Shown here piece after piece: positions 1 to 64,000 of a DNA stretch of 64,000 nt. The position numbers were made by a program, and so were the translations under genes. Source of the DNA: a virus; the IMG/VR virus record IMGVR_UViG_3300025870_000004, positions 1 to 64,000 of that record, one strand, 5' to 3'. Below the pieces are notes generated by a model. The model was not told where the DNA came from and searched no databases. It saw only the letters and a list, made by a program, of their open reading frames with translations. The number at the start of each line of letters is the position of its first letter. Positions within the stretch are counted from its first letter, which is position 1.

Positions 1-3000
1 AGTTCCCGCAGCAAAGTTACCAGATGCGTCACGAGCAACAATCGCAGAACCCGTGTTCGCGTTTGTCGCAGTAGTCGCAGAGTTGTTAACCTTACCCGCA
101 GTCGAAATCGTTGCGAGTTTTGTATCAGCAATTGCGGCACTTGCGTTGATGTCAGCGTTAACAATTGAACCAGCCGTAATCGCAGCACTAAGTGTTACAT
201 TACTCGTTCCGTCAAATGATACGGCCGAAGCGGTGATGTCACCACTAATTGAGAAGTCCTGACCCGAATCAAGGGCATTGGTTGTGAGGGATTTACCTGT
301 TACATCACCAATCAGATTACCTTCAAAGGTTTCTGCAACCAGTGTTGCAAGACTGAATGAAGGGTCAGCAGCGTTAATAGTTCCTGTCGGTGTTGAGTCA
401 TACTCATCAAGGAGTTTCCATTTCTCGTCAGAGATATCAAAGTAGAAACCCATATGGGTATAACCGACACCTGATGTGCCTGTGTTTCTATTCGTGAAGA
501 AACCAGTATCAACATTTACAGGTGACGCAACACCTTCCCATCTATCACCTGAGTCGTGACCCGTGGTTGCACCGAACTCAACCGAAATATTATCAGTTGA
601 ATGAATTTCCTGTGCGTTACCAGTGATTACAACTTTTGTAAGTATAGGTGAGGCAAACGCACTATCATTTCCAAGTGCAACAGCAAAGGTATCAACACCA
701 CCCGCACCAGTTCCTACACCATCAATACGAACATAGTAGGTCTGTGCTGCTGTCCCTGTAAAGTGACCAGAGAAGAAGGCATCGTCAAGACCCGTTCCTG
801 CGAATGTCGTTCCTGCTTCACCAATCGCATCACCTTCATTGAGACGATAGAATGGCGCACCTTGTGTCACATTAGATTGACCCACAGTGGTCTGACTACC
901 CAGAATGGTAAGGTTACCATCCACCTGTAAGTTTGCACCAATATGTGCAGATTGTGTAACACGGAATGAGTTGACCGAGTGATTCTCTCGGTTGACCATC
1001 ATTATACCGTTGTCGGAATCACCAGATACAACAACCCAACCCATACACATCGGGAAGTTTGGATATGCTGGAGGTGTATTTGTTATACCACCCGCTGTTG
1101 CGGCAGATACAAAGAACTGTTGGTCAGCACTTAGACTTGCAGTATTAACGTTGGTTAATTGACCCTGTAGCAACAACATACCATAACTGTTGTTCGCAAT
1201 GTCGTGTGCTGCAAGACCCTGTGCGTTGTATGCAGAAGAACTAGATGCATCCGAAAGTGTGACAGTCGGAACATTTTGTGCGCCCGAGGTGTAGTTACCA
1301 CTGAAGTAAAGAGCTGAACCTTTCTTTATTACCGAACCACTGTTGTTGAACACTCTTTGATGTTCTTGTGTGCCCAGTTCAATGGGAAGTCCATTGATGT
1401 CATTATAATAGTTTAGATTCTTGCGTTCATTATCATAGAACAATAAACCTTCACTATATGGTTGATGATTAGAGAATGTTGTTGTATCAAACTGAACATT
1501 CAGAAGTGATGCGGAGTCTGCTACGAGTTGTGTCGTTTTCAGTTTATTCTCAACACGCAAGTCACCGAAGTGTTCGGTCGAACCATCAACAAGAATAACA
1601 CCGTTATTTGAGTCAGCGACAATAACGCGACCAATATGTTGTGGGAAACCAGTATCAACCGTTACAGTTGTTTCTGTTACGACGCCCGCAGAGTCAGGAG
1701 ACAAGAACAGAACATTACCTTCTGTCATACCACCTGTGTTGACATTACGAACCAGACCGTAACGAGTTACCCAACCATTCGCGTTATTTGGAATATCCAT
1801 AGTCGCAAGACCGAATGACTTACCTGTGGTAGAGGTGTTCGCTCTTGCTTTTGTGACAAGCGGGTGACCGTCAGTTTCAGTTCCAGAGATATATACTGCA
1901 TCACCGTTGCTGATTGCCGCACCAGTTTCGTTTTTCACATACAAGAACATTTCTTGACCGATGTTTAGATTTACATCTGGATTAGAATTTTGTGGTGTGC
2001 TAAGTCTAACCGATAAACCTTTGTCGCGGGCAGAGTCGAAATACAATGAACCCGCAGTCTGTGAGAATGCAGTGGTCTGTGGAATAAATCGAATGCCCTT
2101 TGATACCGCACTATCTTGAGTGACCTTACCAAACGTGACATCATTTGTCGTTCCGACTGCCTGACCAATACTGATTTGACCAGAAGCACTATCATATGTA
2201 ACACCTGTTCCAGATTGTAAAGCATTTCTTGAGAGTGTGACAAGATTTGCGGAGTCCACATTGAACTCACCAGTAGATGAGTTGTATACGAGACCTTTAT
2301 TTCCAGTCAGATGCGCTCTTACTTCAGATGCAGATGGGCCAGTGTATGTGAATACACCCGTTGAATTGTTATATGATAAAGAACCATCGTTGCCAGCATC
2401 TGTTACAGATATTAATGCTCTAACTCCAGCGGAATCAATCTCAGCTCTTGATATTGAGAACTCACCAGTTCCACTATTGTATATCAGGTCTCCGCCCGCA
2501 GAGAACATACCTTTAACATTAGCGGAGTCAATATTGAATTCACCATTTGTTACTGACAAACCTTTGTTTGCGGTCAGATGCGCTCTGACTTCAGATGGAG
2601 ATGGGCCAGTGTATGTGAATACACCAGTCGCACTATCGTATATGAGTGACCCATCACCACCCGCATCATTTACAAGCAATGATGCCTTTGCATCACTGTC
2701 TGCCCTCGCAGTGGTGTAATAGAGATTAGAACCTTCTGATAGGTCAGAGGTAGACTTGGCAGTAAACGCCGCATCAATGTCTGAGTCAACTCTTACTGTG
2801 GTGTAATAGAGGTTTGTTCCTTCAGATACGTCTGTGGTTGATTTCGTAACAAACGCTGCATCAATGTCTGAGTCAACTCTTACTGTGGTGTAATAGAGGT
2901 TTGTTCCTTCAGATACGTCTGTGGTTGATTTCGTAACGAGTCGAATATCAAAGTCACTATCTGCTCTTGCGGTAGTGTAGTAAAGATTAGAACCTTCTGA

Positions 3001-5676
3001 TAGGTCAGATGTAGACTTCGCAACAAACGCTGCATCAATATCTGAATCTACGCGAACTGTCGTGTAGTAAAGATTTGTTCCCTCTGCAACATTAGTTGTT
3101 GTTTTGGTAGCAAGTCTTACATCAAAGTCACTATCCGCTCTTGCAGTAGTGTAATAGAGGTTTGTTCCTTCAGGTAGTTGACCCGTATTTGCATCGCCGA
3201 GGTCACTGTCAAAGTTTGCCTTTGTGTATACACTCTCTACATCAAATGAGAACTGACCCGCAGCACTATCATATGACAGGTCACCCGATGCAGAGAACAA
3301 GTTACGAATTGTAGTTGTTGTCTGTGCATCCACATTATCAAAACGAATGTTCGTAATGGTCGCAGAGTCGAATGTTGCCTGACTTCCTGTCAGTTGAGTG
3401 TTCGCAAGGTTTGTAATCGTTGCACTATCAACTGTCGCATTTGTGATGGTCGCAGTGGTCGATTTTATAGTTGTAATATCAGCACTATCGATAGTCGCCT
3501 GTGAACCAGTGAACTGAGTGTTCGCAAGGTTTGTAATCGTCGCGCTATCAAATGATGCTGAGTCGGTATGAATAGATTGAGCAGTCAGAACATTGAAACT
3601 TGCACTATCAATTTGTGTCTGTAATCGTGTCGCAAAATCACTATCAAAGTTTGCTTGACTGTAGATTTGTTCAACATCAATCGAGAAACGACCTGTTGAA
3701 CTGTCGTATGTCATATCTCCGCCAGCACTAAAGTGTGCGCGAACCTCACTAGACGATGGCCCCGTGTATGTGAATACACCAGTCGCACTATCATAAGACA
3801 GTGAACCATCACCACCCGTATCGTTGACAAGGAGAGATGCCTTCGCATCAGAGTCAGCACGAGCAGTTGTGTAATAGAGGTTTGTGCCTTCCGCAACATC
3901 AGAAGTTGTTTTGGTTGCAAGTCTTACATCAAAGTCACTATCCGCTCTTGTGGTCGTATAGTAAAGATTTGTTCCCTCTACAAGATTACTCGTTGTATAT
4001 GGGTCGAGTGTAATCGTTGTGAGGAATGTTGCACCATCAGCAGTGCCGATGGAGAGATTGCCGTTTGCAGAGTCGAATGAGAATGAGGATACACCCGCAA
4101 CCGCGACTGAACCCGCACTGTCAAGTTGACCCTGTGCGTTTACTGTGAAGACAGGAATCTGAGATGCAGAACCATATGTCGCTGCGGTAACACCCGTGTT
4201 CGTTATAGAAATCGTATCTGTCGAACTATCGTAGGTGATACCCGTGCCACCGTCAAGGGCTGCACCTAAGTCACTGTCGAAATTAGATTTTGTATAGACT
4301 TGTTCTACATCAAAGGAGAACACACCTGTTGAACTATCATAGGACAAGTCACCAGCAGAGGAGAAGTATCCACGAATACTTCCGATAGATGTTGTATCAC
4401 CCAACGCACTATCAAAACGACCACGAGTATAATACAGGTTAGTCCCTTCAGTGATATCACTTGTCGTGTTGGTCAGTGTGGTGAACTTCAGTGTTCCAAT
4501 ATTGGCACTATCAAAGGTTGCCTGTGAACCAGTGAGTTGAGTGTTTGCCAGATTGGTGATAGTTGCAGAATCAATTCTCGCTTGATTTGAGTATAGTTTG
4601 TATACTTGTTGTTCACCTGTAGATGAGGAGTCAACCAGTCTGTGCCATGAACCACCATGTGCAAAGTATCCCCGACCCGTTGCGTGAACGTGTGCAAACA
4701 TACCATGATAGGTAGACGCACTTGGAAGGTCACCCTCTGTGTTGTATACGTTTCCAAAGAGAATCTTACCAGTTGTCTGGAATGTCTCTGAACCAATTGT
4801 CCAGTAGTCATTTGACTCGTCCCACAGAAGTGACTTGTTTGTATCATCACCACGTTCAATCTCGATACCCGCATCTTCACTGGCTGAACCAGTTGCGTTA
4901 GAGTTCAGAACAATGGTGTTGTCTGCAAGTTGGATTGTCTCTGTGTTGACAATCGTCTGTGTTCCCGATACAGTTAGGTTACCACCAATCGTAAGATTAG
5001 AACCAATCGTAGTAGACCCACCAACAGCGAGACCATTTGTGATTGTGGAACTATCTGCGGATGTTCCCCCAGTGAAAGTCTGCGTTCCAGATACAGTCAG
5101 ATTACCAGCGACATTCAGGTCACTGTGGAATGTTTCCGCAATATCTGTTCTCGCGACATCGGAGTCGTTGAAACTTAATATACCTTCCGAACTATCGAAT
5201 GATAGAATGTCACTGTTTGTTGTGGACAGTTTGATACTGACAGCAGTCTTACCACCATCACTATCAATAATGACAAAGTTACCGTTACTGTCTTTTAAGT
5301 CGAGTGTCCCCAGAGTGATTGTATTTCCTGAAAGGAACAGGTCTCTCCACTTATTGGTAGAACTGCCGAGGTCATATGCCTCGTTACTATCTGGTATAAT
5401 AGAGCCAGTAAATGTCGTGTTGGTAAAAGCAAAGGTATAATCGTTATTATCACTATCAAATGTGACAGTGACATTATCGTCACCTCTGAGATTGGTTACT
5501 TCGTAGTTACCAGTCGAGCTCTTGTATGCCAGAATTGAACCATCAGATTCATTTGCGGTTACATCCACACCACCCAGATTGGTAATGGCAAAAGCACCAG
5601 CGGTAACTCTCTTGACAGGAGTTCCTACTTTTAGTTTTTTGATTTTAATTGTAGGGTCTTGATAAATAATTTTCAT
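1..5676 (-). CDS. Giant repeat-rich virion structural protein, tail fibre-like (3' end outside window)
   Basis: An open frame runs from ATG at 5676 to the left edge, giving 1892 codons with no stop, so the C-terminus is missing. The N-terminus begins [20 protein letters not shown]. The middle carries many 29-residue units of the type [15 protein letters not shown] and further units [22 protein letters not shown], typical of extended trimeric phage fibres. The visible end (DASGNFAAG) resembles lambda/T5-type fibre repeats. Asp-Ser pairs are very frequent. It sits at the distal end of the baseplate block, consistent with a tail or side fibre. It could instead be a neck or whisker fibre. I cannot assign a T4 number. 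Structural role likely, exact role unknown. Confidence 0.8.
2690..3200 (-). repeat. Tandem 87-bp (29-codon) repeats inside the giant fibre-like gene
   Basis: Several consecutive units encode YYTTxRxDSDxDxxxxxKxTxxxxEGTNL. Two adjacent copies starting at 2771 and 2858 are identical over about 80 bases, which implies recent duplication or gene conversion. Related single units recur near 3850-3990 and 4420-4460. Confidence 0.85.
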
Positions 5677-5682
5677 TTTTAT

Positions 5683-6048
5683 TTACTTTGTTACAGATGG
5701 TGAAACTTCGATTTGACCTTCAAGTATTCTCTCAATGATAGTATTTGAGTCACTATCAGTATAAGATAACTCAACATCATAAACATACCGACCTCTCGTT
5801 GTGAGTGTATCGGTTTGAGTGTTTGTTAGAGATAAGGTTACAACACCATCGGCAGATGGTGATGCAATAACAGAGGTGAACTCTAAGGTGTTTGGGTCAT
5901 TAGCCGAGTCAGCATATCTTCTTTTCATTTTTGCTGCGACTGACCTATTTGTCAAATCAAGCGCGCTGCCATTATCATGAACCAGTTCAATTTCGATGGC
6001 GACATCTGTTCCCTGATTAATGACAATATCTTCGTAATTGGTTGACAT
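5683..6048 (-). CDS. Small conserved virion-associated protein
   Basis: 121 aa, beginning MSTNYEDIVINQGTDVAIEI. The composition (alternating polar and hydrophobic strands, no membrane segment) suggests an all-beta domain. Similar short beta domains precede fibres in many phages, where they act as adaptors or N-terminal baseplate-binding modules; this is inference from size and position. It lies 6 bases upstream of the giant fibre gene and 33 bases downstream of a TATAAATA late promoter, so it is the first gene of that late transcript. Confidence 0.6.
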   Translation of the reverse strand: MSTNYEDIVINQGTDVAIEIELVHDNGSALDLTNRSVAAKMKRRYADSANDPNTLEFTSVIASPSADGVVTLSLTNTQTDTLTTRGRYVYDVELSYTDSDSNTIIERILEGQIEVSPSVTK

Positions 6049-6081
6049 GTTAAATACCCATATAAAAACAAATTCTGTTGT

Positions 6082-6089
6082 TATTTATA
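6082..6089 (-). promoter_or_regulatory. T4-type late promoter
   Basis: Exact TATAAATA on the minus strand, 33 bases before the ATG of the 121-aa gene; it would drive that gene and the giant fibre gene. Confidence 0.75.
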
Positions 6090-6110
6090 AGGATTTATTC
6101 GTCAACGAGA

Positions 6111-6785
6111 CTAGAAATTTAACATTATTTCTTCGATGATATCGTCCTGTATACCCAGTGACATGTCGGTTCGGTCAAACATATATGATACGGTGATGCG
6201 CCAACAGTCAGTTTCAGCGGCATGATAGACACGATTATACCACGGTTCACCATATGCACCGAAATATCCTGCCTTACAGTTCCAACCTTTCTCATCTTTC
6301 ATCACGACTTCTTCACCAGTATGGCCATCTACATATTTGAAACAACCATCTCCTGTCTCTGACCAAGAAAAAACGAGATTATATGCAGACGCATTTGCAT
6401 TGTTGTGCCATGAAATAAATCCGTTTGGTGGATACATCACGGTCAATGCATTGTTACGAGCAGACAATATATTACACAGATTATCGTTACATTCACCATA
6501 CTTCTGAAGGAGATTTACGGCATCTGGAGATTTGTGTTTATCGCCAAGGAAATCTATTCTGTCGTGTTTCAATGCATATGAATGTGTGTTATCAGGAAAT
6601 CCTTCGTGTCTTTCGTCCATCGCAATAATCTCGTCACGATATTCACTTCCTACAAAGTGTCTTCTGTCTAGTGCGCTTCCGTTTAGTCGTAATGTTTTAG
6701 AAACAAGCTCACGATTATCGTAATACCATAGAAACTTATTCAAGGCATCCATCACATCAGGATTTTTTATGGGGACATTCTTCAT
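6111..6785 (-). CDS. Putative double-stranded beta-helix (2OG-Fe(II) oxygenase-like) protein
   Basis: 224 aa. The C-terminal half has the order of motifs of a 2-oxoglutarate/Fe(II) oxygenase: SWHNNANASAYNLVFSW, a GDGCFKYVD turn, then YHAAE and WRITVSYMF. The distal His and the Arg that would bind 2-oxoglutarate are present. The proximal motif is H-x-N rather than H-x-D, so activity is uncertain. Its start overlaps the end of the adjacent glycosyltransferase gene by 4 bases, so the two are translationally coupled. Together they form a small modification pair inserted between fibre genes. A structural beta domain is the alternative. Confidence 0.5.
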   Translation of the reverse strand: MKNVPIKNPDVMDALNKFLWYYDNRELVSKTLRLNGSALDRRHFVGSEYRDEIIAMDERHEGFPDNTHSYALKHDRIDFLGDKHKSPDAVNLLQKYGECNDNLCNILSARNNALTVMYPPNGFISWHNNANASAYNLVFSWSETGDGCFKYVDGHTGEEVVMKDEKGWNCKAGYFGAYGEPWYNRVYHAAETDCWRITVSYMFDRTDMSLGIQDDIIEEIMLNF

Positions 6786-7528
6786 ACGATAAGTCTATCT
6801 TTTTTCAATGAACCAGAGTAATGTCTCAAGATTGGTGGTTTACCTTCTTTTGATACTAAGTTTTCATATTGATACTGAGTAAAATAGTTCCACCGAATAT
6901 CATCATCAAAGAAACCAATCTTCAGGTCTTTGTATTTATCTACCTTGTTGACCAACCACCAGAGTGTTGTCTGGTCGAAGTGTTTGAGGTCTTTTCTCCA
7001 TTGTTCATCATTGAACCCATCAGGCTTCCACATATTATTGAGTTGTCTGTTGAACAACTCAAACCAGTCTTCCATGAACTCACGAACTAGAGGATTGGAA
7101 CTGCGATACAGACATACACCACCGCAGAGAGTATACATCTCTCGTCTGCCTTGATAATCGAAATACCTGACCGCATAGAACTTCTCGCGTTCTTTGGTCA
7201 ACTCATGAAAGACCATATCATAATCTTTCATGTTATCCCACACGGTCATGATGTCTTCGTGTTCGCAATCCATGTCTGCGTCAACATACATTGTAATATC
7301 ATAAGGAGTTTGTGCCATACCCCAGAGTTTGGCACGATAGTGGTCATCACAATGTATAATCGTATCCGCAACATCCGCCCGTTCATCAATAAAACGTTCT
7401 TCTGTTACCAGAGTGATTTGCGCTTCGGGATAGAAGTCTTTGATTGATTCTGCTAGGTTGGTCGCGTAGATATAGAAGTTTGAATTTCTTGATGCGACAA
7501 TAACAAAACCTTTACTTGATGTGTTCAT
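6782..7528 (-). CDS. Glycosyltransferase, GT-A fold (GT8-like)
   Basis: 248 aa. N-terminal Rossmann-like strand (FVIVASRNSNFYIYA), then ITMYVDADMDCEHED, where DADMD is the DxD-type motif that binds the metal and the nucleotide sugar in GT-A enzymes. No signal peptide or membrane segment, so probably cytosolic. It overlaps both neighbours (ATGA with the DSBH gene, 17 bases with the upstream 149-aa gene). Its place among Ser/Thr/Asn-rich fibre genes suggests that it may modify virion fibres; that is inference. Three more GT8-like genes lie in the right-hand island. Confidence 0.65.
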   Translation of the reverse strand: MNTSSKGFVIVASRNSNFYIYATNLAESIKDFYPEAQITLVTEERFIDERADVADTIIHCDDHYRAKLWGMAQTPYDITMYVDADMDCEHEDIMTVWDNMKDYDMVFHELTKEREKFYAVRYFDYQGRREMYTLCGGVCLYRSSNPLVREFMEDWFELFNRQLNNMWKPDGFNDEQWRKDLKHFDQTTLWWLVNKVDKYKDLKIGFFDDDIRWNYFTQYQYENLVSKEGKPPILRHYSGSLKKDRLIV

Positions 7529-7961
7529 CTTCTAACGATTCCTTCACAATCATCATAGCATATAGATTTACTTCGGGAATCGACTTGGAGCGTCTCAACT
7601 TAGATTTCAACAGACGATTCTTGGACGCTTTGATTTCAGGAATCTCGAATGTTTCAAGTTTATACTCAAACAACTTTTCAAGTTTCTTGGCTCGTTCATG
7701 CTCAAGTTTCTTTTGTTTGTCAAGTTCGGCTTCTGCCTGTTTTTTTTCAAGACGTTTCTTAGTTGAAGCTTCGATTGATTCGTCACCAAGAAATTCAATG
7801 ACCTCATTGAACATTTCGTTTGGTGTTCCATCGTCATTCAATTTATACAGTTTGTGAACTTGACGGATTTGTTTGTTATCCACCTGTTCTTCACTAATCG
7901 CATTGAGGATTTCCTTTTTAGGTGTTTCCCAAAATGCATTATCTAACCATGTTCTTGCCAC
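7512..7961 (-). CDS. Conserved phage protein with coiled coil, unknown function
   Basis: 149 aa, predicted GTG start (GTGGCAAGAACA) with GGAG seven bases upstream. N-terminal MARTWLDNAFWETPKKEIL is followed by a long Lys/Glu-rich helix (about residues 65-105) that should form a coiled coil, and a basic C-terminal segment (KNRLLKSKLRRSKS). No catalytic motif. It stands between repeat-fibre genes and the glycosyltransferase, and may be a fibre assembly factor, but nothing in the sequence proves it. Confidence 0.6.
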   Translation of the reverse strand: MARTWLDNAFWETPKKEILNAISEEQVDNKQIRQVHKLYKLNDDGTPNEMFNEVIEFLGDESIEASTKKRLEKKQAEAELDKQKKLEHERAKKLEKLFEYKLETFEIPEIKASKNRLLKSKLRRSKSIPEVNLYAMMIVKESLEDEHIK

Positions 7962-7986
7962 TTTATTACTCCTGTAAATGGTTTAG

Positions 7987-7994
7987 TTTATATA
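7987..7994 (-). promoter_or_regulatory. Possible weak late promoter (near-consensus)
   Basis: TATATAAA on the minus strand, 25 bases before the GTG start of the 149-aa gene. It differs from TATAAATA, so this is a weak call. Confidence 0.3.
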
Positions 7995-8002
7995 TAATCG
8001 TT

Positions 8003-10387
8003 TTATGCAGTTCTTACATACAAGGTGTAAGTCTCAATCGTTGATGTTCCAGACCCAATCGTTGTCCCAACATAGTTACCCACGAAGTTACCCGCAAAGT
8101 TTCTTCCGTAATTTGATGTTCGTGTTCTAACATAAGCTCTTGCGTAGTTCCCCTCAAAGTTGCCAGTAAAGTCAGAAGTATATTGACTCGCTCGTGTTCT
8201 AGCATAAGCTCTTGAGAAGTTACCAGCAAAGTTGCCAGCAAAGTCACCAGTATATTGACTTGTCCGTGTTCTAGCATAAGCTCTCGAATAGTTACCCGTA
8301 TAGTTACCAGCAAAGTCACCAGTATATTGACTTACTCGTGTTCTTTGATAAGCTCTTGAGAAGTTCCCCGCATAGTTACCAGTAAAGTCTCCAGTATATT
8401 GACTTGTTCGTGTTCTAGCATAAACTCTTGCGTAGTTCCCCTCATAGTTACCAGCAAAGTCTCCAGTATATTGGCTTGTTCGTGTTCTTTCATAAGCTCT
8501 TGCGTAGTTCCCCTCAAAGTTGCCACCAAAGTCACCAGTATATTGGCTTGTTCGTGTTCTTTCATAAGCTCTTGCGTAGTTCCCCTCATAGTTACCAGCA
8601 AAGTCGCCTACATAATTACCAAGATAATCTGTTGCCCGAGTTCTTGTAAAGTTTCTCGAATAGTCACCCGTGAAGTCACCCGCAAAGTTACCCGCAAAGT
8701 CACCAACAAAGTTACCTTGAAAATTTCTTGTCCAGTTTCTCGTAAATGGAAATCCCTGTAGACTTACTCTAGTGTAATTAACTTGTCTATTTCTAGTAAA
8801 AAGGTATATGCCATAGTTACCAACAAAGTCGCCAGTAAAGTCACCTAAATACCCCGTAAACCTCAAATAGTCACCCGTGAAGTTACCAAGATAATCTGTT
8901 GCCCGAGTTCTAGTTGAAGTTCTCGTTGAGTCTCTCGTTGAATTTCGTGTATATGTTCTTGAGTAGTCGCCAGCAAAGTTGCCTACATAATTACCACCAT
9001 AATCTGTTGCACGAGTTCTAGTTGAGGTTCTTGTAAAGTTTCTCGAATAGTTACCAGTAAAGTTTCTTGAAAAGTTGTTGGTGCTGTTTCGTGTCGAGGT
9101 TCTTGTAAAGTTTCTCGAATAGTTACCAGTAAAGTCTCTTGCAAAGTTGTTGGTGCTGTTTCGTGTCGAGGTTGTTGTAGATGTTACTCTAGAATAGTCA
9201 CCCTGAAAATTTCTTCCGAAGTTGTTGGTGCTGTTTCGTGTCGAGTCTCTTGTAGATGTTACTCTAGTATAGTTACCCGCAAAGTTTCTTGCAAAGTTGT
9301 TGGTGCTGTTTCGTGTCGAGTCTCTTTCAAAGTTTCTTGAATAGTTACCCGCAAAGTTTCTTGAGAAGTCGTTGGTGCTATTTCGCGTTGAGGTTCTTCC
9401 AAAGTTTCTTGAATAGTTACCCGCAAAGTTTCTTGTATAATTAGCTGTAAATGTATTAGTGCTAGTAGATAAAAAGTTTCTTGAATAGTTACCCTCAAAG
9501 TTTCTTGAATAGTTACCCTCAAAGTTTCTTGATGATGTGCGAGTGTAATCTACATCACTTACATTATTGCGCGTATCTGTTGCTGTGCCTCGTGCAGCCC
9601 ATGTTCCTGTGTCTGTTGGCGCACCTTGAGCAGACGAGCGAAGTTGATATGTTCCAACTTTAGTTGTCATAATACGATTCGGGGCGCCTTTGCCAGCCTC
9701 GTCTTTAAAATCGCCAAAGGTATATTTAATCTCAGCATCGGTCATCTCTTGAAGACCTTGAAATGCGCCTAGCTTCCCCGCCGACCTTTTTATATGCACT
9801 GGTCTAACAGTAGTAGGAGCAGACATGGTTTGTCTTCGGTAGAGATTGTATGCTATTGAAGTTCCATCAGTCCTTGTGTCACTGAACACATTTGAAACGT
9901 GTGTGACATAGTCACCAAATGCGACGCCTGTGCCCAATCGAAATGTGCCTGGATATTCAGATGTCATGACACGGGATACAAGTCTATCCGTTAACGTTAT
10001 CATCTCACTATCGCTAAACTCATGAATCTCTGGTTCACCTGAGTTATCGACAAACTCGACGGTTGGTCGGTAATCATCGTAAAAATTGACAGGGGCGCCA
10101 AACGGTGATCCATTTTGTTGGTATAATGTTGTAGTGGTTGTTGTGACTGTAAGTGAACCGTGGTCACCTACATTCTGGTCATAGACTGTATCTGAGAATG
10201 AACCAACAGTTGTGCCGCCAAAGAAAGGGGCGGCGCTGGTTGCTAAATTGCTCGTGGCGTCGCTGTATGCAGCGTATAATTCATTGAGTCGCAATCCCAA
10301 CTGATAAGCGGAATAGTTCTCATCGGTGGATGACATCTCTTTGAGGTCGCCGTTTGTCCCGTCAAGTCTTAGTGGTGTAGTTCCCAT
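8003..10387 (-). CDS. Repeat-built fibre-like protein A (24-residue repeats)
   Basis: 794 aa. Residues 1-280 form a head domain shared with the next gene upstream (SSTDENYSAYQLG; TDTRTDGTSIAYN; GTWAARGTATDTR). Residues about 290-765 are tandem units of 24 residues such as GNYSRNFTRTSTRNSTNNF, changing to GNYARAYERTRTSQYTGD toward the C-terminus. The tail IETYTLYVRTA is identical in the neighbouring paralogue. Long, charged, Asn/Arg/Tyr/Thr-rich repeats suggest an extended fibre. A head domain plus repeat shaft plus conserved cap fits a baseplate-attached fibre, but no family name can be given. The start ATG is 8 bases past CATAAATA. Confidence 0.75.
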   Translation of the reverse strand: MGTTPLRLDGTNGDLKEMSSTDENYSAYQLGLRLNELYAAYSDATSNLATSAAPFFGGTTVGSFSDTVYDQNVGDHGSLTVTTTTTTLYQQNGSPFGAPVNFYDDYRPTVEFVDNSGEPEIHEFSDSEMITLTDRLVSRVMTSEYPGTFRLGTGVAFGDYVTHVSNVFSDTRTDGTSIAYNLYRRQTMSAPTTVRPVHIKRSAGKLGAFQGLQEMTDAEIKYTFGDFKDEAGKGAPNRIMTTKVGTYQLRSSAQGAPTDTGTWAARGTATDTRNNVSDVDYTRTSSRNFEGNYSRNFEGNYSRNFLSTSTNTFTANYTRNFAGNYSRNFGRTSTRNSTNDFSRNFAGNYSRNFERDSTRNSTNNFARNFAGNYTRVTSTRDSTRNSTNNFGRNFQGDYSRVTSTTTSTRNSTNNFARDFTGNYSRNFTRTSTRNSTNNFSRNFTGNYSRNFTRTSTRTRATDYGGNYVGNFAGDYSRTYTRNSTRDSTRTSTRTRATDYLGNFTGDYLRFTGYLGDFTGDFVGNYGIYLFTRNRQVNYTRVSLQGFPFTRNWTRNFQGNFVGDFAGNFAGDFTGDYSRNFTRTRATDYLGNYVGDFAGNYEGNYARAYERTRTSQYTGDFGGNFEGNYARAYERTRTSQYTGDFAGNYEGNYARVYARTRTSQYTGDFTGNYAGNFSRAYQRTRVSQYTGDFAGNYTGNYSRAYARTRTSQYTGDFAGNFAGNFSRAYARTRASQYTSDFTGNFEGNYARAYVRTRTSNYGRNFAGNFVGNYVGTTIGSGTSTIETYTLYVRTA
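8040..9540 (-). repeat. 72-bp coding repeats in fibre-like protein A
   Basis: The gene is a tandem array of 72-base units (24 codons). Copies near 8171 and 8243, for example, share the stretch encoding ARTRTSQYTGD almost unchanged. Two subfamilies are visible, one at about 8040-8620 and one at about 8900-9540. Confidence 0.85.
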
Positions 10388-10395
10388 AGTAACCC

Positions 10396-10403
10396 TATTT
10401 ATG
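10396..10403 (-). promoter_or_regulatory. Near-consensus late promoter overlapping a stop codon
   Basis: CATAAATA on the minus strand. Its TAA is the stop codon of the 1472-aa gene and it ends 8 bases before the ATG of the 794-aa gene. Confidence 0.4.
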
Positions 10404-13400
10404 CAGTTCTTACATAGAGTGTATAAGTCTCAATATTAGTGTCACCAGACCCAATTGTGTTACCAGCATAGTTACCGATGAAAGTTCTTCCGTAATTACC
10501 CAGATAATCGCTAGTATAATTACCTAGATAATTCCCAATAAAGTTTCTAGAATAGTTACCCTCAAAAGTTCTGGTGAAGTCACGAGAATAGTTACCCACA
10601 TAGTTACCCGTAAAGGTTCTTGAGAATGTATCTGAACCCAGATATGTGGAGGTTCTTGTTCTGGTATAGTTTCTTGAGTAGTTACCTTCAAAGTTACGAG
10701 AATAGTTACCAGTAAATGTCTGAGAAGTTCTAGTTGAGGTTCTGGTTGAGTCTCTGGTGTAACCTGTTTCGTTTGCTCTAATTCTTAACAAAACCTCAGT
10801 AGAACCAGGCGTTGCGGTGAATTGAGATACAGTTCCGCTCTGTTCACTACCTTCTTCACCTATACCGAATTCAAGTCCATCTTCAACAGTAAATGTATGA
10901 TAAACTAGAGTTGGGCCACCGTTAGAGGCAGTGCCGCTGAATGTTTGTGATGGTCTACCAACATTATAATCTTCAGGAACAATAATTCTCATCCACTTAT
11001 ATAGTCCCTGCTGTCTCCAGTAGAGTGTAATTTCTGTATCAGGCGGGATTACATTGGCATTAGTGGTTCTGACAGACAATTGACTCGCAAAACCATTCGA
11101 TTTTATTGGATAGTTGTTCACTGCGTAAGAATTAAAGTCCAACGATATCGACATAGAATTACCATCATAGGATAGATATGAAGAAGTGTTGGCGTTTACT
11201 ATATATGTCGGGCCTTCTGTAATCATTATCGAATCGCCATTTGAGTCACGGGCGCTCCAATCTATTCCCTGACCACCATATGTGTCGCCTTCATTTGTCG
11301 TATTAGCAAACCTAGTATAGTTACCAGTAAAGTTACCACTGAAGTTACCTGTAAACTCGTTTGGTGATTGACCAGTTGGCATTATACTCGTGCCAGTTCT
11401 CGTAGAGGTTCTAGTGGATGTTGTCAAAGAAGTCCTTGTGGAAGCTCTCAGGTAATTTTGAGTATTATCTTCAAAAGCATCTTCTTGGAAAGTTGCAGCA
11501 AGTAATGTCTCACCGTAATTATCTTTAAATCTTCGAGCGCCAGGCGTAATATTAGTATCAGCGTTTGTCTCAAGTCTATAACCATGAATCGAGTCTCTGT
11601 CACCACTAGCATGAACAAGTGGTGCATTATTATATCCTTGAGAAATAATAGCACCAGATACATATGCACCAATCGCAGCACTACTATTTGGAGCATCATA
11701 AATGGTCGCGGTGAATACTGAAATACCACCAACGTAATTAGTGAAAGTTGTGCTGCCAGGATAATAACCAATGAAATTGTTTGCGTGTCCAGACGCAACC
11801 GCCATCATATCACTTTTTGCACTGAGCGTTGTAGACTTAAATTCTTTATTGAGGAAAAGAACTCTAATACCAGCACCATACGCTCTCGCTTGACCATCAA
11901 ACTCAACCTCCAATCTAAATTGACGTAATGAATTAAGACTATCTCCGATATTCCCACCGTATATAACCGAATCGTGAGTATATTCTTTCGTTGCGAAGGG
12001 TGAGAACGTCGCAAATGAGAAGAACTCAGTCAAAGTAACATTAGGGGTGAGATTGAACTTACATCCACTGAATTTTGTATACCTACCACCATTCGTTCCA
12101 ATACCACCTGTTACTATGATTGCCTTTGTTCCGACAGGAGCAGTTGTAATTGGTGTGCTGTAGGTTGTGTTAGCCAAATCTCCGTCAGGATTTAGAATAT
12201 GAGTTTCTGTGCCAAGAACCTGTAATGTATTACTATAGATTGTAGTATCTGTGTTGCCTTGTGCAGTCAATACCCTCGGCCCTACAAAGTCGCCAATGTA
12301 GTTACCCACATAGTTACCCTGAAAGTTCCCCGTGTAGTTACCAGAATATGCAGATAGTCTGTCTCTTGTATAAGCACTTGAACGAGTTCTTGAAAAGTCT
12401 CTACTATAGTTACCTTCAAAATTTCTTGTAAAATCATCAGGTGTTGTTCTGGTAAAGTCTCTACTATAGTTACCCAAGAAATCACGAGAGTAGTTACCAA
12501 GATAATCTACTATCCGTGAATAGTTACCTGTGAATGTTGAATCTCGGTTTCTTGAATAGGAAACAGTATTTGTGGAGTTTCTTGTTGATGTTCTTGTGTA
12601 ATTCGCTAGGGAATTTCTTGTGTAACTCGCTGTTGCTTTTTCGGTTTTATAAATACCAACGCCGGCCGCAGGCCCGGCGACGTAGCTACCTCGCCTATAC
12701 TCAACACCATCATAACCAAGAACTTTGTTGGTAAATGCGTCTCTCTCAGCTTGCGTAGAAAAAGTCCTTTGATATTTAGTTTTCAAATTATAATTACCAT
12801 TCTCAGTCCAATTTACTGAGATTCTATAATCGTAGTTTGGCGGGCCGTATACAACCCAGTTACCATATGCACCAGTGCCAGGAGTATTATCTCCAGCCGT
12901 CCACGATGATACATAGTTACCAACATAAGAACTTGATTCATATGGCACTTCTGTAATATTTACATAAATTGTGTAACCACCACTCACTTGTGAATTACTA
13001 AGTCCGACTCCGCTTTGGTCAGTAAAAAGTGTGGTGGGGTTGGTGGATGTGCCGAAAACGCCATAATCTTCATCAAATGTAGTTCCCGATGGCCCCACCC
13101 ATTTCATCACACCACCACCCATCGCCCCACTAGAGACGTTTATCGTAACAGTGAAGTCAGACACACCTGTTCCCGAAACAGTGACAGTTTTGAGACCAGT
13201 GCCAGTGGTAGTAAGTGAACCTGACACCGAAGTTATTTCGGCCACGTTGCGTGAATAATCACCAAGAAAGTTACCCTCATAACTTACCACACGCGAATAG
13301 TTACCAGTAAAGGTGCTTGCTCGGTTTCTTGTATAGTCGAGTGTTGATTGACGAGTTCTAGTGTAATTACTTGAACGAGTGGTTTCATAGTTTCTTGAAT

Positions 13401-14817
13401 ATTCTCCGACAAACCCTACAGAATAGTTACTTTCTCTGTTCACCGTATAGGTATCAATATACGAACTGGAACGAATTCTTGAGTAATCTTTTGAATATGC
13501 ACTAGAACGAGTTCTTGAGTAATTGTCTGAAAAGCTTACCTCGGCCAGTCGTGCATATGTCGATACACGACCTCTTGTATAGTTCGCATCAACGATATTC
13601 TGACGAGTATCGGTTGCAGTTCCCCTTGCAGCCCACGTTCCCGAAAATCCTAAGTCAGTCGGTGTTCCTGATGCAGAACTCAGAAGTTTGTAGTTACCAA
13701 TATTTGTTCCAGCGTTATCACCAGTCGTGCCGAGTCTGTTTCTTGCTCTTAGACCAAGACCCTGTTGAATCTGTCTGTCTGTCATCAACTGAAGACCTTG
13801 ATAGTCCCCGCTGTTTCCACTTGACCTTTTGATTGAAAATGGAAGAACCTGAGTTGGTGCAGATTGTGTCGTTCTCTGATAGATATTATATGCAATTGAA
13901 GAACCGTCAGTTCTCGTGTCGGTCATCACATCTGCTAAGTTGACGGAATAGTCACTACTTGGAGCAGATGAACCAAGACGATATGAACCTAGATAATCAG
14001 AAGTAGCGATTCGACTATTCAATCGGTCAATCAGAACAGTCATATCCGAATCATTGTATTCTCTGATTTTTGATTGGTATATATCTTGGTTTACACCATC
14101 AACATATATGTAGTCATCACCCGCCTGATATTCTTGGTTTGCCTCTGACGAACTATATGCAGTTCCACCGATAGTAACATTTTCAACATTGAATACATAT
14201 GCGCTATCAGCGGTTACATATCTACCAGTTGTAACACCCTTTACAATAGGTGCAGATAATTTTGGTGGTTCGTGTAAGTTGCTTCCAAGAGAAATGTTAC
14301 CACCAGCAACTGCCGTGCCATTAGTATTGATTGAACTTGCACAGAATGTATCAAATACTTTATTTCTACTAGATGGTATTTTTATGGTCAGTGAGTCACC
14401 ACTGACATTACTGATAGTGACATAACCCGCCGCGGCCGCTGGAATAGATGATGGTCTTCCAACCGCGATTGTGCCTCTGTCACTATCATGTTCTCTGAAT
14501 ACAGGAATACGATAGTCACTATCGGCAGGCGTTAGTGTTCCCAGATTTGTTCTCAGTGTAGTGTTAGTCTGAGTGAATGTCAGGAATGAGCCAGGACTAC
14601 CACCCGTTCCAACTGCGGAGTCATAAACAGTGTCAGTGAATGTTCCCGAAATAAATTGTGTCCCGCCACTCGAATCCATCGTAAGGGAGCCGACATCGGA
14701 ACTGTCTCCGTTGATAAGATAATTGCCAACTTGATATGCGAGATAATTTTCTTCGGTTGATGAAAAATCTTGTAAACCAGCACTATCTTTTAGTTTTAGT
14801 GGAACACGAGTAACCAT
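10399..14817 (-). CDS. Repeat-built fibre-like protein B (long paralogue of A)
   Basis: 1472 aa. The same plan as the 794-aa neighbour: head domain (SSTEENYLAYQVG; TDTRTDGSSIAYNIYQR; GTWAARGTATDTRQN), GNYSR/RNF-type repeats and the terminal cap IETYTLYVRTA. It differs by two large non-repetitive insertions, roughly residues 525-720 and 850-1120, likely globular modules (beta-rich, one with WVGPSGTTFDEDYG), and a third around 1170-1340. Such inserts in a repeat shaft may be receptor-binding or enzymatic domains; no catalytic motif is recognised. The two genes look like an ancient duplication with domain gain or loss. Confidence 0.75.
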   Translation of the reverse strand: MVTRVPLKLKDSAGLQDFSSTEENYLAYQVGNYLINGDSSDVGSLTMDSSGGTQFISGTFTDTVYDSAVGTGGSPGSFLTFTQTNTTLRTNLGTLTPADSDYRIPVFREHDSDRGTIAVGRPSSIPAAAAGYVTISNVSGDSLTIKIPSSRNKVFDTFCASSINTNGTAVAGGNISLGSNLHEPPKLSAPIVKGVTTGRYVTADSAYVFNVENVTIGGTAYSSSEANQEYQAGDDYIYVDGVNQDIYQSKIREYNDSDMTVLIDRLNSRIATSDYLGSYRLGSSAPSSDYSVNLADVMTDTRTDGSSIAYNIYQRTTQSAPTQVLPFSIKRSSGNSGDYQGLQLMTDRQIQQGLGLRARNRLGTTGDNAGTNIGNYKLLSSASGTPTDLGFSGTWAARGTATDTRQNIVDANYTRGRVSTYARLAEVSFSDNYSRTRSSAYSKDYSRIRSSSYIDTYTVNRESNYSVGFVGEYSRNYETTRSSNYTRTRQSTLDYTRNRASTFTGNYSRVVSYEGNFLGDYSRNVAEITSVSGSLTTTGTGLKTVTVSGTGVSDFTVTINVSSGAMGGGVMKWVGPSGTTFDEDYGVFGTSTNPTTLFTDQSGVGLSNSQVSGGYTIYVNITEVPYESSSYVGNYVSSWTAGDNTPGTGAYGNWVVYGPPNYDYRISVNWTENGNYNLKTKYQRTFSTQAERDAFTNKVLGYDGVEYRRGSYVAGPAAGVGIYKTEKATASYTRNSLANYTRTSTRNSTNTVSYSRNRDSTFTGNYSRIVDYLGNYSRDFLGNYSRDFTRTTPDDFTRNFEGNYSRDFSRTRSSAYTRDRLSAYSGNYTGNFQGNYVGNYIGDFVGPRVLTAQGNTDTTIYSNTLQVLGTETHILNPDGDLANTTYSTPITTAPVGTKAIIVTGGIGTNGGRYTKFSGCKFNLTPNVTLTEFFSFATFSPFATKEYTHDSVIYGGNIGDSLNSLRQFRLEVEFDGQARAYGAGIRVLFLNKEFKSTTLSAKSDMMAVASGHANNFIGYYPGSTTFTNYVGGISVFTATIYDAPNSSAAIGAYVSGAIISQGYNNAPLVHASGDRDSIHGYRLETNADTNITPGARRFKDNYGETLLAATFQEDAFEDNTQNYLRASTRTSLTTSTRTSTRTGTSIMPTGQSPNEFTGNFSGNFTGNYTRFANTTNEGDTYGGQGIDWSARDSNGDSIMITEGPTYIVNANTSSYLSYDGNSMSISLDFNSYAVNNYPIKSNGFASQLSVRTTNANVIPPDTEITLYWRQQGLYKWMRIIVPEDYNVGRPSQTFSGTASNGGPTLVYHTFTVEDGLEFGIGEEGSEQSGTVSQFTATPGSTEVLLRIRANETGYTRDSTRTSTRTSQTFTGNYSRNFEGNYSRNYTRTRTSTYLGSDTFSRTFTGNYVGNYSRDFTRTFEGNYSRNFIGNYLGNYTSDYLGNYGRTFIGNYAGNTIGSGDTNIETYTLYVRTA

Positions 14818-14831
14818 GTTATATAACCTCG

Positions 14832-16277
14832 TTAGTTCAGTTGCGTGCCATTTTCATCATAGATAAGTGCTATATCTGCTCTTAGTGCGTTCAATGCATT
14901 GATAACGTTGTTTCTTTCTATTCCCACAAAGTCTGCGTCTAGGTTTGATAAAGAACCTACTCTACTATCTATAAGACTATTGTCAGAGTCAAGTTGGAAA
15001 AGGTCAGTTGCAACAGAATTAATTGCTGTTACAAGATTTGTTCTATCTGCAATTGAACCATCGGTATTAAGAGATGCTAGATTACCTGTTGCACTATCCA
15101 GTAATCTTAACGATGCACCAACATCAGATGCTACAATGTTACCTTGACCCGCAGAGTCAACGGTTGCGCCTAACTCTGTGTGCAGTTCATTGATTGCGCC
15201 ACGTAGAGTTGTCGCAGATGTATCGAGTGCGGCCGCACCGATTTCAGTGTCGTGTTCGTTGATAGCACCAGCAAGTGTCTGTTCTGTAGTTGTAAGTGTT
15301 GCGTCACCAATCTCTTCATCAAGTTCATTTACCGCATCTGATAATGTGGTTGCGGTAGTCGTTAATGTTTGAGTGGGTTCGACCTTTGTGTTAAGTGTGT
15401 CAATCTCCACTTCCAGTTCAGCGATAGCACCACCTACCGTTGAAGCCGTAGTTCCCATCGCACCAGATGTAATCGTTCCAAGTTCTGCATCAAGTTCTAC
15501 GACTGCGCCTGTAAGAGTTTTTGCCGTTGTTGTTAGTGTTGTATGCGGTCTTGCGCCAATGTCACTATCGAGTTCAGCAATGGCACCTGTAACTGTAGAA
15601 GCAGTAGTTCCCATGTCAGAGTCGCCAAGTTCTGCATCAAGTTCATTGACAGCACCCGTGAGGGTTGTTGCAGTAGTCGTTAAAGAATCATTACCCTGAA
15701 CAGCATCCAGTTCGTTTATCGCATCTGATAATGTAGTTGCAGTAGTGGTTAATGTTTGAGCAGGTTCAACCTTTGTGTTGAGTGTATCAATCTCACCTTC
15801 TAGTTCTGCAATCGCACCACCTACAGTAGAGGCAGTAGTTCCCATTGCGAGCGCAGTAATTGTTCCTAGTTCTGCGTCCAGCTCGTTGACAGCACTTACG
15901 ACATCTGTTTTATCTGTCGTGGTCAGGGATGTTACATCACCAACGGCACTATCCAAGAAACGAATTGATTCCCCAATCCTGTTGTTAGTCAGATTGCCCT
16001 TGCCATCTGAGTCTGGAATGATACCCATTTTAGTGTGTAGTTCGTTGACCGCACCTACCAAATCATTGGCACTGGTGTTTAGGTCGGTAGCGACGAGACT
16101 GTTTGATGTTCCTCGGATACCGACTTCGAGTTCGTTAATCGCACCGACTACATCTGAGTCTTGGTTTGTTGTCAGATTTCCTGTCGCACCCAAATCTAAA
16201 GAGATGGTATTGACATCATCTACCAATTGACTAAAGGTATCTGTAATCAGTGTTTGTGTTGGAGTATTTGTTGCCAT
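14832..16277 (-). CDS. Coiled-coil repeat structural protein
   Basis: 481 aa built from about 30-residue units of the pattern LTTTATTLTGAVNELDAELG, repeated around a dozen times from residue 35 to 400. The heptad-like spacing of AINELDxEI suggests a trimeric coiled-coil shaft, as in many marine T4-like fibres. N-terminus MATNTPTQTLITDTFSQLVD. Its stop lies 15 bases before the 1472-aa gene and its start touches the stop of the 69-aa gene, so it belongs to the same late operon. It could be a short fibre or a fibre hinge. Confidence 0.7.
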   Translation of the reverse strand: MATNTPTQTLITDTFSQLVDDVNTISLDLGATGNLTTNQDSDVVGAINELEVGIRGTSNSLVATDLNTSANDLVGAVNELHTKMGIIPDSDGKGNLTNNRIGESIRFLDSAVGDVTSLTTTDKTDVVSAVNELDAELGTITALAMGTTASTVGGAIAELEGEIDTLNTKVEPAQTLTTTATTLSDAINELDAVQGNDSLTTTATTLTGAVNELDAELGDSDMGTTASTVTGAIAELDSDIGARPHTTLTTTAKTLTGAVVELDAELGTITSGAMGTTASTVGGAIAELEVEIDTLNTKVEPTQTLTTTATTLSDAVNELDEEIGDATLTTTEQTLAGAINEHDTEIGAAALDTSATTLRGAINELHTELGATVDSAGQGNIVASDVGASLRLLDSATGNLASLNTDGSIADRTNLVTAINSVATDLFQLDSDNSLIDSRVGSLSNLDADFVGIERNNVINALNALRADIALIYDENGTQLN

Positions 16278-16486
16278 TACAGTTTCTCTACTAATTTAGT
16301 GAGGAGTTCTTTTATTTCACCAACTTCATTCTTTAATTCTTGGAACTCCGCATCCTTCTGTTTTCTCTTTTTCTTTGCTTCGCGGGCTTTGGATATCTCT
16401 TCCTTATTTATATTAACAATTCCCCCTGTCTCTGGGTCTCTTGCGAGACTGGAGTTACCGTCAACCATAATATATTCTTTCTTCAT
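16277..16486 (-). CDS. Small coiled-coil protein
   Basis: 69 aa (MKKEYIMVDGNSSLARDPET). The second half is a Lys/Glu-rich helix ending EIKELLTKLVEKL with heptad spacing. Its ends touch the neighbours by one base on each side. A small helix-forming partner of the fibre proteins is plausible; function unknown. Confidence 0.65.
   Translation of the reverse strand: MKKEYIMVDGNSSLARDPETGGIVNINKEEISKAREAKKKRKQKDAEFQELKNEVGEIKELLTKLVEKL
16405..16412 (-). promoter_or_regulatory. Possible intragenic late promoter
   Basis: Exact TATAAATA on the minus strand inside the 69-aa gene, 127 bases before the 481-aa gene. The sequence also encodes protein (NINKEE), so it may be coincidental. Confidence 0.35.
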
Positions 16487-19400
16487 TATACTGCCAGTGC
16501 GATGCCTCTCAAGTCTTTTACTATAGGTGGTGTAGACTGGTTAGTTGTTCTAAACACAAGTTTCAATTGATATTGGGTGAATGAGTTCAAGTCACCACCG
16601 TCACCACCAATCAGATAACGATACTCACGGAAGTTCTCTCTATCAGGAGCAATCGTTGTTTCTGATGACTGAAGTGTCCAGTCTACATCAAAGATATTCT
16701 CACCATCGTTTGCAACTCTGTAATACAGGTCAATGTGAGAACCACTTGGTCTAACCGCAGCAAGAATAACCTTCAGACCAACAGCATCTTCTTCAAGATT
16801 CTGGACTGAAGTATGGTGTTTAGACAATGCAGAACCACCGAAGGCATTCGTCTCTGCCTGATAATTCAGTGGAGCAGTAACATCCTGATTATCAATCAGA
16901 TTAGAAATAGTTGTCAATGATGTTCTCTGAGCATCAATCATCGGCGATACATCTGAACGAGACGTTCCCAAGTCTACCTTGAAGGTAACTGAACGTTCTC
17001 CATTAAGTTTATCGGCCGCCGCTTCGTTTGCAGTCTTGGCAATCAATCGAGGTCTTGGGAATAGATTTTCGTCACCAATCTGAATATCACCTGAGTAGTT
17101 TGGGTCTTTCTGATAACGAGTTTCTGACCCTGCCAGAGAACTACCTGTAGTGAATTTAACACCATATGAGAGGGTTGTATCATCTGGAAGAATAGTTGAG
17201 AAGTTCGGAATCGCAACATCGAAGTTGAGTTGTTGGTCTACAACAATATCCGAACCACCGAAACGACCAGCAGATGTTGATGCACTGTCGGCTTCAAACC
17301 TCAGACCAAACCCATCTACCGCAGTCACGAGACCATTGGGAGCGGTGGGATTCATAATAGATGAACCAAGAATACCGTTATATCTCGTTGCGGAGTCCAG
17401 TCCAGTAATATTAATTGTATCACCCACACTGTAACCGTGATTCGGGAACAACATAGTAACTGTCGCATCTCCACTGTCCGTGAAGAATGGATTGTTTGCA
17501 AGAATTTCATCAGGAACATCTGCATTTTCAAAGACCGCATAACCACCAGCAGTATTGAAGTCTGCTTGATAGATTTTGAATGCAAGGTCTTTGGTTTGGT
17601 CAGGTGTCCAAGTTGAACCATTCTGTGATTTGAACAATGAACCCATTGAAGGTTGACGATTCACACGTTTCTCAGTTGAACCTAACTCAAATGCATAGGT
17701 CTCAGCAACATATGCTTCGTATTCTTTTGACTCTGCCAAGAGAACGATACAGTATTCCGTATTCGGATTCAGGAAGATTGGTTCATCAAACTCAAAGGTT
17801 GTAGGTGCAGCGACAGCAGCAGCCTGTGTCTGTGATGCCGCAGTGTTGACCTCTGATGGTGATAAGAACTTGATTGCATTCGTAATGATATCAGTTGCAG
17901 ATGGTTGACCATTTACAACTGGACGAATCTGCATCTCAATAGGAACAGTCGAGTCTTTTGATTTAAAGAACACATCGACTTTGGTTACGAACATACCCGA
18001 TGGTTTATTCACATAGAAACTCTGTGCGAGTGGGTCGCGTCTTGTAACCTCTGTCCAACGCCTTCTACGAACCGTAGTGATACGAGTGTTAGTAATCGTC
18101 TGTTGTCTCGTATCCAGAGTTCCTTGTGATGTATAGTTTGTTGATGCTCGTGACAATGCACCTGCATCATTATCTATATTGATGTCTAAAAGTTTGAATT
18201 CTCTTGTGCCGCCACGGAACTGAAGTCCACCTTCTTTAGATGGAAGGAAGAATGAACCTTCAATTTTACCATCAGCGTTTGACTCCAGATTGGTTGAACC
18301 TTGTGGGTGTGCAGAACTATTGCGATATCTGTTACCATAACTCAAACTAGTTCCTGATGCGAACCTTGTGAAAGTCTCTTCACGACAATATGCACTCACA
18401 TCTCTTCCATCAAAGAATGGGAAGTAGCGAGTGTTTGGACGCATACCTTCTGCACGGAACATAATCTTACGAGACCGCATGAATGGCAGGAATGTCAAGG
18501 AGACTGTTCTGTCACCTGTTACCTTACGAGTAGTTCTTTCACTAACAACAACTCTTTGTTCAAAGGTTGTTTGTTGCCATCTTCCACCTAAACGTCTGGA
18601 TTCAACAGTGCGAACACCATTGACATTCCATGTTGGAACACTCAACCAACCACCAAATAGGTTCAGACCTCCAAGAAAACCAAAACCAGCGATTGGCACC
18701 CATGATGCAGGTTGCCATGTCCATGCACTACCAGCTGCTCTTCTTCTGTTGCTTGCTGTGCCTCTTCCCAATCTACCTTCGTTGAGAACGCCGAGGTCTT
18801 CGGTTGCAGTTTTATTGATTACATTTGCTGGTTTATATTTCGTCTGAAACCACTCATCAGAAGCAGGAGATAGTGTGAGACTACCCTCACCCGTGATAAC
18901 GGCAAATGGGTTTACATTCTCAGCACCAGAAATAGTTGTCTGAGAGATTGCAACACTTTCTGTGTAATTTAGATAAACGTTGTCACCCTTCAGGATTGTA
19001 TTACTTGATTTAGAATGGTCATATACTAGATTAATATTATTATCTTCTGTTTGACTACTCAGAAGACCCCTTGACGGGTCAATCGCAGAACGGTTTTCTT
19101 CGTTCTCTGTGTCTGTAAATGAACGGTCAGCAAAGTTGTCAACAAAGAAACCAGACTTACTGCGTGGACTACCTGATGAATCAAGAACTAATAGTGAAGA
19201 GGTGTCAACTTCAAGCAAAGACAGTGAGGTCACTTCTTCTAATCTATCAACACGTTTTTCCAGATTGTTGATGTCTGCCATCGTAAATCGTTTTGCTTCC
19301 AGTGGAGTCATACTCACATCAGAGTCATGGAGACCATATGCGTTGTGTTCTAACAGGAAGAGACCCAGAGTGTTCTCTGGTGTTTGTGGGAACTGGGCAT

Positions 19401-21627
19401 CAAACCCTGCTTCACCAGTAATATTTTTCAATACACCATCGGTTGAAATGACAATCTTATCTCTGCGTGGTTGGTAATATGTTACATTACCTTGAAAGAT
19501 GTCACCATTGGTAGGAAGTTCATTTACTACAGCGCCTGTTCCCGTAAACGTTCCATCAGAGTCAACCACTGAACGGAAGTCAATCACATCACGCAAGTTT
19601 ACGGATGTGCGTGGCCCTGTTGAGAACGCAGGAATATCTTTGTAGTTCACCTGACCAGTGTATGATGTAACATCAAAGAAGTCACCACCACCGTGGGTGA
19701 AGTGTTTGAACCTTGTAAATATTGAACCAGATGGAGCAGTTGCACCTGTTTCTAAAACAAGGCGACCATTATCATAGTAGCCTGGTCTTTGACCTTTATC
19801 TACAGTAAAGAGGTATGATAGGTCTGCACCGTCAGAGTCGGTTTGTTTGATTGATATTACATCATAGATGTCAGCAGCATGAAGGTTGATAAACTTGACA
19901 CCACCACCATCAGACTCAACCGAACTACTAAATGTTGTTTCTGTCAAGGTCTTCTGACGAGAAGATGCCTGTGCTTTATTAACCTTCGCATAGATTGTAA
20001 CTGGTTGACTAGCAGGAAGATTCGTGATTTGAGCTGATAGTAAGTTCGCTGGTATTGTGATGGTCGCGCCAGTAACAACCGCGCCAGTATCGTCTCTTGT
20101 TACAATCCACTGATTTTTATTTACAAGTCTCTCACCAGCCGCGTTAACAGAAATCGTAATACTACCTGAACCATTAGTCCCACCAGCAAACTGTCTCTGA
20201 ACCTCAAAGTCAACATCTGTGATGTCAGAGGGTCTTGGGTTTGTTAATGGGTAAACAAGATTGACTTTATCACCTTCTTTGATAACGGCTTGACCATTCT
20301 CAAGGAGTGGGTTGATACAATCAATTGAATCTGTTCCGACAGACCTAATCTGACGAACTGCCGAACCACCATTCATTTTGATATCATAGAGATATACACG
20401 ATACTGTGAACCATCTTCTTCTACATAACGAACCTTTGCAGTCCCGATAGTAGAACCACCGTGAGTAGCCCCACTGCGTAGATTGACAACCTCTTGAGTG
20501 TTTGTATTCAAACGACCCAAAGTAGACGCACTGTCTGTAATGAAATACTGACCATAAGAAATACCAGTAACTTCGTTGTTAGTCGTTTCGGTTGTTCTTG
20601 GTTTTGCAATTGTCAGTTTCTTAGGAACTTCCGATGCACCACGATATCCGTTGATATATGCAATACCATCAGATACAGATGCAATCAGGTTTGTTCCTGA
20701 GTCGGTGAAGTCTACAGTGAAAGGACTTACGATATAGTTACCTGACTCTTCGCGAGTTCTCTCTGCAAGGACTTCATTGATTTTGTTATAATCTTCTGTT
20801 CCTGATACTTGGTCAAGGATTTGACCGTCAACAATATCACAGTAGTAAACAAAGTTCTCATCATTCGCAACTTGGTCTTGAGTTGTGAGGGTTAGTGTAA
20901 TACGATAACGGTCAGCGCCAGGCGAAGATAAGTTCGGAGTCGCACCCTGATTATCATACAATGCAGTATCGTCAGCAACAGTAACGATATCTTCAGTGAT
21001 TTTAAAACCAACGGTTTTGGTTGGGTTTCTCGTATATTTGGAAAGAATGAGTTCCTGTGGTTTGACAAATACAAAGTGACCACGAACAAAGAAGTCCCCC
21101 GCACCGTTAGCAACCTTAGAACCACGACCAACCGCAGGAGCAGCAGACTGAACAGTCAGTGTGTCTGACCCGTTGTTGATGTCCTCACCCGCAGACATGC
21201 GGATTGGGTTTGCGCCTGGCGTTGCAGCAGATGTATCAGTATATTGAACATACAGAGTTGCAGGGTCAGAACCTTCTGCCGTAACAACCTGAAGAACTCT
21301 TGCTTTGACACCAGATGTCTGACCAGTAAATTCAGTTCCAACCAGTGTGGTTGTGTCGGTAGGAAGAGTATTACTAGATGTATTCAGTTTGACGAATTCA
21401 TAGTTATTGTTGATTGTTGGCCCGCCTGGATTTACTGATGCACCCTCCTTGAAGATGTTGCGACCAAATCTTCCAATCTCCTCTTGGATGATAGTCTGCA
21501 TCTGTGTAAGTTCGCGAGCCTGCAAGGCACGACCACTATTGAAAAGGACGCGATGATAATTATCACTATCGATAAAATCGTCTTTGTAGGTCGTGGAGAA
21601 TGAGTTCTCTGAAAATGTGTTAGCCAT
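16486..21627 (-). CDS. Giant baseplate-associated structural protein (DUF4815-type N-terminus)
   Basis: 1713 aa. The N-terminus has GRALQARELTQMQ followed by an EEIGRFG segment, which I recognise as the DUF4815-type domain of marine T4-like tail proteins. The middle contains Ser/Asp-rich beta regions, then a Trp/Gly-rich linker (about 960-1010) and a basic segment (TRITTVRRRRWTEVTRRD). The position next to gp8 suggests an outer baseplate wedge or fibre-anchor role, like T4 gp9-gp11, but I see no direct T4 homologue. No enzyme motif. It is preceded by gp8 with 10 bases between. Confidence 0.7.
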   Translation of the reverse strand: MANTFSENSFSTTYKDDFIDSDNYHRVLFNSGRALQARELTQMQTIIQEEIGRFGRNIFKEGASVNPGGPTINNNYEFVKLNTSSNTLPTDTTTLVGTEFTGQTSGVKARVLQVVTAEGSDPATLYVQYTDTSAATPGANPIRMSAGEDINNGSDTLTVQSAAPAVGRGSKVANGAGDFFVRGHFVFVKPQELILSKYTRNPTKTVGFKITEDIVTVADDTALYDNQGATPNLSSPGADRYRITLTLTTQDQVANDENFVYYCDIVDGQILDQVSGTEDYNKINEVLAERTREESGNYIVSPFTVDFTDSGTNLIASVSDGIAYINGYRGASEVPKKLTIAKPRTTETTNNEVTGISYGQYFITDSASTLGRLNTNTQEVVNLRSGATHGGSTIGTAKVRYVEEDGSQYRVYLYDIKMNGGSAVRQIRSVGTDSIDCINPLLENGQAVIKEGDKVNLVYPLTNPRPSDITDVDFEVQRQFAGGTNGSGSITISVNAAGERLVNKNQWIVTRDDTGAVVTGATITIPANLLSAQITNLPASQPVTIYAKVNKAQASSRQKTLTETTFSSSVESDGGGVKFINLHAADIYDVISIKQTDSDGADLSYLFTVDKGQRPGYYDNGRLVLETGATAPSGSIFTRFKHFTHGGGDFFDVTSYTGQVNYKDIPAFSTGPRTSVNLRDVIDFRSVVDSDGTFTGTGAVVNELPTNGDIFQGNVTYYQPRRDKIVISTDGVLKNITGEAGFDAQFPQTPENTLGLFLLEHNAYGLHDSDVSMTPLEAKRFTMADINNLEKRVDRLEEVTSLSLLEVDTSSLLVLDSSGSPRSKSGFFVDNFADRSFTDTENEENRSAIDPSRGLLSSQTEDNNINLVYDHSKSSNTILKGDNVYLNYTESVAISQTTISGAENVNPFAVITGEGSLTLSPASDEWFQTKYKPANVINKTATEDLGVLNEGRLGRGTASNRRRAAGSAWTWQPASWVPIAGFGFLGGLNLFGGWLSVPTWNVNGVRTVESRRLGGRWQQTTFEQRVVVSERTTRKVTGDRTVSLTFLPFMRSRKIMFRAEGMRPNTRYFPFFDGRDVSAYCREETFTRFASGTSLSYGNRYRNSSAHPQGSTNLESNADGKIEGSFFLPSKEGGLQFRGGTREFKLLDINIDNDAGALSRASTNYTSQGTLDTRQQTITNTRITTVRRRRWTEVTRRDPLAQSFYVNKPSGMFVTKVDVFFKSKDSTVPIEMQIRPVVNGQPSATDIITNAIKFLSPSEVNTAASQTQAAAVAAPTTFEFDEPIFLNPNTEYCIVLLAESKEYEAYVAETYAFELGSTEKRVNRQPSMGSLFKSQNGSTWTPDQTKDLAFKIYQADFNTAGGYAVFENADVPDEILANNPFFTDSGDATVTMLFPNHGYSVGDTINITGLDSATRYNGILGSSIMNPTAPNGLVTAVDGFGLRFEADSASTSAGRFGGSDIVVDQQLNFDVAIPNFSTILPDDTTLSYGVKFTTGSSLAGSETRYQKDPNYSGDIQIGDENLFPRPRLIAKTANEAAADKLNGERSVTFKVDLGTSRSDVSPMIDAQRTSLTTISNLIDNQDVTAPLNYQAETNAFGGSALSKHHTSVQNLEEDAVGLKVILAAVRPSGSHIDLYYRVANDGENIFDVDWTLQSSETTIAPDRENFREYRYLIGGDGGDLNSFTQYQLKLVFRTTNQSTPPIVKDLRGIALAV

Positions 21628-21637
21628 GAATCAAACC

Positions 21638-23002
21638 TTAAATTTGAATTACAATTTTAATATCTTCGGTCTGGTCACTTGCACGAGTGACTGCCGCTCG
21701 GTTATCAATATATAGGACATCACCAGTAGACGTTGTTACTTCGGGTGTAACATATGGTGCAAATGACGCATTAAGTGTTCCTGAACCCGAACCATTAGCT
21801 TCATTTACCGCTTCACCTGAATCGAAGTTAGAGAATCCAGTTACGTCAGTCTGGTGATACCAGACATTCGATGAGTCAACTTTGTCAACCAACGCTTTTG
21901 CGCCAGAAGTTGAACCGACAATTGTGTTGTCAGCGGTAAATCCTGTTGTCACCGCAGAGAAAACAAGTTTCTTCAACGCAATACCTGTTGATGCAGTGAA
22001 CAAATCTGAACCCGCACTATCTTTGATGTTTTTGACAAGACCAACTTGACGGAAGTCATTACCTACGATAAAGTCATCGTTCTCTGTTCCGTCTGGTTTT
22101 ACAGTGAACATGATACCACTCGCACGAAGGTCATCTCTTGGGTCAGCCCCAATACCACCCGCAGTTGTAAATATGGGACGAATTGATGCTGGTTTGGTTG
22201 GTGTGCCACCACCACTTACCGTAACAGTTGCATTGTTATACCCCGAACCAAATGCCAGTGTGCCAGAACTGTCGATGATTTCAACCTTGACAACGGCACT
22301 ACCTGAGATAGTTGCAGATGCTTTTGCTTCTGTTCCGTCACCCACAATAGTAAGTGTTGGATTTGAGGTATACCCAAGACCACCTGAGTCAACCACATAA
22401 CCCGTAATCTGACCACCAACAGCAACATTCTGAACAGACAACTGTTCAACATCAGAAGCAGGAGACGATGAGTCAGTAGTCCCTTGAAGTTTGATAGGCA
22501 GGAAGTTAGCAGCAACATATTTTGTCGCATCACCAGCGCCAATAGAATATAAGAACTTCCAGATGTAACCATCCGCAGTTGAGAATGCTGCACCTGTTGT
22601 GCCACCTGATGGCTGAATAGTCGATACTACCGCATTACCAGCAGTGTCTTTGGATTGTTGCAAACAAATGTATACTTGGTTCTCGTCATTCATGACATAA
22701 TATGTTTGTGATGGATAACCAACTTGTTTGTCATCATAGGCAGAATAGACAGCACCCGAAGACCAGTTGTAACGAGGAACAACAAAGGTTGAGTCAACAA
22801 TTTTCTTCACTGACTGAAGTCCATTACGGAAACCTCTTTCTTCCCATTGAGCATTAATTTCTGTTCGCTCAGCGTCAGAGGCATTCCAGTCTTCGGAACG
22901 ACCAATACCGATATAATAATTGCTCACCCCGGCCGAGTCTGCAAAATCAGTCAGAATCGACTGAATAACTTGTTTTTTTAGTGGATTAGTAATAACTGCC
23001 AT
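21638..23002 (-). CDS. gp8: Baseplate wedge protein gp8
   Basis: 454 aa against 334 in T4. Three parts match T4 gp8. The start has YYIGIGRSEDW, compared with YISFGRSEPW. The middle has an IQPSGGT segment and DGYIWKFLYSI, compared with DGYVWEYLFEI. The C-terminus is GDVLYIDNRAAVTRASDQTE, compared with T4 GEMIYMENRPPIIMAMDQTE. The extra length is an inserted beta domain (about residues 190-290). gp8 dimers sit in the baseplate wedge with gp6, gp7 and gp10. A short spacing to both neighbours supports one late operon. Confidence 0.9.
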   Translation of the reverse strand: MAVITNPLKKQVIQSILTDFADSAGVSNYYIGIGRSEDWNASDAERTEINAQWEERGFRNGLQSVKKIVDSTFVVPRYNWSSGAVYSAYDDKQVGYPSQTYYVMNDENQVYICLQQSKDTAGNAVVSTIQPSGGTTGAAFSTADGYIWKFLYSIGAGDATKYVAANFLPIKLQGTTDSSSPASDVEQLSVQNVAVGGQITGYVVDSGGLGYTSNPTLTIVGDGTEAKASATISGSAVVKVEIIDSSGTLAFGSGYNNATVTVSGGGTPTKPASIRPIFTTAGGIGADPRDDLRASGIMFTVKPDGTENDDFIVGNDFRQVGLVKNIKDSAGSDLFTASTGIALKKLVFSAVTTGFTADNTIVGSTSGAKALVDKVDSSNVWYHQTDVTGFSNFDSGEAVNEANGSGSGTLNASFAPYVTPEVTTSTGDVLYIDNRAAVTRASDQTEDIKIVIQI

Positions 23003-23008
23003 TTTCTA

Positions 23009-24052
23009 TTATCCTGTTGTAGTTCCATTGTTGGCTACAATTACCCATTTACTTACTGAGGTGTTCCAAATCAACTGGCAACCATCACCTTCACCAAAGG
23101 CAATAAAACCATCACCAGAGTCTACACCCAAAATATTTGATGACCCACCCGATGGCGTAAGTCTTGTCTCACCCGCACCCACATTGATAAATGAATGCCA
23201 CTCACCTTGTGCCGTTCCATCAGCAATCGTTGGCGTGATAGGCGAACCAGAGTTGAAGACCGTCAGTGGTTCGTTTAGATTTATTGCTGTGTCTGTCGCC
23301 ACATCAGTTGATTTTTCTAGAATTAGTTTACTCTCGAAACTTACACCACCCGTTCCTTTACCTGTAATCTCAAGTGTGATATTTGTATCATCACCCGTTG
23401 CAGCGATAGAAGGATTGTTACCAGTCGCAGCCGTGGTAATACCAATATGATTGACTGCACTTGAAACATTGGTGAATGTAATATACTCATTAGACGAACT
23501 ATCGAGTAGGAGAGAACCATTTGTAAGACCCGTCAGGTTTGGATTGCTTACAGTCAAACCATCAATGGTTTTATTCTTAAGCGTCTGTGCGTGGTTCGCG
23601 AACACAAAAGTATCATCACCTGTCAGAAGTGGTAATGTTACGTTTCGGTCTGCGGCAAGTTCACTCACAGCAAATACATATTGGTGGTCTGCACTTGTAT
23701 CATTGATTTGTGGTGTTGTCAATACAGCACTTGTAAGAGTCTTGTTGGTCAACGTTTGGGTTGTTGTTGTCAAAACAAAGTTGTCACCAGTCGTGCCAGC
23801 AACAGGAATATTCACGACCACATCTGAAGATGGGTTACCGTCTAGTTTTAATTTTACTTCAAAGTCATCGGCAGTTGCACCCTCAAACAGGATACCGTCT
23901 GAGTCAAAAGATACCTGACTCGTTCCCGAATCACTACCAACGATAGTATAGAGTTCCGTGAAGTTTTCATTAATCTTCTGGGCAGCAGTGCGGAGGGTAT
24001 CACCCGTCCCGTCATTTGCTGTTGTGCCTCTATTAATAGTCTGTTTTGTCAT
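23009..24052 (-). CDS. Virion structural protein, fibre-type N-terminus
   Basis: 347 aa. N-terminal TINRGTTANDGTGDTLRTAA then QKINENFTELY is a common marine T4-like structural motif. The middle has TLTNKTLTSAVLTTPQI and similar units typical of beta-structured fibres, and the C-terminal end (EWHSFINVGAGETRL) resembles a small globular cap. It has its own TATAAATA 23 bases upstream. By position, between the gp7 slot and gp8, it may attach to the wedge. Function beyond virion structure is unknown. Confidence 0.65.
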   Translation of the reverse strand: MTKQTINRGTTANDGTGDTLRTAAQKINENFTELYTIVGSDSGTSQVSFDSDGILFEGATADDFEVKLKLDGNPSSDVVVNIPVAGTTGDNFVLTTTTQTLTNKTLTSAVLTTPQINDTSADHQYVFAVSELAADRNVTLPLLTGDDTFVFANHAQTLKNKTIDGLTVSNPNLTGLTNGSLLLDSSSNEYITFTNVSSAVNHIGITTAATGNNPSIAATGDDTNITLEITGKGTGGVSFESKLILEKSTDVATDTAINLNEPLTVFNSGSPITPTIADGTAQGEWHSFINVGAGETRLTPSGGSSNILGVDSGDGFIAFGEGDGCQLIWNTSVSKWVIVANNGTTTG

Positions 24053-24075
24053 TTCTAAACCCTAAATGTTTATTC

Positions 24076-24083
24076 TATTTATA
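24076..24083 (-). promoter_or_regulatory. T4-type late promoter
   Basis: Exact TATAAATA on the minus strand in the 39-base gap before the 347-aa structural gene. Confidence 0.75.
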
Positions 24084-24091
24084 ACACTTTA

Positions 24092-25096
24092 TCAATCAAG
24101 ATGACCAAGATTTAACAAATATTGGTCGGAATCACTACTGTAGAAGACATGTCTGTCTTGGTCGAATGTCTCGAATACGAAGGCATTTGACATATCCATA
24201 CCGTTTGTTCCTACCTCATCAGAGTCATCCATAGTTGGTGACGATGATATTTGTGCTTCACGAAGGTCACTGTATTGGTTATTAATTTTTTCAATCTCAA
24301 GAATAGAGAAGTCTTCTAGTCTAATCTTTGGATTAATTCTACTTAGGATACCAGCAGAGTCAGTTTTAAAGTCATCAACCAATGAAGTCAAGTCCGTTGT
24401 CGATGTGTCCCCAAATGATGCGTCAGAGTGAACGGCGATTGGTGGAGGTGGTGTAACCACAACATTTGGTGCGGTGATAGTATCTGTTACATTACTAACA
24501 ATCTGCACTTCCGAACCAATGAACATACCGGCTGGGTGAACGAACAACTTGTATGGTTCTCTCCACTCGTTAAATGAAATATCTGACTTAATCAAAATAG
24601 CAAACTTCTGATACAATTTATTATCGGTCAGAAACTTTCTGGAGTCAAATCCAATCTGAGAACTAGCTTCACCGATATTAAAGATTTGTTCTTTGGTGTA
24701 AATAATATCTGGGTCAATCGAAAAGAATGTTCTAAAGAACTGTTGAATCGAAAACTTCGTTCCCTTTGAACGATACAATGTGTTAGAATATTTCGCCGCA
24801 GCACGTTTGTCTGAGAAACCCTCAAAGTATGACTGACCTAACAGAAGTTCGTCCTCGATATAGGAGAGGAGTTCTATGTCAGTCTGTGTGATGTCCCTGC
24901 TATAGAACAGGTTATTAATCAACTTGGTAGGAGATGACTCATCATCTTCGTAGTGATAATACTCATCAAGGAGTGTGATAAGTTTTGGATACTCTGTGCG
25001 AAAGAACTCAGGCAAAACCTTTTCAATAGCACTTTCAGGAAAAGTAATCTCTCTCCTATTCAGGTCTGTCAGAGTATCGTCTTGTTTATGTCCCAT
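24092..25096 (-). CDS. Baseplate wedge protein, possible gp7 counterpart
   Basis: 334 aa. N-terminal part: PEFFRTEYPKLITLLDEYY, then a helical segment with SIEDELLLGQS-like acidic residues and RSKGTKFSIQQFFRTFF. A later YKLFVHPAGMFIGSEVQI is a conserved marine T4-like element. It overlaps the gp6 stop by one base and lies between gp6 and gp8, which is the T4 gp7 position. T4 gp7 is three times longer (1032 aa), so it may be only the gp6-binding core or an unrelated replacement. Confidence 0.55.
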   Translation of the reverse strand: MGHKQDDTLTDLNRREITFPESAIEKVLPEFFRTEYPKLITLLDEYYHYEDDESSPTKLINNLFYSRDITQTDIELLSYIEDELLLGQSYFEGFSDKRAAAKYSNTLYRSKGTKFSIQQFFRTFFSIDPDIIYTKEQIFNIGEASSQIGFDSRKFLTDNKLYQKFAILIKSDISFNEWREPYKLFVHPAGMFIGSEVQIVSNVTDTITAPNVVVTPPPPIAVHSDASFGDTSTTDLTSLVDDFKTDSAGILSRINPKIRLEDFSILEIEKINNQYSDLREAQISSSPTMDDSDEVGTNGMDMSNAFVFETFDQDRHVFYSSDSDQYLLNLGHLD

Positions 25097-26922
25097 TAGT
25101 TTGTGACTCCAGGCTCAACATCTACGATACGAGCAAAGGAACGACTCTCGTCGTGTTCGACAATATCTTGTCTAAATGGTGTTAACACACTCTGGTTGGC
25201 GGGTATTGCGCTGAGTTTTATGAACAACCTAGAACCAGAAACCTCATCAACTTGAAGACCGACAATTCTTACTGTGTCTCCAGTATAGTCACCAACATTA
25301 TCTATGATGATTTCTGTGTCATCGAGGTTGAAGACTTCAAGTTTGTTAGAACCTAATCTGTTTCTTAAAATACAGTTTTTGTTTCTGAACTTAAATCCAG
25401 TTGATTGAATGATATGATTTTCATCATCTGGCGAAGCGAGGGCGGCCGCATAACGCAGAGTGTGTGCCTGAACCGCAGTGAGGGTCGGTGTAAATCTGCG
25501 TTGCATCTTAACACTCATACGAGACGACAGAATAGAAGGACTGTTTGCATCAATCAGTGTCAAGAGGTTTGAACGTCTGAATGACTGGTCAAACTTACCT
25601 GTGCTAGTGCTGAAGTAATCGCGCACTACAGTTTTGATATTGTCGGCGACCGTGTTGCGTGAGAGTGTTGTCAAGTTCTGATTGAACTGGAAAAATACTT
25701 CTGTCTCAATAAAAGTCTTGATAGGGTCAGAGAACTTCAGATTAAATGATGCAACGGATAGTTGTTCTGAGAGGTCAACGATTGCCTGTTTGGTGGACGT
25801 TTCAGTTGCAACACCAACATCATCATTGAACAATACAGATATAAAGATTGTTCCAAACTCTGGTTCAAGGGCATCTTCTCCACCAAAGGACTTGATGTCT
25901 TTGATGAGTGTCGAGAAGTTCTTGAGAACCAACGCGGAGTAATCCACAGCCGTGACCATTCTGTTCTGTGACGCATACTGGAATGGTGCATTCTGACGAA
26001 TCGACTCAATAGTCTCTTTGTCACCACCACCCACAGATTTTGCAACAGTCGATACAGTAACATCATATCCTGTTCCATTGATAGTTACCTGACTTTGTGG
26101 TTCAAAGATATTTGCGGTATCTGCATCAGAACCATTCACTGCCAGATAATCAATAGTGATTTTACTACCTTCGGTAGGAGCGGTTCCCAGTGTTGCACCG
26201 TTACCGAAAGACAACTCAAATAATCCGTTTGGAGTTTCCTTCAAAATATACAGTGTCGAATTGGCGTTGATTGTAGTTGCATCGGTTAGGTTTGTGTATG
26301 TGACAAAACTAGAAGACGAAGGCGACTCGTATACACGAATCACAGCAGTCTCGATATCGAGGAGTTCGTCAGGAATTACATATACAGCATTCTCTTCCGA
26401 CTTATTTGCAAGGAATGTTTTCACTCTTGTAGTTCCCTCAAAGATATTGATGTCTTCCGAACCTGTCGAGGTTTTGAATTCATAGACACCCGCGCCATCG
26501 TCTGTCGCAGAGAGGTCTACTTGTGTTTGGAAAACATAGTCTGTATCATCAACCGTTGCATTGAACTTGAAACCAGACGCGATTTGGATTATGGTTGGGC
26601 GACCAGATACACCACTCAGGTTCATTGACAAATTCACGATGGCCTTCGAAGATGTCTTGGAGTCTGGAATGTAACCGATACCCTCTGCAAGGGAGACAAG
26701 AGAACTACGCAGTTGGGCAGTTCCTAGAAATGATTCATTCAACGCAAAGTTTGCGGTCAGTGCGTTGTAATGTGTGTTGTATGCGAGAACATCTAGGATA
26801 TTCGAAAGACCCGATGCCTCGAAGTTATAGTCAGCAAACTCAGGTTTATCGGCAAGAAATGTTTTTAGATTATTCTTGATTGCCGTAAAATCTAGTGCTG
26901 TTGATTTTATTGTTGTTGCCAT
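25096..26922 (-). CDS. gp6: Baseplate wedge protein gp6
   Basis: 608 aa, close to T4 gp6 (660). The N-terminus has FEASGLSNILDVLAYNTHYN and LNESFLGTAQLRSSLVSLA, the signature of gp6/baseplate J-type wedge proteins. The middle has NGSDADTANIF and RMVTAVDYSALVLKNF. gp6 forms the inner ring that holds wedges together around the hub. It is followed immediately by gp25 on its 5' side (1-base gap), the conserved gp25-gp6 pairing. Confidence 0.9.
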   Translation of the reverse strand: MATTIKSTALDFTAIKNNLKTFLADKPEFADYNFEASGLSNILDVLAYNTHYNALTANFALNESFLGTAQLRSSLVSLAEGIGYIPDSKTSSKAIVNLSMNLSGVSGRPTIIQIASGFKFNATVDDTDYVFQTQVDLSATDDGAGVYEFKTSTGSEDINIFEGTTRVKTFLANKSEENAVYVIPDELLDIETAVIRVYESPSSSSFVTYTNLTDATTINANSTLYILKETPNGLFELSFGNGATLGTAPTEGSKITIDYLAVNGSDADTANIFEPQSQVTINGTGYDVTVSTVAKSVGGGDKETIESIRQNAPFQYASQNRMVTAVDYSALVLKNFSTLIKDIKSFGGEDALEPEFGTIFISVLFNDDVGVATETSTKQAIVDLSEQLSVASFNLKFSDPIKTFIETEVFFQFNQNLTTLSRNTVADNIKTVVRDYFSTSTGKFDQSFRRSNLLTLIDANSPSILSSRMSVKMQRRFTPTLTAVQAHTLRYAAALASPDDENHIIQSTGFKFRNKNCILRNRLGSNKLEVFNLDDTEIIIDNVGDYTGDTVRIVGLQVDEVSGSRLFIKLSAIPANQSVLTPFRQDIVEHDESRSFARIVDVEPGVTN

Positions 26923-26923
26923 C

Positions 26924-27373
26924 TTATCTCAACCTTGAAAGTCTAGTTGTAAATTCAACTTGCTCTTCTGTGTTTACTACCTTAAATTTTACTGTGACAT
27001 TGAGAGTATGATTATCTGGGTATAAATCTACCACGACATCCAAGACTTCTGCTCTTGGTTCATATGCCTCAATGTTGTCTATAATATTATCTCTCAGAAT
27101 AGAAGACCCATTTCTATCCGCTAACTCAAAGAGTTGACCCCGTATATCTCCACCGAAGAATGGGTCAAATGGTTTCTCAAGAAGGTTTGTCATGACGAGC
27201 GTCTTGATTGCTTGCTTTACCGCAGCCGCATCCTTCTTCTTAAAAATCTCTCCGCTTGTAGGTTTTGCCTGAAATGTCAGGTCAATATCGATATATTCCT
27301 TTACACGACTACTCGTCACCGATGACGTGTTGAGGTCTGTATCTTCCTGTGCGAATGCTCTTCTAGTTGCCAT
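26924..27373 (-). CDS. gp25: Baseplate wedge protein gp25
   Basis: 149 aa (T4 gp25: 132). The core has KPFDPFFGGDIRGQLFELAD and NIEAYEPRAEVLDVVVDLYP, typical of the gp25 family, shared with type VI secretion TssE. gp25 links sheath initiation to the gp6 ring. Its ATG lies only 5 bases past a TATAAATA, with no clear Shine-Dalgarno between them. Confidence 0.9.
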   Translation of the reverse strand: MATRRAFAQEDTDLNTSSVTSSRVKEYIDIDLTFQAKPTSGEIFKKKDAAAVKQAIKTLVMTNLLEKPFDPFFGGDIRGQLFELADRNGSSILRDNIIDNIEAYEPRAEVLDVVVDLYPDNHTLNVTVKFKVVNTEEQVEFTTRLSRLR

Positions 27374-27378
27374 GTCTC

Positions 27379-27386
27379 TATTTATA
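27379..27386 (-). promoter_or_regulatory. T4-type late promoter abutting the gp25 start
   Basis: Exact TATAAATA on the minus strand; it includes the TAA stop of the upstream 198-aa gene and ends 5 bases before the gp25 ATG. Confidence 0.6.
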
Positions 27387-27978
27387 AGACTTTTTCACGG
27401 ATTTCGATAAGTTCATCCGAACTCATCAAACTATTGTTGAAATAAGTCTCTACTTTCTTACTAAATGATACATCGAAACTGGAGGGGACGGTCGGAAACT
27501 CTAATCCAATCTGACCAGTTAGACTTTCATCTGGATTATAATTGTCATAGTCCAAATACAAAGCACCAAAGTTGATATAATCTTTCCAGTATTCTGCAAC
27601 GTCAAAGGTCTTCTCGAAGTCAATCTTTCCGTCCTGACCAATGACTTGATAGTATACCAAACGACCATCTGACTTCTTCTTCATAGTCTCATCATTCAGG
27701 TCAGGTGTCTGTAGGTCATAGATGCCTTCGGATACAATCAGTCTCACATCGTTGAAGTGAGTTGTGTTACCGTTGATTGTTCTCATGGCCTCTGCCTGTA
27801 GATACAGGTTTCTCGCAATCTGTTTGCGTTCTGATACAGTCGCAACATGATTGAATGGTGTGCGGTCACCATACGCACCCAGAAACTTTGACATCGTAAT
27901 GCCAGGCGCAAGGGTAGTCGCAGAGGTAATCTCCGACTGGAGTTCTGGATTGTAGGTTGGGTCAACTAGAATAATCAT
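27382..27978 (-). CDS. Baseplate/hub-region protein with possible degenerate M15 peptidase fold
   Basis: 198 aa. The order of segments (LAPGITMSKFLGA; IARNLYLQAEAMRTIN; VRLIVSEGIYDLQTP; FGALYLDYDNY; IGLEFPT) parallels Peptidase_M15_3 enzymes such as the gene at the right edge of this window (FDQLILEFYTPG; WVHVSY). None of the His/Asp zinc ligands seems to be kept. If the resemblance is real it is a structural derivative of a murein peptidase. It lies between gp25 and the spike needle gene with a 4-base overlap. T4 has no obvious equivalent. Virion role likely; fold call tentative. Confidence 0.5.
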   Translation of the reverse strand: MIILVDPTYNPELQSEITSATTLAPGITMSKFLGAYGDRTPFNHVATVSERKQIARNLYLQAEAMRTINGNTTHFNDVRLIVSEGIYDLQTPDLNDETMKKKSDGRLVYYQVIGQDGKIDFEKTFDVAEYWKDYINFGALYLDYDNYNPDESLTGQIGLEFPTVPSSFDVSFSKKVETYFNNSLMSSDELIEIREKVL

Positions 27979-29432
27979 GGTGTAAATCTCTTACCTCTGT
28001 TCTCAAGTGCGTTACCGATTGGTTCATATCCGAACCTTGACGAAGGTGTCTTCTTCACGGTTCTACCAATCGATGGCGGTGTCTTACTTCTATACTTCGG
28101 ATTCAGTCTGTCTTCTGATACGAGGACACCACCAATTGCATCGATGTTCGCACTATTTCTAAATGAAGACCTAATCTCTTGAGTGGTAGGAATCTTCGCA
28201 AATACATCTTTATAGTTATCGGTCAATAGTATCTTCAGTTTCAACAGGTCATCAGCATCGACCACAACGGTCTGAATTGCAAACGAACCTGTCGTTCCGT
28301 GGTTGACAACCTTGTCGATAGTGATTTGTGCCTGACCACTGATGCTTGCTTGGGACTTTGTTGCGAGGGAAGCAGTTGCATTATGTGGTGTGCCGGCAGT
28401 ATACGAAGCGTCAACAAGAGTCCCAGTTATGTCGGCAGCCTCGTCAGCACGTTCTGCCTTTTGTGCAACATTGGCATTATATGCTTCAACCGCCTCATCT
28501 GCAATACCCTTGAATGTCCCGTGATAAATCGCACCAGACCCTTCGGCATTTGCACCATCTTTGCCTTGATATACTCGTCCAGTGAAGTCAACCTGTTCAC
28601 CACCGATAGAACCTTTCTGACCAAACACGGATACGTTGTTGACACCCGTCAGGTTAGATACCTTAGATGTGACTGCAAACTGTTCCTTACCAGATATGAA
28701 GATGTTCTGTTCAGATGCAATATCGATATCACCCTCAACCACATTCTGTTGATTACCCTTGACAACCTGATTATTATCTGCTAACATAACATCGGTATGC
28801 GTTCCGATAGTCTTGTTTGTCTTTGTTCCTTTGGTCGTATACTGAGAGTTCTCTGTAACAGTTGTGCGATGGTTCTGTTCAATCTGTTCTACCAGATTAC
28901 CCGCAACATTGACATTGAAGTTACCACCAACATCTATATTATAGTCACCCGATACCTTCATGTTCAGGTTACCGTGGTATACAAGGTTACCGTTACCCTC
29001 GATGATGACAGTCTGGTCACCGCCCGTAACCTCTACCTTGTTGTTCAACGCAGAGATGACTACCGAACCATCTGCTCTCATCTCTACACCCGCACCCTTA
29101 CGGTGACGCAGGAGAACTCGTTCCCCGCCTGGCGTATCGTCAAGTTCGATGACATGACCCGATGTAGTTTCCTGCACTTGGTTACAAGGATATTGTGATG
29201 GTCTCTGTGGTGCAATGTTTAGAGGAACACCGAAGTCACCACCACCAACATACAGGTTGTTTACCTTTGTTCCTCGTGCCGCCTTGTTGATTGACACATC
29301 ATAGTTGTAGTCTCTCTTAGGTAATGCACCTGTAGGGTCTTGCATACCATCAATAGGAACACCCAGAGTCTCCTCTTGTCCTGTCCCTAGATTTTCTACA
29401 CGAAGTTCAAACTTATCTTTTTTTGTAGTCAT
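27975..29432 (-). CDS. gp5: Central spike needle, gp5 C-terminal beta-helix domain
   Basis: 485 aa. An ETTSGHVIELDDTPGGERV stretch matches the start of T4 gp5C (METESGHIQEFDDTPGQER). It is followed by VEMRADGSVV and then short repeats such as GNLNMKVSGDYNIDVGGNF, the VgrG-like triple beta-helix. Residues about 290-485 are not beta-helix and include a KYRSKTPPSIGRTVKK tail. The gene carries no lysozyme or OB domain; those are on separate genes upstream. It should trimerise and form the membrane-piercing needle. Confidence 0.85.
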   Translation of the reverse strand: MTTKKDKFELRVENLGTGQEETLGVPIDGMQDPTGALPKRDYNYDVSINKAARGTKVNNLYVGGGDFGVPLNIAPQRPSQYPCNQVQETTSGHVIELDDTPGGERVLLRHRKGAGVEMRADGSVVISALNNKVEVTGGDQTVIIEGNGNLVYHGNLNMKVSGDYNIDVGGNFNVNVAGNLVEQIEQNHRTTVTENSQYTTKGTKTNKTIGTHTDVMLADNNQVVKGNQQNVVEGDIDIASEQNIFISGKEQFAVTSKVSNLTGVNNVSVFGQKGSIGGEQVDFTGRVYQGKDGANAEGSGAIYHGTFKGIADEAVEAYNANVAQKAERADEAADITGTLVDASYTAGTPHNATASLATKSQASISGQAQITIDKVVNHGTTGSFAIQTVVVDADDLLKLKILLTDNYKDVFAKIPTTQEIRSSFRNSANIDAIGGVLVSEDRLNPKYRSKTPPSIGRTVKKTPSSRFGYEPIGNALENRGKRFTP

Positions 29433-31171
29433 GATATTTCCGAAGGTTTAAGTGGCCCTGTATTCAACGGGTTAGTTGTCTTATTTGTTTTTCTGAAGAT
29501 TGACTCCACATAATCAGGCACATCAAAGTATGGGTCAAGTTCTGCGACATCCACATCGTTGTGACCGAACACCTGACCGCCTGGAAACTTACGATAGAAC
29601 GACTCAAGGAACTGTTCCAGTGTCGTGAACTGTGCGCGAGTGAACGAGTGTGGAGAACGAGAAGGGTTCTCCTGACCAGATGCGGCCGCTAATCCACCAA
29701 CCATTACGATACCGATAGAGAAGTTGTTGTGGTCATTCACGGGTGCGTGTTCACCCTTACGGTTGACAGGTCTACCTCTTTGCAAACTGCCATCTCTACG
29801 GATGACATAGTGAAACCCGATACCATCGTGTCCCAGTTTGTTGTGAATGTCATTTATCTCTGGTGACCCGATGTTCTTATTAGAATAAGTCTCTGTGGCG
29901 TGAATAATAACTTCTGTCACATCTCGTCTGACTGTAGAGAACTCTGCGTCTAGTTCCTCAACCGAAGATACAAGGGTGAATACATCTTGAGATGTCTGTC
30001 TACCATTCCATTTGTTCGCGGTTGATGTCAGAGGCGTTGGTGCGTCGAATAAACTTGCATCTACTACGGTTGAACCAGATATTGTGGTGTCAAGGCTATC
30101 AAGGGATTTATCAACCGAATTGATTTCATTAATCAAACCTTGAACCTCTACATCAGGAACACCCGTCTCTTTACCCTTCTTGGTCACATCATCTACGAGT
30201 TCTTGGGTGGATGTTGCTTTACTATCTGCCGTGAGATTCTTTGCTCTGTCCGTAACATTCTCAGACTTGTTTACGACTGTATTGATTACTTCTGTCTTTT
30301 GTTTTGGGTCTTTGGATGATACTTTACCTAATAGTTGTTTGACTTCTTCATCACTCAAAGAGATACCACCCGCAGTGATATTTCTCAGATATGCTCTAGA
30401 GTCACCTGTGATAGACTCTGTAACATTTTGTAAAAAACCACCAAGTCCTTTATCAACCGAAACGGACACATCATTAAAGAAGTCGGATACACCTGTCTCG
30501 AATTTATTGACTGCCGATGTCACATCATTGAAAACTTTTTTACCCAGTGCAGTGACACTACCAATGGTGGTCAGTGAATTCTTTGGTTTTGTTACCTCTG
30601 CGGTCAGTCCACCAATACCTGTTGCGTTTGACACGGCATCTTTTTCATCAGCAACGACACCACTCAGGGATGGCACTGTTGTTACTTTTTTCACAGTATC
30701 CTTGATATCCGAAAACTTTGGTGACTGAGATGTGGCAGCCGAACCACCAATACTGCCAGTAAAGGAGTCAACTTCACCTTTCGTTTTAGACGCGAGTGTC
30801 TGTGCTTTCTTAGTTGCACTTTCAACACCAGCAGGCCCACCTTGACCAATTGCAAGAATACCACTCTTCGCTGTAGTGTTTGAAGAAAATCCACTTAGAG
30901 TATTTGCGTCTTCACTAGGAGTATCAAGACCACTCACACCGATATCATCAGTTATTTTTCCGACAGATGTATCTAACACTTCGTTGGGCGTGATACTCTC
31001 TTTACCAAGACTTTTGACACCACCAAGTATTTCACCGTCTTTTTGACCAACCTTAGTCGAGAACTTAGCAAAAATTTCTTCAGATGTTTCTGTTCCTAAG
31101 TCTACAGGTTTCACTTCTCGCCTTGAGAGAGATTTAAGTTTTGATTCTAAGTCTGATTTTTTTAATGCCAT
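29429..31171 (-). CDS. Tail-associated N-acetylmuramoyl-L-alanine amidase
   Basis: 580 aa. The last 165 residues form an Amidase_2/PGRP domain like T7 lysozyme. It has VIIHATET (first zinc His), HDGIGFHYVIRRDG (T7: VGYHFIIKRDG), NFSIGIVMVGG and VFGHNDVDVAELDPYFDV, supplying the second His and an Asp ligand as in AmpD instead of the T7 Cys. The first 400 residues are Ser/Thr/Lys-rich, low complexity and probably helical, perhaps binding the hub. Placed between the OB and needle parts of gp5, it is likely the enzyme that opens peptidoglycan during injection. Confidence 0.85.
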   Translation of the reverse strand: MALKKSDLESKLKSLSRREVKPVDLGTETSEEIFAKFSTKVGQKDGEILGGVKSLGKESITPNEVLDTSVGKITDDIGVSGLDTPSEDANTLSGFSSNTTAKSGILAIGQGGPAGVESATKKAQTLASKTKGEVDSFTGSIGGSAATSQSPKFSDIKDTVKKVTTVPSLSGVVADEKDAVSNATGIGGLTAEVTKPKNSLTTIGSVTALGKKVFNDVTSAVNKFETGVSDFFNDVSVSVDKGLGGFLQNVTESITGDSRAYLRNITAGGISLSDEEVKQLLGKVSSKDPKQKTEVINTVVNKSENVTDRAKNLTADSKATSTQELVDDVTKKGKETGVPDVEVQGLINEINSVDKSLDSLDTTISGSTVVDASLFDAPTPLTSTANKWNGRQTSQDVFTLVSSVEELDAEFSTVRRDVTEVIIHATETYSNKNIGSPEINDIHNKLGHDGIGFHYVIRRDGSLQRGRPVNRKGEHAPVNDHNNFSIGIVMVGGLAAASGQENPSRSPHSFTRAQFTTLEQFLESFYRKFPGGQVFGHNDVDVAELDPYFDVPDYVESIFRKTNKTTNPLNTGPLKPSEIS

Positions 31172-32034
31172 TATGTTATCCTCTCAACCAACTCTCTTGC
31201 GATTCGTTCCGCACTACTGATTGTAGTTGCGTCAGGTTTCTTGAGATAGTATTTACAGAAGATACTACACGTCCCCTTATCGCCTTCAAGTTTATCGGAC
31301 TGAAGAAGTCTGATGTTCGTTGCACTTTGTGTTCCTCTCAACTCATATGCAATGAATGAATTCTGTGTGAAGAAAGTTTTATATTCATTAGAGAATGCTT
31401 TCAGGTCTGTGACTCTACTCTCCGACCAGTCTGCAAGTCCTTTGTTTTCGGTTGTGAGATTGGTCTTCATACCTGACACGAAAGATAGAGACGCGACAAT
31501 ACCGATTGATTGTTTGATGGTATACCCCAGATTTAAGAAGAACTGAACCGAAACCTTCTCACGATTTCTCTTCACAGACCTACCAATTGCACCCACTGTT
31601 TCATTCTTGATATCTATCTCCGATGGTTTATTCGCATTGAACACCTTCGTAAAGAAATCTTCGGGCATCTCTTCGGTCAACCCACTCTCAGGAATACCTA
31701 ACTGAACCTGTGTTGGAAGTTCGATATGAGGTATCGACCCCAGAATGATTGGTGTCTGAGAATGAATACCATCCATGAAGAACCCAAACACCAATGCGTT
31801 TGGTAACAGGTGAGGCATTCTACCGATACCTGATACACCACCCTCTGTGGTCGGCAATACACACTGCGCCCACGGAAGGTCGTGTTGTGGAATATCTTTG
31901 GTGGACTCAGAATGCAGACCGTGAATACGAATCTTGAAACGACCCTCGTATCCAGCAGGAGCTATATTGTCTATAACAGTTGCAACGAACCATCTGGTAT
32001 TGTCACCGTAGTATTCTGATAGAATCGGGTTCAT
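31171..32034 (-). CDS. gp5: gp5-like hub protein: OB domain plus degenerate lysozyme-type domain
   Basis: 287 aa. Residues 14-105 match the OB domain of T4 gp5: TRWFVATVIDNIAPAGYEGR, LPWAQCVLPTTEGGVSGIG, PIILGSIPH. Residues 160-285 resemble the Phage_lysozyme2 family: SIGIVASLSFVSGM, NKGLADWSESR, FIAYELRGTQ, YYLKKPD. In that family the motif is A-E-S-G; here it is F-V186-S-G, so the catalytic Glu seems lost. It overlaps the gp27-like gene upstream by 4 bases. It should form the collar between hub and needle. Confidence 0.8.
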   Translation of the reverse strand: MNPILSEYYGDNTRWFVATVIDNIAPAGYEGRFKIRIHGLHSESTKDIPQHDLPWAQCVLPTTEGGVSGIGRMPHLLPNALVFGFFMDGIHSQTPIILGSIPHIELPTQVQLGIPESGLTEEMPEDFFTKVFNANKPSEIDIKNETVGAIGRSVKRNREKVSVQFFLNLGYTIKQSIGIVASLSFVSGMKTNLTTENKGLADWSESRVTDLKAFSNEYKTFFTQNSFIAYELRGTQSATNIRLLQSDKLEGDKGTCSIFCKYYLKKPDATTISSAERIARELVERIT

Positions 32035-33368
32035 GCCTGTCTCTCCAGTTTACAAATATTCATAGAGACATTGTGTGTGGTATCAGAGAAGACATGTCTT
32101 GTTTCATAAACAAGGAAATCACCAGATTTGCCTTTGTCGAGCATTGTGTCTGAGGTAGATTTCTTGTTTACATTTGTGTTATCGTTTATTACATTCAGTT
32201 TGATTATATCTCCAACCCCAGCCTTTGATACAATCAGACCTACGCCTGGCACAACAACATTGAATAGGTTTTTATATAGGTGTGCTTTGATTGCATTGGT
32301 CTCAATCTTCTTCTTGAACCGAACCTCATCGTGTTCGTCGTGGTAACTCTTGTGTCTTTCGTATGTGCCTCTGGATGTAATCGTGTGAAAGTTCATAGAG
32401 TTATAATCATCAATGTGTTGTTCTCCAATTTTAAACTCATCATCAAAGACATTCTGATTTTTACCAATCACACTGTTCTTTTGTAGACCTTCAAGGGTCT
32501 TGCGAATGGTATGTCGTTGCGAGAAGATTTGTCCTGTATTTAGATTTGTATTAGAATACTGAGAACCGACCAATCCTTGTTCAATAATCTTGAGAGTGTT
32601 GGACATCTTGGTTGTCTTCATACCCGATACAATAAATGATTTCTTATCTTCTCCACCCTGTTCTGCAAGAGCAACGTTTGCAGGATTGTAGATATATGGT
32701 AACTTGGCGTTGAATGCGTCCTGAGATAACATTGCGTCTAGATTACCAAACCTGATATTGTCATCATGCATTGACCCGTAGATAAAGAATGGTGACCCTG
32801 TGATGGTTGAAGCCCTTTTAGTCAACCATAGTGCTGCATCAATTGGATTTAGATTAGGAATGATACCTTTCATACTGGTCTGAATTGGTTTAGACTCACC
32901 CAGATAAGAGATGTCAATATTCTTTTTCATCTCTGACCCGATGAGTTTCACGATAATGTCATCGATGTTACCACTAAATGACTTACTAATTCTCTTGGAA
33001 CGAGCCAAGAATGCGTGTTCATCCATCAGTGTAATGTTGAGAATACTCGCCTTACCTTGTTCGGACTTGACTGACCGTTCAATACCTGTCATAATGAAAC
33101 TACGTTCAAACACAGGTTGAAGGTCATTGGTAACAGACGCAATGTTTACCTTAAATCTTTCCGTTCCGTTGAAGTTGATTATATCAAATAAAGCGTTATC
33201 ATCTAAGACAATCAACTGACCCGTCAGGTATGGTTTGTCAAGACTTTCAAAGATATTCAACTCAACAATAGAGGTGCGAACATCAAAGTCTTGTTCCAGC
33301 AATCGGTCTGCCGATATGACCGCCTCAGTAATCTTGAACTGTTGCGATTGTTTTTGATTAGATGCCAT
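32031..33368 (-). CDS. gp27: Baseplate hub protein, gp27-like
   Basis: 445 aa (T4 gp27: 391). N-terminal SIVELNIFESLDKPYLTGQL and LDDNALFDIINFNGTER are typical of hub proteins of the gp27/VgrG N-terminal type with paired tube-like beta barrels. No enzyme motif. It lies directly before the gp5 OB gene, as gp27 partners gp5 in the hub. The assignment rests on position and general pattern rather than a residue match to T4, so another hub component remains possible. Confidence 0.6.
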   Translation of the reverse strand: MASNQKQSQQFKITEAVISADRLLEQDFDVRTSIVELNIFESLDKPYLTGQLIVLDDNALFDIINFNGTERFKVNIASVTNDLQPVFERSFIMTGIERSVKSEQGKASILNITLMDEHAFLARSKRISKSFSGNIDDIIVKLIGSEMKKNIDISYLGESKPIQTSMKGIIPNLNPIDAALWLTKRASTITGSPFFIYGSMHDDNIRFGNLDAMLSQDAFNAKLPYIYNPANVALAEQGGEDKKSFIVSGMKTTKMSNTLKIIEQGLVGSQYSNTNLNTGQIFSQRHTIRKTLEGLQKNSVIGKNQNVFDDEFKIGEQHIDDYNSMNFHTITSRGTYERHKSYHDEHDEVRFKKKIETNAIKAHLYKNLFNVVVPGVGLIVSKAGVGDIIKLNVINDNTNVNKKSTSDTMLDKGKSGDFLVYETRHVFSDTTHNVSMNICKLERQA

Positions 33369-34105
33369 TACGACTCTCTATGAAATTTCGCGAACTCGCC
33401 CGCAACTTGATTTACAACATCGGATTTGAGAACAATAATCTCTTTGAGTTCATCATTCTTTTGTTCTAATCTATCTCTATACGTCACTGGTATCCAACTT
33501 GCCGATGGACTACCAAAGTCATATATTGTCAGGTCTTGATGCACACCATCGGCATCTTCGTAGTGATGAATAGCATTGTATTGTTCAGACTCCGCAATGG
33601 CAGTCAGTGATTGTATATTTCCGTCTACATCAGTATATCGAATCAACTCAGTGTTGAAATTTGACCCACCATCAGTTTCTATAACAAGTTGACCCATGTC
33701 AGTAATTCTACGAATAACCGTTCCTGTCGTAGTGCTACTAACACCCGTCACTCTTTGACCGACAGGAAAGATACCTGTCAGGTTTGTGTTGGTTGTCACA
33801 ACACGATAAGGATATTTTGATTTTGCGATACTCAGCATGTTGTAACTATCAACAGGCCAACCACTCTCACGAATGTGATTGTTCATCATATAGAATGTCC
33901 AGTAGTAATCTGGAGTGCCATACAGTTTGTAAGATAGTGTGTCTGGTCTCTCGCCTGCACTGATAGTATACTTGTTGTAAAAAGCAACATTCTCTTTTAC
34001 TTGGTCAATTACATCGACATATGCAGTGAGATTATTAAAAAGGACTGGACTCTCGTTATCACCAAAACGATATGATACGATTCCAAAGTTGTCGAAATAT
34101 GCCAT
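33368..34105 (-). CDS. gp53: Baseplate wedge protein gp53
   Basis: 245 aa (T4: 196). It matches T4 gp53 in a LysM-like segment: ERPDTLSYKLYGTPDYYW and MMNNHIRESGWP, compared with RPEELANAIYGNPQLYW and MCNDNYDPYYGW. The C-terminal LKEIIVLKSDVVNQVAGEF matches T4 LRQIKIIAKSDINSFMNDL. gp53 clamps wedges together around the hub. Extra residues 105-180 form an inserted beta domain. Its stop and start each share one base with the neighbours. Confidence 0.9.
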   Translation of the reverse strand: MAYFDNFGIVSYRFGDNESPVLFNNLTAYVDVIDQVKENVAFYNKYTISAGERPDTLSYKLYGTPDYYWTFYMMNNHIRESGWPVDSYNMLSIAKSKYPYRVVTTNTNLTGIFPVGQRVTGVSSTTTGTVIRRITDMGQLVIETDGGSNFNTELIRYTDVDGNIQSLTAIAESEQYNAIHHYEDADGVHQDLTIYDFGSPSASWIPVTYRDRLEQKNDELKEIIVLKSDVVNQVAGEFAKFHRES

Positions 34106-34980
34106 TAGAATCCTGCCTCAATTTGTTTTCTGTCTAGTGTTCTAGATTCGGTAAATGATACACTCATGTCAATCTCACTAAAGTTTCCGTCATCATGCAT
34201 TGCCATCGTTGATGGGTTGTATGTAATACTCACATCTCTGAGGAAACAAGGGAGAATTTTGTTTGTAACTTCTTTACCGTTATATTCAATTTGAATTTTA
34301 AATCTGTTTGGAAATCTATACCCCAGAGAAATACCAGCGTCAGAAATATCTTCGGGATAAAGTTCTTCTCTGAATAGTTGGATAATATTCTTGACCTCTT
34401 CTGCTTCTTTTGCAGAACAGGGTAAAAATTTGAATGTAAATGCAAACTCTCTTAGTGCAACACTCTTAAACAAGGCGCGACTGTTGGGATTTGTGGTAAC
34501 TCGTGCTGCAGCCCTAGCAACATTACCTACTTCTTGATTTTTTTGTGCAAGACGAACAATAGCAAGACTCGCTTGTCGTTGAGCATCAGCACCCTTCAGT
34601 CCTTCTGCACTAGAACCAGCACCAGCAAGAAAACCAGCAACACTTCCAGATAACAGGTCAGTATTTTCGTAAGCGACATTATCACGGAACTGAAGACCAA
34701 CAGGAAGATAAAGAGAAACTCTACGAGTAGGTGCTTTTGGTGGTGTGCCTCTTAATGCTTGATTGACACCACCTTTGAATTGTTGTATTAGATTAGTGCC
34801 AGGCACGTCACCTCCGACAACATCTTTTATGGCATCTTTTGCAGCTTTTGTCTTAGACTGAGCAGTTTGGGCAAGTTCACCCAAATTTGGTTGTTCTTCC
34901 TCAAGAACTGAAAAAACAATCCGACCACCATAGTCAGAAGTATCTTCAATGGGATATTCTAAATCGTCTTTTAATGCCAT
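34105..34980 (-). CDS. gp48: Baseplate tail-tube cap protein gp48
   Basis: 291 aa from the ATG at 34980; a GTG four codons upstream is less likely because ATG is the better start (MALKDDLEYPIED). The C-terminal half has LREFAFTFKFLPCSAKEA, YRFPNRFKIQIEY and FLRDVSITYNPSTMAMHDDG, the tube-fold signature of gp48/gp54-type proteins that cap the baseplate and start tube assembly. The Ala-rich region 110-170 may be helical. A TATAAATA lies 33 bases upstream, making this the first gene of the big leftward late block. Confidence 0.8.
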   Translation of the reverse strand: MALKDDLEYPIEDTSDYGGRIVFSVLEEEQPNLGELAQTAQSKTKAAKDAIKDVVGGDVPGTNLIQQFKGGVNQALRGTPPKAPTRRVSLYLPVGLQFRDNVAYENTDLLSGSVAGFLAGAGSSAEGLKGADAQRQASLAIVRLAQKNQEVGNVARAAARVTTNPNSRALFKSVALREFAFTFKFLPCSAKEAEEVKNIIQLFREELYPEDISDAGISLGYRFPNRFKIQIEYNGKEVTNKILPCFLRDVSITYNPSTMAMHDDGNFSEIDMSVSFTESRTLDRKQIEAGF

Positions 34981-35013
34981 TTGTAAATCCACTAAATAAA
35001 AATAATTCGATAC

Positions 35014-35021
35014 TATTTATA
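35014..35021 (-). promoter_or_regulatory. T4-type late promoter for the leftward baseplate block
   Basis: Exact TATAAATA on the minus strand in the divergent gap between gp48 and gp4, 33 bases before the gp48 ATG. Confidence 0.75.
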
Positions 35022-35028
35022 AGGTTTT

Positions 35029-35505
35029 ATGGCATATTCTGGACGATATAAACCGAAAAATCCAAAGAAGTATAAGGGTGACTACACAAAGGTCATCTAT
35101 CGTTCTTTGTGGGAGAAACACGCCTTCAAGTGGTGTGATAACAACTCAAATGTGATTGAGTGGTCAAGTGAGGAAGTGGTCATACCATATCTATATGAGG
35201 TTGACCATAAGTATCATCGTTACTTCATGGATTTGAAAATTAAATTCAAAGATGGTAGAGTCTTTCTAATTGAGATAAAACCAGATGCACAGACACGACC
35301 ACCGACAGGTCAACGCAGGACGAAACGATATATCACCGAAAGTCTGACTTATGTTAAGAATATGAATAAGTGGAAGGCAGCCAGTGAGTATGCAAAAGAC
35401 CGTGGTTGGAGTTTTGCTATATGGACAGAGAAGACCGAACCATTGAAATCAATGATACCGAAATCAACAAAACAACTAAAACCTTTCAAAAGACGTAAGA
35501 AATAA
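35029..35505 (+). CDS. gp4: Head completion protein gp4 (nuclease-like)
   Basis: 158 aa (T4 gp4: 150). It has IYRSLWEKHAFKWCDNN, VDHKYHRYFMDLKIKF and RVFLIEIKPD, giving the Glu / Asp / Glu-x-Lys layout of a TnsA-like endonuclease fold. T4 gp4 is added to filled heads before tail joining. The C-terminus is strongly basic (KPFKRRKK). It is divergent from gp48 and opens the rightward structural block. I see no late promoter consensus on this strand just upstream of it. Confidence 0.85.
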   Translation: MAYSGRYKPKNPKKYKGDYTKVIYRSLWEKHAFKWCDNNSNVIEWSSEEVVIPYLYEVDHKYHRYFMDLKIKFKDGRVFLIEIKPDAQTRPPTGQRRTKRYITESLTYVKNMNKWKAASEYAKDRGWSFAIWTEKTEPLKSMIPKSTKQLKPFKRRKK

Positions 35506-35506
35506 G

Positions 35507-35514
35507 TATAAATA
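35507..35514 (+). promoter_or_regulatory. T4-type late promoter abutting a start codon
   Basis: Exact TATAAATA on the plus strand, 2 bases past the gp4 stop and 5 bases before the next ATG. Confidence 0.5.
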
Positions 35515-35519
35515 CTGGC

Positions 35520-36104
35520 ATGAGTAACTTATTCCAAAGACTGGAACTGCAAGCATTCCGTGCTGGTATTACACCACGCACAAAGGAATCGCGTGAATGG
35601 TTTCGTAAGAAAGCAAAGAACCTTCGTTCTGTCAACCGTGAAGCGTTGATGCAAGAGAAGGAACTGAATCGTGGTGGTAAACAAATCATTGGTTCGATGC
35701 AGATGTTCTTCTATGACCCGAAGACCAAAGACACCCTTCCATACTATGATGCGTTTCCTCTGGTGATTGTGGTTGGCCCTGCGGAAGGTGGGTTCTATGG
35801 ATTGAACCTTCACTATCTTCCACCACTTCTTCGTGCGAAGTTCCTTGACTCTCTTCTGGATATCCAGTCCAGTAAGACAAGTGATGATTCCAAGTTCAAT
35901 ATCACCTATAAGAGATTGCAGGCTGCAAGTAAGTTCAAGTATTTCAAACCATGTTTCAAACACTATCTGAATGACCATGTGAAGAGTAAGTTCGCAGAAG
36001 TCCAAGCACCAGAGTGGGAAATCGCAACCTTCCTACCAACCGCAGACTTCCGCAAGAGAAACTCTTCCAAAGTGTTCTCAGATTCAAGACGGATGATAGG
36101 ATAA
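35520..36104 (+). CDS. Conserved T4-like virion or head-tail protein, unknown (gp2 or gp3 candidate)
   Basis: 194 aa. It has EWFRKKAKNLRSVNREALM, then MQMFFYDPKTKDTLPYYDAF and GFYGLNLHYLPPLLRAKFLD, a well-conserved marine T4-like pattern. In T4 the DNA end protector (gp2) and tail completion protein (gp3) are neighbours of gp4, so it may serve one of those roles; I cannot confirm from residues. Basic N-terminal half, no membrane segment. The stop overlaps the next ATG (TAATG). Confidence 0.6.
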   Translation: MSNLFQRLELQAFRAGITPRTKESREWFRKKAKNLRSVNREALMQEKELNRGGKQIIGSMQMFFYDPKTKDTLPYYDAFPLVIVVGPAEGGFYGLNLHYLPPLLRAKFLDSLLDIQSSKTSDDSKFNITYKRLQAASKFKYFKPCFKHYLNDHVKSKFAEVQAPEWEIATFLPTADFRKRNSSKVFSDSRRMIG

Positions 36105-36826
36105 TGGTATTTCGCGTAGACGATTTTAGAGCGCAAGTAAGCAGAGGTGGTGGGTTCGCATCACAGAACATGTTCCGTGTTCAACTGCCTCGTATTCAGG
36201 GTGCGCCTCTGGGTGGTAACGACCCAAGAGAATTAGACATGTTGTGTCGTGTAACTAGTTTGCCAGGCCGTCAGGTTTTGTCAACGGACAAACAGATTGG
36301 AACAGTTCTAACCAAAGTTGCAAACGGATATGCAGTCACAGACCTAAACATGACATTCTATTGTATGAACGACTATGGCATTCGTAAATACTTTGAGACA
36401 TGGCAAAACCTCGCACACAATCAACAAACAAAAACGATTGGGTATTTCAAAGAATATACCAAACCAGTTGTCATTCAACAACTGAAGAAGGGTGTGTCAT
36501 TCCCAATCAAAAAGAAGAAAGTTTTTGATACTGGTAGAATTCCTAGTGGTATTCGTAATCGTCTCCCTCGTATTGGGCCACTTGACCTTGCACAGGGTGA
36601 GATTGATTTGAACGGTATCTTTGGTGACCAGATTGCATACAGTTGTGTTCTTGAGAATGCATACCCAACAACACTGAATGAAATTGCACTAAATAATGAA
36701 ACACAAGAAGTTGTGGAAGTGTCAGTCCAATTGTCTTACAAGGACTGGCGTTCCGAACAAGGAGACATCTCCAGTGGTCTGGTTGAAGGTCTCGCAGGCG
36801 AATTGATTCGTAGAGTATTAAGGTAA
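36104..36826 (+). CDS. gp54: Baseplate tail-tube initiator, gp54-like
   Basis: 240 aa from ATG at 36104. An in-frame start further upstream lies inside the preceding gene and is not needed. The protein has MLCRVTSLPGRQVLSTDKQI, YAVTDLNMTFYCMNDYGIRK and YFETWQNLAHN, typical of the tail-tube fold family shared by gp19, gp48 and gp54. T4 gp54 (320 aa) sits on gp48 and starts tube polymerisation. gp48 lies just across the divergent promoter region. A tail tube paralogue is the main alternative. Confidence 0.7.
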   Translation: MVFRVDDFRAQVSRGGGFASQNMFRVQLPRIQGAPLGGNDPRELDMLCRVTSLPGRQVLSTDKQIGTVLTKVANGYAVTDLNMTFYCMNDYGIRKYFETWQNLAHNQQTKTIGYFKEYTKPVVIQQLKKGVSFPIKKKKVFDTGRIPSGIRNRLPRIGPLDLAQGEIDLNGIFGDQIAYSCVLENAYPTTLNEIALNNETQEVVEVSVQLSYKDWRSEQGDISSGLVEGLAGELIRRVLR

Positions 36827-36841
36827 TTATGGAGTTAAATT

Positions 36842-37549
36842 ATGGCACTACCTAAGTTAAATGAGTCGATAAAATATGAGATGGAGATTCCTTCATCAAA
36901 AAATATTGTAACATATCGACCGTATCTTGTCAAAGAAGAGAAAATTCTTCTCATGGCATTTGAGTCACAAGACCAAAAACAAGCAATGAGAGCAATGGTT
37001 GACACAATTGTTGCTTGTGTGTTTGAAGATATTACACCATCACAACTTACGACATTTGATGTTGAATATATGTTCACACAAATCCGTTCTAAGTCTGTCG
37101 GTGAAACATCTACAGTAAACGTAAAGTGTCAAGCAATTGATTGTGAAGAGACCGAAGAGGTTGAAGTCAATCTATCTGAACTAAAAGTTGAAGGTGAGGA
37201 TGTTAGTAATGTTATTGAACTGACACCAACAGTTTCAATTGAAATGCGATACCCTTCATACAATACCTTTGTTGATAACTGGAGAGAAGATATCAATGAG
37301 AGTGAGTTTGGGTTCGTCATGATGGAAGATTGTATTTCAGCAATTCTGACCGAAGACGAAAGATATAACGCATCTGATGTTTCGAGGAAAGAAATGTCTG
37401 AGTTTATTGACTCGATGACAAACTCACAATTTCAAAAGGTGGGTGAGTATCTAAGAACAATCCCATCTATGAAAAAAGATGTTGAGTTTACATGTAAGTG
37501 TGGACACGAGAATAAAGTAACACTGGAGGGCCTTCAAGATTTTTTTTAG
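36842..37549 (+). CDS. gp26: Baseplate hub / tail assembly chaperone gp26
   Basis: 235 aa (T4 gp26: 208). It has SKNIVTYRPYLVKEEKILLM and a MRYPSYNTF segment, typical of the T4_baseplate (gp26) family. Two Cys groups, KCQAIDCEE near residue 100 and TCKCGHENK near 222, form a probable zinc site. The gene ends GAT TTT TTT TAG. A run of eight T precedes the stop, and the -1 frame stays open for 65 more codons, so a longer gp26-gp51 fusion is likely. Confidence 0.8.
   Translation: MALPKLNESIKYEMEIPSSKNIVTYRPYLVKEEKILLMAFESQDQKQAMRAMVDTIVACVFEDITPSQLTTFDVEYMFTQIRSKSVGETSTVNVKCQAIDCEETEEVEVNLSELKVEGEDVSNVIELTPTVSIEMRYPSYNTFVDNWREDINESEFGFVMMEDCISAILTEDERYNASDVSRKEMSEFIDSMTNSQFQKVGEYLRTIPSMKKDVEFTCKCGHENKVTLEGLQDFF
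37540..37547 (+). promoter_or_regulatory. Candidate -1 frameshift slip site (T8)
   Basis: T TTT TTT T immediately before the TAG stop of gp26. Slipping one base back changes TTT TTT TAG into TTT TTT TTA and enters the gp51-like frame. Confidence 0.65.
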
Positions 37550-37743
37550 TATGCCTCTCGCATGACAATTTGATAAACCATTTTGAAACTAACTTTGCAT
37601 TAATGCAACATTTCAAATACTCATTATCAGATTTAGAATTCATGTTACCGTGGGAGAGAGAGGTTTACTTGTCAATGTTAAAAGAACATCTGAAGGAAGA
37701 AGAAGAACGACTGCGTAAACAAGAACAACAAATGAGAATGTAA
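37546..37743 (+). CDS. gp51: gp51-like extension of gp26, expressed by -1 frameshift
   Basis: 65 codons in the -1 frame after the slip site (CLSHDNLINHFETNFALMQ, then LMQHFKYSLSDLEFML and PWEREVYLSML). There is no ATG in this frame near its 5' end; the first is at 37603 (MQHFKY) and would drop 19 conserved-looking residues. The charged helical C-terminus is KEEEERLRKQEQQ. Its stop overlaps the tape-measure ATG (TAATG). Position and helical nature resemble gp51 and the T part of the G-T tail chaperones. A separate short protein from 37603 is the alternative. Confidence 0.65.
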   Translation, partial: LVCLSHDNLINHFETNFALMQHFKYSLSDLEFMLPWEREVYLSMLKEHLKEEEERLRKQEQQMRM

Positions 37744-39344
37744 TGGCAGAAGCAACAATAACAGACCTAATCCTCACGATTCGTGAAGAGAATGAAAAGG
37801 GTAGAGATGAGACGAAGAAGAATACGTCTCAGATTATTACTCTGAACAAAACATTCTCAGATTACTTCACTATGTTGAAACGTCAAGCGTTGGATGTAGA
37901 AGAATCAAGACGGGATGCTGATAAAGGTATGTCAACTGGTGGAACTGTTGCGGCAAAAACACCTAAATCCGATTCATCTGGTGGGGGATTTCTTGGTATG
38001 GTCGCCGCTATTCTTGCAGCGGGTGGCGCACTTGTATTTGGTTTTGTTGAAGGTTTTGTTAATGCAACAAAAGATATAATCAAACTCATACGAATCATAT
38101 TCAAACCAATTACAAAACCAATCGTTGCAGCGGTTCGTCTATTAATGGGCGCATATGCAAAGGGGATAAAAGCTTTAATTAACATTACCAGATTGGGTAT
38201 GTTCAAAGCTTTTGGTTTGGGTGTTGATGGTAAACCCGTTGTTGCAACAAGTAAATTTATGAAAGGACTCCTAAAAACACCTAGTGTTATTGGACAAGCG
38301 TTAAATGGTCTTGGACGTGCTTTTTCATTTCTTGGTCGTGAAGCTTCAAAACCATTTAAGATGTTATTCTTTGCTACACAAGCAACAGGTAAACTTATTT
38401 CAAATGTTTTATTTAGACTTAGATTTCTATTCAGTAAACTGACTGCTCCACTCAGAGGTATATTCACTAGCACAAATCAATTCATCAAAGATATAAAAGA
38501 GTTGGGCACAAGATTCGGAGCAGTCTTCAAAACAGCTCGGGATGGAACAAAATCCGCTGGGGTGATAGGTCAGTTTTTCTCTGGTATCGGTCAAACATTT
38601 AAGACTATTGTCAGCGCGGTCAAACCATTACTAGGTGTTTTCCGTCTCATTGGTCGAGTAGTATTCTTTCCACTAACTATTATCATGGGTATTTTTGACG
38701 GTATCAAGGGTGCAATGGCCGGAGCGCAAGAAGAAGGGATATTAGGTGGCATTCTTGGTGCAGTAGGTGGTATCTTTGGTGGACTGATTGGTATGCCTCT
38801 TGACCTATTGAAATCCGCAGTGGCGTGGATTGCTGGTAAAATGGGATTTGAGAATGTAGAAGAAACATTGAAATCATTTTCGTTCAAAGATATGTTCTTG
38901 AATCTGTTTATCGGTATCGCTGGTATGATTAATACCTTCGTTGATAATATCACATCATCGTTTCAAGATGGCATCGGTTCGGGTTTGTCTATGGTTTTAA
39001 CATATTTGAAGAGAATGCTTTTATTCCCTGCGGCTGTCGCCGCTGGTGGCGTTGCGGCATTAGCGGCCGCATTGCCAGGCGGTAAATCTCCGTCTGAAGC
39101 ATTTTCAGATGCATTTAATGCCACCTTCAAACTTGGCGAAGGTAGTGTTCTTCCATCACCATCATCTAACACATCGGGTAGTGAAATCAGTTCTCAAGTA
39201 AATGATAATGCATCGACACGAAATGGTTTCCTTGCTGGACAGTCATCAACACAAGTCATAGACACGAGTCAACAGAACAATGTCAACATAACTCAGACTC
39301 AAGATGTTGCTGCAACCGACGATACCGACAAGAAGCCTAATTAA
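37743..39344 (+). CDS. Tape-measure-like tail protein (gp29 position)
   Basis: 533 aa. The N-terminal helix (residues 1-70) is charged. Then there is a Gly/Ala hydrophobic segment (FLGMVAAILAAGGALVFGFV, about residues 84-105), a long helical body rich in Lys/Arg and Phe, a Gly-rich membrane-like stretch (about 320-355) and a second one near 430 (AAVAAGGVAALAAALPGG). The tail ends with NNVNITQTQDV. Such hydrophobic stretches plus helices, directly after the gp26/gp51 pair, fit the tail-length ruler (T4 gp29, 590 aa). Confidence 0.65.
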   Translation: MAEATITDLILTIREENEKGRDETKKNTSQIITLNKTFSDYFTMLKRQALDVEESRRDADKGMSTGGTVAAKTPKSDSSGGGFLGMVAAILAAGGALVFGFVEGFVNATKDIIKLIRIIFKPITKPIVAAVRLLMGAYAKGIKALINITRLGMFKAFGLGVDGKPVVATSKFMKGLLKTPSVIGQALNGLGRAFSFLGREASKPFKMLFFATQATGKLISNVLFRLRFLFSKLTAPLRGIFTSTNQFIKDIKELGTRFGAVFKTARDGTKSAGVIGQFFSGIGQTFKTIVSAVKPLLGVFRLIGRVVFFPLTIIMGIFDGIKGAMAGAQEEGILGGILGAVGGIFGGLIGMPLDLLKSAVAWIAGKMGFENVEETLKSFSFKDMFLNLFIGIAGMINTFVDNITSSFQDGIGSGLSMVLTYLKRMLLFPAAVAAGGVAALAAALPGGKSPSEAFSDAFNATFKLGEGSVLPSPSSNTSGSEISSQVNDNASTRNGFLAGQSSTQVIDTSQQNNVNITQTQDVAATDDTDKKPN

Positions 39345-39345
39345 A

Positions 39346-39369
39346 AAAGGGTGACCGAAGCCACCCTTT
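39346..39369 (-). terminator. Intrinsic terminator of gp32 mRNA (cUUCGg loop)
   Basis: Minus-strand AAAGGGTG-GC-TTCG-GT-CACCCTTT followed by more T. Ten base pairs with one G-U pair close a C(UUCG)G tetraloop. It lies 25 bases past the gp32 stop, in the convergent gap, and may also stop the opposing transcript. Confidence 0.85.
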
Positions 39370-39394
39370 CTCATCATCCATAGGAGAATGAATC

Positions 39395-40315
39395 CTAGTC
39401 TTCCGCAGCGAGTTTCGCGAAGTAAGACAGTGTGTCATCATCGTCATCGGTTGATGCAATGACAGGTTCAGGCGCAGACTGAATGACTTGCGGTTCTGTT
39501 GCTTTTGGTTCAACAGTCTCGGCAGTCTGTGTCAGTGCTTCGTTCTTGACAGTTGAACCACCACCTGTTGCTTGACCCAGAACAGTTTCGAGACGTGCTT
39601 TCAACTCATCATAGGTTTTGTAACTTGATGCATCGGTGAACTCAGTGACCTCGTGCAACTGATTGTAAGTTGCTTCGAGTTTTGTCTCATCAGCATCGAA
39701 CAATGATGTCTGTGCTTTGAACTCTGACTTGTCATAGTTACGATATCCTGCAACGTTACGAATCTTCAGTTGGAAGTTCGCACCAGCCCAGAAGTCAAAC
39801 GGATTGATTGGTGTTTCGCCAGGAAACTCTGGTTGCATCTTGTCCATAACCTTATCAAAGATTTTCTTACCATAGTCATACAGGAATACCTTACCCTCAT
39901 TCTGAGGATTGGCAGGGTCACTGATAACAATGATGTTAGAGACGTGATGCAGACGGCGTTTCTGTTTACGCGCAGTTTCTTTGTCTTCCTCGATACCAGA
40001 GTTCCAAAGGCGTGAGTTGTATTCACTCACAGGGTCATTGTTACCCAGAGTAGTCAGAGACTTCTCAACATACCATTGACCAGTCGGGCCTTTGAAGAAG
40101 TGGTCGAAGTAACGAACCCACGGGAGTTCCTGACCTTCGACAGCAGGAAGAAAACGAATCTCTGCGTATCCGTTACCAGCGTCATCGACAGTTGGTTTCC
40201 AGAAACGTAGGTCTTCATATTTGTTTTTGGTTTGTTTTGTGCCAGACATTTCTTGGGCAGCAGATGCCAGTTTAGAAATATCAGGACGATTAGATTTTAG
40301 ATTTGCAAAAGACAT
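39395..40315 (-). CDS. gp32: Single-stranded DNA-binding protein gp32
   Basis: 306 aa (T4: 301). It has YAEIRFLPAVEG, GQWYVEKSLTTLG, RKQKRRLHHVSNIIVISDPA, NEGKVFLYDYGKKIFDKVMD and DFWAGANFQLKIRNV, all matching T4 gp32. The Cys zinc ligands of T4 (CPVCQY) are replaced by DPVSEY, so zinc binding is lost. The C-terminus is acidic (DDDDDTLSYFAKLAAED), the tail that contacts partner replication proteins. It has a strong sigma70-like promoter and a UUCG terminator, so it is its own transcription unit. Confidence 0.95.
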   Translation of the reverse strand: MSFANLKSNRPDISKLASAAQEMSGTKQTKNKYEDLRFWKPTVDDAGNGYAEIRFLPAVEGQELPWVRYFDHFFKGPTGQWYVEKSLTTLGNNDPVSEYNSRLWNSGIEEDKETARKQKRRLHHVSNIIVISDPANPQNEGKVFLYDYGKKIFDKVMDKMQPEFPGETPINPFDFWAGANFQLKIRNVAGYRNYDKSEFKAQTSLFDADETKLEATYNQLHEVTEFTDASSYKTYDELKARLETVLGQATGGGSTVKNEALTQTAETVEPKATEPQVIQSAPEPVIASTDDDDDTLSYFAKLAAED

Positions 40316-40353
40316 ATTTGTATTCTCCGTATATTTGCGTATTATGTGTATTC

Positions 40354-40382
40354 ATTGTATCATAATATAGTGTATTTGTCAA
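40354..40382 (-). promoter_or_regulatory. Sigma70-like promoter of gp32
   Basis: TTGACA (40377-40382) - 17 bases - TACAAT (40354-40359) on the minus strand, about 35 bases before the gp32 ATG. Confidence 0.8.
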
Positions 40383-40391
40383 TACATTTAT

Positions 40392-40667
40392 TTATTCGGA
40401 TAAGGATTTTGAGTTACCCTTATCCAGATAATTGAGTTTCATTGCTTCCATCTCAATTCTCTGCTTAATTGATGTGGAGAGATATTTCTTCACATCTTCA
40501 ACCTCTATCGTATTTTCTAGACAGAGGTGAATTACAGCGTCCATATAGGACAGACTGTCTTGTTTAACGGTGTCCTCAATCATACGAGAGAACTTCTTCT
40601 TACTTAGAAAGTTTGCCTCCTCGTTTGAGTCAGAGTCAACACCACCAATAATTAAATCAACCTTCAA
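40392..40667 (-). CDS. gp33: Late transcription accessory protein gp33
   Basis: 91 aa (T4: 112). The core KKKFSRMIEDTVKQDSLSYM, then DAVIHLCLENTIEVEDV and SIKQRIEMEAMKLNYL, has the helical pattern of T4-like gp33, which bridges RNA polymerase beta-flap and the sliding clamp for late transcription. No ATG precedes the core; the likely start is TTG at 40667, overlapping the upstream stop, or another rare start further in. Its presence agrees with the TATAAATA promoters in this window. Confidence 0.75.
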   Translation of the reverse strand: MKVDLIIGGVDSDSNEEANFLSKKKFSRMIEDTVKQDSLSYMDAVIHLCLENTIEVEDVKKYLSTSIKQRIEMEAMKLNYLDKGNSKSLSE

Positions 40668-41112
40668 GTTCTTCTTTCAACTCCTTAGACCACATACCAA
40701 CATCATCATACCAGACACCGATTGTGCGTTTCACTTCACCGTATTCATCATAAGCTTTCGCAAGACAACGATATTTAATTTTACTCTCACGGTCTTCTCC
40801 ATAACGAAAGTCTAACCAGACACCAGTGGTAAGGTATTTTTTCATATTATAGATGTAGACTTCAAGGTCTTTGTATTGGGCTCTCTCAGTATACTTAATA
40901 GATTTCTTGAGATGCCTAATACCTTTTAGTTCCAACTCACAGGACTTAATCCATTGCTTCACTTTCTTCCAATGAAGGTAATAGTCTTCAGGAAGGTCAC
41001 GAATAGTCTCGTGAACTCCCATCCGACCATCATGGCCACGTGCTTCCCGTGCTTTTGCAAGACGTTCAGACGCAGCCTTCTTCTGTTCCGCAGTGAGTTT
41101 TCTCTTTGCCAT
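40657..41112 (-). CDS. Conserved small phage protein next to gp33
   Basis: 151 aa. Highly basic N-terminus (MAKRKLTAEQKKAASERLAK), central LPEDYYLHWKKVKQWI and a helix-rich body, then VKRTIGVWYDDVGMWSKEL. No catalytic motif. The basic helical start could bind nucleic acid. It overlaps gp33 by 11 bases, so it may share its regulation. I recognise the pattern as common next to gp33 in marine T4-like phages but know no function. Confidence 0.65.
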   Translation of the reverse strand: MAKRKLTAEQKKAASERLAKAREARGHDGRMGVHETIRDLPEDYYLHWKKVKQWIKSCELELKGIRHLKKSIKYTERAQYKDLEVYIYNMKKYLTTGVWLDFRYGEDRESKIKYRCLAKAYDEYGEVKRTIGVWYDDVGMWSKELKEELEG

Positions 41113-41115
41113 ACA

Positions 41116-41382
41116 CTATATAGTGTCGAAAGTTTGCAAAGTATTTACACGGAAAGAACGCCACCCTTCTACATCAAGGTCATAGACACGAACAGTTTCT
41201 TTCTTTTCATTAGCAACAACCTGAGTAGGTTTATGTTCATCAGGGATAAACTTCTCATTCAGTGTTGCTCGCATGTTGCGAACTTGGCCATCTTTCACTT
41301 TGATGAAAGACAGACGCACAATATTTTGTTGTAGTGTATCCATCACACTATCATATGTAAAATCAATTCCAGTCATTGTCAT
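41116..41382 (-). CDS. Small SH3-like protein (DUF2693-type)
   Basis: 88 aa. QNIVRLSFIKVKDGQVRNMR, a TLNEKFIP segment and VRVYDLDVEGWRSFRVNTL follow the pattern of a short family common in T4-like marine phages (one small beta barrel). Function unknown; the sequence suggests a beta barrel rather than an enzyme. Overlaps the upstream 52-aa gene by 20 bases. Confidence 0.6.
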   Translation of the reverse strand: MTMTGIDFTYDSVMDTLQQNIVRLSFIKVKDGQVRNMRATLNEKFIPDEHKPTQVVANEKKETVRVYDLDVEGWRSFRVNTLQTFDTI

Positions 41383-41521
41383 ATCCTACTGTGTCTTGAT
41401 AAGAGTTGGTAACACCAATCTCATCGAAATAATCTTTTGTGTCGTTCCAATACAGAACGTCACGGTTATCATAGTCACCTTCGAACAGGTCTTCAGCAAC
41501 TTTCTTCTTTGGGTGGTTCAT
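41363..41521 (-). CDS. Very small acidic protein
   Basis: 52 aa: N-terminal MNHPKKKVAEDLFEGDYDN, C-terminal GYDNDWN. Start ATG shares bases with the upstream stop (ATGA at 41519-41522), and its end overlaps the 88-aa gene, as in the rest of this tightly packed run. Rich in Asp, Tyr and Asn. Function unknown. Confidence 0.55.
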   Translation of the reverse strand: MNHPKKKVAEDLFEGDYDNRDVLYWNDTKDYFDEIGVTNSYQDTVGYDNDWN

Positions 41522-41724
41522 CATTCATCATTCTCCAATTCTGTAGGTGTCCAGATTTTATTGTTTACATCAAAATCGAAAGACCAATCCATAAACTGTT
41601 GATATCTCATCCAAAAGAAATACGAAATATTTTCAGTCGGTGGCCAATTTGATAATGACCAATCTGATAACTTATACATAAAGTCGCCAATGTAATAACA
41701 GATATAAGCCAACATTGTTTTCAT
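41521..41724 (-). CDS. Small aromatic-rich protein
   Basis: 67 aa from ATG at 41724 (MKTMLAYICYYIGDFMYKL), with AAGGAG eight bases upstream and a TAATG junction to the preceding gene. The first 20 residues are hydrophobic and could be a membrane anchor; the rest is rich in Trp, Tyr and Phe. Function unknown. Confidence 0.55.
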   Translation of the reverse strand: MKTMLAYICYYIGDFMYKLSDWSLSNWPPTENISYFFWMRYQQFMDWSFDFDVNNKIWTPTELENDE

Positions 41725-42263
41725 TATGCACACTCCTTCCACCAATCAGGTTCATCACGGTTTGTCCATTTAGCAAATGAACGTTTCTCATTCAAGTAGT
41801 AGAAGCGATATGCATCTACTGGGTCTTCGCGTTTGCAATAGTCAGGCATTGCTTGAGCGAATTTCGTCAATCCCACTTTGGGGATGTTCTTTGGTATGTT
41901 TAGTAGTATATCAGATAAACGAGTGTCTGTCAAGTGAAATTTACCATACCGATGAGTATATTCTTTACACGCACTACGAAAGTGACGATACAACCAGAAG
42001 TAGTTATCATCAGACTCACGCAACCAGATGTTACTTGGATGATTGACATGAGATGCCTTGTAGAGTTGATTGTCAAGTGTTGGATGTTTCCAACGAGCAA
42101 TCTTACGACCATTCGCAGTCTTACCATAATAGTGTTCACCATCAAGCACACGGTGTGCGGTTGACATTAGTTGAGCATACTCGACAATCATTTTGACAAC
42201 ATGTTTGTCAAGCATCATCTGGGCTGCCTTGATAGGGTCATTGTCTAGGTGAAAGATATTCAT
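41724..42263 (-). CDS. Conserved marine phage protein of unknown function
   Basis: 179 aa from ATG at 42263, chosen because it overlaps the upstream stop as ATGA and gives the usual N-terminus MNIFHLDNDPIKAAQMMLDK. It continues HVVKMIVEYAQLMSTAHRVL and later HPSNIWLRESDDNYFWLYRH. The conserved His, Asp and Trp residues could form an active site, but I know no activity for the family. A GTG at 42275 is the alternative start. Confidence 0.65.
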   Translation of the reverse strand: MNIFHLDNDPIKAAQMMLDKHVVKMIVEYAQLMSTAHRVLDGEHYYGKTANGRKIARWKHPTLDNQLYKASHVNHPSNIWLRESDDNYFWLYRHFRSACKEYTHRYGKFHLTDTRLSDILLNIPKNIPKVGLTKFAQAMPDYCKREDPVDAYRFYYLNEKRSFAKWTNRDEPDWWKECA

Positions 42264-42403
42264 TTCGATAAACACCCCACGATTTGTTTGACTGTGTTGA
42301 CTTCACTGAGATACTCATAGGCATTCGCACAGTGATTATAACTGGTGAACTCCACGACTTCGACACTACCTGTCATCGTAAATAAAACTAGAAAATACAT
42401 CAT
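42260..42403 (-). CDS. Very small protein, possible membrane anchor
   Basis: 47 aa (MMYFLVLFTMTGSVEVVEF, then YNHCANAYEYLSEVN). Its start overlaps the upstream stop and its stop overlaps the next start, both as ATGA. The N-terminal 11 residues are hydrophobic. The pattern (short hydrophobic start, then a Cys-Ala-x-Ala helix) looks like a conserved mini-protein; function unknown. Confidence 0.5.
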   Translation of the reverse strand: MMYFLVLFTMTGSVEVVEFTSYNHCANAYEYLSEVNTVKQIVGCLSK

Positions 42404-42663
42404 GCCAAATTCTCAATCTCTTTTAATACATCAGCAACTTCTTGAAAGGTCAAATGACCAATCACATCATCAGCGATAGTTGTATTGTAACACAAGTTTC
42501 CATTAATGTCAAGCACCGCGACTTCGAAAAGTCCATCGGTGTTGCCATACGAACTCTGATTACAAATCACAGATGCACCATACCCATTATCAAAAGTATA
42601 TGTATTCTGATACTGATTACGTTTCCTTATCGACACATGACTTACATTACGCTCCGACTGCAT
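42400..42663 (-). CDS. Small conserved protein
   Basis: 87 aa from ATG at 42663, preceded by GGAGGG at a good distance; the upstream in-frame start is within the neighbouring gene and less likely. The sequence has NTYTFDNGYGASVICNQSSY, EVAVLDINGNLCYNT and a C-terminal helix VADVLKEIENLA. A compact beta-sheet plus helix is likely. Function unknown. Overlaps the next upstream gene by 17 bases. Confidence 0.6.
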   Translation of the reverse strand: MQSERNVSHVSIRKRNQYQNTYTFDNGYGASVICNQSSYGNTDGLFEVAVLDINGNLCYNTTIADDVIGHLTFQEVADVLKEIENLA

Positions 42664-42895
42664 TGTAGTAACCCTCCGCTTTGACACGAAACTTCGCTTC
42701 ATTCATAATCTGTTCTTTGACGAACAACTCTGAGCCTGTGAACCACGCACACGCATCCTGCATGTCGTTGAACTCAGCAATCGGAATGACCGTATCAATC
42801 GGGTCTTTCCAGTTGTCCATGCCTTCTGTGAGAGTGTCAAACTTCTCACGGAGAACATCGATACGTTCATCAGTAGCAAATGTCAATAACGCCAT
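42647..42895 (-). CDS. Small helical protein
   Basis: 82 aa (MALLTFATDERIDVLREKF ... AKFRVKAEGYYNAVGA). Mostly charged helices; no motif recognised. Its ATG overlaps the stop of the 68-aa gene (TAATG). Confidence 0.55.
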   Translation of the reverse strand: MALLTFATDERIDVLREKFDTLTEGMDNWKDPIDTVIPIAEFNDMQDACAWFTGSELFVKEQIMNEAKFRVKAEGYYNAVGA

Positions 42896-43101
42896 TACAG
42901 AACCTCCACAACCATTTTGATAAAGTCTTCTAGGGGCATATGAACTTCCCAGTCTTTTAGACCCTCAACCGTAACATAGTCACGGCGGTCACTGCCAGTG
43001 CCAGGCCCATCAAGGACACCAGTGAGTGTGACAGTCTTCTCAACCGAACCCGCAACAGGCTCCCATGCATTCACAACAATTTGTTTACCAATCAATTCCA
43101 T
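42895..43101 (-). CDS. Small beta-rich protein, first gene of a sigma70 unit
   Basis: 68 aa (MELIGKQIVVNAWEPVAGSV ... HMPLEDFIKMVVEVL). Strand-rich with a C-terminal helix. It follows a sigma70-like promoter and so heads the early transcript of the small genes to its left. Function unknown. Confidence 0.6.
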   Translation of the reverse strand: MELIGKQIVVNAWEPVAGSVEKTVTLTGVLDGPGTGSDRRDYVTVEGLKDWEVHMPLEDFIKMVVEVL

Positions 43102-43128
43102 AATCTTTTATCCTTTCGACTATACTTG

Positions 43129-43157
43129 ATTATTACATATCTCGCGGAATTTGTCAA
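43129..43157 (-). promoter_or_regulatory. Sigma70-like early promoter
   Basis: TTGACA (43152-43157) - 16/17 bases - TAATAA/AATAAT on the minus strand, within AAATAATGCTTGACA; about 28 bases before the 68-aa gene. Confidence 0.75.
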
Positions 43158-43160
43158 GCA

Positions 43161-43415
43161 TTATTTGTCCCACTTAGAGAAGTCCCACCTGCCATCGAAT
43201 GGTAAGTTCAATCCCCATTGACCCCTCTTATTGTATTTGTAGTTAGAAATATGCATCTTCAAAATGTTAGCCTTCTCCCAGTCTTTATTCTTCCGTGCCA
43301 CTCTCAGTTCTTCATTCAGATTCTTCCAGATACGCTTATTCGCTGCTTTACGCTCCGCCTCTAAACTCTTGAGATGGTCTCTGTGTTGCTTCCATTCGTG
43401 CCATATATACATCAT
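43161..43415 (-). CDS. Small basic helical protein
   Basis: 84 aa (MMYIWHEWKQHRDHLKSLEA ...). Rich in Lys, Arg and Trp; long helix from residue 5 to 55, then a GLNLPFDGRWDFSKWDK tail. A DNA- or protein-binding role is possible but not shown. It has its own promoter and a leader ending GAGAGGAATACATTATGA, nearly the same as the next gene to the right. Confidence 0.55.
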   Translation of the reverse strand: MMYIWHEWKQHRDHLKSLEAERKAANKRIWKNLNEELRVARKNKDWEKANILKMHISNYKYNKRGQWGLNLPFDGRWDFSKWDK

Positions 43416-43440
43416 AATGTATTCCTCTCATCTATAACTT

Positions 43441-43469
43441 AATATAACCTATTCCATCGAATAAGTCAA
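43441..43469 (-). promoter_or_regulatory. Sigma70-like early promoter overlapping a stop codon
   Basis: TTGACT (43464-43469) - 17 bases - TATATT (43441-43446) on the minus strand. The TGA of the -35 box is the stop codon of the 87-aa gene. Confidence 0.75.
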
Positions 43470-43729
43470 GCATTATTTAGAATTTCACCGACAATCTCAC
43501 GGTCAATGTTATTACCACCACCCCACCGATGCGTTCCATCTTCATAGAAGAAACGCTCATCGTTGCCTTGCAATTGCAAGCCACGCTGAGGTTGACTCTC
43601 ATCGTCACCTTGCAAGTAGGTCAACATCGCACCCCAAATCTGGTCACGAGTTGCATGGTCACCGAAAGAACTCTCACAGAAGTTAACGAAGGCAACTTGC
43701 TCGTGAAGGCTAATAATTTGTGCAGTCAT
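43466..43729 (-). CDS. Small acidic protein, early gene
   Basis: 87 aa from ATG at 43729, which has GAGAGGAATACATT upstream; a longer in-frame start lacks a ribosome-binding site. Sequence MTAQIISLHEQVAFVNFCES ... WGGGNNIDREIVGEILNNA. Acidic, likely globular, no motif recognised. It is the first gene after its own promoter. Confidence 0.55.
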   Translation of the reverse strand: MTAQIISLHEQVAFVNFCESSFGDHATRDQIWGAMLTYLQGDDESQPQRGLQLQGNDERFFYEDGTHRWGGGNNIDREIVGEILNNA

Positions 43730-43758
43730 AATGTATTCCTCTCTCAATCTCTATATAC

Positions 43759-43787
43759 ATAATACGACAAAAAACATCTTTTGTCAA
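43759..43787 (-). promoter_or_regulatory. Sigma70-like early promoter
   Basis: TTGACA (43782-43787) - 17 bases - TATTAT (43759-43764) on the minus strand, back to back with a plus-strand late promoter at 43800. Confidence 0.8.
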
Positions 43788-43799
43788 GCGTTTTTTTCA

Positions 43800-43807
43800 T
43801 ATAAATA
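43800..43807 (+). promoter_or_regulatory. T4-type late promoter, rightward
   Basis: Exact TATAAATA on the plus strand, 18 bases before the ATG at 43826, with AAGGAG in between. Confidence 0.8.
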
Positions 43808-43825
43808 GAAGAAAAGGAGACTGAC

Positions 43826-44095
43826 ATGTCTGACGAACTATTTGATTTTGGGTTTACCCTAGTAGATGAGAATGAACTGGAAGCAGTCCAGACTGCCACC
43901 GCACAGGTCGCATCGGTGTCCTCTAACGTGGAAGAGACCCAAGAGAAACTCAATAAACTCTATAATGCAATCCAACCGTTGTTGAACAACCTGAAGTTGA
44001 ATCCTGAAAAGGAATACATCCTATGGCCTAATCGCACGGAGAAGATTGAACAGTTCGAAGACCATATTCAATCAATCTATCAAGGCGATAAGTAA
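43826..44095 (+). CDS. Small conserved T4-like phage protein
   Basis: 89 aa. MSDELFDFGFTLVDENELEA opens an acidic region; then a coiled-coil segment (NVEETQEKLNKLYNAIQPLL) and LNPEKEYILWPNR. I recognise this arrangement from marine T4-like phages, where it is of unknown function; a late promoter directly upstream suggests a role in virion assembly. Its stop touches the next ATG. Confidence 0.65.
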   Translation: MSDELFDFGFTLVDENELEAVQTATAQVASVSSNVEETQEKLNKLYNAIQPLLNNLKLNPEKEYILWPNRTEKIEQFEDHIQSIYQGDK

Positions 44096-44904
44096 TGTTT
44101 CTTTATAGAACACAACCGAAATCAACTAGTGAATATAACATCATTAATCTGAAAAGAAAACAAGAAATGATGCATGAACTTCTGATAGCATCGCGTTATA
44201 AATCAAATCATCGTCAGAGAAAAAGAAATGATTTTATAACTTTGTTAACTGATGGGTGTTTGTTAGATGGTATGTTGACACTTGCTGGTTATGACAATAT
44301 TCTTGTTGTCACATCGTTTGAGGACAGGAACTATGACCGATTGAGAGATAGAACTCAGAGACCAGTCAATAGTGCAGGCGACCATATGTTCCCTATTGTC
44401 AATAGTATGAACGGTTCTCATGGTAACATATATGCTACCTCAGTGCCTAATGGTGATAGTTTCTTTACTCACCTATATGGCCACTATAACATCAACATGG
44501 TTGATTGTGACAGTTATTTCAAAGTCGATAATGATTTCAAATTGAGAAATGTGAGTGTGAAGTTTGACGCTGTGGTTTTGTTGGGATGTGAGTCGATAAA
44601 GAAAGGTAATTTCCGTGCAAGTGATGTGAAGGCAAAGTTTGCGAAATACTGTATAGAAGACTTTGATATGATTGATGTGTATCGTGGTGACCGCAGAAAA
44701 CTTACAGGTGGAACAAAGTCTATCACTGACACGAAGAAAAAAATGATTGAATGTGTCAACACTCCAATACGAGTTTATGATGAGAAAACTAGACTCAATG
44801 TAACAAAAGATGATGCAAATTGGCAGAGAACAAGACCGTGGTTACAATACATGAGATTGGCAATGAATATTGAGTCGCTGCAAAACTACTACAAGGTTTA
44901 TTAA
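44095..44904 (+). CDS. Unknown protein, paralogue 1 of a pair
   Basis: 269 aa. The central region shares a pattern with the next gene: YDNILVVTSFEDRNYDRL, GDHMFPIVNSM, NIYATSVPNGDSFFTHLY and a FDAVVLLGCES segment. The latter, a hydrophobic strand followed by acidic residues, looks like a Rossmann-type strand, but no catalytic motif is clear. Basic N-terminus (YKSNHRQRKRND). No membrane segment. It belongs to a late operon that ends with the kinase gene. Function unknown. Confidence 0.6.
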   Translation: MFLYRTQPKSTSEYNIINLKRKQEMMHELLIASRYKSNHRQRKRNDFITLLTDGCLLDGMLTLAGYDNILVVTSFEDRNYDRLRDRTQRPVNSAGDHMFPIVNSMNGSHGNIYATSVPNGDSFFTHLYGHYNINMVDCDSYFKVDNDFKLRNVSVKFDAVVLLGCESIKKGNFRASDVKAKFAKYCIEDFDMIDVYRGDRRKLTGGTKSITDTKKKMIECVNTPIRVYDEKTRLNVTKDDANWQRTRPWLQYMRLAMNIESLQNYYKVY

Positions 44905-44906
44905 TT

Positions 44907-45761
44907 ATGATGATTTGTAAAACATCAAATGACAATATATTCAATTCTTTATTTGTGTCTGAAAGACTACAGACTGAGTTCCACTCTGAATTATCAAGCC
45001 ACTTGAACGACTACTTGACAACAGTTGATTCCGATAACAATATGAATTCAATGTCAAATGAATGGACAGAATATTGGAAGACATTACTCATCTCTGCCAA
45101 TATAAGAAATACTTTAATGGTTTATAAAAAGTATCAAAATATTCTTATAGTCCCTACTTTTAGGGATGATAAACACGAATCAATTTTAACAACGGACAAC
45201 ACGGTAGTTCCCAATATTGCTTCACATCTATATCCAATCATTAACAAAAAGTATGATACTAGAACAAACCTTCACGTTGCATTTCCTACAGGACACAATA
45301 GTTTTATAAAGTTTCTCATGGAAGAATATGATGTAGATATCATTGAGTCTAACAAAAACTTTACTTTTGGTGATAATGATTATAGTATTACAACTGATAT
45401 GAATGGTGTTGAGTTTGATGCTGTTCTTCTGTTAGGTGTCGATGAACCAGAATCACCTGTGGATATCAGTGAAGTGAAAAATATTTTCCAATCTTTATGT
45501 GTAGAAAACTTTGATGTTATAGATGATTTCGTTAGACAATCTGTAACGGCGTCTTTCTATAATCCAGATATTGATAATAATGATGTGAACTATCATTATG
45601 ATGATAGAGTAGTTGGAGACACAGAAGATTTGTCGGACATCTCTTCGTTTTTGGGAACTGCGTATGCGACATTTGACGAAAAAGACTATGATGACAAATC
45701 TCGTCAATTATCTAAATACATGATAGATGTTATATCGAAAGGATATCGAATCTATGCTTAG
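44907..45761 (+). CDS. Unknown protein, paralogue 2 of a pair
   Basis: 284 aa. It parallels the preceding gene: YQNILIVPTFRDDKHESI, ASHLYPIINKK, LHVAFPTGHNSFIKFLMEEY and EFDAVLLLGVDEPE. It lacks the basic N-terminus and is Asp/Asn-rich at the C-terminus (NPDIDNNDVNYHYDD). Its last bases overlap the start of the kinase gene. A duplicated pair with one copy more acidic suggests they form a heterodimer or have split roles; this is inference. Confidence 0.6.
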   Translation: MMICKTSNDNIFNSLFVSERLQTEFHSELSSHLNDYLTTVDSDNNMNSMSNEWTEYWKTLLISANIRNTLMVYKKYQNILIVPTFRDDKHESILTTDNTVVPNIASHLYPIINKKYDTRTNLHVAFPTGHNSFIKFLMEEYDVDIIESNKNFTFGDNDYSITTDMNGVEFDAVLLLGVDEPESPVDISEVKNIFQSLCVENFDVIDDFVRQSVTASFYNPDIDNNDVNYHYDDRVVGDTEDLSDISSFLGTAYATFDEKDYDDKSRQLSKYMIDVISKGYRIYA

Positions 45762-46443
45762 TTTTAATCAATTCCAATATATCGAAGAGGGTGTTAACGA
45801 CCCTACAATCTTCAAGGCAGTATTCCTTGCGGGCGGGCCTGGGTCTGGTAAATCGTTTATCGTAGGTAAGACTGGTCTTCCTGTTCTTGGATTCAGAGTC
45901 GTCAACTCTGATGATGCATTCGAGAATGCAATGAAGAAGGCTGGTAAAGCGATGACTCCTGACGAAATCTTCTCCGACGAAGGTCAAGATATTCGTGTTA
46001 GAGCAAAGGCGTTGACTGGTAAGAAACAAGACCTATACATGAAGGGTCGCCTTGGTTTAGTTATTGACGGAACTGGTAAAGATTTTGCAAAGGTGAGAAA
46101 ACAAGCCAAGGTTCTTCAAGACTTGGGTTATGACACTGCAATGATTTTTGTCAACACCGACCTTGATACTGCAATCGAAAGAGATAAGTTGCGTGACCGT
46201 TCAGTTGGTGAAAAAGAAGTTACCCAGATGTGGAAAGATGTTCAAAAGAACATTGGTGCTTTCCAACAGATGTTCGGTAAGGAAGATATGCTCGTAGTTG
46301 ATAATTCAACTGGTAAAGACTTCAAGAAAGAAACGCTCCGTGCATATCGTGATGTTCAGAAGTTTATCAAACGTGAACCCGATAATCCACTCGCCAAGAA
46401 GTGGATTAAACAAGAGAAAAAGAAGCGCGGTATTACTCGTTAA
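45754..46443 (+). CDS. P-loop kinase with possible capsid-targeting peptide
   Basis: 229 aa from ATG at 45754 (overlapping the upstream stop). Walker A GGPGSGKSF follows MLSFNQFQYIEEG and FKAVFLA. A Walker-B-like LVIDGTG and a LRDRS Arg lid support a small-molecule or polynucleotide kinase of the zeta/AAA_33 type. The first 13 residues resemble T4 internal-protein targeting peptides (IPIII begins MKTYQEFIAE), and I-E-E-G fits the gp21 protease site (L/I-x-E followed by G/A). It may thus be packaged in the capsid; this is inference. Confidence 0.7.
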   Translation: MLSFNQFQYIEEGVNDPTIFKAVFLAGGPGSGKSFIVGKTGLPVLGFRVVNSDDAFENAMKKAGKAMTPDEIFSDEGQDIRVRAKALTGKKQDLYMKGRLGLVIDGTGKDFAKVRKQAKVLQDLGYDTAMIFVNTDLDTAIERDKLRDRSVGEKEVTQMWKDVQKNIGAFQQMFGKEDMLVVDNSTGKDFKKETLRAYRDVQKFIKREPDNPLAKKWIKQEKKKRGITR

Positions 46444-46625
46444 CCGTCAAGTGGATTTGGTCGCCACGAGGCGTTTCTATAACTGGCACTTATCTTTTCC
46501 AACTTACCTTCAAGAGTTACAACTCGTCTTTCGAGGTCTTGAATACGTTCTTTATCGGTCAACATGGCCTCACGAGACTCACGAATCTTCCGACCCATAT
46601 AGTCCCAATAACTCTCACGCTTCAT
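46440..46625 (-). CDS. Small coiled-coil protein
   Basis: 61 aa from ATG at 46625 (MKRESYWDYMGRKIRESREA). The middle is a heptad-patterned helix (DLERRVVTLEGKLEKI). It converges with the kinase gene, overlapping it by 4 bases. Function unknown. Confidence 0.55.
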   Translation of the reverse strand: MKRESYWDYMGRKIRESREAMLTDKERIQDLERRVVTLEGKLEKISASYRNASWRPNPLDG

Positions 46626-46785
46626 AACCAAATCTTCCTAGTCGGTGAAGAAGACTCGCAATCTTACGAGACTCTTCCTCATCCAAACTATTACCATAGT
46701 TGTGCATATACACTTGTAGTGCTTTACGGATTGTTGCATAGTCATCTGGAGCGAAGACTGCACGAGGTCTTGAATTATCCGACAT
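46615..46785 (-). CDS. Very small helical protein
   Basis: 56 aa (MSDNSRPRAVFAPDDYATIR ... LLHRLGRFGYEA). Overlaps the downstream coiled-coil gene by 11 bases and the upstream membrane protein gene at its start. Two helices likely. Function unknown. Confidence 0.55.
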   Translation of the reverse strand: MSDNSRPRAVFAPDDYATIRKALQVYMHNYGNSLDEEESRKIASLLHRLGRFGYEA

Positions 46786-46988
46786 TAGTCTTGCCGTTCA
46801 AAGTATTGAATACCTTCAGCAAGAATCAGAAAGATACCAGCTAGAAGACCAAGCCATGTGAAGTTGACAATATTAGTGCCAACCAATGCGCCACCAATAC
46901 AAACACCAACCATGTTAGATGCTGGTGTTTCGAAGAATGTTTTTATGTATTGGCGCATTGGTAGTAAGGTAAAATTCCAATATTCCAT
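46785..46988 (-). CDS. Small membrane protein
   Basis: 67 aa. Two hydrophobic segments: SNMVGVCIGGALVGTNIV and FTWLGLLAGIFLILAEGI. The N-terminus (MEYWNFTLLPMRQYIK) is amphipathic. Two-helix topology suits an inner membrane peptide; a holin is possible on size alone, but there is no other support for that. Confidence 0.55.
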   Translation of the reverse strand: MEYWNFTLLPMRQYIKTFFETPASNMVGVCIGGALVGTNIVNFTWLGLLAGIFLILAEGIQYFERQD

Positions 46989-46991
46989 ATT

Positions 46992-47210
46992 CTAATCCTC
47001 AATGTAGATGATTTTGGAATTCTGAACAACAACCAACTTGTCACCTTTGACGAAGTTGTTGGCACGCTTGTAGTAAGCGATGTCGGTGTTAGACAGACGG
47101 TCAAGAGAGAACCCCTCGTTCAGTCTGAAAAGACGATAGGTGTTGTTGTCGGCAGAAAGTTCAGGATGAACGTCCTGAAGGACTTGTTCGATTGTTACAG
47201 TTTCACTCAT
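46992..47210 (-). CDS. Small conserved protein
   Basis: 72 aa from ATG at 47210 with GGAG six bases upstream; an in-frame extension into the tRNA is rejected. Sequence MSETVTIEQVLQDVHPELSA ... FVKGDKLVVVQNSKIIYIED. Starts with helices and ends with beta strands. Function unknown. Confidence 0.55.
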   Translation of the reverse strand: MSETVTIEQVLQDVHPELSADNNTYRLFRLNEGFSLDRLSNTDIAYYKRANNFVKGDKLVVVQNSKIIYIED

Positions 47211-47225
47211 TATATGCTCCATGTT

Positions 47226-47302
47226 TGGTGAACGCACAGGGACTTGAACCCCGAACCTACAGCTTAGAAGGCTGTTGCTCTATCCAGTTGAGCTATGCGT
47301 CC
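47226..47302 (-). tRNA. tRNA-Arg (anticodon TCT)
   Basis: A full cloverleaf can be drawn: acceptor GGACGCA/TGCGTTC, D stem GCTC/GAGC, anticodon stem ACAGC/GCTGT with loop CTTCTAA (anticodon TCT, reads AGA), T arm CGGGG-TTCAAGT-CCCTG. The 3' CCA is encoded (ends ACCA). AGA is common in this phage, so it likely supplements host tRNA. Confidence 0.9.
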
Positions 47303-47309
47303 GATTGTT

Positions 47310-47337
47310 TTTATATAATAACACAATTGGTTGTCAA
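47310..47337 (-). promoter_or_regulatory. Sigma70-like promoter of the tRNA
   Basis: TTGACA (47332-47337) - 16 bases - TATAAA (47310-47315) on the minus strand; predicted transcription start falls at or next to the first base of the tRNA. Confidence 0.65.
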
Positions 47338-47375
47338 AGTCAAGGACTTTATGTTGTTTTTTTCTGTTTTCTGTA

Positions 47376-47528
47376 TCAACGGGTTTTGTTAAATACTTTT
47401 TTCCAATATTTTGCATTAATTTCACGAGCAATACGAAGTTTCTCAATCATTTGAGGGTCAGTAATCTTTCCAGAAGTTATATCTTTTTCATAAGTTCGTA
47501 TGAAATATTTTACTTCTTTTATTTTCAT
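47376..47528 (-). CDS. Very small basic protein
   Basis: 50 aa (MKIKEVKYFIRTYEKDITSG ... INAKYWKKVFNKTR). Lys/Arg-rich helices. Its start overlaps the stop of the 211-aa gene (ATGA), so it is coupled to the island. Function unknown. Confidence 0.5.
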   Translation of the reverse strand: MKIKEVKYFIRTYEKDITSGKITDPQMIEKLRIAREINAKYWKKVFNKTR

Positions 47529-48160
47529 CTTTTCTTAGTCACTACGTTTATTTTTACGTTATCGGGAATGGGAATCTTAATCTTATCATGACCATAATAC
47601 AAATGGAAAGTGACATCATCAAATTCATTGAACATACCAATCCATACATGTCTCCAATTATCGTTCAGTCGAACCGTATTGGGTGTTGAACGGTCTGATT
47701 CTAATATCAAGTCTGTAAAACTCTCTAGGTTCATATCAAACAAACTATCGAAACCATAAATGTGAACCTCTGTTGCCTTCATCTTTTTACAGGCATAATG
47801 AACCGCAAAGTGACCACAGTTGAAATTGGTCGCCGCCTGTCCCATATTCTGCCCTTCTCGTGCTGCATACTCTGGAACTTCGAGATGAAACCCCTTGATG
47901 AGATGTGAGTATTTCATGTAGAATGTTCCGCTTTGTTCCATCCAAATCTTTGGACGATTACCCAGAACCCAATCATACATGTCAAGTTTGATTTGACCTT
48001 CTTGTAACGCCATCATCATCTTGAAATCAACCATACAGGTCGCCCAGACTTCCTTACGAGGAATAGACATAGGAGGCATATTACATACTAGTAATTTACC
48101 CTTCGTTCCTCTCTGGAACATACCAGCGCTATTTCCGTTACCTAATACGTTAACTCTCAT
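47525..48160 (-). CDS. Putative glycan-related protein (GT42/DUF115-like N-terminus)
   Basis: 211 aa. The start VNVLGNGNSAGMFQRGTKGK and a LVCNMPP segment look like the nucleotide-sugar-binding loop of sialyltransferase (GT42) or DUF115 proteins, where a GNG-S loop follows the first strand. Later CGHFAVHYACKKM and HIYGFDSLFDMN supply His, Cys and Asp. Position in the glycosyltransferase island supports a sugar-transfer role, but family membership is tentative. Overlaps the sulfotransferase gene by 4 bases. Confidence 0.45.
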   Translation of the reverse strand: MRVNVLGNGNSAGMFQRGTKGKLLVCNMPPMSIPRKEVWATCMVDFKMMMALQEGQIKLDMYDWVLGNRPKIWMEQSGTFYMKYSHLIKGFHLEVPEYAAREGQNMGQAATNFNCGHFAVHYACKKMKATEVHIYGFDSLFDMNLESFTDLILESDRSTPNTVRLNDNWRHVWIGMFNEFDDVTFHLYYGHDKIKIPIPDNVKINVVTKKR

Positions 48161-48858
48161 TCATAGTCTCCATATCCGAACATCTCAATCTCATCACTAT
48201 ACTTTTCTGTAATCCATTTCTTCATGTGAGGTTGAATCAAATCGTTACTGTTTCTAATTCCCATCAGGTGCTTAAAACTTTTATTTCTATGAACACCCAA
48301 GTCGAGTTCGAACCCTAGATAATCATTTAGAATATGTATATCGTTTTTTAAGTTCTCAAACTTCATAATCGCGTCTGTATCTTTGACCCATGTTGATAAC
48401 GGGTGAACAAAGATGTGAGGCCATTGTTTCTCATGTTCTTCCTTCAACCAGTATTCGAAGTTGAAGTCATTCAGATAGTCTCCATCTTTCTCCCACACAG
48501 GGCCGTCCTTCATCACCCGATACAGAAACGCACCCATCAATCTATCCCACGGGTTTCGTATCACCGCAAAGATTTTGTAATCACGCCATTTCCCATTACG
48601 TTTCTCAAGAAGATGTCTCTCAAGGTGATGAGGATATTGTGCGAGGTCATGACTCTCCCGATGCGTCATCTTCTCAGAATGGAATGCAGGAGACCCGTCA
48701 TTCTCACCCTTGAGATTTCGTAGTTCTTGTGCGACTGCCTTACCTCTACCGATATGATAGTCGTTACCAAGAGTTCTTTCTAGTTCATCCTTGATGGTTG
48801 TTCCCGCAGATTTGGGAACATGGATGAACCCTATTTCTTTACTCGACGAGAGAAACAT
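48157..48858 (-). CDS. Sulfotransferase
   Basis: 233 aa. 5'-PSB loop FIHVPKSAGTT (residues 11-21) and 3'-PB segment FAVIRNPWDRLMGAFLYR match the two PAPS-binding motifs of the Sulfotransfer family. It would transfer sulfate from PAPS onto an acceptor, most likely a glycan given the neighbours. No membrane segment, so unlike Golgi enzymes it would act in the cytosol. The start overlaps the nuclease gene by 20 bases. Confidence 0.8.
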   Translation of the reverse strand: MFLSSSKEIGFIHVPKSAGTTIKDELERTLGNDYHIGRGKAVAQELRNLKGENDGSPAFHSEKMTHRESHDLAQYPHHLERHLLEKRNGKWRDYKIFAVIRNPWDRLMGAFLYRVMKDGPVWEKDGDYLNDFNFEYWLKEEHEKQWPHIFVHPLSTWVKDTDAIMKFENLKNDIHILNDYLGFELDLGVHRNKSFKHLMGIRNSNDLIQPHMKKWITEKYSDEIEMFGYGDYE

Positions 48859-49255
48859 GTTTTCTATTCTCTAGGTGTTGTTCTTCAATGTCATCTTTGG
48901 ACTGACCCATGTAACGAACCGCATGGTGCTTCTCAATCATATAGTCATTGATTGATTGGTCTGCGTAGTTTGTGGTTCTCCACAACTCACCCAGAATACG
49001 ACCAAACTTACCCTTACCGTCTTTATGTGTTTTCAAAACAATACCACCTTCATCATCCAACAAACTAGTCAGAAAGTCCTTTGCAGCAAGACCATATTTC
49101 TTTTCTTCTAAGTCGCGAGTTCTCGATTCAGGAGTGTCGATACCATACATTCGAATACGTTGTTTACGCATCCACACACCAAAGCCGAGGTCGATATCAA
49201 CGTCAACTGTGTCGCCGTCAATAATCTTCACGACATTACATCTATATTCATACAT
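48839..49255 (-). CDS. Staphylococcal-nuclease-type (thermonuclease) enzyme
   Basis: 138 aa. KIIDGDTVDVDIDLGFGVW, RIRMYGIDTPES and KGKFGRILGEL carry the Asp, Arg, Asp/Glu and second Arg of the SNase active site (D21, R35, D40, E43, R87 in nuclease A). No signal peptide, so it would act inside the cell, perhaps on host nucleic acid. It lies in the glycan island but does not belong chemically. Overlaps the adjacent sulfotransferase and glycosyltransferase genes. Confidence 0.8.
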   Translation of the reverse strand: MYEYRCNVVKIIDGDTVDVDIDLGFGVWMRKQRIRMYGIDTPESRTRDLEEKKYGLAAKDFLTSLLDDEGGIVLKTHKDGKGKFGRILGELWRTTNYADQSINDYMIEKHHAVRYMGQSKDDIEEQHLENRKHVSLVE

Positions 49256-49898
49256 TCATTTGTTTCCTTATTGCTTGATTACCTTTTTCACCCGTGTGGT
49301 GAACAATTAGTGGCTTCCTCACCGCGATACCATCTTGATAGTCGATACGCAATGTATTATATGTGTGAGGTAATGGATTTATATATGCAAGTTTTTTCAA
49401 CTCATCTCCACCCATCATGAAGTAGAGAACCTCTTGGTCACCCTGAACTGGATTACGAACACAGTTACTTGCCCAGTCTCCAAGTATTGTAGGTGTTCCC
49501 TCGACCAGAACAACACCAGAATTATACCATTTACCCATCTCATTCCTTCGAGCAGTCCACGGTCTATCCTCTACCATACCAAGTTTGTTTGGTTCAGACA
49601 GGTCAAAGATATGTTCTATATTCCCTTTGATTTCACAATCAGTGTCAAGCCAACAAACCTTGTCAACATCTCTGAGACGTGAGGCTGTCAGTATCGCACG
49701 GGGTTTTTTGAACCAACCCTTTTCCTGCGATTTAATCTCAATGATTTGATACATTGATATATGACTTAACATCTCTTCGGACATACCAAAGTCAGCAATG
49801 ATGAGGTGACCTTCATTGTGTCGTTCAAAGTTATGAATGAACCACGGGAGTTGCCACTCTGTGTTGATATCACATCCAGTTAGAAATACTTCACGCAT
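49248..49898 (-). CDS. Glycosyltransferase, GT8-like
   Basis: 216 aa. N-terminal FLTGCDINTEWQLPWF, then KVCWLDTDCEIKGNIEH with the D-x-D motif, a KWYNSGVVLVEGT substrate loop, and HHTGEKGN near the C-terminus, where a His-Thr-Gly triplet is usual in GT8 enzymes. Overlaps both neighbours by 8 bases. Probable sugar transfer in the cytosol. Confidence 0.7.
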   Translation of the reverse strand: MREVFLTGCDINTEWQLPWFIHNFERHNEGHLIIADFGMSEEMLSHISMYQIIEIKSQEKGWFKKPRAILTASRLRDVDKVCWLDTDCEIKGNIEHIFDLSEPNKLGMVEDRPWTARRNEMGKWYNSGVVLVEGTPTILGDWASNCVRNPVQGDQEVLYFMMGGDELKKLAYINPLPHTYNTLRIDYQDGIAVRKPLIVHHTGEKGNQAIRKQMNV

Positions 49899-50538
49899 CG
49901 ATAATCTTATACCCCTTCTTCCAGTTGTGCTTTGCGCGACAACCTTCTTCTACCTGAATCGTGGTGAAACTATCTTTCGCCTCTGCACAGAATGGATAGT
50001 ATTCCTGCAACCACGGGAAAGTATCAAGGTTCAGATACACATCAGTTGGTTTTGCGAACTTGGGTGCAGCCTCTACGAGTTTCTTCGCGCCTGCGGGCGT
50101 GACCATGTATGCGTGTGCGCCTGGAAAGTATTTCTTGGTTGTTAGTGGATTGATACCAAGAGTCTCTGGCGTATTCCAATTACCATATGATGGCGCACCA
50201 ATGTTCATCGCATACTGAAATGGTTGGGTTGGGAGGGGTGCGGTGATGACTGCATCGTGTTCAAAGATTGCGTAGGTCTCTTTGCCTAATGCACATTCTT
50301 TCCACAACGAATAGTGTGACAGGAATGCAGAGATACAATTCAGATTGCGAGAGTATCTCTCGTCAAATGCGCTTGGTGGAATACGTTCATATTCCAGTAG
50401 TTCGAGTGGTTCGTCATTAGGTGTGATAGCACGAAACCATTCTACAGTCACACCGTGTTTTTTACCTGACGCAATACATCGTTCTGCGACATCGATACTT
50501 GATGAATTGTTGATTAGTGTAATTACTTTTGCTTTCAT
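49891..50538 (-). CDS. Glycosyltransferase, GT25-like (copy 1)
   Basis: 215 aa from ATG at 50538 (ATGA overlap with upstream stop). KAKVITLINNSSSIDVAER, SHYSLWKECALGKETYAIFE with E-H-D at the metal site, AYMVTPAGAKKLVEA and DVYLN are the order of motifs of LPS glycosyltransferase family 25. The usual acidic triplet is replaced by EHD, as in the three other copies in this window. Sugar and acceptor unknown. Confidence 0.7.
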   Translation of the reverse strand: MKAKVITLINNSSSIDVAERCIASGKKHGVTVEWFRAITPNDEPLELLEYERIPPSAFDERYSRNLNCISAFLSHYSLWKECALGKETYAIFEHDAVITAPLPTQPFQYAMNIGAPSYGNWNTPETLGINPLTTKKYFPGAHAYMVTPAGAKKLVEAAPKFAKPTDVYLNLDTFPWLQEYYPFCAEAKDSFTTIQVEEGCRAKHNWKKGYKIIDA

Positions 50539-51233
50539 GACGTTGTGGTTGAGACCAACCCCCTCTGAATAGTTGTGTAGTAAGGATAGACCACTTGCAT
50601 CCACGGAAAGAACTGTCTGTTCATGATTGCATCATTGGGCCACATTCCTACTTCCTTCACCTTCTTCAATACTTTCTTTGCACCTTTTGGTGTAACTATA
50701 TATGCAGAATTTCCAGCGAGTCCGTGAGGATAGTTGTCCTCAAGGTCTGGAACTGGTTGTAACCCCATACGCGAACTGACCTTCGAATGAAACAGACTCG
50801 CCTTTCGAGTTGCACCACGAGGGTCATTGAGTCCTACTATACCACCTTTGAACCCATCTGTCAAGTCCGAAAATCTAAACTTGCGAGTGAAGAGTGCATC
50901 GTGTTCCAGAACCATAATCGGTTCGTCAAGGTCGATTGACTTCTGCCACAGACGCATGTGACTCACCATACACGCAATACGATTCTGTAGGTCTGCGGTC
51001 TGATAGTGTTGAAGGTATAGTCCTGTCGCCATGTCCATACGGTCTTGACTTGCGTTGGTAGGGAATGTCCAGTCAAGTTTCAACCACATATCTTCTTCGA
51101 GTGACTCAGGCGTGGTCGCACGAAAGATTATCGGTTCAAGGTCTGAACCTGTATCATCGATAGACTTGACCACGCGATTAGATGCATCACGAGAGTCACG
51201 GTCATCAAGAAGAGTGATTATGTAGGCTTGCAT
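50535..51233 (-). CDS. Glycosyltransferase, GT25-like (copy 2)
   Basis: 232 aa from the ATG at 51233; a longer start lies inside the preceding gene. MQAYIITLLDDRDSRDAS, CMVSHMRLWQKSI, IMVLEHDALFTRKF, AYIVTPKGAKKVLKKV and NDAIMN are the GT25 motifs in order. The EHD triplet marks the likely nucleotide-sugar/metal site. Confidence 0.7.
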   Translation of the reverse strand: MQAYIITLLDDRDSRDASNRVVKSIDDTGSDLEPIIFRATTPESLEEDMWLKLDWTFPTNASQDRMDMATGLYLQHYQTADLQNRIACMVSHMRLWQKSIDLDEPIMVLEHDALFTRKFRFSDLTDGFKGGIVGLNDPRGATRKASLFHSKVSSRMGLQPVPDLEDNYPHGLAGNSAYIVTPKGAKKVLKKVKEVGMWPNDAIMNRQFFPWMQVVYPYYTTIQRGLVSTTTS

Positions 51234-51966
51234 CTTTGTCTGGTATACCCCAAAAAAATTCATTTAGATATGCACCACCGATATATGAACGATGATATAG
51301 ATTATTAGGTTCTGATAAAACTTGATACCAACCCTCTTCAGCACCTTTTAATTTCTTATCCTTATATAGTTCATCAACTAAGTCACAATCCCAAGACTTA
51401 TATGGATGTATAATCAATGCGTCATTGATATAACATGTTGCCTTGTCTTGCATGGGATGAAGTTTATTGTAGGGTCTTCCACTCTTAATCACATTTATTG
51501 TATTAAATCCTATGGGAATTTCTTCATCATAAGATTGATTAATTTGTGAAGACCAATCAATTTGGTCAGAGACAATCGTATCAAACCGACTTCTAATTAC
51601 AATATCACACTTCGGAATATTCTTCATCATGTGATTGTGAATGAGTATCTGTTTGTGCCAATGAACTGCTTTGCGTTTGAAATCTATAAGTGAAGTGTGA
51701 AAGGCACCTCTTTTGATGTCTTCGTCAGACAAACTGAAGAAATATCTACGTTCAAGACTTTCTGCGTCTGGATAAGCTTCTGTATCAAGGACAGGATGAT
51801 ATGTAACCTCTGGCTCTTCCATCTTAAATGTTGAGTCATGGTCACAATCAGTATAAGTCATTGTATAGTAATTATTATGAGGAACAATTCTACGCAATCT
51901 TTCTGTGAAATCACACCAGTCCCCTTTCCACTTACCCGATACACACAATGAAACATCTATCGACAC
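51205..51966 (-). CDS. WavE-like glycan biosynthesis protein (copy 1)
   Basis: 253 aa. It shares PEVTYHP, a KRKAVHWHKQ-type helix, CDIVIRSRFDTIVS and AEEGWYQVL with the gene at 59545-60231. The IRxRxD-type motif is typical of WavE-like lipopolysaccharide proteins. Catalytic details are unclear, as there is no textbook DxD. It sits between a GT25-like gene and the HAD-nucleotidyltransferase fusion and overlaps both. Confidence 0.55.
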   Translation of the reverse strand: MSIDVSLCVSGKWKGDWCDFTERLRRIVPHNNYYTMTYTDCDHDSTFKMEEPEVTYHPVLDTEAYPDAESLERRYFFSLSDEDIKRGAFHTSLIDFKRKAVHWHKQILIHNHMMKNIPKCDIVIRSRFDTIVSDQIDWSSQINQSYDEEIPIGFNTINVIKSGRPYNKLHPMQDKATCYINDALIIHPYKSWDCDLVDELYKDKKLKGAEEGWYQVLSEPNNLYHRSYIGGAYLNEFFWGIPDKDASLHNHSS

Positions 51967-53282
51967 AGGTAAGTCTCCAAGTCTTCAGGTGTTCCCAGAC
52001 CCCACATAGTATCAGCCTCATAGGTGTGTATTTGTTTACCATCTTTGATTGCGATGTTAAACACAGGACAAACATAGAATTCATTATTCACACGAATATC
52101 ATGGTAAATCATATCTTCGGCGTAGGTTACATAATCCTTACCACGTTTCCAGTAGTAGAACCCAACAGTCGCATTGTCACTGATAGGGTTCTTCTCTGCG
52201 ACCTCTACAACCATTCCCATACCATCGGTCTTTGCGTATGACCATTTAGGATGGGTTGCCTTGAAGGTAACGATACCTGCGTGTGCTTTCTTCTCGTTCA
52301 TCTTATACATGAAGTCAAGAACGTCCCACTCAACATACTGGTCAGAGTTCGCGATGAACAAGGGATATTCGTTGTCAATATATTCTTTTGCAAGAAGAGT
52401 TGTGCAGGCTGCACCTTCGGTCACACCATCGACCTCTACAATCTTACAGTTCGGTGCAATCAGGTTCAACATTGAGTCGAGGTTATATTGTTTGCGGTGT
52501 TCTTTTTGAACAACAAAGATATAGTTTGCATCAAACCCCAGATTATCCACAACCGTCTGAATCATAGGTTTACCCTCAACATCAATCAAGGGTTTGGGAA
52601 AGGTATACCCAGCATCGGCAAAACGACTCCCTGCCCCTGCCATCGGAATCAGGACATTGAGTTTATCATCTTTCCACTTCGGTTTCACGGGTTTACCTTT
52701 TATATTCTCTACTAGGTCAACGTTTACTTCTTCAGGTGAACTCACTCGTATCACATTCGCACCTGAACGATGAGCTGCGAGTAGACCTGTTGGAGAGTCC
52801 TCAATAATTATAGTCTCTTCGGGTAACACTCCACATTGAGACATTGCTTTCCAGTATATCTCTGGATGTGGTTTTGCGTGGTCTACATCATCAGCAGTAA
52901 TAAAAAATGAACATAGATGAATAACACCAATTCTGGATAGGCATTTCTCCACAGTTCTTTTAATCGCATTAGAGCATATTCCAATATCATAACCATCTTC
53001 CTTTAGTCGTAAGAACAAATCTATAATGTCATCGTTCTGTTGTATCGTATCTAATCTATCATATGTGTTCAGTTGTTTTTCTTCGAATATCTTTTTCGAC
53101 TCTGATTCAGAGTAACCCATACGAGATAGTTTGTCTTTGGTGGTCATACCATCATAGACTCTCAGGTGTTCCTCCTGAGTTATTGCACGGTCACCCAGTG
53201 CTTTGTTTAGTGCCTCGTAGTGGATATCCTTTGTATCAACCAGAACACCATCTAGGTCAAAGAGGACAAGTTTAATCGTCAT
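51957..53282 (-). CDS. Fused HAD phosphatase / sugar nucleotidyltransferase
   Basis: 441 aa. Residues 1-200 are a HAD hydrolase: LVLFDLDGVLVDT (D9, D11), GICSNAIKRT, HAKPHPEIYWKAM and IIIEDSPTGLLAA. Residues about 207-441 form a GT-A-type nucleotidyltransferase: LNVLIPMAGAGSRF, FPKPLIDVEGKPMIQ, FIANSDQYVEWD and WGLGTPEDLETYL. The HAD part resembles beta-phosphoglucomutase-type enzymes and could supply or trim a sugar phosphate that the second domain activates. No frameshift; one frame throughout. Which sugar and nucleotide are used is not visible. Confidence 0.85.
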   Translation of the reverse strand: MTIKLVLFDLDGVLVDTKDIHYEALNKALGDRAITQEEHLRVYDGMTTKDKLSRMGYSESESKKIFEEKQLNTYDRLDTIQQNDDIIDLFLRLKEDGYDIGICSNAIKRTVEKCLSRIGVIHLCSFFITADDVDHAKPHPEIYWKAMSQCGVLPEETIIIEDSPTGLLAAHRSGANVIRVSSPEEVNVDLVENIKGKPVKPKWKDDKLNVLIPMAGAGSRFADAGYTFPKPLIDVEGKPMIQTVVDNLGFDANYIFVVQKEHRKQYNLDSMLNLIAPNCKIVEVDGVTEGAACTTLLAKEYIDNEYPLFIANSDQYVEWDVLDFMYKMNEKKAHAGIVTFKATHPKWSYAKTDGMGMVVEVAEKNPISDNATVGFYYWKRGKDYVTYAEDMIYHDIRVNNEFYVCPVFNIAIKDGKQIHTYEADTMWGLGTPEDLETYLCR

Positions 53283-53868
53283 ATTTTATTCTAGGTGTCC
53301 GTTTGATTACTGTGTATCCAACCCGTTGAATATAGTGGTCAACAATACTCCATTCCTGTTCAATCTCAGTGATATAGTTAGCAATGATTGGGAACAGACC
53401 CTTCGAACTTTTGAAGTTCGCAGTATCGTGAAAGACGATATATTTCTTTACATGGGGTGCATGAAGCTTCAGTTCTTGTAACAGATGCTGGGGTTGATGC
53501 AGACTGTCGATGTGAAGGAGGTCAACCTCACTGATAGATGATTTGTCATGACTTGACATATTCTCATACGAAAAATCAATATTATTTTCTTCTGCGTATT
53601 TTTCGAAGTGCTTGATATATGGAAGGAAATCATGCGGTGCTATATCAATACCAGTAATTTTCTTAGGATTAGTCATCAACATTGCGGCAAGGGTAGCACC
53701 CTGACAGACACCCAGTTCTTTGATTGTCTCGGATTCCTTGGCACATTTGACCAATGCATTGTGGTGATGCATATATTCTTTTCCGTGTGACCCTTGTTGT
53801 GATTTTGTGATTTCTTTATAAAATTCTTTGATGTCTTTCACATAAGTGATATCATGTTTAACAGCCAT
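53272..53868 (-). CDS. SAM-dependent methyltransferase (CmcI-like)
   Basis: 198 aa. TIKELGVCQGATLAAMLM is the SAM-binding loop, KITGIDIAPHD is the acidic end of strand 2, and DLLHIDSLHQPQHLLQEL plus IVFHDTAN follow, matching Methyltransf_24/CmcI-type enzymes that often O-methylate sugars. Overlaps the fused nucleotidyltransferase gene by 11 bases. Likely acceptor: a glycan in this island. Confidence 0.7.
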   Translation of the reverse strand: MAVKHDITYVKDIKEFYKEITKSQQGSHGKEYMHHHNALVKCAKESETIKELGVCQGATLAAMLMTNPKKITGIDIAPHDFLPYIKHFEKYAEENNIDFSYENMSSHDKSSISEVDLLHIDSLHQPQHLLQELKLHAPHVKKYIVFHDTANFKSSKGLFPIIANYITEIEQEWSIVDHYIQRVGYTVIKRTPRIKYDD

Positions 53869-53871
53869 ATT

Positions 53872-54570
53872 CTAACTTCCTTTATGACTTAGATTCGGAT
53901 TTGTTTTTTGTAATTTTACAATACTTGGATTGAGTGCCTGTAGTTTCATAACTTTGCTGTTATATATGTAATCACTTTGGTCAAGTCCGTGTTTCTCGGC
54001 TGCCCGAAGTAACTTCTCAGCACCATAGGGAGTTAGGGCATAGGCAGAAGTGCCTGGTGTCATGTGTGCGCCAGTCCATCGATTGTTATGATAATACCTC
54101 AATGGATATTCGGTCGGAAACTCATATGTTACTTCAAGAGGAGGTGTGTATGATTGTTGCCAATTAGACCAAGATTTGTGGGCAAGAATAGAGGGTTTCT
54201 TAAATGCGTAATCGAAGGAGAGAAAAAGATAGTCCTCGAAGGAAGGTATATCACATTTACTAATTACCTGAATGTCATGTTCAAGAAAAATCATTGGTTC
54301 GCCCGCATTGATAACACGGGTCGCATGTCTTAGATTATTAAAGACACAAGACTTCTTGATAGGATACTTGCGTGGTTCATTCTTGGAGAAACACTCCAAC
54401 CGACCACTATTGATATTAGAATAAGAAAACTCATTATCGTCAAGAGTCTTAGGGGTAATACCAGAGATTGGTTCATAATCCCAATTGAATTTCTGAAGAG
54501 ACTTCTCTGCTATCTCTTTACATTGTTCACTGGCATTATTACCTTCAACATATATTAAAAATGATTTCAT
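53872..54570 (-). CDS. Glycosyltransferase, GT25-like (copy 3)
   Basis: 232 aa from ATG at 54570 (ATGA overlap with the upstream methyltransferase stop). MKSFLIYVEGNNASEQCKE, SCVFNNLRHATRVINAG, MIFLEHDIQVISK and AYALTPYGAEKLLRAAEKHG give the GT25 order with the EHD triplet. An insertion of about 50 residues after EHD distinguishes it from the other copies. Confidence 0.65.
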   Translation of the reverse strand: MKSFLIYVEGNNASEQCKEIAEKSLQKFNWDYEPISGITPKTLDDNEFSYSNINSGRLECFSKNEPRKYPIKKSCVFNNLRHATRVINAGEPMIFLEHDIQVISKCDIPSFEDYLFLSFDYAFKKPSILAHKSWSNWQQSYTPPLEVTYEFPTEYPLRYYHNNRWTGAHMTPGTSAYALTPYGAEKLLRAAEKHGLDQSDYIYNSKVMKLQALNPSIVKLQKTNPNLSHKGS

Positions 54571-55103
54571 TTTCTTTCCCACTTTACATACATTCTATTC
54601 TGGTCAGGCATAAACTCCGTGACCCTATAACCCGTTGCTTCTGAAAGCATTATATGATGATTTATATGCCATTTAAAGAAGGGAACTTCGTTCACATTCT
54701 TATTGTCATGGTCACGATGGCCTGGATTACATCTCCAGTAGATACGCGACTTATCTTTCATACAGAACTTAGTCAAGTTATCGATTTGTTTTGCAACATC
54801 CGTAAACTCACCAAAGTTAATACTACCTAGACAGAATGCAACATCAAACTTTTCGTCAGGTCGATAGTCTTCTATTGCTACTTGTTCGTCTGACCCAATG
54901 TCTGTAATATCGATACCATGTAAGTTTTTAAGGTGTCTTTTAAAAGGATTAACCCCACAACCCACGTCAAGCACAGATTCTGTATCATTAATTTCATCAA
55001 TCAATCTCCATCCAGTCCAGTAATAACTATCGAGTCCTGCGGTGCGAGAACTCGGCCAGTCATATGTGAAATAGTTCTTCAACCATTCTCTGTTGTATTC
55101 CAT
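54567..55103 (-). CDS. Class I SAM methyltransferase
   Basis: 178 aa. SVLDVGCGVNPFKRHL is the SAM-binding motif I; LHGIDITDIG and DVAFCLGSINFGEF follow as motifs II and IV. Short for the fold, with a reduced C-terminal sheet (QNRMYVKWERK). Substrate unknown; glycan or small-molecule methylation is plausible from the neighbours. Overlaps the next upstream gene by 25 bases. Confidence 0.7.
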   Translation of the reverse strand: MEYNREWLKNYFTYDWPSSRTAGLDSYYWTGWRLIDEINDTESVLDVGCGVNPFKRHLKNLHGIDITDIGSDEQVAIEDYRPDEKFDVAFCLGSINFGEFTDVAKQIDNLTKFCMKDKSRIYWRCNPGHRDHDNKNVNEVPFFKWHINHHIMLSEATGYRVTEFMPDQNRMYVKWERK

Positions 55104-55612
55104 ATGTAATAATCTCGCTTTCCGTCATTATGTTTTTCAAGTTCATGTTCTTGAACAAATTCCGTGATGAGAAGGTTCTGCATCTGTATCTGTTCTATCA
55201 TATTGTCATCGTCACGATACCACTTGTAGTCAGGATACTTGATATTCCAACCACCACATTGATGCCACCAATCGAAACATTCTTGGTTAGTTCTATATAC
55301 CAAATGAATAGGACAACCAAAGTCCATGAGATATGGTAAGTGATATGCAAATGTGTGAGACTTGATTACGCGAATGCCCTCACCACTGAAAGGTTCGTCC
55401 CAGTGTTTCTCTTCGTTTCTAAACTCCATGCCGGGGTCAAAGTATGCACCTCGATGCATCAGGTTCTTACAACCCTCACGACCACGCCAATACTCTCGTT
55501 CAGGTGACATATCTGTCTTGTCAAGGTCATCACGAGTGTATAGGTGGTCTTCTACATACCCACTCCAACGACTGCCTGGCGCACCTGTTACGAAGATATA
55601 CTTACCGTTCAT
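55079..55612 (-). CDS. P-loop sulfotransferase-like protein (short)
   Basis: 177 aa. YIFVTGAPGSRWSGYVE looks like a PAPS- or ATP-binding loop; HLVYRTNQECFDWWHQCGG replaces the usual 3'-PB Arg/Ser region and contains R and W/C residues. Smaller than normal sulfotransferases (about 230 aa or more). It pairs with the next gene, which has a comparable loop. Kinase or sulfotransferase cannot be separated here. Confidence 0.5.
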   Translation of the reverse strand: MNGKYIFVTGAPGSRWSGYVEDHLYTRDDLDKTDMSPEREYWRGREGCKNLMHRGAYFDPGMEFRNEEKHWDEPFSGEGIRVIKSHTFAYHLPYLMDFGCPIHLVYRTNQECFDWWHQCGGWNIKYPDYKWYRDDDNMIEQIQMQNLLITEFVQEHELEKHNDGKRDYYIWNTTENG

Positions 55613-56240
55613 TCTTTGGTCTTATCCCATTCCATACTTGTTCATCAAGCCAGTGAGAGTCAACATGCTTTACATACTTCTCATTCTGGTTCTCACTGAT
55701 TGTCTTATTTATTCGTTCATCATCGTATGCAATTGGGAAGTCTAGAACCTTTGACAACCACTTCAGGTATGCACCGCCATAGAGATAGAGTGACTCGTGC
55801 GATAGAAAGTGTAGGTCTGCATCTAGATTGTAATAGTATTGTAGTGCAGTCGGCATCGTGACTTCTTTTCGAACTCGTCTCTGTTGCTCTTTATTGATAT
55901 TCTCTTCTCTTACAACGACACAGACTTTCACATCGTATCCCGCATTCTTCGCTTCGTTTACAACTTCTTGTATCTTCGGGACTTGTTTCACTCCGTCATA
56001 CACAAAAGGCACACTGACGTTTGCGACAATCGCAGAACCCTTCAACATACTCTTTGTCTTTGACGGGTCAACCCAGCACTCTGCAAAGGGTTCTTCGTCA
56101 CTTGGTATCCAATACTTGTCACCAAAGTCCCACCCATTCACATACGGATGATAACCAAGAACTTTACTGAATAGATGATTACCAGACCCTTGTGGGCCTG
56201 TGACTATCAGTAGTCTTTTATACTCTTTGTTGCCCGACAT
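55602..56240 (-). CDS. P-loop sulfotransferase/kinase-like protein
   Basis: 212 aa. LLIVTGPQGSGNHLFSKVL is a P-loop-like motif with G-S/T pattern as in sulfotransferases, and VKVCVVVREENINKEQQRRV is a basic helix that may serve the 3'-phosphate site. It overlaps the preceding and following genes. Two adjacent variants of this fold suggest successive steps or a heteromeric enzyme; inference only. Confidence 0.5.
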   Translation of the reverse strand: MSGNKEYKRLLIVTGPQGSGNHLFSKVLGYHPYVNGWDFGDKYWIPSDEEPFAECWVDPSKTKSMLKGSAIVANVSVPFVYDGVKQVPKIQEVVNEAKNAGYDVKVCVVVREENINKEQQRRVRKEVTMPTALQYYYNLDADLHFLSHESLYLYGGAYLKWLSKVLDFPIAYDDERINKTISENQNEKYVKHVDSHWLDEQVWNGIRPKNER

Positions 56241-56898
56241 AGGTTCTCACTTTCAATGGATTGATTTCATCTGTGGGGCCTGTTCCAGAGTCAGGACTGA
56301 ATACAAACAACGTAACGTCCTCACCCTTATTACACATGAAATTGTGTAGAACGTTTCTTTCCATCACCCAACAGTCACCTGCTTTGATAGGGAACATCTC
56401 ATCATTATCGAGTTCAATCTCACCTTTACCTGAGAGAATCAATCCAATACGTTGACTTGGGTGGGTGTGTAGAGTTTGTTTCATCCCTGCGGGGAAGTGG
56501 ACATAGTTGATGACGGGGAGTCCAAGACGGCCTGGGTTTACTGCGGTGGTGTTCGTGCCGCCATCCATGTATGATAGGTTGCCTTTTGGATTATCGTGTG
56601 GTATAAACATGCGGTCATCGTTGAGATGTAGACCATAGAACTTGATATGAGCAAATACAGATGTCTCGTTGTGTGTCTCAACAGTAAACTCATTATCTGT
56701 CTGTCCAGCAAAACTGTTTGTATCGACAGACCAGCCATTCTTCATATGGACACTACAATCTTTGCCCATGATATAACTTGTTCCGATAGACTCGTGATTG
56801 TTGAGATAGGTCGTGCTGGTGCCTTTCACAACTTGAATGTCATAGTTCCATATATCAGTAACTTGATAGGTCTCTGTATTCTCAATTTGTTTCATCAT
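56218..56898 (-). CDS. Cupin-domain protein
   Basis: 226 aa. Residues about 140-205 have a clear cupin: HTHPSQRIGLILSGKGEIEL, then DNDEMFPIKAGDCWVMERNV and LHNF. His residues give the metal site. The N-terminal 130 residues form a further beta region that could be a second, divergent cupin. Sugar-processing cupins (epimerases, isomerases) fit the surroundings. Start overlaps the amidotransferase stop (ATGATG). Confidence 0.75.
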   Translation of the reverse strand: MMKQIENTETYQVTDIWNYDIQVVKGTSTTYLNNHESIGTSYIMGKDCSVHMKNGWSVDTNSFAGQTDNEFTVETHNETSVFAHIKFYGLHLNDDRMFIPHDNPKGNLSYMDGGTNTTAVNPGRLGLPVINYVHFPAGMKQTLHTHPSQRIGLILSGKGEIELDNDEMFPIKAGDCWVMERNVLHNFMCNKGEDVTLFVFSPDSGTGPTDEINPLKVRTYVGQQRV

Positions 56899-57446
56899 AA
56901 TCCTGTCACCTCTCTAATCTCTTTAGGTATGAAAGGTCTAGACATTCTTTCGGGATGCCAGACAATCGCGCAAACGTTACCCTTCATCCAAGACTCTGTG
57001 TTACCTTCATCATCAATGTATAATTGTATCACATTTTGGGGTAGTTTGTCAATAGAAATATTATGAAAACTGTTCACACGGGTGTGGGTAGGTATGTTAC
57101 CATAGACGAGATGTTCGGTATCATAGTGACCCTCACAGTCTTTTGTGCTGCCACCGAGCATCTCTGTCAGTAGAAACGCACCATGACATATACCGAGCAT
57201 AGGTTTACCCAGTCTCGACATTTCGGTTATGAGGGATACTTCTGTGAGGATGCGAATCTCTTCGTTGTCCCCACCCGTAATGATGAGTAGGTCGAGAGAC
57301 TCCGCAAGGGATTCATAATCTAAGTCTTCACGATTTGGGATGGGGATGAGTTCATGACCCTTCAACAACCTATACCAGTTGTGGTCTAAGGAGTCATGAA
57401 CTTGTCCGTTGTGCGTGAGGACTCTTTGTGTGAGTCCTATTCTCAT
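56895..57446 (-). CDS. Class I glutamine amidotransferase (PuuD / peptidase C26-like)
   Basis: 183 aa. MRIGLTQRVLTHNGQVHDSL and DHNWYRLL lead into LLIITGGDN; the nucleophile Cys is in LGICHGAFLLTEML and the His-Glu pair is in WHPERMSRP. All three catalytic residues are present. N-terminal IGLTQRV...DxLDxxW resembles the hydrolase used in capsular phosphoramidate synthesis (Campylobacter Cj1417 type) more than nucleotide biosynthesis enzymes; this is a memory-based resemblance. It would release ammonia or cut a gamma-glutamyl bond. Coupled to cupin and ferritin-like genes. Confidence 0.75.
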   Translation of the reverse strand: MRIGLTQRVLTHNGQVHDSLDHNWYRLLKGHELIPIPNREDLDYESLAESLDLLIITGGDNEEIRILTEVSLITEMSRLGKPMLGICHGAFLLTEMLGGSTKDCEGHYDTEHLVYGNIPTHTRVNSFHNISIDKLPQNVIQLYIDDEGNTESWMKGNVCAIVWHPERMSRPFIPKEIREVTGL

Positions 57447-58145
57447 TTACCAACCGTAGGCTGCGTTTACGAGTTCGCGTGAACCTTTTGCTTCTACTGT
57501 GTTTTCGCACGAGATTTCAAACAGGTCTTTACGCATTGCTTCGATAATACGAAGAACACGACTCTGTGTTTTCTCATCAGTTGCAACTTTGCGTAACTTG
57601 TATGCGCCGATACCACTGTGAAAACCTTCGTCTTTGGCAATCTCGCGATAACGACCAGAGATGAAACTATCTTCGATAGTGTCTGCCATCTGATTCCACA
57701 CTGCTTCTGCACGACCTTCCGCGACCAACTGGTATGCGGCGAGGACTGCTTCGTCGTTCTCTGCGTCATACTTCTCAAGCAGTGATGCACCTTTGGCAGT
57801 GTCTGCTTTTCTTTCAGCTTCAAGTGCTTGGGAGACGTTTACTTCTTCACCAGTGATATGTTCAATAACTTCCTTGACCATACGGTAGTGTTTTGCTTCG
57901 TCTGCTGCTTGTTTTGAAAGCAATTCTAATTCTCTTGGGTCTGCATCATCTTCTGCACTAGCAATCTGTGCAGAGATTTCCGACATATTCATACGTTCAT
58001 TGACCATACGACCAATGAAGTGGTCAACCATTTCCTCTTTAGGAAGGTCGCCTTCGAAGTATGCCTTGACGTTCATCTTGGATGCTTCGAACAATGCTTG
58101 GTTTTCTTTGCGAATTTTCTTCACAAACTCTTGTGGATTTAACAT
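57447..58145 (-). CDS. Ferritin-like diiron protein
   Basis: 232 aa, helical. Iron ligand pattern: E50 or E56 in MVNERMNMSEISAQ, then E83-A-K-H86 in ADEAKHYRMV, E143 or E147 in VAEGRAEAVW, and E173-G-F-H176 in KDEGFHSGIG. This is a complete E / ExxH / E / ExxH four-helix bundle. It could be an oxygenase, a reductase-like partner, or an iron-redox protein. Its own TATAAATA lies 34 bases upstream and the next gene starts right after its stop. Confidence 0.8.
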   Translation of the reverse strand: MLNPQEFVKKIRKENQALFEASKMNVKAYFEGDLPKEEMVDHFIGRMVNERMNMSEISAQIASAEDDADPRELELLSKQAADEAKHYRMVKEVIEHITGEEVNVSQALEAERKADTAKGASLLEKYDAENDEAVLAAYQLVAEGRAEAVWNQMADTIEDSFISGRYREIAKDEGFHSGIGAYKLRKVATDEKTQSRVLRIIEAMRKDLFEISCENTVEAKGSRELVNAAYGW

Positions 58146-58179
58146 GTTAGTTCCTTATTCACTCTATTGACAATAACAG

Positions 58180-58187
58180 TATTTATA
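58180..58187 (-). promoter_or_regulatory. T4-type late promoter
   Basis: Exact TATAAATA on the minus strand, 34 bases before the ferritin-like gene. It separates the 47.4-58.1 kb segment of the island from the upstream part. Confidence 0.7.
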
Positions 58188-58962
58188 CAATTTGTTTCAT
58201 CAACTCTCCAACATTCTCCCCCTTATTAGGAAGTTTGTCTTTGAGGAAGAAATGAATGAAGTGACAGTCCTTCAAGTTATCGACTGCACTATACAACCCA
58301 TTCCATTTACCGTCCATGTGTTTGGTTGGAATGTTATATCTCTTGAGGAAGTAGTTCAACAGCGTTTGGTCAGTAGACCACTTCCATGCACCCTGTCCAT
58401 CAACAAAGTCCTTGAACTCCATACGATTGATGAAACTATGTGGGTCTTGGCCCTTGAGATATGGTTTGAAGAGTTCACTGTTCAACAGAATCAGACCCAT
58501 GTTGAAGAACTCAAACCCTAGACTATTCGGTTTGAAATCTAATTTATTACTATGGAGAGGATTATATTGCATACGAGAGTAATTGATAATCTTGTCTTTA
58601 TACCAATCCTGAATACTCATCTCACGTTCACACACAGCCCCAAAGGCTTGTTCTGTTCCAAAGTCCTCAAAGATATTTGGTGCGTCTGGTCGGATATAGA
58701 TGTCTGCGTCGATGATTGCAATCTGGTCGTAATAATTCAGATACTCAAATGCATTCTCTTTCTCGTAGATAGGTAGATATCCACCATATTTCATATAGGA
58801 CTCTTCACTACGATTTGTCGCAAAGATATCTGGTTTGATACGCAACTTAGGCTGTGTCAATACAATGTGTTCAATATCATACTTCTTACAATAGTCTGCA
58901 ACCGACTGAATACAGTGGTCGTATAGTTTTGACGGTTTACCTACCGACACTTGGTAAATCAT
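58183..58962 (-). CDS. Glycosyltransferase, GT8-like
   Basis: 259 aa from ATG at 58962, one base past the upstream stop. MIYQVSVGKPSKLYDHCIQS; IAIIDADIYIRPDAPNIFED (DxD plus acidic residues); FFNMGLILLNSELFKPYL; DCHFIHFFLKDK, whose His ends the family motif set. Likely Mn/Mg-dependent sugar transfer from a nucleotide sugar. Cytosolic. Confidence 0.7.
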   Translation of the reverse strand: MIYQVSVGKPSKLYDHCIQSVADYCKKYDIEHIVLTQPKLRIKPDIFATNRSEESYMKYGGYLPIYEKENAFEYLNYYDQIAIIDADIYIRPDAPNIFEDFGTEQAFGAVCEREMSIQDWYKDKIINYSRMQYNPLHSNKLDFKPNSLGFEFFNMGLILLNSELFKPYLKGQDPHSFINRMEFKDFVDGQGAWKWSTDQTLLNYFLKRYNIPTKHMDGKWNGLYSAVDNLKDCHFIHFFLKDKLPNKGENVGELMKQIV

Positions 58963-58963
58963 T

Positions 58964-59572
58964 CTAGTGGCCAACTGTGCCTCCAATTTCTGCATCATAT
59001 ACTGGTCTGCAATATTTAGTCACGAGATTAGTATCCCGATTTAGTTTATCGAACATGATATCATCGATGTATCTGGTGTGAACCTCAGTCACACACTCTA
59101 AGAGTAATTCCTCTGCGACCTCTGGTTCGATATAATATGCGGATGTGATAGGGCAGAGTTTTAAGTCCCACCAGTATGGGTGACCCTTGAACCTATCGCA
59201 ATAGTTGTGAAACTCATCATCGTTCTGAAAATTACAGATTGAGAAGTATGGTGCGATTACAGGCATATCCGATGTCAGACATTCGGTGTCATGTTCTATC
59301 ACCGTGATTGGTCTGTCCTCTTTCACACACTTTTCCCAGAGAAGATAGTGACTATACCAACATCCCATCTCTGACGGGGTGAAGTCTCGTTTGCCGTGAT
59401 ACTGGTCAATCTTAATATCATCATATAGATGAAGAGTCTCGGCAGTCACCGCATCAAACATGTTCACCTCAAACCCATGTTTCTTCCACGAGGGTAGAAC
59501 CTTGTTCACATAATACTGCGACACCTCACTCTCAGGCATCTGTATCATCCAAATGTTGTCACATGTCTCCAT
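58964..59572 (-). CDS. Glycosyltransferase, GT25-like (copy 4)
   Basis: 202 aa from ATG at 59572 (METCDNIWMIQMPESEVS). SEMGCWYSHYLLWEKCVK, PITVIEHDTECLTSDMPV and AYYIEPEVAEELLLECV follow the GT25 order, with EHD at the metal site; shorter than copies 1-3. A longer in-frame start lies inside the preceding gene. Function as for the other copies. Confidence 0.65.
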   Translation of the reverse strand: METCDNIWMIQMPESEVSQYYVNKVLPSWKKHGFEVNMFDAVTAETLHLYDDIKIDQYHGKRDFTPSEMGCWYSHYLLWEKCVKEDRPITVIEHDTECLTSDMPVIAPYFSICNFQNDDEFHNYCDRFKGHPYWWDLKLCPITSAYYIEPEVAEELLLECVTEVHTRYIDDIMFDKLNRDTNLVTKYCRPVYDAEIGGTVGH

Positions 59573-60231
59573 AGTGTAACCCAACTCAGTATATTCCTTG
59601 TCTTCTCTTTGTGTAAGACTTGCCACCAACCATCTTCGGCTGGTAATAATTTTTTCTCATCGTATAGTTGAAATATCTTATTTGTATCAACGCTCTTTGT
59701 TATAATAAGAAAGTCTCTCAGTTTATTCTCATCTACTACCCAATGATAATCCAATGGAACAGTAAGGTTTTGTAATGCCACTTCAAATTGTTCGGGAGTC
59801 ATCATAACAGGAACGGCTCCGAAACCTACAGTTTCACATTTATATTTTTCCATTATAACATTAATCACATCTCTTGTCAAGGGATTATTGATGTAGGTGT
59901 CATATCTAACTCTGATGTAGTAATCAAATTCTTCGTCTAGACTATCAACCGCATGAGCAAACCCTAATATCTGAAAATGCCTTTTATGGTGTTTGGTTAC
60001 CTCGACCACTTTCTCTTCAGGTTCATATGGATGATATGTAACCTCTGGTTCTGGTGTGAACAAAACTTCATACTTGAAATCTTTGAACTTATCCTTGTAT
60101 TCTGTCCACGAATGAAAGACTGCCTTGTCGTGTGGAATATGATTTAGAATCCGTTCTGTCATGGCATTCACATTCATACCATCAGGCGGAACACCATTGA
60201 ATATCAATACAATCTTTTTATCGGAATTCAT
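59545..60231 (-). CDS. WavE-like glycan biosynthesis protein (copy 2)
   Basis: 228 aa from ATG at 60231 (MNSDKKIVLIFNGVPPDG). Shares PEVTYHP, DYYIRVRYDTYIN and AEDGWWQVLHKE with the gene at 51205-51966. A KHHKRHFQ helix gives further His and Arg residues. Overlaps the radical SAM gene by 14 bases and the next gene by 28 bases. Confidence 0.55.
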   Translation of the reverse strand: MNSDKKIVLIFNGVPPDGMNVNAMTERILNHIPHDKAVFHSWTEYKDKFKDFKYEVLFTPEPEVTYHPYEPEEKVVEVTKHHKRHFQILGFAHAVDSLDEEFDYYIRVRYDTYINNPLTRDVINVIMEKYKCETVGFGAVPVMMTPEQFEVALQNLTVPLDYHWVVDENKLRDFLIITKSVDTNKIFQLYDEKKLLPAEDGWWQVLHKEKTRNILSWVTLWRHVTTFG

Positions 60232-61177
60232 TGAGGTCGAACTCCGTCCCATACATGTGGTGAAGGTCACGATTGTGATTCGAGTAAACTAGAACTTCAG
60301 GGTCATCAAGTAGAAAGTCGCACCCACGGCAGTAATCAGGATAATTTCCAGTAGTATGGTCATCACGGAGTTGACTATACTCATCACCGAACCAGATTTC
60401 TTCAATTGTGTTTTCAGATGTGTGACCGAGAACCGCTTCCTCGTCTCTGCCCAAGACTTGACAACAAGGAGCGACAGCACCTCTTTTACCATCAAGGCCA
60501 CCAACACGAATAACAACGTCTGGACTAAAAGGTCGCCCACAGGTCTTTACCTTACCTTCGCGTTTATAAGACGGGTCATACACACCACTCCAGTTGTGTA
60601 GTTTCCAAATCTCTGTTTTAACGCCTAGGTCTTCGACCAATGCTTTGTATTCGTCTAGTTCATTCTGTAGATTGTCATTGTCAGTTATCAGATGATATGT
60701 TGCAACTACACACTTTGAGTCGGTCTCATCCACATACGCCTTCATCTCGCGGATGTTTTGAATAATCTGTTCGTATGTGCCACCGACTTTATTATACATC
60801 CACTCGTTGTATTTATCAGAATTAGAACCTATAAAGGAGAATCGATAGAAGTCAAGACCCGCATCAACACAATCCTTCATGTATTGACCATGCATCTTGA
60901 ATCCGTTAGAGAAGATAACAGCCTGTGCGTTATACTTCTTGACAATTCTGATATAGTCAGGTAGGTTGTTGACTGCGGTTGCCTCACCACTACCATCAAG
61001 GTTTACGACCCGTAGACCATGTTGAGCGCAATCAGCAACATTCTTTTCAAACTCTTCAAGAGTCATCTTACCCTTGAATCGCATGTCACGTCCACCTGTT
61101 CGCATATCTTGAGGACACATACTACACGAGTAGTTACATCCACCATATACTTCTATTACTGCTCTATCAATCTTCAT
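60218..61177 (-). CDS. Radical SAM enzyme with SPASM-like C-terminal cluster
   Basis: 319 aa. YGGCNYSCSMCPQDM holds C14-x3-C18-x2-C21, the [4Fe-4S] site that binds S-adenosylmethionine; LDGSGEATAVNN and VIFSNGF follow as expected for the barrel. The C-terminus has more Cys: KTCGRPF, APCCQVLG, DYCRGCDF, suggesting a SPASM-type auxiliary cluster. Substrate unknown; SPASM enzymes act on peptides, sugars or cofactors. It would need low oxygen or protection of the cluster. Confidence 0.8.
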   Translation of the reverse strand: MKIDRAVIEVYGGCNYSCSMCPQDMRTGGRDMRFKGKMTLEEFEKNVADCAQHGLRVVNLDGSGEATAVNNLPDYIRIVKKYNAQAVIFSNGFKMHGQYMKDCVDAGLDFYRFSFIGSNSDKYNEWMYNKVGGTYEQIIQNIREMKAYVDETDSKCVVATYHLITDNDNLQNELDEYKALVEDLGVKTEIWKLHNWSGVYDPSYKREGKVKTCGRPFSPDVVIRVGGLDGKRGAVAPCCQVLGRDEEAVLGHTSENTIEEIWFGDEYSQLRDDHTTGNYPDYCRGCDFLLDDPEVLVYSNHNRDLHHMYGTEFDLNEFR

Positions 61178-62015
61178 TCCAAAATCGTTCTATTCGTTTC
61201 ATATGTCTGTGTGCTTTGTCTTTCATTCTATCTAGGTTAGGAACAAAATCCTTACCACCTGTTCCAAAGAAATCTTTCACTTCTTTTTGGGCGAATGGCT
61301 GTGCGGTTACAAAGTTAGAGTATTGATTATATCCATTTTCCAGTTGTATTGTATTAGGTGTATTATAACTAGTCACACCTTCCCAAGACGGAATATACAT
61401 TGGTTTAGCAAAGTTCCTTGCAATGTAATGCCACATACCATCATAACAAACAATAAAGTCACACTCCTGTATGTGTTTATATGCTTCTTTAATCGGTGTT
61501 CTGTAGGTTAACTCCTGTAGTATCCAACCCTTCCAAGAAAGTAGCTTAATTATATCATACCAATCATCACTTGTCAAGAACCTTTTCCAACTTCTTGGTT
61601 TTTCTTTGTTGTAGTGGGGTGTCCACATCACAATCTTTTTCGTTTTAGGAACAAATTCTTCCTTATTGAATATCCAGTTATTATCAGGTGAACCAGATGG
61701 TTCATATGCTTTAGAGTCAAAATAAAATCTGTCTTTGTCTTGTCTATTATTGAAAGCACCACTCTCAAATAAATCAGAGTTATAGACATGAGTAATCGTA
61801 ACATCATCCTGTCGATGATATTTTGTATGCATCCATTTCATACGTTGAATTATTGTCTCAGGGTCTTGGGGATGATGAAGGTAATCCTCGTCATGCTCCC
61901 AGTGCATTTCGAGGTTTACTTTCTTACCTGTATCGTATGCATGTTTATGTGATGAATTCAGAGCCCACATAAAGTCGCCCACGCCTGGCGTGCCGCGCCA
62001 CCTAATTTTTTCCAT
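61167..62015 (-). CDS. GT-B-like glycosyltransferase (GT9-like)
   Basis: 282 aa. N-terminal IRWRGTPGVGDFMWALNSS resembles the G-G-D start of heptosyltransferase-type (GT9) proteins; HACDTG-like and KKVNLEMHWEHDED follow. C-terminal ECDFIVCYDGMWHYIARNFA and KPMYIPSWEG give a donor-site-like motif (His plus Asp). The fit is partial, so confidence is moderate. Overlaps both neighbours by 1-11 bases. Confidence 0.5.
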   Translation of the reverse strand: MEKIRWRGTPGVGDFMWALNSSHKHAYDTGKKVNLEMHWEHDEDYLHHPQDPETIIQRMKWMHTKYHRQDDVTITHVYNSDLFESGAFNNRQDKDRFYFDSKAYEPSGSPDNNWIFNKEEFVPKTKKIVMWTPHYNKEKPRSWKRFLTSDDWYDIIKLLSWKGWILQELTYRTPIKEAYKHIQECDFIVCYDGMWHYIARNFAKPMYIPSWEGVTSYNTPNTIQLENGYNQYSNFVTAQPFAQKEVKDFFGTGGKDFVPNLDRMKDKAHRHMKRIERFWNED

Positions 62016-62344
62016 TATTTCTTAGTAAGTGCCGATGCGCCAAAGAATGCAGCTACGATTGCTGCAACTGATACAAAATAGACAGATGCAATATCTGCTA
62101 CGAGTTCAGCCGCCTTATCCAGACCAACCAAGCTTGTGAAGAAGATGCCAGCGGGGTATAACAACATACCCAAGAGAGCAAACCATGCCATCTTGCGTTG
62201 TGCGTCTGCCTTCTCATCTTCATTCTCAAATCTACGCATCTCTTCGGCTCTCGCCAGTTCTTCGTCAGTCACTACACCATCTCCATCTAAATCATATTTG
62301 TCATAAATTGATTGTTCTTGTAATTGTTTTTGTTTTTTTGCCAT
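62015..62344 (-). CDS. Small membrane protein with EF-hand
   Basis: 109 aa from ATG at 62344, preceded by GGAG. Residues 18-29 (DLDGDGVVTDEE) are a canonical EF-hand loop with Ca ligands D18, D20, D22, T26 and E29. Two hydrophobic helices follow (MAWFALLGMLLYPAGIFFTS and SVYFVSVAAIVAAFFGASAL). An EF-hand on a two-helix membrane protein in a phage near a probable endolysin suggests a Ca-sensitive holin, but this is inference. Confidence 0.7.
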   Translation of the reverse strand: MAKKQKQLQEQSIYDKYDLDGDGVVTDEELARAEEMRRFENEDEKADAQRKMAWFALLGMLLYPAGIFFTSLVGLDKAAELVADIASVYFVSVAAIVAAFFGASALTKK

Positions 62345-62372
62345 GATAGTCTCTCCGTAATTACGAAGGTAT

Positions 62373-62963
62373 TTAGTCAACTAAGAACTCGTAGACATCT
62401 TTCCAGTTCTTCATCAGAGGAAAGTCTTTACAATCCATATTGTATGCATGTTCCATGACCAGAGGTTCAAGACCAACCTTTGCACCAGCAACTGCGTTCT
62501 CTACCTTATCTTCAATCCAGACATACTCAGTTCCTTCATAGGGCGCAAGAACTTCGTCTTTGTCTGCACCAGTATCAAGATAGATAAACTTCTCAAATGC
62601 AGTCTCACCGAACAACTTCTGAATGTTCAGCGTCCGTAACCGTTGTGCGTTCTGGTCTTTACTTAGACTTGTAATCAGGTGAAAGACATATCCACATTCT
62701 TCGTGGAGTTTCTTGACATACTGAATAGCATCCCGAAGAGGCGGAATGAAACCGACTGCAGCACTTTCGTTGAAGTCCCGAACTAACCGTTTTGCTTCTG
62801 CTTTGGGAATACCATACAGTTCGCTGATGTCATATGCGAACTTATCAGATACACGATATCCTTTCTCGTGCATCCAGACATCGAATGCATAGCCCCAGTT
62901 CAACAGAACACCGTCTGCGTCAGTGAGAATGACTTTGTGATATTGTGTATTGTATTCTAACAT
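62373..62963 (-). CDS. HAD-superfamily phosphatase (5'-nucleotidase-like)
   Basis: 196 aa. VILTDADGVLLNWGYAF carries the two Asp of HAD motif I (DADGV), LITSLSKDQNAQRL motif II and VWIEDKVENAVAGAKVG motif III/IV. Size and cap fit NT5C-like phosphatases that act on nucleotides or sugar phosphates. It follows its own sigma70-like promoter. Confidence 0.75.
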   Translation of the reverse strand: MLEYNTQYHKVILTDADGVLLNWGYAFDVWMHEKGYRVSDKFAYDISELYGIPKAEAKRLVRDFNESAAVGFIPPLRDAIQYVKKLHEECGYVFHLITSLSKDQNAQRLRTLNIQKLFGETAFEKFIYLDTGADKDEVLAPYEGTEYVWIEDKVENAVAGAKVGLEPLVMEHAYNMDCKDFPLMKNWKDVYEFLVD

Positions 62964-62990
62964 ATAAACTCTCTTTCTTGATTATGTCTT

Positions 62991-63019
62991 ATTATTACAT
63001 AAAGAAAGAGAAATGTCAA
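62991..63019 (-). promoter_or_regulatory. Sigma70-like early promoter overlapping a stop codon
   Basis: TTGACA (63014-63019) - 16/17 bases - TAATAA/AATAAT on the minus strand. The TGA of the -35 box is the stop of the upstream glycosyltransferase gene (LKKT stop). Confidence 0.7.
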
Positions 63020-63849
63020 GTCTTTTTTAGGTATTTGAACTTATTATTTTCGTAGTCTTTAAGCATAACTACCTTATTACCACCACCCGTGTAGTGTAGG
63101 AAGTTCATATCGTATCCCCTGTCGTCTGGCCAGTGTGTAGGAGTATCATTCCACGTCTGGTCAATACTTTGAATATTGAATCCGTGTTTGATTAGTTGTC
63201 CTGATAACCAAGGTTGGTCGTTGTTTAACCAGAATGGGTCACCGTGTTTATCCCCGTCTTCCATATAGTCTTGCCAAGGGTCAAAGAGTTCTCTTGCTCT
63301 TAGTCTCGCTTCCTTAGTCCATACCAATACACCTGTGTTAAAGGTCATGACGCAAGAGGGTCTATATGGGGGTTTTGTAGGGACAATAGGGATACCATTG
63401 CGTTCATACTTGGCAATCAGTTCGTTCTTAATTTTGTCATTGTAATCCCAAGTGTTATATCCACCACTCTTTTCTGTGCGGATTTCAGACTCAAATACAC
63501 CCGTCACATCATGACCATTGGTCTCGTCGAAAATGTTCTCTTCGGTATTACAAATGATGTCCGCATCAACGAATAGAACCTTGTCATAGTCGTCATACAT
63601 TGGGTCATAGACCACTCGCATACATTCGAAAAGTAATACTGTAGAACCTGTTATACCTGCTGTGTGAACCTGTTTGGTCGAGTAATGGTGTTGTGCGCCA
63701 ATCTTGTCTGCATAGATGCGAAACGACTCGGCGGAAAGGTCTGCGGTTTTTCGATACAACTCTGCGCGTGTGCCTTGAGGATATTGAGGAACTCTACCAC
63801 GTTTCTCGGTTTCCGCATTGGTAATCATATATTGAAAGATTAAATTCAT
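63016..63849 (-). CDS. Glycosyltransferase, GT8-like
   Basis: 277 aa. LFVDADIICNTEENIF holds the DxD motif, GVFESEIRTEKSG and CVMTFNTGVLVWTKEARL the substrate region (N-T-G-V is typical), HYTGGGNKVVML the C-terminal His-x-Gly element. The gene starts with a long N-terminal segment (IFQYMITNAETEKRGRVPQY). Start overlaps the peptidase stop (ATGA). Confidence 0.75.
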   Translation of the reverse strand: MNLIFQYMITNAETEKRGRVPQYPQGTRAELYRKTADLSAESFRIYADKIGAQHHYSTKQVHTAGITGSTVLLFECMRVVYDPMYDDYDKVLFVDADIICNTEENIFDETNGHDVTGVFESEIRTEKSGGYNTWDYNDKIKNELIAKYERNGIPIVPTKPPYRPSCVMTFNTGVLVWTKEARLRARELFDPWQDYMEDGDKHGDPFWLNNDQPWLSGQLIKHGFNIQSIDQTWNDTPTHWPDDRGYDMNFLHYTGGGNKVVMLKDYENNKFKYLKKT

Positions 63850-64000
63850 TCAATCAAACCAGTCTTGTATACCGTCTTACCATCTTCCTTCATGGCAGTC
63901 AATACAGACTTGCGATTATCTTCGGTCTTGTATGATACATGAACCCAACCAGAGTCAGGAATGCCAGGCGTATAGAACTCAAGGATGAGTTGGTCAAAGT
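63846..64000 (-). CDS. Peptidase M15-type endolysin (C-terminal part only; 5' end outside window)
   Basis: The last 50 codons of a gene that enters from beyond the window. They include FDQLILEFYTPG, GWVHVSYKTEDNRKSVL and TAMKEDGKTVYKTGLIE, the end of Peptidase_M15_3 / D-Ala-D-Ala carboxypeptidase-type endolysins; the His of WVHVS is the last zinc ligand. Likely cuts peptidoglycan cross-links at lysis. Catalytic core cannot be checked here. Confidence 0.65.
   Translation of the reverse strand, partial: FDQLILEFYTPGIPDSGWVHVSYKTEDNRKSVLTAMKEDGKTVYKTGLIE

Follow-up and report, generated by a model that had tools for sequence, protein, structure and literature searches.

In Escherichia coli, the -1 frameshift signal of dnaX combines the heptamer A AAA AAG with a Shine-Dalgarno (SD)-like element about 10 nt upstream and a strong hairpin downstream. 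Among long-tailed phages, G-T frameshifting in the tail genes is conserved 'except T4', according to a review (PMC5009743). In T4, gp26 and gp51 are listed as hub assembly chaperones, of which gp51 is called essential and of unknown function, being required and yet not present in the particle (PMC3004832). According to PMC10885494 and PMC12846349, a role as tail assembly chaperones was assigned to T4 gp26 and gp51 by Vladimirov, Gautam and Davidson (2022, Virology 566:9-15). The former article, citing the same work, mentions T4-like phages in which one short and one fused long gene take the place of frameshifting. In the GenBank record of phage Konradin, both gp26 and gp51 carry the name 'tape measure protein assembly chaperone'. 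A chaperone locus with a conserved GTTTTT is described for the Pakpunavirus Adele and the Vandenendeviridae (PMC12846349). The main idea pursued here, that the T4-type proteins gp26 and gp51 are tail assembly chaperones, is already published, and we count it as such because Vladimirov et al. are cited in this sense in the two articles named above. The present analysis adds to it the conservation of the arrangement across marine lineages, an SD-like GGAGG element, the apparent loss of the T run after the gene was split and a seemingly widespread mis-annotation.

We analysed a window of 64 kb taken from a viral record of 92,686 bases, that of a marine T4-like phage. Its plus strand carries a gene block with a head closure gene of the T4 gp4 type (35029-35505; phrog_218, E=1.2e-56) and a DNA end protector gene of the T4 gp2 type (35520-36104; phrog_429, E=2.6e-52). 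A tail-tube-family gene of the gp54/gp48 initiator type (36014-36826, plus strand; phrog_45 tail tube, E=3.5e-35) lies directly 5' of a gp26-like gene (36842-37549, plus strand), which encodes the putative short form of a tail assembly chaperone of 235 aa. This protein matches phrog_150 (E=7.5e-59) and PF12322 (E=1.1e-56), the latter with 192 bits against a curated cut-off of 24.5; T4 gp26 and gp51 themselves score 215.6 and 177.5 bits with the same family. On the same strand follow the -1 frame extension, predicted to form the C-terminal end of the long chaperone, with 65 codons and a TAA (37546-37743; phrog_634, E=4.7e-24), and an ORF of 533 aa (37743-39344), so that the gene order is tail-tube-family gene, chaperone gene, tape-measure-like gene. 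The 533-aa ORF is called tape-measure-like on account of its position, its size and four hydrophobic segments; its matches to tape-measure PHROGs are weak (E about 0.006-0.01), and we found no clear homology to T4 gp29 and none to the tape measure of phage Cr30. A search of NCBIfam matched nothing meaningful. Elsewhere in the window, a minus-strand ORF (8003-10387) encodes a 794-aa protein in which short repeats, NFAGNYSR and TRTS among them, make up most of the length; it may be a fibre or an adhesin of repetitive type.

As stated in the original prediction, the gp26 frame ends directly after a run of eight T (37540-37547) that is flanked by GA and AG and is read as GAT (from 37538), TTT, TTT and TAG (37547-37549). 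A slip of -1 on the heptamer T TTT TTT at 37540-37546, which stands in exactly the register that such a slip requires, would make TTA at 37546 the next codon and lead through 65 codons to the TAA at 37741-37743, with QDFFLVCLSHD as the predicted junction peptide. The stop of the extension overlaps the ATG of the 533-aa ORF at 37743 (TAATG). The window's other homopolymer of eight bases (7740-7747) was inspected as well and set aside: it lies inside an ordinary ORF of the minus strand, and nothing there points to a frameshift.

Related loci were sampled from IMG/VR together with annotated phages, and removal of near-copies left 60 non-redundant loci. The conserved T run for which an alignment had been proposed proved to be general: an in-frame T TTT TTN stands near the gp26 stop in 161/161 scored loci (TTTTTTC 93, TTTTTTT 62, TTTTTTA 5 and TTTTTTG 1) and in 60/60 of the non-redundant ones (31, 25, 3 and 1, in the same order), and the gp26 genes concerned have no further in-frame T6N at any of 13,961 other codon positions. 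The gp26 stop shifts by one or two codons among lineages while the register of the heptamer is constant. Moreover, the codon supplying the first T varies between GAT, AGT, GCT, TCT and AAT (five codons, four amino acids) yet always ends in T, which argues that the DNA itself is conserved, beyond the Phe-Phe that it encodes. The heptamer is retained at about 24-32% protein identity in Ochrobactrum phage OC, Cr30 and phiM9, and likewise in BUCT608 (Menderavirus), ZPAH1 (Ishigurovirus) and Va3 (Schizotequatrovirus), the last two belonging to the Straboviridae, the family of T4; for phiM9, Cr30 and the phages of these three genera the protein identity is 26-32%. A gp26 homologue lacking the T6 heptamer (CTT TTT GCG TAATG) was found in Vibrio phage K469 (L179, 2902-3905), where it adjoins no tape-measure gene and precedes a small ORF that starts with an ATG of its own.

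Next to the heptamer, an SD-like GGAGG is located 10 nt upstream (37525-37529, plus strand), with no start codon at the usual distance from it in the window. It recurs at the same spacing in relatives, as GGAGG in 23/60 loci and as GAGG in another 15/60. The Glu codon within this element is GAG rather than GAA in a ratio of 38:10, compared to 136:323 elsewhere, in both main clades alike, although the p-values for this bias are too small because the sequences are related. The codon preference points to the GGAGG as a probable stimulator of frameshifting, as in dnaX. Directly after the gp26 stop, a small hairpin with a 5-bp stem (UAUGC/GCAUG) and a 5-nt loop is predicted with some uncertainty (37550-37564, plus strand). 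As a conserved downstream stimulator such a hairpin is not supported, with only one covarying pair and with the inner pair broken in 12/22 sequences.

The conservation of the extension, suspected from a single sequence in the original prediction, could be quantified. In 133 pairs of marine loci, over 40 codons, the median dN/dS was 0.15 in the -1 frame versus 1.1 and 3.1 in the other two frames; as judged from these ratios, the extension is under purifying selection, and this in no frame but -1. The conserved part sets in two to three codons past the slip (LSHD, ALLH). Apart from loci cut by a contig end and locus L082, which has one further one-base break within the extension, the -1 frame is open across the extension in all listed loci. 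At four loci (L004, L003, L177 and L180), a stop-start overlap (TGATG or TAATG) in the extension frame was observed at the gp26 stop besides the slippery heptamer, so that these loci may in addition produce a free C-terminal protein. In the window, neither ATG nor GTG precedes the conserved part, in agreement with the earlier description of a frame that has no start codon at its 5' end.

The extension could nevertheless be a small gene in its own right (gp51) that is never fused to gp26 and is translated either from a start codon within its own frame or through stop-start coupling. Many public cyanophage records annotate it in this way, the window offers a TTG at 37570, and an ATG overlaps the gp26 stop (TGATG/TAATG) in four or five distant lineages (Cr30, phiM9, BUCT608, Va3 and K469). 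The TTG is, however, the sole start candidate in the extension of the window, lies eight codons in and has no SD sequence. An independent, conserved ATG with a ribosome-binding site for the gp51 frame, which the original prediction had named as speaking against frameshifting, is absent: the complete conserved extension can be started from an ATG, GTG or TTG in only 6/60 non-redundant loci and not in the other 54/60, and the codons of these three kinds that occur somewhere 5' of the NF motif in 29/60 loci are chiefly internal TTG. Annotators were accordingly forced to begin inside the extension, as in C48C1 (L190, 3783-3887), where the annotated extension begins halfway and half of it is missing, or to omit it from the public annotation, as in S-WAM1 and ACG-2014d (L194 and L195). 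A separate gene also leaves the T run and its register unexplained, and T4 gp51 is the fused protein in one ORF. We consider this explanation very improbable, while in Cr30, phiM9, BUCT608 and Va3 reinitiation at the stop-start overlap could yield an additional, free C-terminal part.

Slippage of the polymerase rather than of the ribosome would generate a -1 frame mRNA and the same protein products, and eight T, as present in the window, are long enough for it. Against such transcriptional slippage, 35/60 non-redundant loci have just six T, the codon register of the run is invariant, which polymerase slippage does not require, and an SD-like element at the dnaX spacing suits ribosomes; we hold it to be highly unlikely. 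A sequencing artefact or a decayed gene might be suspected from the homopolymer at the frame break and from the additional break in L082, but the same break recurs in many independent contigs and isolates at about 26-97% identity, and the extension is maintained by selection. This suspicion, which we give practically no weight, is already refuted by the comparison of independent genomes. By contrast with these three explanations, we regard it as very likely that one gene encodes two tail assembly chaperones, a short and a long form made by -1 frameshifting in the manner of lambda G/GT. The conserved heptamer, the start-less and selected -1 frame and the position between a tube-type gene and a tape-measure-like gene all fit this reading, as had been proposed for the window at the outset.

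The relation to T4 was addressed with profiles built without T4 sequences. The profile of the marine zero-frame protein finds T4 gp26 (E=4.4e-22) and T4 gp51 (E=2.1e-6), and the extension profile matches the C-terminus of T4 gp51 (residues 207-245, E=1.4e-6; 93.6% probability over 46 columns in a profile-profile comparison). The fused profile is colinear with residues 63-245 of T4 gp51 (E=1.7e-14), and T4 gp26 (E=2.1e-26) terminates at the same point as the short form. Because T4-free profiles match in this way, the comparison identifies T4 gp26 as the short form and T4 gp51 as the long form, composed of a gp26-like domain and the extension in one ORF. The suggestion that T4-type hub assembly factors are tail chaperones, though not new, is thereby supported by homology. 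The name gp51-like, given to the extension in the original prediction, is justified in so far as phrog_634, which bears the name 'baseplate hub assembly catalyst' (gp51), is matched by the extension at residues 59-120, as is the end of phrog_150. The match is confined to the second half of phrog_634, however, and T4 gp51 corresponds to the whole fusion.

Genes 26 and 51 lie on opposite strands in T4 and in tandem in Klebsiella phage KP15 (L186, 3001-4295), where gp51 and gp26 follow each other on one strand, possibly an earlier state of the split. The T6N heptamer is present at the junction in 0/6 of the two-gene phages checked, and gp26 of T4 and of Marfa retains the Phe-Phe coded as TTC TTT. 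In an unrooted tree of the gene family, each of three groups is set apart by a single branch: the frameshifting genes (support 100/96), the gp26 paralogues (support 94/72) and the gp51 paralogues (support 100/99). We infer that frameshifting preceded the two-gene split, since it occurs in two genera of the Straboviridae and in several other families. At locus L175 (2501-3255), a gp51-type gene is divided over two ORFs (2501-2860 and 2887-3255), by either a sequencing error or a real frame break.

The AlphaFold2 model of the window gp26 (pLDDT 89.3) gave 101 Foldseek matches in the PDB, none with a significant E, and among the best 50 of these 101 only 2ob9 (HK97) and 3fgx combined a notable probability with a low rmsd (probability 0.63-0.72, rmsd 1.8-4.6, E about 1). 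Both structures are grouped among the tail assembly chaperones (PMC9603447); with E about 1, the modelled match is no more than suggestive of a tail assembly chaperone fold like that of HK97 gp13. In the model of a T4 gp51-type protein (pLDDT 90.5), the elements follow one another in a similar order and four C-terminal helices are added; no chaperone was among its best 50 Foldseek matches in the PDB. Matches in BFVD comprised many gp26 proteins and gp51 of phage ZZ1, and the gp26 profile matched no PDB sequence.

In the mechanism that we propose, the majority of ribosomes would terminate at the TAG at 37547, which yields the short form of 235 aa. A minority, probably assisted by the GGAGG 10 nt upstream, would slip by -1 on T TTT TTT and continue for 65 residues, to a long form of 300 aa. 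We infer the slippage itself, its rate and the binding partners of the two forms. If the two forms act like lambda gpG/gpGT, the domain common to both would coat the tape measure protein, the extra C-terminal helices would recruit tube or hub subunits, and both forms would depart before the tail is completed. In the T4-type Straboviridae, two paralogues supply the same two products, gene 26 the short form and gene 51 the long, frame-fused one. Because the TAATG overlap in the window has no clear SD sequence of its own, translation of the tape measure may itself depend on frameshifting, which would then govern more than the ratio of long to short form, and a next start is found near the extension stop in most relatives too. 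That tape measure synthesis needs frameshifted ribosomes, which would tie tape measure and long chaperone one to one, is a speculation that we consider rather doubtful.

Slippage is marked in none of the annotated records inspected, which present the extension as a gene by itself, truncate it or lack it altogether; this suggests that in many cyanophage records a spurious stand-alone 'gp51' gene is listed or the extension is missing. In this light, the wider T4 superfamily would obey the tail-gene frameshift rule, the exception of T4 amounting to a two-gene split with loss of the T run, and T4 gp26 and gp51, which are poorly understood, gain a testable common role.

Compared to T4 gp26/gp51, the locus shares homologous short and long forms and differs in its layout, with one gene and a slippery site here, whereas T4 has two genes, one on each strand, and no slippage. 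The slip site is T TTT TTN, from which that of lambda differs. With E. coli dnaX, it has in common an SD-like element that precedes the slippery heptamer by about 10 nt, whereas the heptamer is T TTT TTN and a conserved hairpin was not found. No sequence similarity to lambda gpG/gpGT was shown, and the first domain is longer here (235 aa); the likeness lies in a short and a frameshifted long form, a position 5' of the tape measure and a start-less frame (PMC5009743). Finally, the locus belongs to another phage family than the Adele locus, with which it shares a poly-T slip site, an open -1 frame 5' of the tape measure and a case argued by comparison (PMC12846349).

Follow-up and report, generated by a model that had tools for sequence, protein, structure and literature searches.

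A capsid-targeting-like leader on a P-loop kinase and on unrelated candidate cargo enzymes of T4-like marine myoviruses

The protein encoded at the end of a presumed late operon (Table 1) belongs to the AAA_33/zeta/polynucleotide-kinase group of P-loop kinases. It is probably a cargo enzyme packaged in the head of a T4-like, Kyanoviridae-related marine myovirus, with an N-terminal leader working as a capsid-targeting sequence (CTS). We infer packaging, cutting and injection of this kinase; the leader, its conservation, its recurrence and its link to the virion proteomes of other phages were computed. According to the proposed mechanism, the kinase would be made late, the leader aromatics F4 and F7 would bind the prohead core, and a gp21-family prohead protease would cut the hydrophobic-x-E/G site after E12, leaving within the head a free kinase starting at Gly13 that would be ejected into the host together with the DNA. 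The kinase would be one of a leader-sharing cargo set that includes cytidylyltransferase/NMNAT-like, DUF5824, DUF6267 and other proteins, and in some relatives several members of this set are fused, with CTS-like and cleavage-like segments at the domain borders. The initial annotation's idea of a packaged and injected kinase, which might act on the host at once, was favoured on every point open to computation.

The window, a stretch of 64,000 nucleotides, comes from a virus record of 92,686 bases (G000). By kinase protein the closest named phages are Methylophilales phage Melnitz (48%) and Pelagibacter phage HTVC008M (43%), both classed under Kyanoviridae, and Agrobacterium phage Atu_ph07 (39%). 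A single tRNA-Arg(TCT) gene at 47226-47302 on the minus strand is the sole DNA between 30000 and 50000 that closely matches named phages. The translated kinase frame opens with MLSFNQFQYIEEGVNDP, and the N-terminal stretch of the 229-residue protein is MLSFNQFQYIEEG. The longest version of the frame begins at 45727, a start that was rejected for want of support from relatives; the ATG at 45754 is the better start because the nearest relatives (L004, L007) contain 0 start codons between the upstream stop and the ATG, and because AAAGGA precedes it by 10 nt.

Table 1. Positions in the window of the kinase gene, its parts and the presumed late operon.
Feature	Position	Strand	Remarks
T4-type late promoter consensus TATAAATA	43800..43807	+	18 nt before ORF 43826
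ORF 1 of presumed late operon, 89 aa	43826..44095	+	No PHROG match
ORF 2 of presumed operon, 269 aa	44095..44904	+	No PHROG match; paralogue of ORF 3
ORF 3 of presumed operon, 284 aa	44907..45761	+	8-nt overlap with kinase start; no PHROG match
Shine-Dalgarno-like AAAGGA	45738..45743	+	10 nt ahead of ATG 45754
Kinase ORF	45754-46443	+	229 aa plus stop; start ATG 45754
Capsid-targeting-like leader MLSFNQFQYIEE, residues 1-12	45754..45789	+	F4, F7, I10-E-E12; proposed gp21 cut E12/G13
Kinase domain, proposed mature protein G13-R229	45790..46440	+	Pfam, AlphaFold, VIA-align
Walker A GGPGSGKS, residues 27-34	45832..45855	+	G27-K33 invariant in alignment

The rules for capsid targeting in T4 are taken from the available text of a review (PMC9026906), according to which internal-protein propeptides are 10-19 residues long, the first 10 residues of IPIII are enough for targeting, and residues 4 and 7 serve targeting whereas residues 8 and 10 serve processing. 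In the T4 record IPII and IPIII both start MKTYQEFIAE followed by A after the cut, exactly the peptide with which the initial annotation had compared the kinase N-terminus. IPI has F4 and F7, as in the window leader, with ITE/A further along, and gp23 carries FLTE/A at residue 65, which the available review text (PMC9026906) gives as the gp23 propeptide length. The window leader is a 12-residue propeptide with aromatics at positions 4 and 7 and a hydrophobic-x-E processing site, I10-E-E12, followed by G13; like IPI, IPII and IPIII, as far as the review text extends, it combines aromatics at 4 and 7 with [IL]xE at the cut and a length within 10-19. The spacing to its cut site is two residues longer than in the IPIII 10-mer and shorter than in IPI. 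Because I10-x-E12 lies two residues later than in the T4 10-mer, the leader falls outside a strict, T4-derived rule for ORF starts (M..[FY]..[FY][ILMV].E, or all of it one residue later). The likeness to a T4 CTS put forward in the initial annotation therefore stands as regards F4, F7 and the conserved site, but not as regards the strict 10-residue spacing, and its reading of I-E-E-G as a gp21-type site agrees with the retention of hydrophobic-x-E/G across the kinase family. A gp21-family (S77) prohead protease is present in seven of 10 related records, the other three of the 10 being shorter ones of 88-103 kb; the 92.7-kb fragment G000 contains 0.

Conservation among kinase relatives centers on the proposed cut. 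E12 and G13 are invariant in 22/22 aligned relatives, F4 is present in at least 90% of the 22, and the DPxIFKA block behind the site is likewise conserved in this alignment. A wider set of 176 loci was reduced to 169 by a P-loop regular expression and to 61 non-redundant sequences at 85%; the seven of 176 that failed the expression were left out of the main count and inspected separately afterwards. The hydrophobic-x-E/G site lies at the border in 61/61 non-redundant kinases and in 7/7 of the divergent loci that failed the expression (68 in total). The residue two before E in the 61 rows is L (32), I (22), V (3), M (2) or F (2), and the residue between it and E is of 13 kinds. The pattern F..[FYHLW] occurs in the leader of 49 of 54 single-domain non-redundant rows. 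Leader length differs among relatives while the site end is constant (MLKFKQFLSE/G, MLKFSNFIQQLDE/G, MLKFKQYINEQAELDLINE/G), and most kinase relatives, of which the first of these three is an example, have the exact T4 10-mer spacing. The HTVC008M kinase begins MIPFILKEG, without an aromatic at 7. Judged at the sequence level, by family conservation and by recurrence on unrelated proteins, the leader pattern exceeds chance.

This recurrence was measured with the strict rule, which gave 16 matches in seven marine records (G000, 2; G001, 2; G002, 2; G003, 5; Melnitz, 4; HTVC008M, 0; S-SM1, 1) compared with a summed expectation of about 0.9, the expectation of about 0.1-0.2 per record being derived from internal positions. 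One of the four Melnitz matches, clamp-loader-like, is probably false. The control region of T4 (60-109 kb) gave two matches, IPII and IPIII, against 0.07 expected, and S-CREM2 gave three; there were 0 in lambda, 0 in P-SSP7 and 0 in the S-SM1 DNA remaining after a first scan that covered 150 of 174 kb. The unrelated proteins that bear the leader include cytidylyltransferases, DUF5824 and DUF6267 proteins, a RimK-like ATP-grasp enzyme and others. In the phage to which the window belongs, the leader is found on the cytidylyltransferase and the DUF5824 protein, and in a weaker form on the DUF6267 protein. Among DUF6267 proteins, F4 and E10 are invariant in 18 aligned sequences and the leader stands at the start codon in 61 of 80 loci; the DUF6267-like protein of S-SM1 is without the motif.

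The identification of DUF6267 as a ligase, based on a K-x-D-G seen by eye, was unsupported: confidence in the structural model is low (66.6), Foldseek gave no match under E 0.001, the best VIA match has Z 7.1, and comparison with PDB sequences gave nothing of note. The claim of a packaged RNA-repair set was abandoned along with it. The RimK-like ATP-grasp enzyme of Melnitz (L126:82-1128, E 3.2e-33) has the N-terminus MTQKFSQFITE/E and could possibly, from its sequence, be a head-packaged ligase that modifies a ribosomal protein.

The kinase is the last of four ORFs that follow one another head to tail between 43826 and 46443, the second and third of which (44095-44904 and 44907-45761, plus strand) are tandem paralogues with 27% identity over 161 columns (E 2e-18). 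Sites of the TATAAATA type occur nine times in the window compared with 2.17 expected from shuffles; eight lie upstream of an ORF start, seven of them within 5-35 nt, and the frequency of HTAAATA is not above chance. In relatives, for example L036 and L061, such a site lies immediately ahead of the kinase gene itself. The promoter consensus supports late expression of the kinase, and the assignment to a late operon made earlier holds as a reading of this consensus, given the site 18 nt before the run and the excess of such sites. The consensus would also suit a kinase that the leader brings to the prohead core but that works in building the head or on the ends of the packaged DNA, and not as an effector directed at the host; the Melnitz kinase gene has genes for baseplate, tail tube and head completion nearby. 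In HTVC008M, however, the kinase gene is located elsewhere, and the co-cargo consists of metabolic or modifying enzymes, as with the injected T4 Alt (PMC9026906, in its available text), so that a role confined to the head is considered unlikely. Gene order was rejected as a clue to function, since that of Melnitz differs from that of HTVC008M.

The designation of the ORF as a kinase in the initial annotation is borne out by Pfam matches above cut-off and by fold comparison. Pfam assigns AAA_33 (3.9e-8, 34.1 bits, cut-off 27) and Zeta_toxin (PF06414; 4.2e-8, 33.3 bits, curated cut-off 22.3). The AlphaFold model has a mean pLDDT of 82.5; residues 1-11 have pLDDT under 50 and are predicted to be disordered, and the fold begins right after them, behind the proposed cut. 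By VIA-align the nearest structure is O-phosphoseryl-tRNA kinase (Z 15.7, 173 aligned, rmsd 3.2), followed by polynucleotide kinase (Z 14.2, 163 aligned, rmsd 3.2) and zeta (Z 12.7, 176 aligned, rmsd 3.9). The window kinase has the fold and Walker A in common with this group, although identity in the structural alignments is low, at 16-19%. A defence-protein library gave nothing beyond a weak match to GajA (E 0.0064); no NCBIfam profile came close to its cut-off, and the cytidylyltransferase gave a trace of NadR (E 0.022). Fold, a weak guide here, makes a hydroxyl of RNA or nucleotide type the most likely substrate. The Zeta_toxin match would also fit an injected toxin kinase of the zeta type that weakens the cell wall by acting on one of its sugar precursors, and a survey of polyvalent proteins describes, in its available text (PMC5512222), fusions of zeta-like kinases to phage MuF domains. 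This identification is doubtful nevertheless, since AAA_33 scores equally and zeta ranks third by Z, although the gap is small.

Published virion proteomes bear on the wider proposal that the leader marks packaged proteins. For S-CREM2, the accessible part of PMC10665884 (Table 3) lists 52 virion proteins. The strict rule, fixed before this list was seen, matches 3/52 virion-detected coding sequences and 0/167 others (p=0.013), and the three are a SAM hydrolase, an APH-like kinase and a cytidylyltransferase. A relaxed rule, written after some S-CREM2 N-termini had been read, matches 7/52 and 3/167, respectively (p=0.002), although the numbers are small and chance probably accounts for the baseplate protein among the seven. 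Most virion proteins are without a CTS, as expected for structural ones. The sole strict match in the whole S-SM1 genome is the cytidylyltransferase GC190 (MKKFSAFLNE/A), which, in the available text of PMC3037559, was detected in purified S-SM1 virions, whereas its orthologue was not detected in those of S-PM2. The kinase of S-CRM01, described as virion-detected in the accessible text of PMC10665884, has the N-terminus MISFDQFLSE/K. The motif is missing from the S-N03 and MA01 orthologues of the kinase detected in S-CREM2 virions, and the S-B68 orthologue has a weak form only. The S-CREM2 authors proposed packaging and cautioned, in the same portion of their text, that such enzymes may be contaminants surviving purification. 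Within these partly accessible sources, the identification of leader-bearing proteins as virion proteins is supported in cyanophages with published virion proteomes. Among the virion proteins of S-CREM2 is gp12 (L564:7704-10313), which is annotated as Cas9-like and has RFASFMAE/A near residues 18-25; its start may be misannotated, the CTS-like stretch lying behind an unusual N-terminal extension.

The least probable alternative is that the kinase is unpackaged and its leader a structural or regulatory N-terminal element resembling a T4 CTS by convergence or low complexity: conservation of DPxIFKA after the site means that E-G could serve the fold, and the HTVC008M kinase retains E-G without a full CTS, but we regard this as highly unlikely because unrelated proteins carry the same leader, the leader is predicted to be disordered, its length varies while the hydrophobic-x-E/G end stays constant, and the strict-rule proteins of S-CREM2 and S-SM1 are virion proteins in the published lists as far as these were available.

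Packaging of the kinase as a cargo enzyme is also considered in the light of fused relatives. In L076 and similar loci one ORF comprises the leader, a cytidylyltransferase, a kinase with 'IKEG/VNDP' and DUF5824, whereas in the phage of the window the cytidylyltransferase, kinase and DUF5824 protein are encoded by separate genes. Further domains are present in one ORF in L357 (1269 codons), L362 (1166) and others. ORFs with at least two cargo signatures number 59, of which 26 are non-redundant, and the longest that bears a kinase has 1313 codons (L395). PHROG families hold more fusions, of cytidylyltransferase with DUF5824 and of DUF6267 with cytidylyltransferase. The motif F/Y..[FYMH][ILMV].E occurs 10 times in the linkers of the 26 non-redundant fusions and is absent from their cores; after shuffling, the linkers contain a mean of 0.93, and 0/1000 shuffles reach 10. 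The domain borders are rough because cores are fixed windows around hand-made signatures, and with counting restricted to cut-out linker segments the number is nine instead of 10. Eight of the 10 linker matches lie at true-looking domain borders (for example SFEAYLEE/A, AFETFISE/E and AFESYLKE/G), and two were judged not to be junctions, one being an N-terminal leader (L293) and the other lying inside an extra domain (L369). The looser motif [ILMV].E[GASEN] occurs 120 times in linkers, but also 23 times in cores. On balance these observations tip us slightly toward a general arrangement in T4-like marine phages, in which a cassette of CTS and gp21 site would stand before unrelated enzymes or between polyprotein domains, and the prohead protease would free host-directed enzymes inside the head ahead of injection.

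The extra domain of L369 (L369:1759-4323) is situated between cytidylyltransferase and kinase. In Atu_ph07 a protein of 778 aa (L003:5272-7608) has the kinase in mid-protein behind EVTE/G, with LTE/LFD and LNE/LFD preceding two later repeats; judging from these motifs, this jumbo phage may carry it as a cargo polyprotein. An ADP-ribosyltransferase domain suspected by eye in this fusion was not found by Pfam.

Each element is already known, as documented in the available portions of the papers cited here: capsid-targeting sequences, enzymes that are injected, cytidylyltransferases in virions and injected proteins of several domains. The link of a CTS to the marine enzyme set and to cargo polyproteins appears to be new. 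In the open-licence library searched, no description was found of a CTS in marine T4-like phages or of a leader marking shared cargo and recurring between polyprotein domains; the accessible accounts of the cyanophage virion enzymes mention no targeting peptide, and the words 'targeting' and 'N-terminal' occur 0 times in PMC10665884. Unlike the T4 internal proteins, the proposed cargo of the window is enzymatic, has a conserved fold, comes from a set common to marine relatives and is preceded by a 12-residue leader, and in some of those relatives the cargo forms polyproteins. The ADP-ribosyltransferase Alt of T4, described in the available text of PMC9026906 as head-packaged, cut by gp21 and injected, is the model for such an enzyme, but it differs in enzyme class and in its propeptide of seven residues. 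The virion cytidylyltransferases or kinases of S-SM1, S-CREM2 and S-CRM01, insofar as their sources were accessible, are from Kyanoviridae and share the leader with the window kinase, although the virion kinases of cyanophages are APH/protein-kinase-like and belong to another family. Polyvalent proteins, in the available text of PMC5512222, resemble the fused relatives in that unlike enzyme domains, a zeta-like kinase domain among them, are joined in a single chain believed to pass into the host along with the DNA; their release is ascribed there to embedded peptidase domains, whereas the marine fusions have CTS-like and gp21-like sites between domains. The word 'cyanophage' is absent from that text. 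The window kinase itself is single-domain by Pfam and lacks the several unlike domains that characterize polyvalent proteins.

The leader would explain the entry of the cytidylyltransferases and kinases whose presence in cyanophage virions, in the available accounts, was unexplained and open to worry about contamination, and it would allow the cargo that abundant marine phages inject to be read from sequence. If the modular cargo system is true, virion cargo would be predictable from sequence across Kyanoviridae, and in the polyprotein form the prohead protease would have a new use, freeing several enzymes from a single packaged precursor.
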